Assembly (NCBI GenBank): GCA_944383915.1
Contig: CALWRJ010000019.1
Coordinates: forward strand, 1-34,048
Origin: an uncultured Clostridia bacterium
Lineage (GTDB): Bacteria > Bacillota > Clostridia > Christensenellales > UBA1242
Reading direction: 5' to 3'
DNA length: 34,048 nt
The notes beneath the pieces are model-generated. The model was given only the letters and a program-made list of their open reading frames with translations, searched no databases and was not told the DNA's origin. Made by a program: the position numbers and the translations under genes. Shown here piece after piece: positions 1 to 34,048 of this stretch (position 1 is its first letter; every line of letters starts with the position of its first letter).

Positions 1-468
1 AGTTCGCGTTTAAAGGGGTGTTTAACGTTATAATGTACTCCCCTTTTATGACTTTATTTTGTGGGTTTAAAGAGCCTTTAAAGTGCGTTAAAACAGGTAT
101 TTCTAGGCTATTTAAGCGCCCCCCCCCCCATGCGTTTTTGGGAAGAGGAAATTTGCGTTTTTAACATATTTTATTCCCCTTTTTTCTTTATTTTTATATG
201 GATAGTATACTCGAAAAGTTTAAATTTACAAAACAAAATAGCACCTTTTTACAAAAAAGTTGATATTTTTTATTCTTAATGAAATGATAATTGTCTATTT
301 TACAAAATATTTGAAAATTTTTGTTTAGTTATAATTCAAAAATACGCTTTTGCAAGATATAAGATTCCTGTATAAAATTAAAAATAATAAAAGTGCTTTG
401 ATATAAAAATTTAGAAATTATGCTTCTTGTTTTTTTGATAAAATTTAAAAATTTGAATAAACAAATCA
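1..468. other. Non-coding AT-rich left edge with 11-C tract
   Basis: No convincing gene is visible between the window edge and the lysS terminator. Positions 1-180 carry recurring short words of the type GCGTTTAA/GGGTTTAAA/CCTTTAAA/TTAAGCGC and a pair AAAGGGG (about 12-18) / CCCCTTT (about 41-47) that could form a long-loop hairpin. A run of 11 C residues lies at 119-129, unusual in such AT-rich DNA. From about 180 onward the sequence is plain A/T-rich. I see no tRNA, rRNA or riboswitch signature. Confidence 0.5.
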
Positions 469-493
469 GAAAAAGTCCGCTTTTAGCGAACTT
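469..493 (-). terminator. Intrinsic terminator of lysS
   Basis: On the minus strand AAGTTCGCT and AGCGGACTT (positions 473-493) form a 9-bp stem with one G-U pair and a 3-nt loop, followed directly by a T run. It lies about 50 nt after the lysS stop codon. Confidence 0.8.
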
Positions 494-543
494 CTTATTA
501 GCAATATTTATCAATTAAGACACTGAAAGTTATTTTGATATAT

Positions 544-2100
544 TTAAAAAGTTAACAAATCAATAATCATATTTTTTTCAACTGCTGCTAAAAATAGGTA
601 TAGTCTTGGACCTTTATCTTTGCCTAGAAGCAAGTTGTATACAACTTCAAAAAACCTTTTTTGACGGGTTTTATCCTGCTCACCATTAATTTTTGGAATA
701 TCGTAAAGAAGCGTTTGCATTTCCTCTGGTGTTAAATCTTTTGCAGATATTTCACTAACTAGGCGCGCTATCCAGCCTTTTTCCTCATCGTTTAGAGTGT
801 TATAAAATTCTATATTTTTATTTTCAAGTAATGTTGAAATTGATTCTGGTGAATAGTTTTTGAGCCAATAACTGATTTTTTCAAATCTTTCTTGAATATC
901 GTCCTTTGTACAAGCAACGCCGACTTTATTTAAAAGTTTTACAAGCATATTTATATCAAAATTTACAATAGGTGCAAATGCAGAGATATCTTTTGCACTA
1001 ACTGGACAATTTTTGAAATTAGGGTTGCAAGAAAGAGCCATTTCCATAATACGAGTAACGACTTCGTCCGCTTCACCTGATTTATAAAGATTATACATTC
1101 TATCAAATTCGTGATAAACGCGCAAAACTTCGTCATCAAGCGAAATTTCTATGTACTTTTCAGGTAGGAATCGAGTGTAAAGCCAAAGAATAATTTCTGG
1201 TGGGAAAATTTTTAGTACTTTCTCGGGCGTCATAACATTTCCCTTACTACTACTCATTTTACCATTTATGCCTTTTATTCCAACAAACTCAAAGCCACGA
1301 TAAACAGGAGCGCGTCCGCCATAAATTTCTGCAACCATTTTTGTAGCAACTTGAGCGCTACCACCTTCGGTGCTGTGGTCTTTTCCACCAGGCTCAAACT
1401 TTACGCCCTCATAAGTCCAACGCATAGGCCAGTCCACTTTCCACATTAATTTTGCATTGTGTTGCGTACGAAGGTCTAGGCTTCCCTTGTGTCCGCATTT
1501 ACATTCATAATCTAAAACTGCGCCGTTTTCTCTATCACCTAAAATATGAGTTGTATCGCGCCCACATTCATCGCAATAAATTTGCACAGGGTAAAAAGTT
1601 TCGCGGTCGTGGTCGTTTGCTTCTTGAGTTTTAAAACTCATTAAGACATCATATACTTTTTTGCGTTTTTGCACCGCTTCAATCATTTTATCTGCATACA
1701 TTCCACTTGTATACCTATCTGCTTGAAAAAGGTGTTCGATTTCAATACCAATAGTTTTTAGCGCGTCAATGAAAGGTTGCTCAAAGTGTTTTGCCCAACT
1801 TCCGTGACAGCCAAAAGGGTCAGGAATTTTATCTAATGGCATACCGACATATTTCGTTAGACTTTGGTCAAGGTCCAAAGGCACTTTGCGAAGGCGGTCG
1901 TAATTGTCCCAACTGAATATAAATCTAGTCTTTTTACCGCGGTCCTGCAATGCTTTTACAACAAACCACGTTGTAACGACTTCGCGTAAATTTCCCATAT
2001 GTACTTCCCCGCTTGGACTAATACCGCTCGCGCAAGTATATATATCAGCATCGGGATAAGTAGCAATTAATTGTTCTGCAATTTCATCTGCCCAATACAT
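544..2100 (-). CDS. lysS: Class I lysyl-tRNA synthetase (LysRS1)
   Basis: Charges tRNA-Lys with lysine in the cytoplasm. The protein (518 aa) has class I synthetase signatures, not class II ones: the HIGH-like motif HMGN at residues 34-37 within SGEVHMGNLRE, and KMSSSKGN at 281-288. An inserted zinc-ribbon-like segment has Cys176, Cys179, Cys200 and Cys202. The C-terminal part is helical, as expected for the anticodon-binding helix bundle of this family. LysRS1 is mainly known from Archaea, alphaproteobacteria and spirochaetes, with scattered cases in Firmicutes; most Bacillota use class II LysRS. The ATG start is preceded by AGGAGA at 7 nt and by its own promoter. Monocistronic: a terminator follows, and the next gene upstream is divergent. 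Whether a class II LysRS also exists in the genome cannot be seen here. Confidence 0.95.
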   Translation of the reverse strand: MYWADEIAEQLIATYPDADIYTCASGISPSGEVHMGNLREVVTTWFVVKALQDRGKKTRFIFSWDNYDRLRKVPLDLDQSLTKYVGMPLDKIPDPFGCHGSWAKHFEQPFIDALKTIGIEIEHLFQADRYTSGMYADKMIEAVQKRKKVYDVLMSFKTQEANDHDRETFYPVQIYCDECGRDTTHILGDRENGAVLDYECKCGHKGSLDLRTQHNAKLMWKVDWPMRWTYEGVKFEPGGKDHSTEGGSAQVATKMVAEIYGGRAPVYRGFEFVGIKGINGKMSSSKGNVMTPEKVLKIFPPEIILWLYTRFLPEKYIEISLDDEVLRVYHEFDRMYNLYKSGEADEVVTRIMEMALSCNPNFKNCPVSAKDISAFAPIVNFDINMLVKLLNKVGVACTKDDIQERFEKISYWLKNYSPESISTLLENKNIEFYNTLNDEEKGWIARLVSEISAKDLTPEEMQTLLYDIPKINGEQDKTRQKRFFEVVYNLLLGKDKGPRLYLFLAAVEKNMIIDLLTF

Positions 2101-2125
2101 AATTTATCTCCTAAAAAAATAATTT

Positions 2126-2142
2126 TGCCATAATGAATGGCA
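2126..2142 (-). other. Small dyad in lysS 5' leader
   Basis: TGCCAT / ATGGCA with a 5-nt loop lies between the lysS -10 box and the ribosome binding site. It is a short 6-bp hairpin and could affect leader stability. No known riboswitch or T-box pattern is visible. Confidence 0.35.
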
Positions 2143-2153
2143 CTATTAATATA

Positions 2154-2182
2154 ATTTTATATCAAAGTGCAATTAAAGTCAA
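2154..2182 (-). promoter_or_regulatory. Sigma-A promoter of lysS
   Basis: Read on minus: -35 TTGACT (2182-2177), 17-nt spacer, -10 TAAAAT (2159-2154). This is close to the housekeeping consensus and about 55 nt upstream of the lysS start. Confidence 0.75.
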
Positions 2183-2296
2183 GACAAAAAGGCATATTTG
2201 CAAAATGTCAAGAATTTTAGTACAAAAATTTTTATTTTAATTATAAAAAACATATAGCAAAAAAAAATAATATGTGGTACACTAGTGTAAAGAATT

Positions 2297-2324
2297 TTGA
2301 TAAAAAATTCTAAAAATTTATAAT
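2297..2324 (+). promoter_or_regulatory. Sigma-A promoter of the membrane protein-dnaB unit
   Basis: -35 TTGATA (2297-2302), 16-nt spacer, -10 TATAAT (2319-2324). It lies about 40 nt upstream of the first gene and diverges from the lysS promoter. Confidence 0.75.
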
Positions 2325-2365
2325 TTGCACTACTTCGACATAAAAACAAATGGAGGGTTCAGCAT

Positions 2366-2623
2366 ATGATGAATCGCAAACAATATTTTTCGCTAGTTAA
2401 GACTTGTATGCTTTCGCTATTATGCGCTTTGCCGATAGTAATTATACTTGATTTACTAATTAGCAATTATGTTTCTATTTTAGTTTTGACAATTATCGAC
2501 ATTATAATTTTTTTACTTGCGGCGCTAATTGGCTATTTTATAGTAGATAGGCACAAAAAGAGAATTGCCGAGAAGCGCGAGGAATTTTTAAAAAATCAAA
2601 AAGCAAATGACAACAAGGAGTAA
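2366..2623 (+). CDS. Small two-TM membrane protein of unknown function
   Basis: 85 aa. Family not recognised. Two hydrophobic segments (about residues 10-32 and 36-60) are separated by a very short polar turn. They are followed by a strongly basic and then mixed-charge tail (about 61-85) rich in Lys, Arg and Glu that would be cytoplasmic by the positive-inside rule. A strong GGAGGG lies 8 nt before the ATG. The stop is 3 nt before the dnaB start, so the two are co-transcribed and probably translationally coupled. In many Firmicutes dnaB follows gdpP and rplI; neither is here, and this protein resembles neither. Its function is not known; co-expression with the replicative helicase is the only context clue. 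Confidence 0.75.
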   Translation: MMNRKQYFSLVKTCMLSLLCALPIVIILDLLISNYVSILVLTIIDIIIFLLAALIGYFIVDRHKKRIAEKREEFLKNQKANDNKE

Positions 2624-2626
2624 CAA

Positions 2627-4294
2627 ATGCCAAAAACAGATGAGAAAAAGAACTCAACACGCCGACTCCCCTTTAATTTTGAGGCGGAACAAGCAGTTTT
2701 AGGTGCAGTTTTAATAAATCAAGAAGCGCCAAGTGAGATATTGACTGATTTAAAAAAGAATGATTTTTTTGCTCGCGAGCATCAAATTATTTTTGAAACG
2801 ATGCAAGAGTTATTCTTAAAGAAAAACCACACTTATTTTGACCACATCATTTTGACAAGTGCGCTTGAAAGTAAAGGGCTTCTTGAAACTGTCGGCGGAA
2901 TTAGTTATCTAATGACTTTAACAAATGTGCTACCTAGCGCAACTAACTATCAATATTATGTTGAGATTGTAAAACGCGATTCTGTTTTAAGGCAATTAAT
3001 AAGTGCTGGTGGTGAAATAATTGAGGACGCGTACAATAGTGATAACCGCGAGCACTCGATTCAATTTGCTGAAAATAAAATTTTTAACATATCACAAAAC
3101 ACGGAGAAATCTGAACTATCGCACATTCGCGGAAGCCTTGAACAAGTTGTTGAGGACTTTGAGATGTGTTTTGAAAATCCAGATGCAAAACGAGGTTTGC
3201 CGACAGGCTTCCCAGGTCTCGACCACTATACAAATGGTTTTCAAAAGGGCGACCTTATAATACTTGCGGCGCGTCCGTCATTTGGTAAATCATCACTTGC
3301 GGTAAACTTTGTGCAAAATGCTGCGGTGAAATACAAAAAGACTTGTGCCATTTTCTCACTCGAGATGCCCCGCGAACAACTTGCTCGCAGAATGGTAAGT
3401 AGTATTGCAAAAGAGTACTGTAATTCTATTAGTATGGAAAAAATTTTGCGTGGAGATTTAAACGAAAACGAACAACGCAATTTCCGTAAAGCAGTAAACT
3501 TACTTGCCGAAGCACCTATTTTTATTGATGATAACAGTATGATAACGCCTAGTGAAATTTTATCAAAATGTAGGCGTCTTAAAAATGACCCTTCGTTTGG
3601 GCTTGACTTTGTAATGATTGACTATTTACAATTAATGACTGGTGACCGAGGGCGTGGCGATGGGCGTCAACAAGAAGTTAGTGACATTAGCCGAAACTTA
3701 AAAATTTTAGCCAAAGAATTAGGAGTGCCTGTATTAGCATTGTCACAGTTATCGCGTGCTGTAGAACAGCGTGCTGGCGACCACAAACCGCAATTAAGTG
3801 ATTTGCGTGAAACTGGTGCGATTGAGCAAGACGCGGACATTGTTATGTTTATTCACCGACCTGATAGGTTTAGCGATACAAATAAAGACGGAACTCTTGA
3901 CCCTACACGCGCGTTTTTGATACTCGCAAAGCATCGTAATGGTGCGCTTGGTGAAATTCCGCTTATTTGGGACGGTTCAACCACGACATTTAAGAGTACG
4001 GAAAAAGATGCAAATATTGCGAGTCTTGAGTCAACAGCCCCGCCACCAATTACTGAGGCAAATAGAGCAGCTTTTGAAAAAGTTTCCAAAGAACTTGCAG
4101 AAGCGGTTGCTCCTGACGGAATTTTTGACGAACCGCCTTTTGATATTGCTCCACCACTAGATGATGATTTTATTCCTGATATTCCGCCTGAAACAAATTT
4201 AGATGAAGGTGTGACTAGTGATTCACAAAATCAAAATAAGGCTAATGAACCATTAGAAAAAGCAACTGACGATGACGACCCACTTTTTGATTGA
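2627..4294 (+). CDS. dnaB: Replicative DNA helicase DnaB
   Basis: Hexameric 5'-3' helicase that unwinds the chromosome at the fork. The 555-aa protein has the DnaB N-terminal helical domain (about 13-150), a linker, and a RecA-like ATPase (about 180-455). Walker A is RPSFGKSS, with Lys221. A Walker B-like segment is VMIDYLQLM, followed by the conserved SRNLKILAKELGVPVLALSQLSR region, the RETGAIEQDADIVMFIHR segment and a late arginine-rich AKHRNG motif. The C-terminal ~95 residues are unusual: an acidic, Pro-rich, probably disordered tail that ends in DDDDPLFD, similar to the acidic tip of single-stranded-DNA-binding protein. Family members are typically about 440-460 aa, so the tail is an extension. 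It is co-transcribed with the small membrane protein gene 3 nt upstream and followed by a terminator. Confidence 0.97.
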   Translation: MPKTDEKKNSTRRLPFNFEAEQAVLGAVLINQEAPSEILTDLKKNDFFAREHQIIFETMQELFLKKNHTYFDHIILTSALESKGLLETVGGISYLMTLTNVLPSATNYQYYVEIVKRDSVLRQLISAGGEIIEDAYNSDNREHSIQFAENKIFNISQNTEKSELSHIRGSLEQVVEDFEMCFENPDAKRGLPTGFPGLDHYTNGFQKGDLIILAARPSFGKSSLAVNFVQNAAVKYKKTCAIFSLEMPREQLARRMVSSIAKEYCNSISMEKILRGDLNENEQRNFRKAVNLLAEAPIFIDDNSMITPSEILSKCRRLKNDPSFGLDFVMIDYLQLMTGDRGRGDGRQQEVSDISRNLKILAKELGVPVLALSQLSRAVEQRAGDHKPQLSDLRETGAIEQDADIVMFIHRPDRFSDTNKDGTLDPTRAFLILAKHRNGALGEIPLIWDGSTTTFKSTEKDANIASLESTAPPPITEANRAAFEKVSKELAEAVAPDGIFDEPPFDIAPPLDDDFIPDIPPETNLDEGVTSDSQNQNKANEPLEKATDDDDPLFD

Positions 4295-4332
4295 AAACAC
4301 GATATATGAACTAAAACTATTCGCAAAATTAT

Positions 4333-4361
4333 TTGCATAGTACCTTGCATAGCACTATGCA
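4333..4361 (+). repeat. Short direct/inverted repeat downstream of dnaB
   Basis: TTGCATAG occurs twice in direct orientation (4333-4340 and 4345-4352), followed by the inverted copy CTATGCA (4355-4361). The inverted copy could pair with either direct copy, giving two alternative hairpins just ahead of the dnaB terminator. The meaning is unknown. Confidence 0.45.
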
Positions 4362-4375
4362 TAATATAGAAATTA

Positions 4376-4400
4376 AGTCATAGATTTGTCTATGGCTTTT
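4376..4400 (+). terminator. Intrinsic terminator of dnaB
   Basis: AGTCATAGA / TCTATGGCT form a 9-bp stem (one G-U pair) with a 4-nt loop, followed by TTTTGTTAT on the plus strand. It lies about 80 nt after the dnaB stop. Confidence 0.7.
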
Positions 4401-4451
4401 GTTATATTTAAAAATTTTTGCTAATAACTTTAATTTTTTATAGATAAAACA

Positions 4452-4487
4452 AAAGAACTTTATCGTTTTAAATAAAGTTCTTTTTTT
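4452..4487 (+). terminator. Bidirectional terminator between dnaB and the isc unit
   Basis: AAAGAACTTTAT (4452-4463) pairs with ATAAAGTTCTTT (4472-4483): 12 bp with an 8-nt loop. It is followed by Ts on plus and by TTTTGT on minus. It backs up the dnaB terminator and also ends the convergent minus-strand transcript. Confidence 0.8.
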
Positions 4488-4506
4488 GTTTGGTATTTTG
4501 CTGTTA

Positions 4507-4641
4507 TTATAACTTTGCGACTTGTTCTTTAATTTTTTGTTTGCCTTTTTCTACGGCTTCGCGTACGGGCTTGCAAGTTTGCACTAATACTGCCCCAGCG
4601 ACAGCACCTAAAAGCATACCAATTAATACGCCATCACACAT
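4507..4641 (-). CDS. 44-aa YtxH-like single-TM small protein
   Basis: A short reading frame starting MCDGVLIGMLLGAVAG and ending KQKIKEQVAKL. Residues about 4-20 form a Gly/Ala/Leu-rich hydrophobic segment, followed by a charged amphipathic helix (about 24-44). That layout is typical of the short YtxH/DUF-type membrane proteins of Firmicutes. A near-perfect AAAGGAGG lies 9 nt before the ATG, strong support that it is translated. It sits 86 nt downstream of iscU on the same strand and ends just before the bidirectional terminator, so it is probably the last gene of the isc transcript. Function unknown; the family assignment rests on architecture only. Confidence 0.65.
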   Translation of the reverse strand: MCDGVLIGMLLGAVAGAVLVQTCKPVREAVEKGKQKIKEQVAKL

Positions 4642-4727
4642 ATTTCTTTGCCTCCTTTATTTTCTATCTATATTGTGTGCACTTTTTTCTATAATAAAGA
4701 AGGTAAAATTTGGTAATTTGACGAAAA

Positions 4728-5120
4728 TTATTCTTTATTTGCTTTTGCGTCTTTTTCTAACCTTTTATAATAATCATCAACTGCGTTAGTTAAGGCTTGA
4801 CTAGCAAGATTTAGACAATAATCTTTTTGTGGTTCTAGTTCGCCTAGTTCTGAAAGCACGCTTTCTATTTTAAAGTTTAAAACTTCGTCAATGGTTAGCC
4901 CTATTATCATTTGGGTAACAACTGAACAAACTGCAATTAATGTTGCGCCACCGAATGTTTTAAATTTCGCATCAATTACTTTGTTGTCCTCAATCATTAA
5001 GTAAAATTTTACAATATCACTACAAACATCGCTATCTGCTCTACCGATTGCGTTTGCACCACGGAGCATTCCAGCGTTTTGAGGATTTTGCAATATCTCC
5101 ATTACTTTTGCATTATACAT
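4728..5120 (-). CDS. iscU: IscU/NifU-type Fe-S scaffold protein, divergent ligand set
   Basis: Scaffold on which Fe-S clusters are assembled with sulfur from the cysteine desulfurase encoded directly upstream. 130 aa, the normal length. It is recognisable from NPQNAG near the N-terminus, the DVCSD motif (Cys33, Asp35), DAKFKTFGG (residues 50-58) and YCLNLA (Cys102). Standard IscU has three cluster-ligand Cys plus a His before the third. Here the second Cys (normally in FKT-[FY]-G-C-G) is Gly58, with a Cys displaced to position 65, and the His before the last Cys is Tyr101. The SufU-type insertion is not evident. The ATG is 1 nt after the iscS stop and its AAGGAGGAC lies inside the iscS end, so the genes are coupled. 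It may be a scaffold with an altered cluster site, or an impaired one. Confidence 0.9.
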   Translation of the reverse strand: MYNAKVMEILQNPQNAGMLRGANAIGRADSDVCSDIVKFYLMIEDNKVIDAKFKTFGGATLIAVCSVVTQMIIGLTIDEVLNFKIESVLSELGELEPQKDYCLNLASQALTNAVDDYYKRLEKDAKANKE

Positions 5121-5121
5121 A

Positions 5122-6303
5122 TTACTCGTCCTCCTTGCCTACTTGTGTTTTAGATAAAGCGGAAACTTTGCGAAGTTTCTCCACGCATTCGATTAATTTT
5201 TCCACCACGAAATCAATTTCATCCTTTGTTGTGTTTTTGCCTAGACTAAATCTAACCGCACCTTGAGCAAGGTCTGGCGCAATTCCCATAGCGGTAAGAA
5301 CATGACTATTTTCAATAGAGCCCGATGAACAAGCAGAACCAGTGCTTACTGCAATTCCATTTAAATCTAGAAGGTACATTAAACTTTCACCTTCAACCAT
5401 ACCAAAAGATAAGTTTACATTGTTTGGAAGTCTTTGCACAGGGTGTCCGTTTAATTGAGTTAATTCGATATTTTGCATTACCTTACTAATAAAGTAATCT
5501 CTTAACCCGCGCATCTTTTTGCTATTTGCAATAATATCACGAGTGGCGATTTCAACTGCTTTCCCTAACCCTACAATACCTGGCACATTGCTAGTACCAG
5601 CGCGCAAGCCTGATTCTTGTTCGCCCCCGTTCATAAAAGGTGTTATCATAACGCCATCATGAACATACAAAGCGCCAACGCCTTTTGGTCCGTTTAGTTT
5701 ATGTCCACTAAGGCTTAATGCATCAATCCCCATTTCGTGAACATTGAGATTGACTGCGCCTATTGCTTGTGTTGCGTCAGTGTGAAAAATAACATTCTTT
5801 TCTTTTGCTATATTTGCGATTGCTTGAATGTTTTGGATAGTACCGACTTCGTTGTTTGCTGACATAATTGAGATAAGAATTGTGTCAGGGCTTATAAAAT
5901 GGAGCAATTGGTCGATACGCACTAATCCCATTTCATCTACATCAAGATAAGTCACACGAAAGCCTTCGCGCTCTAGTTTTTTGCAAGTTTCTAAAATACT
6001 AGGGTGTTCGATTTTGCTAGTAATAATGTGGTTGCCTTTGTGACGGTTTGCTTTTGCAATTCCGTTTAGAGCCCAATTGTTTGACTCAGTAGCGCCACTT
6101 GTAAAGTAAATTTCGTTTGGTTCACATCCAAGTGCTTTTGCTATGCGCTCTCGAGCAAGGTCAACGCCAGCCTTCGCAATTCTACCGAAACTATGTAAAC
6201 TATTTGGATTACCAAAGTCTGCAGTTAAATACGGCATCATTTCGTTAAGAACTTCACTAGACAAAGGCGTAGTTGCGGCATTGTCAAGATAAATTTTGTT
6301 CAT
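5122..6303 (-). CDS. iscS: Cysteine desulfurase (IscS/NifS family)
   Basis: PLP enzyme that turns L-cysteine into alanine and an enzyme-bound persulfide, the sulfur source for Fe-S clusters and tRNA thiolation. 393 aa, usual length. Visible motifs are the N-terminal YLDNAATTPL, the FTSGATESNN segment that binds the PLP phosphate, HTDATQAIG, the PLP-lysine motif LSGHKLNGPKG, and the active-site cysteine loop STGSACSSGS. The loop length matches group I (IscS/NifS) rather than SufS. The start codon is supported by AAGGAG 7-8 nt upstream. It heads the iscS-iscU unit behind a perfect-consensus promoter, implying strong constitutive expression; no IscR-like gene or operator was recognised. Confidence 0.96.
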   Translation of the reverse strand: MNKIYLDNAATTPLSSEVLNEMMPYLTADFGNPNSLHSFGRIAKAGVDLARERIAKALGCEPNEIYFTSGATESNNWALNGIAKANRHKGNHIITSKIEHPSILETCKKLEREGFRVTYLDVDEMGLVRIDQLLHFISPDTILISIMSANNEVGTIQNIQAIANIAKEKNVIFHTDATQAIGAVNLNVHEMGIDALSLSGHKLNGPKGVGALYVHDGVMITPFMNGGEQESGLRAGTSNVPGIVGLGKAVEIATRDIIANSKKMRGLRDYFISKVMQNIELTQLNGHPVQRLPNNVNLSFGMVEGESLMYLLDLNGIAVSTGSACSSGSIENSHVLTAMGIAPDLAQGAVRFSLGKNTTKDEIDFVVEKLIECVEKLRKVSALSKTQVGKEDE

Positions 6304-6345
6304 AAAAGTTTCTCCTTTTTATTTCGTGGATACATTTATAGTTTT

Positions 6346-6374
6346 ATTATACCACTTTTGCCGAAATCTGTCAA
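6346..6374 (-). promoter_or_regulatory. Perfect-consensus sigma-A promoter of iscS
   Basis: Read on minus: TTGACA (6374-6369), 17-nt spacer, TATAAT (6351-6346), an exact match to the housekeeping consensus, about 45 nt before the iscS start. Confidence 0.9.
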
Positions 6375-6400
6375 TATGCGCATATTTATTTTGACTGGTT

Positions 6401-6428
6401 AAAATAATCTCGCCTTTTAGCGAGATTA
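6401..6428 (-). terminator. Intrinsic terminator of trxA
   Basis: TAATCTCGC (6405-6413) and GCGAGATTA (6420-6428) form a 9-bp stem with a 6-nt loop, followed on minus by TTTTAA. It begins immediately after the trxA stop. Confidence 0.85.
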
Positions 6429-6429
6429 C

Positions 6430-6750
6430 TTAATCTAATTTACTATTAATCATTTCCTCTATTTGAGATTTTTGCCTAAAACCTACAGCGCGGGAAACCT
6501 CTGTGCCATTTTGGAACATAATCATTGTAGGAATACTCATAATTCCGTATCTTTTCGCAAGTTCCATACTTTCATCGATATCAACTTTTGCGAAATCTAC
6601 TTTTTCCCCCATTTCTTGCTCTACTTGCTCAAGAATTGGTGAAAGCATTTTACAAGGTCCGCACCAAGTAGCGAAAAAGTCAACAAAAACGGGTTTATCA
6701 CCGCTTATCAACTCGTCAAAATTTTGTTCATTAACATGCATAACAGCCAT
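6430..6750 (-). CDS. trxA: Thioredoxin
   Basis: Small cytoplasmic disulfide reductase, kept reduced by thioredoxin reductase, that donates electrons to ribonucleotide reductase, peroxiredoxins and others. 106 aa, a single thioredoxin fold. The active site is WCGPCK, with Cys30 and Cys33, in the context VDFFATWCGPCKMLSP. The cis-Pro loop is SIPTMIMF. The ATG has AAGGAG 9 nt upstream. It has its own promoter and terminator between hisS and iscS, so it appears monocistronic, although read-through from the hisS operon is possible because no hisS terminator is obvious. Confidence 0.97.
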   Translation of the reverse strand: MAVMHVNEQNFDELISGDKPVFVDFFATWCGPCKMLSPILEQVEQEMGEKVDFAKVDIDESMELAKRYGIMSIPTMIMFQNGTEVSRAVGFRQKSQIEEMINSKLD

Positions 6751-6783
6751 TTTCTTAATCTCCTTAAAAAATTAAACTAATTA

Positions 6784-6811
6784 ATTATATCAAATTGTTG
6801 CCATTAAGCAA
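6784..6811 (-). promoter_or_regulatory. Sigma-A promoter of trxA
   Basis: Read on minus: TTGCTT (6811-6806), 16-nt spacer, TATAAT (6789-6784), about 35 nt before the trxA start. Confidence 0.7.
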
Positions 6812-6828
6812 ACAAAACAACGCATATT

Positions 6829-8052
6829 TTAGAAATTTATTTTTTGCTCTAAAATTTCGCCTGTTTTTAAGTTTTTAATACTTGCAGAACGCGTTTTTAT
6901 CTCATTACTACCTAAAACTATTAAAAAGTCGGCATTAATATTATTTGCATATTTCATTTGCGCTTTAAAACTACGATTTGCAAGGTTAATCTCAACACGA
7001 AGCCCACTATTACGAAGTTTTTCAGCAATTGAGATAATATCATCTAATTGTACTTCATCAGTATTTGCGATGTAATATAAAGGCTCAGAATTTATCATAT
7101 TGCTTGGAATTAGTGTTTTAAGTCTATCAAGCCCAATTCCAACACCTATCGCACAACAAGATTTGCCACCTATTTCGGCAACCAAATTGTCATACCTACC
7201 ACCTGCAGCAATAGTTAGCGTTTTTCCATCGAAGCCTTCGTGTTCAAATTCAAAAACTGTCTTTGTGTAATAGTCAAGCCCGCGCACCAAGTGTGGCGCA
7301 ATAGCAAATTTCACACCTTCTTTTTTTAATAACTGTTGAACAGTATAAAAGTGTGTTTTACAATCATCGCACAAATAATCTAAAATATTAGGAGCATTTT
7401 TAAATATTTCTTTACACTTTTCTTGCTTACAATCAAGCATACGCAATGGGTTTTCAACCATTCGGCGTTTGCAGTCGTTACATAAATCTTGTTCGTGTTT
7501 TTTAGCAAATTCTCGTAAAGCCGAATTATACTCTTTTCTACATTCAGGACAACCGATTGAGTTTAATAAAAGATTTGAGTTTGTTATACCAAGCGATTTT
7601 AGGTACTTATTAATTAAGATAATTAATTCCGCGTCTATTATTGGTTCAGGCGTGCCGAAACATTCCAAACCAAACTGACTAAACTCACGATATCTACCTT
7701 TTTGCGTGTTTTCATATCGAAAGCAATTTGAAAAGTAAAATAATTTTAAAGGTAGCGCATTATTTAACATTCCATTTTCAACAACAGCGCGCACTACCCC
7801 TGCTGTACCTTCGGGGCGCAAAGCAAGTTTGCGGTCTGCTTTATCGGTAAATTCGTACATTTCCTTTGTAACAATGTCACTCGTATCACCTACACTGCGT
7901 GTATAAAGTGAACAATCTTCAAAGGTTGGAGTACGAATTTCTTGATAATTATAACTACTCGCTATTAATCTACCTTGTTTTTCCATAAATTGCCAGATTG
8001 AAATTTCATTTGGCAAAATATCGCGAGTGCCTTTTGGCTTTTGGTAATTCAT
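6829..8052 (-). CDS. hisS: Histidyl-tRNA synthetase
   Basis: Class II synthetase that charges tRNA-His. I place the start at the ATG giving MNYQKPKGTRDILPNE: this matches the family N-terminus and has AGAGGAAATT just upstream. A longer reading frame reaches back into hslU but would add 30 unrelated residues. From this start the protein is 407 aa. Visible are motif 2 (FRYENTQKGRYREFSQFGLE), the His-specific motif VRGLDYYTKTVFEF, motif 3 around GIGLDRL, and a C-terminal anticodon-binding domain. A Cys-rich insertion (CPECRKEY...CNDCKRR...CKQEKCKE...CDDCKTHF) suggests a metal site. It lies 10 nt after hslU as the last gene of the comM-hisS run. No T-box leader is present. Confidence 0.96.
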   Translation of the reverse strand: MNYQKPKGTRDILPNEISIWQFMEKQGRLIASSYNYQEIRTPTFEDCSLYTRSVGDTSDIVTKEMYEFTDKADRKLALRPEGTAGVVRAVVENGMLNNALPLKLFYFSNCFRYENTQKGRYREFSQFGLECFGTPEPIIDAELIILINKYLKSLGITNSNLLLNSIGCPECRKEYNSALREFAKKHEQDLCNDCKRRMVENPLRMLDCKQEKCKEIFKNAPNILDYLCDDCKTHFYTVQQLLKKEGVKFAIAPHLVRGLDYYTKTVFEFEHEGFDGKTLTIAAGGRYDNLVAEIGGKSCCAIGVGIGLDRLKTLIPSNMINSEPLYYIANTDEVQLDDIISIAEKLRNSGLRVEINLANRSFKAQMKYANNINADFLIVLGSNEIKTRSASIKNLKTGEILEQKINF

Positions 8053-8062
8053 AATTTCCTCT

Positions 8063-9424
8063 CTACATAATGTATCGACTAATGTCGTATTTTTTAACAG
8101 TTTGTTCAAGTTCGCGTTGAACAAATTCTTTTGATATAACAACTTTACTTACAGGGTGATTTCCACCTGCTTCGTAACTAATATCCTCTAATAAACTTTC
8201 GATAATCGTGTGTAAACGCCTTGCGCCGATGTTTTCGTTGTTTTCATTTTCAAGTTCGGCAATACGAGCAATTTCCTTTAAAGCATCTTCCTCAAATTCA
8301 AGGTCGATGTTGTCGACTTTTAAAAGTTCGGCTTGTTGCTTTGTAATTGCGTTTTTAGGTTGCGTTAGTATCTTATAAAATTCCTTTGCGGTTAAGTTTT
8401 CAAGTTCTACACGAATTGGGAAACGCCCTTGAAGTTCGGGAATTAAGTCCTCAACTTTTGCAATATGAAAAGCTCCTGCTGCAATAAATAAAATATAGTC
8501 TGTACGAATAATTCCGTATTTTGTGCTTACAGTACACCCTTCTACAAATGGTAAAATGTCGCGCTGTACACCTTCACGCGAAACATCAGGTCCATTACGC
8601 CCGCCACTAGCAATAGCAATTTTGTCTATTTCGTCAATAAAAATAATTCCTTCCTGCTCTGCACGGCGTACCCCCTCCTCGTTTACTGCGTCCATATCGA
8701 TAAGTCGACTAGCCTCCTCGTTTACAAGGTTTTTACGCGCTTGTGCTATTGAAATTTTACGAATTTTTTTGCGTCTTGGCAAGAAACCACTTAACATATC
8801 AGAGATATTTGTGTCTTGATTCCCTGGGATAATTTCTATTGCCTGTGGTGCATCAATAACTTCCATTTCGATAATTTCGTCATCAAGTTTGCCTGATTCA
8901 ATTTGTTTTAGTAAATCTTCGGCATCGGCTTTTGCCTTATCCTCAACCACAATTTCTACGGTATCTTTATCAACACTGTTTGTTGTCGTAGTTGGCTTTG
9001 ATGAAGTACGCTTTTTCATCATTATGTCGCGAATTTTTTTGTTTGCGTTGTTGGTAGCAGTTGCTTTAACTTCCTCAAACTTCTCATCTTTTACAAGTCT
9101 TATAGATGTTTCCACCAAATCTCGAATCATACTTTCAACATCGCGCCCAACATAACCAACTTCGGTATATTTTGTCGCCTCAACTTTTACGAATGGTGCT
9201 TTTACTAACTTTGCAAGTCGTCTTGCAATTTCAGTCTTACCTACCCCTGTAGGTCCTTTCATTAAAATATTTTTAGGAGTGATTTCTACTCTTTCGCTTT
9301 CTGGTAATTTACTACGGCGATAACGGTTTCTCAAAGCAACAGCAACAGCGCGCTTTGCCTTGTCTTGACCGATAATATATTTGTCTAATTCACTAACAAT
9401 TTCCTTAGGTGTCATCAATTCCAT
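8063..9424 (-). CDS. hslU: HslU/ClpY ATPase subunit of the HslVU protease
   Basis: AAA+ unfoldase that caps HslV and feeds it substrates. 453 aa. Walker A is GPTGVGKT (residues 57-64), in the context ILMKGPTGVGKTEIARRLAKLV; Walker B is IIFIDEIDKIA. The intermediate (I) domain lies roughly between residues 110 and 240 and is Lys/Glu/Thr-rich. Sensor-2 is in IGARRLHTIIESLLEDISYEA, and the C-terminus ends in YDISRYIM. In the known structures the HslU C-terminal tail inserts into HslV to activate it. The gene starts 2 nt after the hslV stop, with GGAGGT inside the hslV end, so the two subunits are translationally coupled. Confidence 0.96.
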   Translation of the reverse strand: MELMTPKEIVSELDKYIIGQDKAKRAVAVALRNRYRRSKLPESERVEITPKNILMKGPTGVGKTEIARRLAKLVKAPFVKVEATKYTEVGYVGRDVESMIRDLVETSIRLVKDEKFEEVKATATNNANKKIRDIMMKKRTSSKPTTTTNSVDKDTVEIVVEDKAKADAEDLLKQIESGKLDDEIIEMEVIDAPQAIEIIPGNQDTNISDMLSGFLPRRKKIRKISIAQARKNLVNEEASRLIDMDAVNEEGVRRAEQEGIIFIDEIDKIAIASGGRNGPDVSREGVQRDILPFVEGCTVSTKYGIIRTDYILFIAAGAFHIAKVEDLIPELQGRFPIRVELENLTAKEFYKILTQPKNAITKQQAELLKVDNIDLEFEEDALKEIARIAELENENNENIGARRLHTIIESLLEDISYEAGGNHPVSKVVISKEFVQRELEQTVKKYDISRYIM

Positions 9425-9426
9425 AA

Positions 9427-9963
9427 CTATTCCACCTCCTCAAAAAATAAATGGTCATTTGTGTAAATGCAGTAATCACTTGCAATGAGTAACGCTTTTT
9501 CAGCAATCTCACGCGCGCTTAATTTTGTGTTTTCGTATAACGCTCTAGCAGCGCCGAGTGCGTATTTACTTCCCGAGCCAACAGAAACGAAATCGTCATT
9601 TGGACGAGTAATCATTCCGTCACCTGTAAAGATAAACATATCATCTTTGTCGGCTACAATCATCATTACTTCTACACTTCCGCGCATTGCGTTAAGGTTT
9701 TGCCAACCGCTTGACATTTCAACTAGAGCGCGTTGTAGATTGCCTGAGTACTTATTTAAGTTTTCTTCGAGTAGTCTTAATACAGCAAATGCTTGTGCAA
9801 CAGCACCCGCAAAGCCGATTAAAACTTTATCATTATAAATTTTGTGTAACTTTTTTACACCATCTTTAAAAATCATTGTATCCATAGTTGCTTGACTGTC
9901 CGCACCGAAAACTGTTTTTCCGTTTCGCTTTACAGCAACTATTGTAGTTCCTTTAAATTCCAT
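9427..9963 (-). CDS. hslV: HslV/ClpQ threonine protease subunit
   Basis: Proteasome-beta-like peptidase that forms double hexamers with HslU. 178 aa. The family's N-terminal catalytic threonine is in TTIVAVKRNGKTVFGADSQ; here it is preceded by the short propeptide MEFKG, so Thr6 would be exposed after processing. GFAGAVAQAF and the SVGSGSKYALGAARAL region are typical of the family. The usual GGDGQVT segment reads GADSQAT, a mild divergence. It lies between trmFO (directly abutting) and hslU. In the Bacillus-type order a xerC-like recombinase (codV) precedes hslV; it is absent here. Confidence 0.95.
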   Translation of the reverse strand: MEFKGTTIVAVKRNGKTVFGADSQATMDTMIFKDGVKKLHKIYNDKVLIGFAGAVAQAFAVLRLLEENLNKYSGNLQRALVEMSSGWQNLNAMRGSVEVMMIVADKDDMFIFTGDGMITRPNDDFVSVGSGSKYALGAARALYENTKLSAREIAEKALLIASDYCIYTNDHLFFEEVE

Positions 9964-11250
9964 CTAAATCATCTCCTTTAATTCAGCAATTTTATTTAAC
10001 GAGCGTTTAACAAGTGCCTTATTTCGCTCATTTTTAGGTAAATTTATAGGTTTTAAAAGTGCCCAATTAATATGCATAGGTTGGAAATTATTTGGATTGC
10101 CTGCTTCCAAAAAATTCCCTAACGCACCAAGACAAGTTTCTATCCCAAAATCAATTAGTGGTTTGTTTTGAAGGTATCTTGTCATATTTATTCCGCACAT
10201 TAAGCCACTCGCTATGCTTTCGGTATAACCTTCAACACCGCTAATTTGTCCAGCAAACATAATGTTTTGATGTGTTTTTAGTTGAAAATAATGATTTAAG
10301 TACTTTGGTGCGTTAATATAAGTATTTCTATGCATTACTCCAAGTCTTAGCCACTCTGCATGGCGTAGCGCTGGAATCATTCCAAAAACTCTGCGTTGTT
10401 CTGGGAATGTTAAATTCGTTTGAAATCCAACTAGGTTATATGAGTCACACATCGCATTTTCTTTACGAAGTTGAACAACCGCGAATGGCTTTTTACCTTT
10501 CTTAGACAAACCAAAAGGCTTTAATGGTCCACAAAGTAAAGTTTCAGCCCCACGCATTGCTATTTTTTCAATAGGCAAACATGCTTCGAAATTTTTTTCA
10601 TTTTCAAATTCTTTTAACTTTACCCTTTCCGCATTAACTAATTCTTTCCAAAAATCATAAAATTCATCTTTTTCTAAAACGCAATTTACATAGTCCTGCG
10701 TTACATCGCCATTTTTATCTTGAAAAAATGTATAATCATAATCTATGCTATCAGCAGAAACTATAGGAGCAACCGCATCATAAAAATATAAACTTTCCCC
10801 TGTTATGCTTTGAATAAAATTTGAAAGTTTTGGAGTACATAGTGGACCCGCACATACAATAACAGGTTCATTTAAGTCAAAACTTTCTACTTCTTTTTGG
10901 ATGATATTTATATTTTGTTGTTCTTTTAATTTTTGTGTCACAAGTAAAGAGAATTTTTCTCTATCTACTGTTAGAGTTGTGCCACCTTGAAATTTTGTTT
11001 CATCAGCACAACGAAGCACAAAACTATCTAACTCTCGTAATTCGGCTTTTAGTAAGCCCGTTGCAAATTCTAAAGTATCATTTTTTAAAGAGTTTGAACA
11101 TACTAATTCGGCAAAATTTTTATTGCTATGTGCGGGTGTCATTTCCTTTGGTTTAATATCTACGAGGTCAACCTGTACTCCGCATTTTGCTAATTGAAAA
11201 GCACATTCCGCCCCCGCTAGCCCTGCTCCTATAACAATTACTTTTTTCAC
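9964..11250 (-). CDS. trmFO: Folate/FAD-dependent tRNA (uracil-54-C5)-methyltransferase TrmFO
   Basis: Makes ribothymidine-54 in the T-loop of tRNAs, using methylenetetrahydrofolate and FADH2. 428 aa, normal length. The N-terminal FAD-binding Rossmann motif is IGAGLAGAECAFQLAK. The family-specific ELVCSNSLKND segment follows, then GGTTLTVDREKFS, and near the C-terminus GQISGVEGYTESIASGLM, which distinguishes TrmFO from GidA/MnmG. The ATG overlaps the topA stop (ATGA), giving coupling within the dprA-topA-trmFO-hslVU block conserved in Firmicutes. Confidence 0.96.
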   Translation of the reverse strand: MKKVIVIGAGLAGAECAFQLAKCGVQVDLVDIKPKEMTPAHSNKNFAELVCSNSLKNDTLEFATGLLKAELRELDSFVLRCADETKFQGGTTLTVDREKFSLLVTQKLKEQQNINIIQKEVESFDLNEPVIVCAGPLCTPKLSNFIQSITGESLYFYDAVAPIVSADSIDYDYTFFQDKNGDVTQDYVNCVLEKDEFYDFWKELVNAERVKLKEFENEKNFEACLPIEKIAMRGAETLLCGPLKPFGLSKKGKKPFAVVQLRKENAMCDSYNLVGFQTNLTFPEQRRVFGMIPALRHAEWLRLGVMHRNTYINAPKYLNHYFQLKTHQNIMFAGQISGVEGYTESIASGLMCGINMTRYLQNKPLIDFGIETCLGALGNFLEAGNPNNFQPMHINWALLKPINLPKNERNKALVKRSLNKIAELKEMI

Positions 11251-13601
11251 TTGTTCTCCTTATTTTTAGTTCTCGAAAAATCGCAATTTGGATTAGAGCA
11301 ATAATCACGAGTGTATGTTTTCCCCTCTTTGTGTAAAAGCGTGCTATTGCACTTTGGACAATTTTCATTTATAGGCGGGTCTTTAAAAATAACCTTACAA
11401 TCAGGATACCCAGAACAACCATAGAAAATATCACCTTTTTTGCTATGTTTTTCTACTATATCTTTACCACAAATAGGACAAACTCCAACTTTTTTGTTTA
11501 AAGGTTTAATATTTTTGCAGTTTGGATAATTGCTGCAAGCCAAGAATTTTCCAAATTTACCAACACGCTCTACCATTTTATGTCCGCACTTTTCACAAAT
11601 CTCGTCAGTTTCGACAATTGCATTATTTTCACCCAAATTTTTTTTGAAAGCACATTCTGGATAATTGCTACACGCTAAAAACTTGCCAAATTTACCATTC
11701 TTTATTACAAGTTTGTTCCCACACTCTGGGCATACTTCATCGACAACTTCATCCTCATTCTCATCATTAATATTTCGTACATTTTTACAAGTTGGATAAT
11801 TGCTGCACGCTAAAAATTTGCCATATCTACCTTGTCTTATAACCATCTTGCTCCCGCATTTTTCGCAAATCTCGTCAGTTTCCTCAACTAAGGTTTTTAA
11901 AGCCGTGTTAGCCTTATCCATTTCTTGCTTAAAGTCTACATAGAAGTTTTCTATAACTTGGCGCCATTCCTTATGCCCTGCTGCAATTTCATCTAGGTTA
12001 TCCTCCATTCTCGCAGTAAAGGCAATGTCCATTATTTCAGGGAAATACTTAACTAATAAGTCTGTGACAGAACAACCAAGTTCGGTAGGCTTCATATATT
12101 TCCCTTCATTTTCTATATACTTCCTATAAAACAACACTGCAACTGTAGGTGAATATGTCGCTGGTCTACCAATTCCACGCTCTTCCATAGCCTTTACAAG
12201 ACTTGCTTCTGTATACCTAGCAGGCGGTTTTGTAAACTTTTGCTCTGTTTTGATTTCAATTAAATCTAACACCTCGCCTTCGGCAAGTGGTGGAATCATA
12301 CTTTGAGTTTCGTCCTCGTCTTTATCTTTTGAAACATACTCTTGATAAAGTACCGTGTAGCCCGCAAATATTGGCGTACGCCCTGTTGCCCTAAAAGTAT
12401 AATTACTTACATCAATGTCTACGGACACGGAATTATAGGTCGCTGGCGCCATTTGACTTGCCAAAAAGCGCTCATAGACTAGTTTATAAAGTTTATAGTC
12501 ATCACTCTTTAAACAATCTTTAACTTGGTCTGGGCTTATGTCTAAATAGATTGGTCTAATCGCTTCGTGCGCATCTTGTGCCGATTTCTTGGACTTATAA
12601 ATATTAGGCTTTTCAGGATAGTATTGCGCACCATATTTAGAAATGATATAGTTTTTTGCGGCTGCTTGCGCTTCTGGTGAAACGCGAACCGAGTCTGTAC
12701 GAATATATGTAATAAGCGCAGTTTTTCCCCTGCCCGTCACATCTACACCTTCATACAAATTTTGTGCAGACTGAGTAGTACGCTTTAAACTCATTCCAAG
12801 TTTATTTAAAGCATCTTGTTGCATTGTACTTGTAATATAAGGTGCAGGTGGATTTGATTTTGTAATAGACTTTTTAATATTAGATACTTTCCAAGTTTGA
12901 TTAGCAATATCGTTTAAAAATTCGTCTTTTTCCTGCGCGTTCTTAATTTTTATCTTTTTGCCATTTTTGTTTACTAAAATTGCCTTGAATACTTTGTTAC
13001 TTTGTCCAATTTTAGCAAGACTAGCAACAATATGCCACCACTCTTCAGGTTTGAAATTTTGAATTTCACGCTCACGGTCAACGACAAGTTTTAGAGTAAC
13101 TGACTGAACTCTACCAGCACTCAATTTAGGTTGTATGCGTTTACATAATATTGGTGAAAGTTGATAACCTACAATTCTATCTAATACCCTTCGAGCCTGC
13201 TGTGCATTTACTAAATTTAAATCAATACCACGCGGCGCCTCTATTGCATGATTAACTGCGTTTTTTGAAATTTCATTAAATTCTATACGAATATTAGAAT
13301 TTGGGTCTAGTCCTAATATGTTTGCAACATGCCACGAAATAGCTTCACCTTCACGGTCAGGGTCAGTTGCAAGTAAAATGCGTTCAGCACGACTTGCTTC
13401 TTGTTTTAATGATTTAATAACATCTTTTTTGTCGTCTAAAATTTCGTATTTAGGCTCAAAACCATTATTTAAATCAACACCGAAACCATGTACAGGTAAA
13501 TCGCGCACATGACCTTTTGTTGCAAACACTTCGTAATCGGCGCCTAGGTATTTTTTTATTGTTGCTCTCTTACCTGGTCCTTCGATAACTACTAATTTCA
13601 T
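11247..13601 (-). CDS. topA: DNA topoisomerase I (type IA)
   Basis: Relaxes negative supercoils by nicking and passing one strand. 784 aa. TOPRIM domain: Glu7 in VIEGPGK and the acidic triad in ATDPDREGE (Asp80, Asp82, Glu84). The active-site Tyr299 is in ALITYIRTDSVR. After about residue 580 there are five consecutive Cys-rich zinc-ribbon units. Three repeat the pattern CxxCG...GKFLACSNYP.C, the fourth is CPICGKD...GCSGYPDC, and the fifth is CPKCNS...CSNPNCDF. A strong GGAGG precedes the ATG. Downstream it overlaps trmFO by 4 nt; upstream it is separated from dprA by 81 nt that hold a possible 21-residue ORF. Confidence 0.97.
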   Translation of the reverse strand: MKLVVIEGPGKRATIKKYLGADYEVFATKGHVRDLPVHGFGVDLNNGFEPKYEILDDKKDVIKSLKQEASRAERILLATDPDREGEAISWHVANILGLDPNSNIRIEFNEISKNAVNHAIEAPRGIDLNLVNAQQARRVLDRIVGYQLSPILCKRIQPKLSAGRVQSVTLKLVVDREREIQNFKPEEWWHIVASLAKIGQSNKVFKAILVNKNGKKIKIKNAQEKDEFLNDIANQTWKVSNIKKSITKSNPPAPYITSTMQQDALNKLGMSLKRTTQSAQNLYEGVDVTGRGKTALITYIRTDSVRVSPEAQAAAKNYIISKYGAQYYPEKPNIYKSKKSAQDAHEAIRPIYLDISPDQVKDCLKSDDYKLYKLVYERFLASQMAPATYNSVSVDIDVSNYTFRATGRTPIFAGYTVLYQEYVSKDKDEDETQSMIPPLAEGEVLDLIEIKTEQKFTKPPARYTEASLVKAMEERGIGRPATYSPTVAVLFYRKYIENEGKYMKPTELGCSVTDLLVKYFPEIMDIAFTARMEDNLDEIAAGHKEWRQVIENFYVDFKQEMDKANTALKTLVEETDEICEKCGSKMVIRQGRYGKFLACSNYPTCKNVRNINDENEDEVVDEVCPECGNKLVIKNGKFGKFLACSNYPECAFKKNLGENNAIVETDEICEKCGHKMVERVGKFGKFLACSNYPNCKNIKPLNKKVGVCPICGKDIVEKHSKKGDIFYGCSGYPDCKVIFKDPPINENCPKCNSTLLHKEGKTYTRDYCSNPNCDFSRTKNKENK

Positions 13602-13616
13602 TATTCCTCCATAATT

Positions 13617-13682
13617 TTATCTGCTAACAAGCCATTTTATAATCCAAAATCCTGCAAATAAAATCAACAATACTTGATACAT
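13617..13682 (-). CDS. Possible 21-residue membrane peptide between dprA and topA
   Basis: The minus strand reads ATG immediately after the dprA TAA stop (TAAATG) and stays open for 21 codons to TAA. It encodes a peptide starting MYQVLLILFAGFWI and ending KWLVSR. It is almost entirely hydrophobic, with three basic residues near the C-terminus, i.e. one short transmembrane span. AGGGGAC lies about 11 nt upstream inside dprA, and the abutting stop/start would allow reinitiation. No family is recognised. It could be a chance ORF in an 81-nt spacer; comparison with relatives would decide. Confidence 0.35.
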   Translation of the reverse strand: MYQVLLILFAGFWIIKWLVSR

Positions 13683-14819
13683 TTAAATTTTGTCCCCTAT
13701 TTGATAATAATTTCCCGGCAACTTCTTTATTAAACCACGAATTTCCATTGTTGTCAATAGCCCAATCAACTTTTTTGAATTAATTTTCAAATTTTCTACT
13801 AATTCGTCAAAATGTTTGTCCTCTATTTGTAAAAATTCAACAATGGCTTTTTCATCTGGAGATAATCTAAATGATATATCAACCTTTTCAATTTTTTGTT
13901 TTTGACTTTCATTAGGATTCTGCGCATCATAAATTTCATCTAATGCACTGATAATTTCCTCAGGATTTGTAACACAACAAGAGTAAAATTCTTTAATTAA
14001 CGCATTAGTGCCTTCACTTTGCTTACTATTACAATTACCTGGCAAAGCAAATACTGACTTACCTAAATCGAGTGAAAAATTTACAGTATGTATCGTTCCA
14101 CTATGCGCGCCTGCTTCTACGACTAAAACTCCTTCGCTCAAAGCAGAAATTAAACGATTTCTTTGTATAAATGAAAAAGATTTTGGTTGGACATCGGGTG
14201 CTTTCTCCGAAATTATTAAGCCACCTTTTTCTGCTATATCACGCGCAAGTTCTACATTAATTGCAGGGAAAATATAATTTAGCCCACCAGCAAGTACTCC
14301 TATCGTTTTACCTTTCGCTTTTAGTACACCTACATGAGAGTTACCGTCAATTCCTTCAGCTAATCCACTTACAATTGTAAACCCAGCCTTGCTCATATCG
14401 TGTCCAAAGCGTTGCGCTTGTTCGACACCATAACGAGTACAAACTCTTGAACCAACTATTGAAAATTTGCGACTATTTAACAAGTCAATATTTCCTTTAT
14501 AATATAGAATTAAAGGTGGCTGGCTTAATTGTAATAAACATTGTGGATACCTAGGGTCATTAATTGTAATATAGTTAACTTTGGCTTGCTCTATGTTTTC
14601 AATTAATTTATCAAAACCTCCACCGTCACGCAAATTTACGAAATCTTGAAATTCTTGACCATCAAAATATTTCATAACTTCTGGAGTGTAAGAGTTTATT
14701 TCCCATAAATCTTCAATATTATCGAAGGATAAAGCAAATTCGTACAATTTTTTAACAGGCAAATCGCTCATAGACAGCCATATATAAACTTTTTCTAATA
14801 AATTCATTTTCACATCCAA
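13683..14819 (-). CDS. dprA: DNA processing protein DprA/Smf
   Basis: Loads RecA onto incoming single-stranded DNA during transformation. 378 aa, usual for the full-length form. The central Rossmann-like domain has KFSIVGSRVCTRYG, IVSGLAEGIDGNSHVGVL, KTIGVLAGGLNYIFPA, QRNRLISALSEGVLVVEAG and HSGTIHTVNFSLDLGKSVFALPG. An N-terminal SAM/HhH-like part (1-70) precedes it and a C-terminal winged-helix region (about 315-378) follows. The first ATG overlaps the comM stop; a second ATG four codons in (14807) has a better-placed GGATGTGA and may be the true start. It follows comM, another competence-associated gene, though neither alone proves natural competence. Confidence 0.95.
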   Translation of the reverse strand: MDVKMNLLEKVYIWLSMSDLPVKKLYEFALSFDNIEDLWEINSYTPEVMKYFDGQEFQDFVNLRDGGGFDKLIENIEQAKVNYITINDPRYPQCLLQLSQPPLILYYKGNIDLLNSRKFSIVGSRVCTRYGVEQAQRFGHDMSKAGFTIVSGLAEGIDGNSHVGVLKAKGKTIGVLAGGLNYIFPAINVELARDIAEKGGLIISEKAPDVQPKSFSFIQRNRLISALSEGVLVVEAGAHSGTIHTVNFSLDLGKSVFALPGNCNSKQSEGTNALIKEFYSCCVTNPEEIISALDEIYDAQNPNESQKQKIEKVDISFRLSPDEKAIVEFLQIEDKHFDELVENLKINSKKLIGLLTTMEIRGLIKKLPGNYYQIGDKI

Positions 14820-16345
14820 TATTTTTTATCCAAAGCGCGATAACCTATCGCTTCCGCTAAATGCTCTAATCTAATTTCATCACTTTCATCTAAATCCGCA
14901 ATAGTGCGCGCTACTTTTAATATGCGGTTATGAGCGCGTGCTGACATATTAAATGCTGTAAATGCTTCTTTTAACAAAGATTCGCTATCGTCATCGAGTT
15001 TGCAAAATTCCAAAACTTGATGATTAGACATTTTCGCATTGCACTTTGTATTCGTGCCTTTAAAGCGCTCAATTTGCCTAGCACGAGCCTTATTTACTCG
15101 TTCTCTAATTACCGCACTTGGCTCCTCATCGGCGGTTTTTGAAGTTAACTCGTCATAACTTACGCCGTCAACCTCGACATGCAAATCTATTCTATCCATA
15201 AGCGGACCACTTAATTTATTTAAATAATTGTGAATTTGAGTAGGCGTGCAACGGCACTCACGAGTTTTAGAGCCGTAATTACCACATGGACACGGATTCA
15301 TACTTGTTACAAGCATAAATTCAGCGGGATATTCGACAGTAGAATTTACCCTCGCAACAGTTATAACTCCGTCCTCTAAAGGTTGGCGCAAAGTTTCAAG
15401 AGTTTTTCTATTATATTCTGGCAACTCGTCTAAAAACAATACACCATTATGCGCAAGGCTTATTTCTCCTGGTTTCGATTTCGCCCCACCACCTGTAAGA
15501 GTAACTGATGTTGTTGTGTGATGTGGCGAACGAAAAGGCCTGTGCCAAACAATTCCTTCTTTCGAATCAAGAATACCAGCGACACTGTGTATTTTAGTAA
15601 CTTCAAGCGCTTCATCAAAAGTCATCGTTGGTAAAATACTAGGTAGACAACGCGCCAACATTGTTTTACCAGCGCCTGGCGGTCCTATCATCATAATATT
15701 ATGTCCACCCGCAGCAGCAATTTCCATAGCGCGCTTCGCGGTTGCTTGACCTTTTACATAGCAAAAATCGTTCGAATCAACAACTTGGCTTTGTATCGCT
15801 GTAAACTCTCGATGCTTAACAGGCTCAATTAACTGACTTCCGTTTAAATGTGCGACTAATTGTCTAAGATTGCCTACAGGAAAAACAGTTATTCCTTCTA
15901 TAAAACTTGCTTCATTTGCATTCTCTTGTGGGATAAAAATTGTCTTATGGCCTAGGCTTCGAGCCGAAATTAAAAGTGGTAAAACTCCATTTACTTTTCT
16001 TGTTGAACCATCAAGACTTAGTTCACCTACAAATGTATAATCTCTAACGCGCTCTCCACTAATTTCACCTGTACACACAAGCAAAGCAACGGCAATTGGC
16101 AAATCATATATAGGTCCTTCTTTTTTCGTATCTGCTGGTGCAAGATTTATAGTTAACTTTAGCATAGGAAACTTTAAACAACTATTTTTAATCGCACTAC
16201 GAATACGCTCTTTGCTTTCTTTTATGGCAGTATCTGGTAAACCAACGATATCAAATTTAGGCAGTCCGTTATTGACATCTGCTTCGACAACTAAATTAAA
16301 GCCAGTTATTCCAGTAAGCCCTAAAGTTTTGATTTTTGCTAACAT
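14810..16345 (-). CDS. comM: YifB/ComM family Mg-chelatase-like AAA+ ATPase
   Basis: Related to ComM, a hexameric branch-migration helicase that helps integrate transforming DNA in Haemophilus/Vibrio; in Firmicutes the role is less certain. 511 aa. There is an N-terminal Lon-protease-like domain (about 1-170: GLPKFDIVGLPD, LAPADTKKEGP.YDLPIA), then an AAA+ ATPase with Walker A GPPGAGKTML, Walker B GVLFLDELPE and the RSPHHTTTS motif. Finally there is a small Cys cluster (CPCGNYGSKTRECRC) and the C-terminal Mg-chelatase-type helical domain. AAGGAG precedes the ATG. It is the first gene of the operon that runs to hisS and has its own promoter. Confidence 0.95.
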   Translation of the reverse strand: MLAKIKTLGLTGITGFNLVVEADVNNGLPKFDIVGLPDTAIKESKERIRSAIKNSCLKFPMLKLTINLAPADTKKEGPIYDLPIAVALLVCTGEISGERVRDYTFVGELSLDGSTRKVNGVLPLLISARSLGHKTIFIPQENANEASFIEGITVFPVGNLRQLVAHLNGSQLIEPVKHREFTAIQSQVVDSNDFCYVKGQATAKRAMEIAAAGGHNIMMIGPPGAGKTMLARCLPSILPTMTFDEALEVTKIHSVAGILDSKEGIVWHRPFRSPHHTTTSVTLTGGGAKSKPGEISLAHNGVLFLDELPEYNRKTLETLRQPLEDGVITVARVNSTVEYPAEFMLVTSMNPCPCGNYGSKTRECRCTPTQIHNYLNKLSGPLMDRIDLHVEVDGVSYDELTSKTADEEPSAVIRERVNKARARQIERFKGTNTKCNAKMSNHQVLEFCKLDDDSESLLKEAFTAFNMSARAHNRILKVARTIADLDESDEIRLEHLAEAIGYRALDKKYWM

Positions 16346-16377
16346 TGTTACTCCTTAAAAATATAACGCTAATGTAT

Positions 16378-16406
16378 ATTTTAGCAATTTTGTCTAAATT
16401 TGGCAA
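16378..16406 (-). promoter_or_regulatory. Sigma-A promoter of the comM-dprA-topA operon
   Basis: Read on minus: TTGCCA (16406-16401), 17-nt spacer ending in TGC (extended -10), TAAAAT (16383-16378), about 30 nt before the comM start. Confidence 0.75.
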
Positions 16407-16511
16407 TTAAAGTAAAGTAAAAAATTTTTTAGAAATGCGTTTTGTAAATTTTAAAAAATAGTAATTAATTTAAGTTAAAACAAAATTTTGGCAAAAAGTG
16501 TTGTAAAACTC

Positions 16512-16540
16512 TTGATTTATAGCATATATTATGATAAACT
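16512..16540 (+). promoter_or_regulatory. Probable promoter of rpsU
   Basis: TTGATT (16512-16517), 17 nt, TAAACT (16535-16540) in a very A/T-rich stretch. An alternative is TTGTAA (16501-16506) with TATATT 18 nt on. Either lies within about 80 nt of the start codon. Confidence 0.45.
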
Positions 16541-16577
16541 TATATAAATTTTTACACGCGAAGGTGGTGAGATAGCA

Positions 16578-16754
16578 ATGACAATGGTTGTAGTCGGCAA
16601 AGACGAATCAATCGACAGCGCTTTAAAGAGATTTAAACGCAAGTGTCAAAAAGACGGCATTATCGGTGATTTGCGTAAGCACGAAGCATACGAAAAACCT
16701 AGCGTAAAGCGCAAGAAAAAGAGCGAAGCCGCTCGCAAGCGTAATCGTAAATAA
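16578..16754 (+). CDS. rpsU: 30S ribosomal protein S21
   Basis: Small basic protein of the 30S subunit that helps translation initiation near the anti-Shine-Dalgarno end of 16S rRNA. 58 aa, full length. It starts [19 protein letters not shown] and ends with the typical Lys/Arg-rich tail ([18 protein letters not shown]). AGGTGGTGA lies 6-7 nt before the ATG; an internal ATG two codons later is possible but less well placed. It is monocistronic, divergent from comM and followed by a strong terminator. Confidence 0.96.
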
Positions 16755-16755
16755 C

Positions 16756-16786
16756 AAAAAAGAACATAGTGCTATGTTCTTTTTTG
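16756..16786 (+). terminator. Intrinsic terminator of rpsU
   Basis: AAGAACATA/TATGTTCTT with a GTGC-type loop, extended by A-T pairs and followed by a run of Ts. It starts 1 nt after the rpsU stop. Confidence 0.85.
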
Positions 16787-16803
16787 TTTACTATTTTCTA
16801 TGT

Positions 16804-16829
16804 AAAAAGAGCGTTTTAACGCTCTTTTT
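16804..16829 (-). terminator. Intrinsic terminator of ruvX-DUF1292
   Basis: AAAAAGAGCG / CGCTCTTTTT hairpin overlapping the end of the DUF1292 gene. Ts on both sides make it potentially bidirectional. Confidence 0.8.
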
Positions 16830-17155
16830 TACTCAGCAATACCCTGTTCTTCTAAAAGTTTGTTGTATATTGCGAAAACTTCGTCAATAACTGCTGAACT
16901 TTCCTCAACTACAAGCAACTGGTCCTCGTTGTCGTCTTCCTCAAAAGAAAACACTAATGCTTCATCATCAGCAACTCCATCCATCTTGTTGATTGGTTTT
17001 AAAATTGCGTACAATTTTTCATTGTAAGGAATAAGAGCAATTTGCTCAAATTCTACAGGTTTTTCATTCTCATCATAAAGAGTAACCGGGTCGTTGTTCT
17101 CGGGGTCCAAAAGTTGCAAAATTGGGTTGTCCATTTCTTCTTCTTTCTTAGCCAT
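16829..17155 (-). CDS. DUF1292 family acidic protein (YrzB-like)
   Basis: 108 aa, strongly acidic, no Cys. The core YDENEKPVEFEQIALIPYNEKLYAILKP and EALVFSFEEDDNEDQLLVVEE match the DUF1292 pattern (Bacillus YrzB). The molecular function of the family is not established. It starts 14 nt after ruvX, the standard Firmicutes neighbourhood (alaS-ireB-ruvX-yrzB), of which only the last two genes are present here. An early AKKEEEM segment precedes the conserved part. Confidence 0.88.
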   Translation of the reverse strand: MAKKEEEMDNPILQLLDPENNDPVTLYDENEKPVEFEQIALIPYNEKLYAILKPINKMDGVADDEALVFSFEEDDNEDQLLVVEESSAVIDEVFAIYNKLLEEQGIAE

Positions 17156-17169
17156 AGTGATAAATCTCC

Positions 17170-17583
17170 TTAAAATTTCTTATCTAAATAATTTTGCAGA
17201 ATAATGCTAGCCGCTACTTTGTCGATGACCTCTTTACGCTTTGAGCGTTTAACATCGGCGGAAATCAAAAGTTTTTCCGCGCTCACAGTGCTGAGGCGCT
17301 CATCTTGATAAACGATTTTAGCCGATGTGACTTTTGCTAATTTTTCGCAAAAGTCATAGGTAAAATCAACACGCTTGCCGTCTGTGCCGTCCATATTTTT
17401 CGGCAAACCAACGACTATGACATCAACATCTTTCTCCTTGACTAAATCTGCCAAATATTGCAAATCTTGCTCCAAAGTTTGCCTTCGGTAATTTAAAAAA
17501 CCGCTTGCAAACATGCCCAATGGGTCGCTAAATGCGATGCCAATATTTACATCACCTAAATCTAATCCCATTTTACGCGCCAT
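17170..17583 (-). CDS. ruvX: RuvX/YqgF Holliday-junction resolvase-like nuclease
   Basis: RNase H-fold protein implicated in pre-16S rRNA maturation and Holliday junction cleavage. The start is the ATG giving MARKMGLDLGD (137 aa), because GAGG lies exactly 6 nt before it; a TTG two codons earlier is the alternative. Motifs: the first acidic strand GLDLGDVNIGIAFSD (Asp8), VVGLPKNMDGTDG, the second acidic site in YQDERLST, and the C-terminal VIDKVAASIILQNYL with the third Asp. It is the first gene of a two-gene unit with a clear promoter. Confidence 0.94.
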   Translation of the reverse strand: MARKMGLDLGDVNIGIAFSDPLGMFASGFLNYRRQTLEQDLQYLADLVKEKDVDVIVVGLPKNMDGTDGKRVDFTYDFCEKLAKVTSAKIVYQDERLSTVSAEKLLISADVKRSKRKEVIDKVAASIILQNYLDKKF

Positions 17584-17620
17584 TGTCAACCTCGATTAAA
17601 GCAAAAGATTTGTTAGATAC

Positions 17621-17649
17621 AATATACCATATTATGCGATATAAAGCAA
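17621..17649 (-). promoter_or_regulatory. Sigma-A promoter of ruvX
   Basis: Read on minus: TTGCTT (17649-17644), 17-nt spacer, TATATT (17626-17621), about 38 nt before the start. Confidence 0.7.
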
Positions 17650-17699
17650 TCTTTTAAACATATTTTGACACATTTTTAATAAAATATGCTGTTTTTAGA

Positions 17700-17726
17700 A
17701 AACTAAAAGAGCAAATTATGCTCTTT
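17700..17726 (-). terminator. Hairpin over the efp stop codon (weak terminator)
   Basis: AAAGAGCA / TGCTCTTT, 8 bp with a 5-nt loop containing the stop codon, followed on minus by TAGTTTTC. The U-tract is short, so termination may be partial. Confidence 0.5.
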
Positions 17727-18273
17727 CTACATATTCACCAGTGCGGGTGTCAATTTTAATTTTCTCACCATTTCCTATAAATAATGGAACTTGCACGACA
17801 AGTCCTGTTTCCATGGTGGCAGGTTTGTATGTGGCTTTTGAAGTGTCGCCTTGAATTGCTGGCTCTGTTTCTTTTACTTCAAGCACTACAAAAAGTGGTG
17901 GAGCGATTGAGAATATTTTGTCTTTAAAAAATCTTGCAGAAACAGTCATTCCGTCAAGCAAGTAAGGCAAACATTCCTCAACTAAATTTTTGTTGTATGG
18001 AATTTGTTCAAAAGTTTCTGGGTCAAAAAAGTAATAAAGGTCACCATCGTTATATAGATATTGCATTTCTTTTTCTACAAATTGCACCTTTTCAAACTTG
18101 TCAGTTGGATTAAAAGTGTTTTCTACATTTGCCCCTGTCGCAACATTGCGCATTTTTATCCAAACGACTGCGCCACCGCGACCATGTTTGTTGTGTTCAA
18201 AATCTAAAACGGTGTAAATTTGTCCATTCCATTCAAAACACATTCCTTTTCTTAATTCTGATGCTGAAATCAT
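17716..18273 (-). CDS. efp: Elongation factor P, Arg32-type tip
   Basis: Binds stalled ribosomes between P and E sites and promotes peptide-bond formation at polyproline stretches. 185 aa with three beta-barrel domains: KOW-like domain I (1-64), then OB domains II and III. The end motif GEKIKIDTRTGEYVERA is typical. In domain I the loop that reaches the peptidyl-transferase centre reads NKHGRGGAVV. The residue usually modified is Arg32 rather than Lys, and the usual Pro before the Gly is His30. Arg32 is known from rhamnosylated (EarP-type) EF-P of Pseudomonas and Neisseria; no EarP gene is in this window. Two good promoters precede it. Confidence 0.96.
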   Translation of the reverse strand: MISASELRKGMCFEWNGQIYTVLDFEHNKHGRGGAVVWIKMRNVATGANVENTFNPTDKFEKVQFVEKEMQYLYNDGDLYYFFDPETFEQIPYNKNLVEECLPYLLDGMTVSARFFKDKIFSIAPPLFVVLEVKETEPAIQGDTSKATYKPATMETGLVVQVPLFIGNGEKIKIDTRTGEYVERA

Positions 18274-18306
18274 ATTTTTCTCCTTAAAAATTTTAATTAT
18301 AAAAAT

Positions 18307-18335
18307 ATTTTATCACAACAAAAAACAAAAATCAA
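18307..18335 (-). promoter_or_regulatory. Proximal sigma-A promoter of efp
   Basis: Read on minus: TTGATT (18335-18330), 17 nt, TAAAAT (18312-18307), about 33 nt before the efp start. Confidence 0.75.
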
Positions 18336-18368
18336 CCAAATTATTCTAAATTGCTTTTTATAATTTAT

Positions 18369-18397
18369 ATTATACGGTTTATTATAAATTTTTGCAA
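18369..18397 (-). promoter_or_regulatory. Distal sigma-A promoter of efp
   Basis: Read on minus: TTGCAA (18397-18392), 17 nt, TATAAT (18374-18369). A second good match 62 nt upstream of the proximal promoter suggests tandem promoters for efp. Confidence 0.6.
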
Positions 18398-18447
18398 CAT
18401 AGTGATAAAATTGAGTAGTTAACAAGCAAAAATCTGCAATATACTGC

Positions 18448-19290
18448 TTATAAATTATAATAAATATCGTGCATAATTTTTGCATCTTTACTTTGAGTAC
18501 CTGCTGACTCCGAAATAATAATAGGTTCAAGTTTTAATTGTTTAACTGCTTCTAAAAACGGCTTCGGCTCAGGACCATAAGAAGTATCTTCAAATGTTAA
18601 ATGCTTAATTTCTCCTTTTGCGCCATACATTATTTTAGAGAAATGTATATGGCAATCTTTCATTTTCTCAAAGCCTATTTTATTTATTCCCTTTTGTAAA
18701 ATTGCAATAAAATCATCTTTGGTCTTTAAAGCACCTTGCATTACACTATTAATATGTCCAAAATCGAGAGTTGGTAAAACGCATTCTCCCCAAGTGCAAA
18801 TTTCAAATATTTCATCAACAGAGCCGATTTGAGTATATTTCCCCATAGTCTCAGGACAAAGATAAATATTACTCTCTTTTTTCTCAAATTCTCGAATAAA
18901 ATCGGTAAAAGTGCGTTTTATATTAGCCATTGCCTCTTCGCGAGTCATTTTCATTTGTGAACCAATATGAAGTACACAGTGCCTACCACCTAATTTTTTT
19001 AATCCTTCTATGCTATTTAATAAAAATTTAAAATTATTTTCATAAGCCGTATCACTTGGATTTGCAAAATTTATATAAAAAGGAGCATGAACACTAAATT
19101 CAATATCATATAGTCTACCTTGTTCAGCAATTTTACTTGCTGTTTTATCCGTCAAAAATTGTCCTAAGGTAAAGGAGTACTCAAAAGCATTAAGCCCTTT
19201 ATCAAACAACCATTTAGGCGCTTGTGCTGTTTCTTTATATCCTTCTTGATAAAAGGCTTCGCTATTACCTGACGGACCAAATCTAATCAT
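18448..19290 (-). CDS. Endonuclease IV-like TIM-barrel AP endonuclease (Nfo family)
   Basis: Probable apurinic/apyrimidinic endonuclease for base-excision repair. 280 aa. The AP endonuclease family 2 / xylose-isomerase-like barrel shows the metal-ligand series in order: FSVHAPFY, CVLHIGS, LCPETMG, TLDFGHINS, CHIHFSK and ISESAGT, close to the trinuclear zinc site of Nfo. The start MIRFGPSGN is supported by AAGGAG; the ATG overlaps the truB stop by 8 nt, so it is coupled as the last gene of the nusA-truB operon. In Bacillus ribF would follow truB; here this gene takes that place. Sequence divergence leaves room for a related sugar-isomerase-like function. Confidence 0.8.
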   Translation of the reverse strand: MIRFGPSGNSEAFYQEGYKETAQAPKWLFDKGLNAFEYSFTLGQFLTDKTASKIAEQGRLYDIEFSVHAPFYINFANPSDTAYENNFKFLLNSIEGLKKLGGRHCVLHIGSQMKMTREEAMANIKRTFTDFIREFEKKESNIYLCPETMGKYTQIGSVDEIFEICTWGECVLPTLDFGHINSVMQGALKTKDDFIAILQKGINKIGFEKMKDCHIHFSKIMYGAKGEIKHLTFEDTSYGPEPKPFLEAVKQLKLEPIIISESAGTQSKDAKIMHDIYYNL

Positions 19291-20140
19291 TTTTTATTCT
19301 CCTTTTTATCGAGCCATTTTTCAAGACTTCAACTATTCCCCAAAATCTTTCATCGTTATATAGCCTATACAATCCATTACGATTGTTAACAGTAATTTTT
19401 TTACCACTAAGAAAATCGTCAAATTCATCTTTTGGAAGTGTTAATTTTTCCAAATCGGCAAAAACTTTCTCAAGAGGCATAATATCTGATTCTGTAACTG
19501 TTTCAGGTGTAATTGATGTATTAATGTCGAAAATTCCTGATTTAATACGCGTAAGTGCAGTCATTGTTGCTACACTCCCCAGCCTATATGCTAAATCACG
19601 GCAAAGGCTACGAATATATGTACCGCTACCACATTCAATATCAAATGTAAATGTATCTCTACTGTTTTGAAACACTAAATCAAATTTATAAATTTGTACC
19701 ATACTTGGTTCTAATTCTATATCTTTTCCCTGTCTAGCAAGTGTATAGGCGCGCTTGCCTTTTATATTTTTAGCACTATAAGATGGTGGAACTTGAGAAA
19801 TTAAACCTATAAACGATGGCAAAACACGTTCTATTTCATCTTTATATGGAATTACTTGTGAATTATTAACAGTTTCCCCTTCACTATCAAGCGTATCTGT
19901 TTCGAATCCGAAAGTAAACGTAGCACGATAAGTTTTTCGTTTATTTAACAAAATATCAAAAGCTTTTGTTGCACTGCCTATCGCGACAACAAGCACTCCA
20001 CTTGCCATTGGGTCAAGCGTACCCATATGTCCTATTTTAGTATTTTTTGGAAGATTTAATTCGCGTTTAACTTTCGCTACAATTTGTGCGCTAGTTTTAC
20101 CCTTCGGCTTATTGATATTTAAAAACCCTGACTCAATCAT
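19283..20140 (-). CDS. truB: tRNA pseudouridine-55 synthase
   Basis: Isomerises U55 in the T-loop of elongator tRNAs. 285 aa. Motif I NINKPKGKTSAQIV, catalytic motif II GHMGTLDPMASGVLVVAIG with the nucleophilic Asp in GTLDP, the RKTYRATFTFGFETDTLD segment, PPSYSAKNIKGKRAY, and the GSGTYIRSLCRDL motif are all present. A short C-terminal domain follows. GGAGGAT precedes the ATG, which overlaps the end of nrnA by 8 nt. The family's usual GHTGTLDP has Met instead of Thr before Gly here, outside the catalytic residue. Confidence 0.96.
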   Translation of the reverse strand: MIESGFLNINKPKGKTSAQIVAKVKRELNLPKNTKIGHMGTLDPMASGVLVVAIGSATKAFDILLNKRKTYRATFTFGFETDTLDSEGETVNNSQVIPYKDEIERVLPSFIGLISQVPPSYSAKNIKGKRAYTLARQGKDIELEPSMVQIYKFDLVFQNSRDTFTFDIECGSGTYIRSLCRDLAYRLGSVATMTALTRIKSGIFDINTSITPETVTESDIMPLEKVFADLEKLTLPKDEFDDFLSGKKITVNNRNGLYRLYNDERFWGIVEVLKNGSIKRRIKND

Positions 20141-21116
20141 TTTTATCCTCCAAAACTGATTTCGTTTGATTTAATAAAGCGTTTAAAGCCTTATCATAGT
20201 CACCTACAAGTTTTAGACCACTTGCACGCACATGACCGCCACCATTAAATTTGTTAGCAATTTTTGATACATCGACATTAGGACACCCTGTACGAAGCGA
20301 AACATGAAAATCGCCTTTATTATCTGGTTCAAAAATGCTAATTGCCACTTTTACTCCTTTTATGCGCTGTAAATAACCAACTATCGCCTTACTATCACCA
20401 TACGGAGCATTTGTTTCCTTAAAATCATTTTGTCTTAAAACCGATACTGCTATTTCACCATTATGATAAAATTTTACGCTATTCATTGCGCGTTTTGTCA
20501 TTTCAAAAGAATTTGGACTTACACTTTGAAAAGCACGGCTGACCAACTCATCGGCAGTAATATCTTGTGTCAAAAGTTTAGAAAGGACAGTAAAAGTGCT
20601 TGAATGAGTGTTTGAGTATATAAAACCACCAGTATCTGCATAAATTCCTAAATAGAATATGCTTGCAAGTTTTTTGTTAAGTTTAAAATAAGGTTCAAAA
20701 GTACGAAAAATGACCTCGCAAGCACTGCTTTCTCCATTTAATACTTGCATATAGTCCATATATTTTTCTTTTTCTTGATGATGATCAATACAAAATGTAT
20801 GAAGTGCGCCTTCTCTTTTTGCCTGAGCAATGGCTGGAAGCATATTTTTTTCTGGAACATCAACTGAAATTACAACCTCATAAACTTTATCAGTTTCTGT
20901 GATATAAGGAATATCCCTAACTAACTCATCAAAAGTTTCGTCAAGAGGCTTTTCAAGTAAAATATCGGCATTTATTCCGTTTTGCTTTAAAATTTCTTGC
21001 ATAGCAATACTTGAACATAAACAATCATAATCAGGGCTCTTATGACCCGAAATAGCCACGCTATCAGCGTGGCTACTACAGTTAAGTAATATTTTAGCAA
21101 AATTTTTAATTTGCAC
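20133..21116 (-). CDS. nrnA: DHH-family oligoribonuclease / pAp phosphatase NrnA
   Basis: Degrades short oligonucleotides (nanoRNA) and dephosphorylates 3'-phosphoadenosine 5'-phosphate. I choose the GTG start giving MQIKNFAKIL (327 aa): AAAGGAGG lies 6 nt upstream inside the rbfA end. A longer frame from an ATG inside rbfA would add 11 residues without family similarity. Metal-binding motifs: GHKSPDYD (His25, Asp29, Asp31), a central Asp in ISVDVPE, FCIDHHQEKE (the DHH motif), and ADTGGF. The C-terminal DHHA1 domain carries KFNGGGHVRASG. It is conserved between rbfA and truB in many Firmicutes and overlaps both neighbours. Confidence 0.95.
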   Translation of the reverse strand: MQIKNFAKILLNCSSHADSVAISGHKSPDYDCLCSSIAMQEILKQNGINADILLEKPLDETFDELVRDIPYITETDKVYEVVISVDVPEKNMLPAIAQAKREGALHTFCIDHHQEKEKYMDYMQVLNGESSACEVIFRTFEPYFKLNKKLASIFYLGIYADTGGFIYSNTHSSTFTVLSKLLTQDITADELVSRAFQSVSPNSFEMTKRAMNSVKFYHNGEIAVSVLRQNDFKETNAPYGDSKAIVGYLQRIKGVKVAISIFEPDNKGDFHVSLRTGCPNVDVSKIANKFNGGGHVRASGLKLVGDYDKALNALLNQTKSVLEDKND

Positions 21117-21477
21117 TCTCCTCCTCCTTTGGAATGTTGAGTGATTCAATTAGTTTTGTCATTTTTTCACTATTATCAAAGCCTTCATCTAATTTAAAAT
21201 GAAGTTCGGGTGTAATACGCAAATCAACTCTGCTTGACAACAACTTGCGTATAAAACCAGCACTATGCTTCAGTGTATTGAAATTAATCTTTTGTTCTAT
21301 TTTATCTTTTGCGTAAACACTTACATAAATAGTGCAATGGCTTAAATCATTAGTTGTTTCAACTCTTGTTATACTTATTAAACCATTTAATCTAGGGTCA
21401 CGAATATCCTCGGCTAAAATAGTTGAGATTGCCTTTTTTATCTCACTATTAACTCTTTGCAATCTATTTTCTTGCAT
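21106..21477 (-). CDS. rbfA: Ribosome-binding factor A
   Basis: Late 30S assembly factor for 16S 5'-end maturation and cold growth. 123 aa, single KH-like domain: RLQRVNSEIKKAISTILAEDIRDPRLNGLISITRV, the SHCTIYVSVYAKD strand, and LRITPELHFKLDEGFDNSEKM. AAAGGGGGGAT precedes the ATG. It starts 16 nt after infB; its 3' end contains the ribosome binding site of nrnA. Confidence 0.96.
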   Translation of the reverse strand: MQENRLQRVNSEIKKAISTILAEDIRDPRLNGLISITRVETTNDLSHCTIYVSVYAKDKIEQKINFNTLKHSAGFIRKLLSSRVDLRITPELHFKLDEGFDNSEKMTKLIESLNIPKEEESAN

Positions 21478-21493
21478 ATTATCCCCCCTTTAC

Positions 21494-23878
21494 TTAATCG
21501 CGTTCTATTTCTACCATAACAAATGCTTCGATAACATCCTCTAGAATTATATCGTTGTGTCCTTCCATTTTTATACCACATTCCATACCAGCAACAACTT
21601 CTTTTACATCCTCACGGTCGCGCTGAAGTGTTGTAATTGTAGTTTCAACAATTTTCTCACCCTTACGGAACAATCTAATTTTTGCATTTTTAGTTATCTT
21701 ACCATCTTTTACGATACAACCTGCAACTGTTCCAATACGGCTAATTTTAAATGTCCTAATAACTTCAGCATGCCCGATAACCTGTTCTTCAAATACAGGT
21801 TCGCGCATTCCTTTAATAGTCTTTGACACAAAATCCGTAATTTGGTAAATAATTTTACTCAAATAAATTTGCACTTTATCGTGCTCTGCTAAAATAGTCG
21901 CCTTTGAGTCAGGTTTTACATTAAAACCAACAATCAGAGCATTTGCATTCTTTGCAAGCAAAACATCGTTTTCGTTAATCGCGCCGACACCACCGTGAAT
22001 ACACTCTACACGCACTTCATCATTATTAATTTTGTTTAAAATTTCAGTTAATGCCTCAAATGAACCTTGGACATCGGCTTTTACAATAATATTAAGGACT
22101 TTCTTTTCGCTATCTGCTGATTTTGATAAAAACTCTTCCATAGAGAATACATTTTTAGCGTTAATCTTGTCTTGTTGAATCTTGCGTTTGCGCTCTGCCA
22201 AAACATCTCGGCTAAATTTAGGGTCAACAGCATAGAGTTGGTCACCAGCATTAGGTACGCCATCAAGTCCTAAAATCGAAACAGGTGTACTTGGTCCTGC
22301 TGTGCGAATAGTTTTGCCTTTATCATCAATAAGAGCGCGCACCTTACCAGCATGAACACCAGAAATTATAGTGTCGCCAACTTTTAAAGTACCATTTAAA
22401 ATAATTGCAGTGGCAATTGGACCTTTACCTTTGTCTAGTTTTGCCTCAATTACCATTCCTAGTGCGTGTCGTTCAGGATTTGCACGCAAATCTTTAATAT
22501 CAGCAACAAGCAACACCATTTCAAGTAATTTATCGACACCCATACCAGTTAATGCAGAAATTGGAACAAATATTGTATCGCCACCCCACTCTTCCGGCAT
22601 AACATCGGCTTCTGCAAGTTGTTGCTTAACGCGTTCAAAATTAGCCTCTGGTTTATCCATTTTGTTTACAGCCACAATCATAGGAATTTTGGCTTCTTTA
22701 ATGTGTTTTATTGCTTCAAGTGTTTGTGGTTTTACGCCATCATCACCAGCAACCACTAATATTGCAATATCTGTAACACTTGCACCACGAGCACGCATTG
22801 CACTAAACGCTTCGTGTCCCGGAGTATCAATAAATGTTATAAGTCTGCCCATTGTATTAATTTGATAAGCAGAAATATTTTGAGTAATACCACCCGCTTC
22901 TTGACTTTGAATATGAGTTTTACGAATAAAGTCGAGTAGACTCGTTTTACCATGGTCAACATGACCTAAAACTGTTACTATAGGTGGGCGTGGTTTGCTG
23001 TTTTCATCGTTTACATCATCAACAGCTTCAAACTCCTCAGCAAGTTTTTCCTCATAAGATTTTTCAAGTTTTTGTTCTAGCACAACTCCTAATTCACTAG
23101 CAACTAATTCAGCAGTTGTAAAGTCTATAGTAGAATTAACATTTGACATCATACCTAAAACCATTAATTGTTTTAAGATATCAGCAACCGACCTACCTGT
23201 TTTTTCCGAAAGTTGCTTAACAGTAATATTTTCTGTAGTAATAACAGCATGGTCAATTGGCGCAGAAACAACAACAGGTTGTGTTTCCTTTTTCTTATTT
23301 TTTAATTTGCGATTTGAACGAATCCTCTCTTCAATTGCACTTTCTTCGACAAGTCCCCTACGAGTACCGCGTCTGCTTTTATGACTAAAATCGTCAAAGT
23401 TTTTCTTGCGGTCGTCTTTGCGTTTATCAAAAACGCGCTTATTTTCTTGCGGAAAGTCAACAGGCAAAACTGTACTAACATTTTGTTTGCTAGGTTTGTT
23501 TTGAGAAACGAATTTACTTTGAGATTCTTTTCTTTCATTTTGTGTAAATTGTTTTTGTTGCCCTTGATTTTGATTACGCTGGGTTTGTTGCGTTTGCGTA
23601 CGATTGTTGCGATTATCAAATTGGCGTACAAGAATTTTTTTCGTTTCCTGTGTTGACGAATTCGCGTCTTGACTCGGCTCTTTTGTAGCCGACTGTTGCC
23701 TAGATTGGTCATTCTTTAAATCAAAAGCACGCAAAAGATCACGGATATTTTTAGAAATACCCTCTAATTCTTGTCGCATTTCCTCTGTCTCTCGACTCAT
23801 TCTAGTAAGAAACTTGTTATTTATTTCTGAAAGTGTTCGCAAATTATTAAAATCAGGTTTTTTGGTTTGATTAGTCAA
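21494..23878 (-). CDS. infB: Translation initiation factor IF-2
   Basis: GTPase that brings fMet-tRNA to the 30S subunit and promotes subunit joining. 794 aa. A short helical N-terminus is followed by a low-complexity Gln/Asn/Lys/Arg linker (about 55-200), the IF2-N domain (about 215-265), then the G domain with G1 GHVDHGKT (305-312), G3 DTPGHEAF and G4 NKMDKP. Domains II, III and IV complete the factor. The reading frame starts at a TTG, supported by AAGGAG 8 nt upstream; the next in-frame ATG is 26 codons in and has no comparable site. It lies in the nusA-ylxR-ylxQ-infB-rbfA order typical of Firmicutes. Confidence 0.97.
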
Positions 23879-23880
23879 GT

Positions 23881-24180
23881 CTAATTCTCCTTATCTATTA
23901 TAAATTTTATTTGTGATGCCAAATGTTTATTTGTAATACCGACCGCCTTGCAATTTGATGTATGCAATATTTGGTCTAGTGTAAAATATTCCATTTTATA
24001 AAGCGGAATTTTTCTGTTTACGGAAATATAGCACATTTCCTCATAAAGATTATTTGATGCAGTATCGCATACTAATAGTAAATAAATTTCATCTTTTGAC
24101 TTTTTTATATTATCAAGTCCATAAACGACTCCATTAGCGTTTTGAGCAAGTCCAATGTATCTACTTATTTCGGCTTCCAT
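23881..24180 (-). CDS. ylxQ: L7Ae-family RNA-binding protein (YlxQ-like)
   Basis: 99 aa, single L7Ae/L30e/Gadd45-type domain: IGLAQNANGVVYGLDNIKKS, YLLLVCDTASNNLYEEM, and the C-terminal KAVGITNKHLASQIKFI, where the family binds kink-turn RNA. It overlaps ylxR by 20 nt, with GGAGG 9 nt before the ATG inside ylxR, and sits 2 nt from infB. Identity rests on fold-level motifs plus the conserved position between ylxR and infB. It is more divergent than usual. Confidence 0.85.
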   Translation of the reverse strand: MEAEISRYIGLAQNANGVVYGLDNIKKSKDEIYLLLVCDTASNNLYEEMCYISVNRKIPLYKMEYFTLDQILHTSNCKAVGITNKHLASQIKFIIDKEN

Positions 24181-24445
24181 TTATAATTTCCTCCAATTCA
24201 TTATAAATATCATCACTAATTTCACATTTAAAAGCGCGATTTAAGGCCTTTTTCTTTTTAGCAAGAGCCAAAACATCTAAAGACCTAGAAATATAGACAC
24301 CCCTACCTGAAATATGTTTGTTATCGTCTATTTTTATTTTTCCATCACTTGTACGCACTAATCTAATTAGTTCGTTTTTTGGTTTCATTTCCCTAGTGAC
24401 TGCACACATTCTCAATGGGACAAAATTAGATTTGCTCATAGACAC
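24161..24445 (-). CDS. ylxR: YlxR (DUF448) RNA-binding protein
   Basis: 94 aa. The family signature is visible: PLRMCAVTREMKPKNELIRLVR, KIKIDDNKHISGRGVYISRS (the GRG-x-Y motif) and KKKKALNRAFK. YlxR proteins have been linked to RNase P modulation and to regulation near nusA-infB. The second Cys usually found in the CxxC of the N-terminal motif is missing (CAVT). It lies 2 nt after nusA and overlaps ylxQ. Confidence 0.93.
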   Translation of the reverse strand: MSMSKSNFVPLRMCAVTREMKPKNELIRLVRTSDGKIKIDDNKHISGRGVYISRSLDVLALAKKKKALNRAFKCEISDDIYNELEEIINGSRNK

Positions 24446-24447
24446 AC

Positions 24448-25587
24448 CTATTCTATTCCTTCAATATCATCAAAAAGTCCAAGTTCGCTAGCGCTGTCGA
24501 AATCAGTTTCAACTTCTTGTACTTGTTTGCTTAATTCCTCTTTTGCGTTAGCAGTTTCGCTCTTAACATCGATTTTCCAGCCCGTAAGACGAGCAGCAAG
24601 TCGCACATTGCACCCTTCTCTGCCGATAGCAAGACTTAATTTGTTATCCGGTACAATAACCCTACTTGATTTTGCGTCTTGATTTATTTCAACACTAATT
24701 ACTTCTGCAGGGCTTAGTGCGTTTGCAATATACTCAAAAACATCGTCACTATAAGGAATGACATCTATTTTTTCGCCGTTTAATTCGTGAATTACGGCAT
24801 TAATTCTTGCACCCCTAGTTCCAACACAAGCGCCAACAGCATCAATATTTGGGTCACTTGCATAAACGCTCATTTTGGTACGATTGCCTGCTTCACGCGC
24901 AATAGACTTTATCTCAACGGCACCAGAAGTGAGTTCTGGAACTTCAAGTTCAAACAATCTACGGACAAATTCTGGAGTAGTACGGCTAACCTGTACAACT
25001 GCACCGAAGTTGCCATCGCGCACGCGTTTTATATAAACTTTAATTCTTTCACCAATTTCTAAAGTTTCGCCAGGAATAATGTCTTTTTCGCTAAGGACAC
25101 CTTCAATTTCTGTACCACTTAATTCTACATAAACATTTTTAGCATCTTTTCTACGAACGATTGCGGTAGTAAGTTGGTCGCCTTTTGCGTTTAACTCTGC
25201 ACTTAAATTTTCGCGTTCGGCTTCTCTTAATCTTTGCATAACGACTTGTTTAGCAGTTTGCGCTGCAATTCTGCCAAAATTCTTTGGTGTAACTTCCTCT
25301 GCAATAATATCCCCAACTTTATAAGACGACTTTATTTGCTTAGCATCTTCAATGCTTACTTCTTTATCTGGGTCATTAACTTCATCAACAACTGTCTTGT
25401 AAGCGTAAACTTTTATCGTTCCTTTTTCTGGGTTTAGTTTAACAGTAGCGCTACGTGCTTCACCAAAATTCTTTTTGTAAGCGCTTACTAATGCACTTTC
25501 AAGAGCAGAAATAAAGAAATCCTTATTTATCTTTTTTTCTTTTTCTAACTGGTCCAACGCCAAAAAGAAATCTTTACTATTTATCAT
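24448..25587 (-). CDS. nusA: Transcription termination/antitermination factor NusA
   Basis: Binds RNA polymerase and nascent RNA, affecting pausing, termination and antitermination. 379 aa, the short Firmicutes form without C-terminal acidic repeats. N-terminal polymerase-binding domain (1-125: FFLALDQLEKEKKINKDFFISALESALVSAYKK), S1 domain (about 130-200), and two KH domains with VGACVGTRGARINAV and KLSLAIGREGCNVRLAARLTGWKIDV. An acidic tail follows. Normally rimP lies directly upstream and is co-transcribed; it is absent, and nusA instead has its own promoter and a structured leader. GGGAG lies about 11 nt before the ATG, inside the loop of a small hairpin. Confidence 0.97.
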   Translation of the reverse strand: MINSKDFFLALDQLEKEKKINKDFFISALESALVSAYKKNFGEARSATVKLNPEKGTIKVYAYKTVVDEVNDPDKEVSIEDAKQIKSSYKVGDIIAEEVTPKNFGRIAAQTAKQVVMQRLREAERENLSAELNAKGDQLTTAIVRRKDAKNVYVELSGTEIEGVLSEKDIIPGETLEIGERIKVYIKRVRDGNFGAVVQVSRTTPEFVRRLFELEVPELTSGAVEIKSIAREAGNRTKMSVYASDPNIDAVGACVGTRGARINAVIHELNGEKIDVIPYSDDVFEYIANALSPAEVISVEINQDAKSSRVIVPDNKLSLAIGREGCNVRLAARLTGWKIDVKSETANAKEELSKQVQEVETDFDSASELGLFDDIEGIE

Positions 25588-25594
25588 TTAATTG

Positions 25595-25645
25595 AAAACT
25601 CCCGTAGTTTTATTAAAAGTTATGAGTGGGTTGCCCCACTCATAA
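25595..25645 (-). promoter_or_regulatory. Structured nusA leader: GCAA-capped hairpin plus hairpin holding the RBS
   Basis: On minus, TTATGAGTGGG and CCCACTCATAA (25645-25635 / 25630-25620) form an 11-bp perfect stem closed by the tetraloop GCAA (GNRA type). It begins about 6 nt after the expected transcription start. It is followed by ACTTTTAAT, a weak U-tract. Then AAAACT / AGTTTT (25611-25606 / 25600-25595) form a 6-bp stem whose loop and edge contain the CGGGAG ribosome binding site. This could be a terminator for upstream transcripts, a 5' stability hairpin or a translational control element of nusA. Confidence 0.6.
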
Positions 25646-25658
25646 GTCTTTATATTTT

Positions 25659-25687
25659 ATTTTATCATAGTTTACCGCAAAAATCAA
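25659..25687 (-). promoter_or_regulatory. Sigma-A promoter of nusA operon
   Basis: Read on minus: TTGATT (25687-25682), 17 nt, TAAAAT (25664-25659), in the 127-nt gap between the polC-derived gene and nusA. Confidence 0.75.
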
Positions 25688-25714
25688 TAGTTTACACATA
25701 AATTACACAAATTT

Positions 25715-27265
25715 TTATATAAGTTTTATAAAAACTTTTGCAGTAGCATACGCATCAGCAAGTGCGCGGTGAGCATTTTCAAGAGTAATATTTAGTGCAC
25801 GAACCACAGTACCTAGTTTATAGTTACTCAAACTTGGCACTTTATCACGCGCGAGTTTAAGCGTATCAATTTGTTCGTTATTAAATAACAAGCGTAGTTT
25901 TTTCCCGCTATTATCTAAAAATTGGTAGTCAAAGTCAATATTATAAGCACTTAAAACTGAACCAAATGAAAAACGATAAAAATCAGGCAATGCTTGTTCT
26001 AATGTTGGAGCATCTTTAACCATTAAATCATCAATGTGAGTAATTTCTGTAATTTCACGCGGTATAGGTTGTTGTGGGTTAATTAGGGTTTGAAAAGTTT
26101 CGATAATTGAACCTTTTTTTATTTTAACTGCACCAATTTCTATTATCTTACAGCTACGCGCATCAAGTCCTGTTGTTTCAAGGTCAAACACTACCACTGT
26201 ATCGTGATTTACCCAATAAGATGTTTGCTTTTTATTCATACTAAAAAGGTCCATTTGCTCGACTTCGCTTACAGGCTTTGGCGAAACAAAGTAATATTTG
26301 GGGTTAACTTTTCGATAAACATAAACTAATTCCTTTGTGTTAATTTCACAAAAGGACAAACTATTTGCCTTTATATTTACCCTATCTGCATATTTGCTTA
26401 TTACACCACCTACAAGAAGTTGCATTCCCTCTTCAACCTTACTTAATTCGTCAACTTGCTTATCACTCGGGAAAATAACTACATCAATTTTACCACTTAA
26501 ATCGTGTAGAGTAAAAGTAAAGCGCTTTCGCTCCTCTGGCGGTGTGCCTGCCATTTTTGATTTCCGTGTAAAAGTAGATAAAATTGGATTTTCTACAAAG
26601 CCAGCAAGTAAAACACTTTCGCCGTCCTCACCTGAAAGTTTATTGATAAAAGTAGGAGAACCACCTGTATATTTCCCAAAAAAGCAAAGCCCCTCGGTTA
26701 CATCATAATTATTTAACTTTTCCTCTTGCGCAAGACAATCTGCTAGTCCAGTATCGATGTTTTGCTCATTCTCCAAATATTCTTTTAAATCGGCATTACT
26801 TTGCTTTTCTATAAGGCTGATTTGAAAGTCATAAAAGAATTTATGCTTTAAAAAGTTTGCTAATTCAACAGTAAAATTTTTGTTAACTAACACTTGTTTT
26901 GTCATGGGGTCGCAATAAAAATCAATCTGGGCGACTCCGTCATTGTTTTTTATTTGTATATCGTCTTGCTTAAAAACAATACTTAGCGCCTTATAATTTT
27001 GAGCAAAATATTCGTTCACCCTTTTTAGAATTACATCGGCATCAAAACAACTTTTATTAAACTTTACATTAACCAAGCAAACATCATTTAAGTCATCTGT
27101 AATAATTTGCCTAATATTCTTTTTATCGTCATCATTAAGAGGGTTTTTATCGGAATACACGAAATTAATTAGGCATTCGTCATTTTCACCGTTATATACC
27201 ACTTCATCAAGTTTTAAAATATTTTCTGTATAACCCTTTTCTTTTATTTTCTGTAAAGTATTCAA
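25715..27265 (-). CDS. PolC-derived exonuclease lacking PHP and polymerase domains
   Basis: 516 aa in the place where Firmicutes carry polC (rseP side upstream, nusA side downstream). N-terminal domain about 1-190; OB-fold region about 195-310 with FTFTLHDLSGKIDVVIF, which aligns in style with the PolC OB domain. Then DEDDh exonuclease (about 355-516) with ExoI VVFDLETTGL (Asp361, Glu363), ExoII NIDFDYQFL (Asp446) and ExoIII HRALADAYAT (His499, Asp504), all catalytic residues intact. Full PolC is about 1,430-1,450 aa with the exonuclease inserted in the PHP domain. Here no PHP HLHT segment occurs and the protein stops right after the exonuclease. The ~45-residue linker between OB and exonuclease contains EQMDLFS; QMDLF (337-341) fits the beta-clamp motif QLxLF. 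Inferred: a clamp-tethered 3'-5' exonuclease acting in trans or in repair. A full replicase is not in this window. Confidence 0.85.
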   Translation of the reverse strand: MNTLQKIKEKGYTENILKLDEVVYNGENDECLINFVYSDKNPLNDDDKKNIRQIITDDLNDVCLVNVKFNKSCFDADVILKRVNEYFAQNYKALSIVFKQDDIQIKNNDGVAQIDFYCDPMTKQVLVNKNFTVELANFLKHKFFYDFQISLIEKQSNADLKEYLENEQNIDTGLADCLAQEEKLNNYDVTEGLCFFGKYTGGSPTFINKLSGEDGESVLLAGFVENPILSTFTRKSKMAGTPPEERKRFTFTLHDLSGKIDVVIFPSDKQVDELSKVEEGMQLLVGGVISKYADRVNIKANSLSFCEINTKELVYVYRKVNPKYYFVSPKPVSEVEQMDLFSMNKKQTSYWVNHDTVVVFDLETTGLDARSCKIIEIGAVKIKKGSIIETFQTLINPQQPIPREITEITHIDDLMVKDAPTLEQALPDFYRFSFGSVLSAYNIDFDYQFLDNSGKKLRLLFNNEQIDTLKLARDKVPSLSNYKLGTVVRALNITLENAHRALADAYATAKVFIKLI

Positions 27266-27280
27266 GAATTTTCTCCTTTG

Positions 27281-28411
27281 TTAAGTAAATAAATGATATA
27301 AATCTACAAATATTACAAGCGCAAAAAGTATTATAAGCCCTACCATATGGATATATCCTTCGACTTTTCTGTTTATAGGTTTTCCCCGTATCCATTCTAT
27401 CGTAGTAAACACCATTCGCGCCCCATCGAGTGCTGGTATCGGCAAAATATTAAATACTGCCAAATTCGCCGCAATAAAAGGCAAGAATACAAATAGATTA
27501 GCAATATTTTGTTGCGAGTATTCGGCTATTGTAGAAATTGTCGTAAATGGTCCGCCTATATCCGAAAGTCCAACACCGCCAGTTATTAACATCCACAAAA
27601 ATACTAACACTTTCCAAGCAAACGCAGCAGCAAGTGGAACGCACCTGCTAACTGCTTCCACAAAATTATGCTGATAAGGCACAGTTGAAAATCCAACATA
27701 TAAATGCGTTAACTCTTGACCGTCTGCACTTGGTTCTGTATAGACATACATATTAACTAATATTTCTTGCATTTCATCATCGCGTTCGATAGTCATTTCT
27801 AGATTATTGTAGCACTTATAAGTGATATCGTCAATGGTTACAGTTGTGTAATTTTCTTTTTCCTCATCGCTCATACTTAAATAATGTTCATTTAAAAGCG
27901 CATTAGCCGTATTATCTGTAATAAAATCAACCGTTGTATTATCTATTTCGCGAATTATATCATTAGTTTGAATGTTCGTTTGAAAGTCTGGGTCTACTTC
28001 ACTTACTTTTGGGACATCATAACCAAAAGCGATTAGTAAAATAAAAGCAAAAATTATAGCTGAAACAAAGTTAAAAAATACACCACCAAACTGTACAGTG
28101 AGCCTTTTCCAAGGCTTTTGATTGTTAAAAGCACGAGGGTCCGCATCGTCCTCGTCTTCGCCTGCAAACGCACAATAACCACCCAGTGGAATTAGACGAA
28201 TACTAAAAACTTCACCTGATTTTAGTTTTTTCTTAAAAAGGGCTTTACCGAAGCCGATTGAAAACTCGTCAATTTTAAAACCAAGCCATTTACCAAAAGT
28301 ATAGTGACCAAACTCGTGAATAGTAATCATAACAAGCAAGACTAAAATAGCAAGTAAAACATATCCAATAGTAGTCATTACACTTGCAAAACTAGCGAGC
28401 ATCGCTATCAC
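27281..28411 (-). CDS. rseP: RseP/RasP site-2 intramembrane zinc protease (M50)
   Basis: Membrane metalloprotease that cleaves transmembrane segments, e.g. anti-sigma factors and signal-peptide remnants. 376 aa. The zinc motif HEFGH (residues 32-36) lies in the first TM segment. A PDZ-like region follows (about 120-240: VSEVDPDFQTNIQTNDIIREIDN). The third metal ligand is in NILPIPALDGARM within a later TM segment, and GGPFTTIST is also conserved. The start is GTG, supported by GAGGGGG 7 nt upstream; an ATG three codons in is further from it. In Bacillus dxr lies between cdsA and this gene; here cdsA is 66 nt away and dxr is absent. Confidence 0.94.
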   Translation of the reverse strand: MIAMLASFASVMTTIGYVLLAILVLLVMITIHEFGHYTFGKWLGFKIDEFSIGFGKALFKKKLKSGEVFSIRLIPLGGYCAFAGEDEDDADPRAFNNQKPWKRLTVQFGGVFFNFVSAIIFAFILLIAFGYDVPKVSEVDPDFQTNIQTNDIIREIDNTTVDFITDNTANALLNEHYLSMSDEEKENYTTVTIDDITYKCYNNLEMTIERDDEMQEILVNMYVYTEPSADGQELTHLYVGFSTVPYQHNFVEAVSRCVPLAAAFAWKVLVFLWMLITGGVGLSDIGGPFTTISTIAEYSQQNIANLFVFLPFIAANLAVFNILPIPALDGARMVFTTIEWIRGKPINRKVEGYIHMVGLIILFALVIFVDLYHLFT

Positions 28412-28434
28412 GACTTCACCCCCTCATTAATAAT

Positions 28435-28457
28435 AATGCGGACTTAAAGCCCGCATT
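28435..28457 (-). other. Hairpin between cdsA and rseP
   Basis: AATGCGG / CCGCATT, 7 bp with a 9-nt loop, followed on minus by ATTATTATTAA. It is a weak or partial terminator, or an intercistronic processing hairpin, upstream of the rseP ribosome binding site. Confidence 0.45.
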
Positions 28458-28477
28458 TGTAATTTATTTTATTCATT

Positions 28478-29485
28478 CTAAACAAAAAGTATGCATAGGA
28501 ATATAAACACGAACACCGCGTTAAACACAAGCCCATTATATCTGTCCATAACACCGCCATGTCCTGGAATTATTTGGCTATAATCTTTTACTACTGCCCT
28601 GCGTTTAAATAGTGAACTTAACAAGTCGCCACCCATATTAAAAATTCCACAGAAAAGTCCACCCAAAATGAAGGTCCAAACGCTAGCGCTTATACCTGGT
28701 GAAACAAATAATTGATGATACCCACTGAAAGCATTAAATATATAAAATACTATAATGCTTGCTATTATTGCACCAACGATACCACCTAAAAGACCTGTCC
28801 AAGACTTACCTGGTCCAAGTTTTGCCATACTTATTTTTGGCCCCTTTAAAAATCTACCAAATAGCATTGCAAAAGTATCTGCAAACATTGTGGTTACAAA
28901 TAACAACACAAGTCCAAGAAGTCCTATATCTACCCCGTATGAGCCTTCAAATGCTGATGCGACTGATGAAATACTAATTTGCCCAAAGTGATTTATTGCG
29001 AATGCAAAACTCAATAAAAATGTCGGCCAAAAGCACACAAAAATTGTGTTCATTGCTTTTTGGTAAGCGTAGAGTGTAAGTGAACTATTAAATCCGTCAC
29101 CTTGTCTATATTTTTCGCCCCATTTGTAAAATATCAAAGGTAAAGCAAACATAATAACAAATAGAATAACAAGTATCGCAATATTAATCAAAATAAAGTG
29201 ATAGAAATTCATATTAGTGTTTACGCTTACTATAATTGAGGCAAAACTTAATATAGGAAACAGTCCAACAACAGTAGTCCAAGTAGGCCTGTCCATTTTA
29301 TGAAGCAGATTCTCTACTTCAAACGCACAGAACATCATTATTACGCCGATTAACAAATCAAAAGCGTATGCACTCAATTCGCGTAAGAAAAAGAATCCAA
29401 CTAAAACTACAAGTATTACTGCGCCAGAAATTATGCGAGGCAACCATTTTGCTGGCGTATTTGTTACTTTACAATTATTCTCCAT
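28478..29485 (-). CDS. cdsA: Phosphatidate cytidylyltransferase, signature ends in Asn
   Basis: Integral membrane enzyme making CDP-diacylglycerol from phosphatidic acid and CTP, the entry to phosphatidylglycerol and other phospholipids. 335 aa with about eight hydrophobic segments. The C-terminal family signature is present: SSLFKRRAVVKDYSQIIPGHGGVMDR. The residue after DR-x, normally Asp in the CDS family pattern, is Asn317 (DRYNG). Whether this affects metal binding cannot be judged from sequence alone. It starts 17 nt after uppS, keeping the uppS-cdsA order that supplies lipid carriers and phospholipid precursors. Confidence 0.92.
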   Translation of the reverse strand: MENNCKVTNTPAKWLPRIISGAVILVVLVGFFFLRELSAYAFDLLIGVIMMFCAFEVENLLHKMDRPTWTTVVGLFPILSFASIIVSVNTNMNFYHFILINIAILVILFVIMFALPLIFYKWGEKYRQGDGFNSSLTLYAYQKAMNTIFVCFWPTFLLSFAFAINHFGQISISSVASAFEGSYGVDIGLLGLVLLFVTTMFADTFAMLFGRFLKGPKISMAKLGPGKSWTGLLGGIVGAIIASIIVFYIFNAFSGYHQLFVSPGISASVWTFILGGLFCGIFNMGGDLLSSLFKRRAVVKDYSQIIPGHGGVMDRYNGLVFNAVFVFIFLCILFV

Positions 29486-29502
29486 TTTTTTCTCCTATGT
29501 TT

Positions 29503-30225
29503 TTAAACTTTTCCAAATCGTCTATCGCGTCTTTGATAGTCGATTAAAGCCTTTTGCAAATCTTTTGGACTAAAAGACGGCCAATAAACTTTTGTAAAAT
29601 AAAACTCGCTATAAGCCATTTGCCACAACATAAAATTGCTAATTCGCATTTCGCCACTCGTACGAATTATAAAATCAGGGTCAGGCAAATCAGCCGAATA
29701 TAAAAGTTTACTAAAATCTTGTTGAGTTTCTAACTTTTTACCAGATTCAACTGCCTTATTTACCCCACGCAAAATTTCATCACGCCCGCCATAGTTAATA
29801 GCAAGATTTAAGATAAATTTGTCGCAATCTTTTGTTTTTTCAACAATATTATCAATTGCACGGACTAAATCATCAGGAAGTTTTTTATATTCCCCCGAAA
29901 CAACAACCTTAGCACCCCTTTTTACAAACTGATTTACATCTTCATTTAGATAATCACGAACGATATTGAAAATGCCATCTATTTCCTCTTTTGGTCGCTT
30001 CCAATTTTCTGTTGAGAATGTAAAGAAAGTGGCGTATTTTATGCCCAAATCATAGATATGCTGAACAATTTTTTTAAGATTTTCGCACCCTGCTTTATGC
30101 CCTAAATTTCTAGGTAACCCGCGACTTGTTGCCCACCGTCCATTGCCGTCCATAATTATTGCAATGTGCGTAGGCAAGCGATTTAAGTCTAAATGCTTGT
30201 TTATTTTAACTTTTCCGTCAATCAC
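29503..30225 (-). CDS. uppS: Isoprenyl transferase (undecaprenyl diphosphate synthase)
   Basis: Condenses isopentenyl units in cis to make the C55 carrier lipid for peptidoglycan. 240 aa. IAIIMDGNGRWATSRGLPRNLGHKAG carries the catalytic Asp26 and the substrate-binding loop. FTFSTENWKRPKEEI, LNLAINYGGRDEI and the C-terminal LPDPDFIIRTSGEMRISNFMLWQMAYSEFYF are the conserved regions of cis-prenyltransferases. The start codon is GTG with AAGGGG about 8 nt upstream. It has its own promoter in the gap after frr, so it may be partly independent of frr. Confidence 0.96.
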   Translation of the reverse strand: MIDGKVKINKHLDLNRLPTHIAIIMDGNGRWATSRGLPRNLGHKAGCENLKKIVQHIYDLGIKYATFFTFSTENWKRPKEEIDGIFNIVRDYLNEDVNQFVKRGAKVVVSGEYKKLPDDLVRAIDNIVEKTKDCDKFILNLAINYGGRDEILRGVNKAVESGKKLETQQDFSKLLYSADLPDPDFIIRTSGEMRISNFMLWQMAYSEFYFTKVYWPSFSPKDLQKALIDYQRRDRRFGKV

Positions 30226-30249
30226 TTGCTACCCCTTTTATATATTTCT

Positions 30250-30277
30250 ATTTTAAAGTACTATATGCGAAAATCAA
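30250..30277 (-). promoter_or_regulatory. Sigma-A promoter of uppS-cdsA-rseP
   Basis: Read on minus: TTGATT (30277-30272), 16 nt, TAAAAT (30255-30250), about 24 nt before the uppS start. Confidence 0.6.
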
Positions 30278-30295
30278 AATAAAATACACTAAAAA

Positions 30296-30865
30296 CTAAA
30301 CTTCGGTGATTTCCTTTTCCTTTTGTTCAAGCATTTTTTCAACTTTATCTGTAAAGTTATTTAAAATTTTTTGAACTTCGGTTTCGGCAGTCTTTAACTC
30401 GTCCTCAGTAATCTTTTTCTCGTTCTTTAATTTTTTAAACTCGTCAAGGCAATCGCGTCTACCATTACGCATTGTAACGCGGGTGTCTTCTGCAAACTTT
30501 TTCACCATTTTAACGAGTTCTAAACGGCGCTCCTCTGTCGGAGCAGGAACAAACAATCTAATAACTTTACCATCATCACTTGGGTTAAGCCCTAAATCGC
30601 TTGATTGAATTGCTTTTAACACATCTTTTAGCGCGCTTATATCCCAAAGCGAAATAGCAATAGTGCGCGGGTCTGGAGCGCTAATATTTGCCATTTGATT
30701 TAATGGAGTCATAGTTCCGTAGTAGTCGACCATAATTTTATCAAGAAGGCGTGGGTTTGCTCTCCCAGCCCTTACCGAATTGAGTTCGCTTGCAAAGTGG
30801 TCGAGATTTTTTTGCAACTGTTCGGTAAGTCCATCGTAAAGTGACTTGTCATATTCGTTTAACAT
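30296..30865 (-). CDS. frr: Ribosome recycling factor
   Basis: Splits post-termination ribosomes together with EF-G. 189 aa, about 185 usual. The conserved N-terminal helix and hinge read LNSVRAGRANPRLLDKIMVDYYG and TPLNQMANISAPDPRTI. Further on are GKVIRLFVPAPTEERR and the C-terminal helix with VRNGRRD-like TMRNGRRDCLDEFKK. The ATG has AGGAG upstream. In the Bacillus-type cluster pyrH lies between tsf and frr; here only a 191-nt gap with a terminator and a promoter separates them. Confidence 0.97.
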   Translation of the reverse strand: MLNEYDKSLYDGLTEQLQKNLDHFASELNSVRAGRANPRLLDKIMVDYYGTMTPLNQMANISAPDPRTIAISLWDISALKDVLKAIQSSDLGLNPSDDGKVIRLFVPAPTEERRLELVKMVKKFAEDTRVTMRNGRRDCLDEFKKLKNEKKITEDELKTAETEVQKILNNFTDKVEKMLEQKEKEITEV

Positions 30866-30902
30866 AACAATATTTTCTCCTAAATAAAAATTTTATAAAT
30901 AT

Positions 30903-30931
30903 ATTTTACTTAATTTTTTATGATTTGGCAA
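30903..30931 (-). promoter_or_regulatory. Sigma-A promoter of frr
   Basis: Read on minus: TTGCCA (30931-30926), 17 nt, TAAAAT (30908-30903), about 37 nt before the frr start. Confidence 0.75.
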
Positions 30932-31011
30932 ATGTTTATTGATAGAAAATCAAAATTCGCCATTTATATTTAATTTTCGCGTAAATGCTTTAACTTATTA
31001 TTAATAATTTA

Positions 31012-31047
31012 TAAAACAAAAAACAAGGTCTAGACTAATAAACCTTG
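31012..31047 (-). terminator. Intrinsic terminator of rpsB-tsf
   Basis: CAAGGT / ACCTTG (31047-31042 / 31029-31024 on minus) with a 12-nt loop, followed by TTTTTTGTTTT. It lies about 10 nt after the tsf stop. Confidence 0.75.
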
Positions 31048-31056
31048 CTTTTAATA

Positions 31057-31707
31057 TTATTCGCCAGCAATTTGTTTTGCTACTTCCTCAGCGAAATTGT
31101 CCTCTCTCTTTTGTAGACCTTCGCCCATTTCGTAACGAGTAAATCTACGAACGGTAATTTTCTCACCTGTTACTAAAATTGCTTCGTTTACGATGTCGCG
31201 AATTGTCTTTGTTGGGTCGCGGAAATATTCTTGCTCTAATAAGCAAACTTCTTTAAAGTACTTGTTAATACGACCTTCAACAATTTTTTCAGCCACTTGC
31301 TCTGGCTTGCCTTCGTTTAAGGCTTGAGTCTTGTAAATCTTGCGTTCGTTTTCAATAGACTCTGCGTCTACTTCCTCTTTGCTAACAAACAAAGGTTTTG
31401 AAGCAGCGATTTGAAGTGCGATGTTGTGAGCGAGTTCTTTAAATGTGTCACTCTTTGCTACGAAATCAGTTTCGCAGTTTAATTCAACAAGCACACCGAT
31501 TTTGCCACCAAGGTGGATGTACGCGTCCACAACGCCTTCAGCAGCGATTCTGCCCTCTTTTTTAGCGGCAGCAGCCATTCCCTTTTCTCTAAGCCACTTT
31601 GCAGCCTCGTCCATATTGCCATTGCAGGCTTCTAGCGCGTTTTTACAGTCAAGCATACCTGCTTGTGTGCGTGCGCGCAATTCTTTGATATCGTCTGTCA
31701 AACTCAT
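31057..31707 (-). CDS. tsf: Elongation factor Ts
   Basis: Nucleotide-exchange factor that regenerates EF-Tu-GTP. 216 aa, the short one-subdomain form common in Firmicutes. The N-terminal UBA-like module with the [22 protein letters not shown] start, [10 protein letters not shown], and the EF-Tu contact region [19 protein letters not shown] are clear. The C-terminal helical module (about 140-216) is present. It starts 15 nt after rpsB, with GGGGA as ribosome binding site. Confidence 0.96.
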
Positions 31708-31722
31708 ATTAATTCCCCTTTT

Positions 31723-32742
31723 TTATTCAGATTTTGCTGTTTCGTCAGCAACAACTTCAGTTTTTGCCTTTGTAGCTCTTTTTGCAGGAGCTTTTTTAGG
31801 CGCGGTTTCAGCCTCTTTTTCTTTTGCTACAGTTTTCTTTGTTGTAGTTTTCTTTTCGGCAGGTTTTTTCTCAGCTTTTTCAGCCTTTTCAACTTTTTCA
31901 GTTTTCTCTGCCTTTTCTGCTACTTCTTTAGTTTCTTTAACTTCTGCTTGTGCTTCAGTCTTTTCCTCTTTTTTCTTGAAAACCTTTTTAGCAACGATTT
32001 CGCCTTCGGCATTAACCGTTTCACTAATTTCGCTGTCATCGTCACGAGTTACTTCGGGAACATTTCCGCTCTTTGCTTCGATAACCGCATTTGCGATTGT
32101 TTCAGCTATTAAGCGAACGGCTCTTATTGCGTCATCATTTCCTGGAATTACTACATCTACTAGTGTTGGGTCGCAGTTTGTGTCAACAAGACCAACTACT
32201 GGAATACCTAGAGCGCGTGCTTCTTTTACCGCGATATGCTCTTTTTTAAGGTCTACTACAAAAAGCAATCCTGGAAGCGCAGCCATATCCTTGATACCGC
32301 CAAGATTCTTTTGAAGTTTGTCGCGTTCCGCTCTCAATTTTAATACTTCTTTCTTAGGGAAAAATTCAAATTCGCCTGTTTGCTCCATTTTGTTAAGTTT
32401 GTTAAGTCTTTCAACGCGAGCACGAATAGTCTTAAAGTTTGTCAAAGTACCGCCGAGCCAACGAGTGTTTACATAGTACATTCCACAACGCTCAGCTTCC
32501 TCTTTAATTGCATCGCTTGCTTGTTTCTTTGTGCCGACAAAAAGCACTGTCTTACCCTTTGAAACCATATCGCGAACATAGTCGTATGCTTGTTGAACAA
32601 GTACAACTGTTTGCTCAAGGTCAATAATGTGTGTGTCATTACGAGCACAGAAAATGTATTTACTCATTTTAGGGTTCCATTGTCTGGTAGGGTGTCCAAA
32701 CTGAACGCCAGCCTCGAGTAACTGTTTTATTGAAATTGCCAC
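31723..32742 (-). CDS. rpsB: 30S ribosomal protein S2 with long Lys/Glu/Ala-rich tail
   Basis: Structural protein of the 30S subunit, essential for S1 binding in many bacteria. Residues 1-224 are a normal S2 (start [102 protein letters not shown]). Residues about 225-339 are a low-complexity extension: first acidic, then alternating Lys/Glu/Ala blocks (such as [16 protein letters not shown]), and last a Lys/Ala/Pro-rich stretch ([12 protein letters not shown]). The start is GTG with GGAGG 9 nt before it. It is the first gene of rpsB-tsf, behind a ~125-nt leader. Confidence 0.97.
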
Positions 32743-32864
32743 TTGGATTATCCTCCTTAATTCGTTTTTAGTCCTCCCACTCGCTTTAAAACTCCCTAGC
32801 TCAACCTAACTAAAAGTTAGGCAACGGTGCCAGAAATTGCGAATGGTGTGAATTTCAATAAAAT
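32743..32864 (-). promoter_or_regulatory. Long rpsB leader with hairpin
   Basis: About 120 nt separate the -10 box from the rpsB start. The leader holds CCTAAC / GTTAGG (32821-32816 / 32810-32805) with a 5-nt loop. Upstream of that is a G/C-richer stretch (GGCACCGTTGCC) that can also fold. Autoregulatory S2-binding leaders are known in bacteria, so this is a candidate, but I cannot match a defined consensus. Confidence 0.5.
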
Positions 32865-32865
32865 T

Positions 32866-32894
32866 ATTTTAGCATAACAAATATAAAAAAGCAA
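32866..32894 (-). promoter_or_regulatory. Sigma-A promoter of rpsB-tsf
   Basis: Read on minus: TTGCTT (32894-32889), 17-nt spacer ending in TATGC (extended -10), TAAAAT (32871-32866). Confidence 0.75.
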
Positions 32895-32925
32895 GAGATT
32901 TTATAAAAAAAGTGTCAAAGATTAA

Positions 32926-33195
32926 GGCTTTGCGCTTCGCCTTGTGCGCATAGCGCAATTAGCAATGAGCAATTAGCAGTTAAGACTAGAAATTAATTAG
33001 TAATTAGGAATGAGTAATTAGGAATTATGGAGTTATTATCTAAAAATAATCAATATATACCCAGCCGTAATTCAAAATTCACAATTCAAAATTTGAGCGA
33101 AGCCGAAAGGCGAAGCGTATAGGCTTGCGCGCATGCGCACATTAACTGCTAATTGCTAATTTGAGCGTAGCGAGTAAGATTGCTAATTACTAATT
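32926..33195. repeat. Mosaic of short inverted and direct repeats, non-coding
   Basis: No ORF. Three inverted pairs are exact: CGCTTCGCCT (32933-32942) with AGGCGAAGCG (33108-33117); GTGCGCA (32944-32950) with TGCGCAC (33134-33140); and AGCAATTAGCAGTTAA (32968-32983) with TTAACTGCTAATTGCT (33142-33157). Between them are degenerate tandem words of the AGTAATTAGGAATTA type and of the AATTCAAAATTCACAATTC type, plus GAGCGAAGCCGA and GAGCGTAGCGAG. The arms are not in nested order, so it is not one simple palindrome. No transposase is present. It sits between the promoter of rpsB and the terminator of the next gene. Confidence 0.7.
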
Positions 33196-33197
33196 TA

Positions 33198-33233
33198 TTA
33201 AAAAATTCACCCCTTTTGAAGTGAATTTTTTAA
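33198..33233 (-). terminator. Terminator of the InlB-repeat gene
   Basis: TTAAAAAATTCAC / GTGAATTTTTTAA, 13 bp with a 10-nt loop, followed by TAATAAATT on minus. Just before it on minus, TTAAAAAATTCACTT occurs a second time as a direct repeat (about 33237-33251). Confidence 0.75.
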
Positions 33234-33248
33234 TGCAAAGTGAATTTT

Positions 33249-34048
33249 TTAATTAAAATCGTGATTTCCGCTATCAGTTTGGTCGTTGGCGGTTGAGTTG
33301 GTAGGTACAAAGTGGGCAATTATGAGTTTGCTTTCGGCGGTGGAAATGTCTAGGTCGATTGATTTATCCGTGCTAAATGGTGTTTCTACATCGGCATAAT
33401 ACCAGCCAGCAAAGCTGTATCCTGTGTAGCAAAATGCACTTAAATGAATATAACTATCGCCCTCCGTGTAGCCGTTAATTCTTGCTTCTCCACCACCTAT
33501 TGATGCAAATGAAAAATTTTCCGAAATATTGCTAGCAAAAATTGCTGTAACTGTGGTATCTGCGGTGATATTGCTTAAAGTTAAAGGGTTTTCAGTGCGC
33601 GTTGTTATTGTGCCATTGTTAATTTCCCAGCCTAAAAACGCACTATTTACATTCGGTAAAGCCATAATATTTGATACCGCACCACCACTTTGTACTTGAA
33701 TTGTTGTAGAATTGCCTAACACATTATTTGCAAAAATTTGCCCAAGAGTGCTGTCGTTTGTTTGAATTGTAACAATAAGTGCAACTTCAAATAATGCAGT
33801 ACAATTTAAATCTTGCGAAACACTAAAAGTCCAAGGATTTGTAGTGTTCTCCGCTTGTTCATCTCCATTAGTGTCCCAACCAACAAAACGATAACCACTA
33901 TTAGCGGTGGCTTGTAAGGTACAACTTGCGCCATTTGTATACCATCCACCACCTGTAACTGAACCATAAGTTGAGTCGCAACTAACTATTATATTATAAG
34001 AATTCATTACTCTAAAATTAGTAGTTGTAAATCTAGAACTTAAGTTAT
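33249..34048 (-). CDS. Surface/secreted protein with InlB-type repeats, 5' part outside window
   Basis: The frame remains open from the first ATG (34007) to the window edge with no stop, and no ribosome binding site precedes that ATG. The visible 252+ residues are therefore the C-terminal part of a longer protein. Three divergent InlB B-repeat / bacterial repeat units are seen. The first has GSVTGGGWYTNGASCTLQA and GYRFVGWDTNG and ends in CTALFE. The second has AFLGWEINNG and ends in VTAIFAS. The third has GYSFAGWYYADVE and ends in LIIAHFVP. The G-[YF]-x-F-x-GW signature recurs in each. The final ~17 residues are Asn/Asp/Ser-rich with no LPXTG motif or C-terminal TM. Role unknown, probably adhesive or structural at the cell surface. 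Confidence 0.8.
   Translation of the reverse strand, partial: NLSSRFTTTNFRVMNSYNIIVSCDSTYGSVTGGGWYTNGASCTLQATANSGYRFVGWDTNGDEQAENTTNPWTFSVSQDLNCTALFEVALIVTIQTNDSTLGQIFANNVLGNSTTIQVQSGGAVSNIMALPNVNSAFLGWEINNGTITTRTENPLTLSNITADTTVTAIFASNISENFSFASIGGGEARINGYTEGDSYIHLSAFCYTGYSFAGWYYADVETPFSTDKSIDLDISTAESKLIIAHFVPTNSTANDQTDSGNHDFN

Follow-up and report, generated by a model that had tools for sequence, protein, structure and literature searches.

The window analysed here is a stretch of 34,048 nucleotides from an uncultured Clostridia bacterium, and its minus strand carries a gene for a stand-alone protein made up of the N-terminal domain (NTD), OB fold and DEDDh exonuclease of the DNA polymerase PolC. 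The genes on either side we take, from gene order, to be rseP and nusA. All features are listed in Table 1.

Table 1. Features at the stand-alone gene and its immediate surroundings (positions refer to the window)
Feature	Position	Strand	Remarks
rseP, upstream neighbour	27281..28411	minus	15 nt from the stand-alone gene
Ribosome-binding site AAAGGAG	27273..27279	minus	7 nt ahead of the start codon
Stand-alone PolC NTD-OB-exonuclease gene	25715..27265	minus	516 aa, TTG start
N-terminal domain	26801..27265	minus	residues 1–155, two alpha/beta subdomains
OB fold	26342..26701	minus	~residues 189–308 (Pfam core 246–303)
Putative clamp-binding motif QMDLF	26243..26257	minus	residues 337–341, in disordered linker
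DEDDh exonuclease domain	25718..26203	minus	residues 355–516; D361, E363, D446, H499, D504
127-nt gap to nusA	25588..25714	minus	promoter-like match 25687–25659, 11-bp hairpin 25645–25620
nusA, downstream neighbour	24448..25587	minus	127 nt from the stand-alone gene

This domain content, which had been proposed in a first-pass annotation made from the letters, was borne out by Pfam, profile searches and hhalign. Using Pfam we detected the OB fold at residues 246–303 (E 2.3e-8) and an RNase_T domain at residues 358–512 (E 3.3e-36), with all five DEDDh residues at the positions first given for them, and the protein ends with the exonuclease domain, with no residues beyond it. The NTD is homologous to that of PolC (hhalign probability 96.7 local, 97.9 global), and its second subdomain (residues 73–156) shows likeness to a type II KH fold. 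For the exonuclease, the closest solved sequence relatives are PolC exonucleases, and the PolC structure PDB 9qpc aligned to residues 193–516 of our model over 264 residues with an rmsd of 18.5, a value due to the different placement of the two domains. A profile of the stand-alone family also matched the NTD-OB part and the exonuclease separately inside single frames of the full PolCs of the class. Among the curated models, TIGR01405 (PolC) matched the gene only at model positions 178–354 of 1211, covering the exonuclease only and with 156.6 bits against a cut-off of 1043; the E. coli-type dnaQ model TIGR01406 stayed below its cut-off (73.2 against 222.7 bits) and the broad model TIGR00573 exceeded its own (118.6 against 71.5 bits).

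The N-terminal half of the PHP domain (PHP-N) and everything that follows the exonuclease in PolC are absent, as had been recognised earlier; profiles of these two parts matched 34 of 34 PolC rows and 0 of 96 stand-alone rows. Neither profile found a match, at E values up to 10, in the six frames of the window or in those of 20 relatives' loci, which gave no sign of the missing PHP or polymerase parts; the frames matched in the genome searches are ~500–600 aa long. The short gap to nusA likewise showed no PHP or polymerase remnant, in agreement with the earlier view that the gene is not a frameshifted polC with remnants, and an assembly deletion is also ruled out, since the NTD-OB-exonuclease architecture recurs in many genomes. 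The same gap had been said to measure 127 nt, which is correct, and to hold a promoter and leader; it contains one promoter-like match, of a kind not commoner in the scanned stretch than in shuffles (9 matches versus a shuffle mean of 7.4), and a hairpin. The latter is a perfect 11-bp one, placed after the promoter-like site and just upstream of nusA and terminator-like on both strands, and it could be a nusA leader or attenuator; an Rfam search of the window gave no match.

We compared the neighbourhood at 40 loci, several of which are cut by contig ends. At 20 PolC loci rseP lies upstream in 17, nusA downstream in 10 and both are present in 9, and at 20 stand-alone loci rseP lies beside the gene in 16, nusA in 15 and both in 13. 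The architecture was thus found between rseP and nusA in relatives, as anticipated, and it occurs in 13 families. Three 14-kb loci have neither neighbour (L074 and L077 with PolC, L110 with the stand-alone gene), and in six further 14-kb PolC loci rseP is present and nusA was not seen. Most loci of either type have ~1 kb between the gene and rseP and ~0.6 kb between the gene and nusA, and the frames in these gaps, inspected at three loci, presumably represent ispG and rimP, which they resemble. Both of these frames are missing in the window, where the gaps are only 15 and 127 nt. We conclude that the gene is the positional orthologue of polC, minus the PHP and polymerase parts.

Across 151 genomes, an even draw from the larger order, PolC was found in 58, the stand-alone protein or a reduced or dead form of it in 78, both in none and neither in 15. 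By family the separation was equally clean, with 16 families holding the stand-alone protein in some form, 17 holding PolC and none holding both; the NTD-OB-exonuclease architecture occurs in 13 families, while f17, f20 and f30 hold dead or reduced forms only. Of the PolC genomes, 54 score above the TIGR01405 cut-off and four (G149, G169, G182 and G226) have fragments of 785–921 bits on separate contigs. The 78 comprise 69 genomes identified by search, including three with dead f20 forms (G141, G207 and G252), and nine added through the nusA neighbourhood, which was read for a subset of the 78 (five dead f20, three degenerate f17 and one f30). In the window's own family 109 of 119 genomes match, a count that includes one unrelated exonuclease (G002) and four genomes of genus g7 with the NTD-OB part only. 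A loss of the gene in G002, which belongs to the same genus as the window, is unsupported, as nusA was not found there either and the locus is therefore probably unassembled. In a search of 118 genomes of the class, 113 of them from outside the order, the full stand-alone architecture was not found outside the order among the matches listed, and some shorter frames, such as those of G336 (618 aa) and G366 (894 aa), are apparently cut at contig ends. Named records matched by the profile are mostly from uncultured Clostridia, some of them by title from rabbit, ruminant or chicken gut.

In the exonuclease tree (96 stand-alone and 34 PolC rows) one branch parts the stand-alone from the PolC rows with an SH-aLRT of 99, and the same branch received 96/94 in a tree with two outgroup rows (56 and 35 rows, the former after thinning; L105x and L077 were omitted for their long branches). 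There the stand-alone exonuclease groups with PolC rather than with two other DEDDh rows (99/94), and a Christensenella PolC groups with family f11 (99/97), from which we take the order to be probably Christensenellales. Independently, a DnaE tree, calculated without L206 as the frame taken there is not DnaE, placed 18 of 19 DnaEs of PolC-less genomes on one side with a support of 100, the exception being G160 of family f11. The most likely origin is a single loss of the PHP and polymerase parts in the common ancestor of roughly half the families sampled; the exonuclease tree does not prove the direction, being insecurely rooted, with one outgroup row on a very long branch. It is very improbable that the stand-alone form came first, or is of the same age as PolC, and that PolC arose when such an exonuclease was inserted into a polymerase. 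The outgroup tree does set the stand-alone forms beside all sampled PolCs, T. maritima included (PolC 94/78), yet its root is unsure, as noted, and a tree that unites the stand-alone forms with the PolCs of the order was not rejected (p-AU 0.951, in a test where the constrained tree outscored the free quick search, so that the quick tree was not optimal). Moreover, the full form occurs in one order only among the matches listed, and there in the polC neighbourhood of PolC-bearing relatives.

We also examined the polymerases and exonucleases of the window's genome, a draft of 1.18 Mb in 23 contigs that is ~97% complete. No full polC was found in this draft with TIGR01405; the polymerase III alpha core had one match, a 1198-aa DnaE frame, and the RNase_T family had a single match, the stand-alone gene itself, so that the search for full-length polC, dnaE and dnaQ returned one DnaE and no other exonuclease of the RNase_T type. 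MutS and the DnaN clamp are both encoded, DnaN by a frame at G000:C10:92865-93224. This DnaE has an intact PHP site and its own clamp motif, QLTLF, and of 20 DnaE loci of PolC-less genomes 19 have kept this proofreading site intact, the frame taken at the remaining one (L206) not being DnaE. From the PHP site and the rules published for Clostridia, as given in the available sections of two surveys, we assign the sole alpha subunit seen to DnaE1 (PMC3919608, PMC12926913). Most DnaEs of PolC-less genomes, including that of the window's genome (L192), showed lower PF07733 scores and longer match spans (~780–860 versus ~760–780 bases), which suggests that the polymerase core carries insertions in the PolC-less clade.

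The motif QMDLF, confirmed at residues 337–341, lies in the linker that joins the OB fold to the exonuclease. In the AlphaFold model residues 337–340 and 343–348 have pLDDT values under 50, and this predicted disorder may fit a peptide ligand. Among 93 homologues with an intact catalytic site, Q is present at column 337 in 88, the pattern Q..[LIMF][FLM] is found in the linker in 87 and the stricter Q..[LI]F in 75, so the motif is conserved among homologues; its loss had been named as an outcome that would refute the original proposal. The five rows without Q include L134, which is misaligned and carries QDNFL; three sequences that a motif filter had kept out of the main alignment, L045 with QKSLL, L061 with QQSIL and L066 with QDSLF, possess all five catalytic residues and would give 90 of 96. 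These counts come from rows deduplicated for identical ends only, with many close relatives among them. Residues around the motif are variable except V327 and P329, and in a 25-row alignment the catalytic residues and Q337 are invariant. In PolCs, the OB-exonuclease linker showed Q..[LI]F in 0 of 67 rows and a relaxed match in 1 of 67 (2 of 69 rows without an anchor were left out, and some rows are cut by contig ends), and 57 of 61 rows have a C-terminal clamp motif, which agrees with the placement given in the first-pass annotation. A chance motif is ruled out by this conservation, with the PolC linker as control.

The catalytic residues are intact in 93 of the 104 rows that cover the site, and catalysis is thus under selection in most sampled lineages. 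In the other 11 rows, from families f20 (L105, L233, L235, L236 and L238–L241) and f17 (L234, L237 and L260), the protein is kept and the catalytic residues are lost; Q is retained in eight of them, whereas the pattern Q..[LIMF][FLM], common in intact-site rows, is found in 0 of 11. This joint loss is suggestive only, because the rows share descent and all dead ones belong to just two families, so that motif and catalysis were lost together only a few times. Reduced forms were also observed. In four genomes of genus g7 (L272–L275), within the window's family, the protein consists of the NTD and OB fold only, measures 294–343 aa from stop to stop and ends after the OB fold, without exonuclease or motif, and in the one genome of family f30 (L269) an NTD and an intact-looking exonuclease are joined by a linker without OB fold or clamp motif. 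In genera g4, g15 and g42 a search of seven genomes did not find the protein, and reading the surroundings of nusA in four of these did not reveal it either; some lineages seem to have lost it. The existence of dead, NTD-OB-only and missing forms means that proofreading is not the sole possible role and that the protein can be lost.

Reduction or absence in some genera of the window's family is also what would be expected of a decaying polC relic with no selected function. We find this scarcely credible, as frames of ~510–600 aa stay open in 13 families, the ribosome-binding site is strong, PHP-N and everything past the exonuclease are cleanly absent, and the catalytic residues and Q337, invariant in the 25 rows, are mostly kept in the larger alignment. 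A role mainly as a replisome scaffold, in which DnaE1, the clamp loader and single-stranded DNA would be organised by the NTD and OB fold, with the exonuclease as an optional load, accords with the g7 proteins and with the dead exonucleases of f20 and f17, and lineages without catalysis do indicate that the tether part, NTD and OB fold, has a further role. In the available text of one survey an interaction of the PolC NTD with the clamp loader is proposed, and a paper is cited whose title relates this NTD to tau domain V (PMC3919608). Tau domain V is neither among the structural matches listed for our NTD nor in the listed Foldseek results, whose matches have TM-scores below 0.4, and a sequence-profile search for solved relatives of the NTD gave none that was credible (best E 0.005, precorrin-2 dehydrogenase); this does not exclude the published relation. 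We nevertheless regard a mainly structural role as quite improbable, since catalytic residues are intact in 93 of 104 rows and the NTD varies more than the protein as a whole (mean column identity of 28% in the NTD alignment versus 36%).

Architecture, neighbourhood, mutual exclusion with PolC, catalytic residues, conservation of the motif and DnaE as the only alpha subunit seen in the draft genome are all directly supported, and the combination of a PolC NTD, an exonuclease that looks active and a flexible linker bearing a clamp motif leads us to propose, with a probability of roughly 70%, that the protein is a clamp-tethered exonuclease derived from polC that proofreads for DnaE1 in trans, much as epsilon does. 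The first-pass annotation had suggested a repurposed, clamp-tethered proofreading or repair nuclease acting in trans like an epsilon subunit, and our sequence comparisons support this suggestion, in which clamp binding and activity are the inferred parts. In the proposed mechanism polC has lost PHP and polymerase and retained NTD, OB fold and DEDDh exonuclease. The Q-x-x-L-F motif, which immediately precedes the exonuclease in the flexible linker, would bind DnaN, with the stand-alone protein taking one clamp pocket and DnaE1, through QLTLF, the other, and the exonuclease would then remove misincorporated 3' ends from the DnaE1 product in trans. With more reserve we suggest that the NTD might also anchor the protein to DnaE or the clamp loader and that single-stranded DNA might be bound by the OB fold. 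As DnaE keeps its own intact PHP site, a second proofreader is not strictly needed, and the protein is probably a second, clamp-held one. A precedent for such correction comes from B. subtilis, where data in the accessible part of one study suggest that the PolC exonuclease corrects DnaE errors (PMC11890065), and QxxLF is described as the general clamp motif in the text available (PMC12309361).

A more elaborate form of this proposal, which we hold only tentatively, is a replication set of DnaE1 and a polymerase-less PolC that serves as clamp-tethered proofreader-adaptor: the NTD would dock on DnaE1 or the clamp loader, QxxLF would hold the second pocket, the exonuclease would be handed the 3' end and the docking role would outlive catalysis. 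Such a docking role, separate from catalysis and outlasting it, is suggested by the NTD-OB-only and dead-exonuclease lineages. Alternatively, the protein could be a clamp-held repair or end-trimming exonuclease, acting at gaps, recombination ends or lagging-strand 3' ends, with DnaE1 proofreading itself by its PHP site. This seems rather unlikely, given that the exonuclease is akin to the proofreading domain of a replicative polymerase whose gene has the same neighbours, and that the PolC NTD and OB fold are retained; the motif is like that of replicative polymerases, but it is shared by other clamp binders and so does not decide the matter.

The protein can be compared with several known systems. 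Its NTD, OB fold and DEDDh exonuclease follow one another as in PolC, usually in the same neighbourhood, and both proteins have a QxxLF clamp motif; unlike PolC, it has no PHP domain split by the exonuclease and no polymerase, is ~510 rather than ~1400 aa long and carries the motif ahead of the exonuclease, where PolC has it C-terminally. Judged by its sequence it resembles E. coli epsilon (DnaQ) in being a separate polypeptide with an intact DEDDh site and a putative clamp motif beside the catalytic domain, and the epsilon motif QTSMAF is described, in the accessible text, as binding the clamp and raising the effectiveness of the exonuclease (PMC3642679). It differs from epsilon in its relatedness to PolC, in a motif N-terminal to the exonuclease and in the additional NTD and OB fold, and it has no C-terminal tail binding the PHP domain of alpha and falls outside the curated dnaQ family. 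Loss of a domain from clostridial PolC has a counterpart in the PolCs without the exonuclease insert, almost all of which, in the part of the survey available, are in Clostridia and Negativicutes (PMC3919608); there the loss is complementary, whereas the stand-alone form keeps the exonuclease and drops the polymerase. The DnaQ-like proofreaders of mycobacteria and Treponema in a 2026 survey are likewise extra, separate proofreaders beside DnaE1 replication, and unlike our protein they are not described as PolC-derived in its available sections (PMC12926913).

In their available sections, two replicase surveys collect C-family genes by the polymerase region and drop others (PMC3919608, PMC12926913), and a polymerase-less PolC would for this reason escape them. 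The more recent of the two covers species with complete genomes and, according to the same sections, also sought separate DnaQ proteins, assigning close homologues of validated ones or confident DnaE-DnaQ models; no mention of a PolC-derived stand-alone form was found in those sections (PMC12926913). Likewise, we found no report of a PolC-derived stand-alone exonuclease among the titles and abstract openings of the open-licence literature, and DnaE1 with a polymerase-less PolC is, within the portions of the literature examined, a replication set for which no description was found. The stand-alone form occurs in 13 families of a single order, and the PolC polymerase may on this evidence be dispensable in Clostridia with DnaE1, which bears on a question raised in the accessible text of the earlier survey, namely the job of PolC in bacteria that have both PolC and DnaE1 (PMC3919608): in these genomes the polymerase has gone and the proofreading end has stayed. 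The polymerase-less PolC is a natural separation-of-function experiment, and it suggests that in these bacteria proofreading has been taken from one polymerase and lent to another. PolC inhibitors would have no target in those members of the order that lack PolC, and the small protein offers a way to test proofreading in trans and clamp sharing.

Elsewhere in the window, the ribosomal protein S2 encoded at 31726–32742 has ~115 residues beyond its Pfam domain, and a class I lysyl-tRNA synthetase (PF01921) is encoded at 547–2100.
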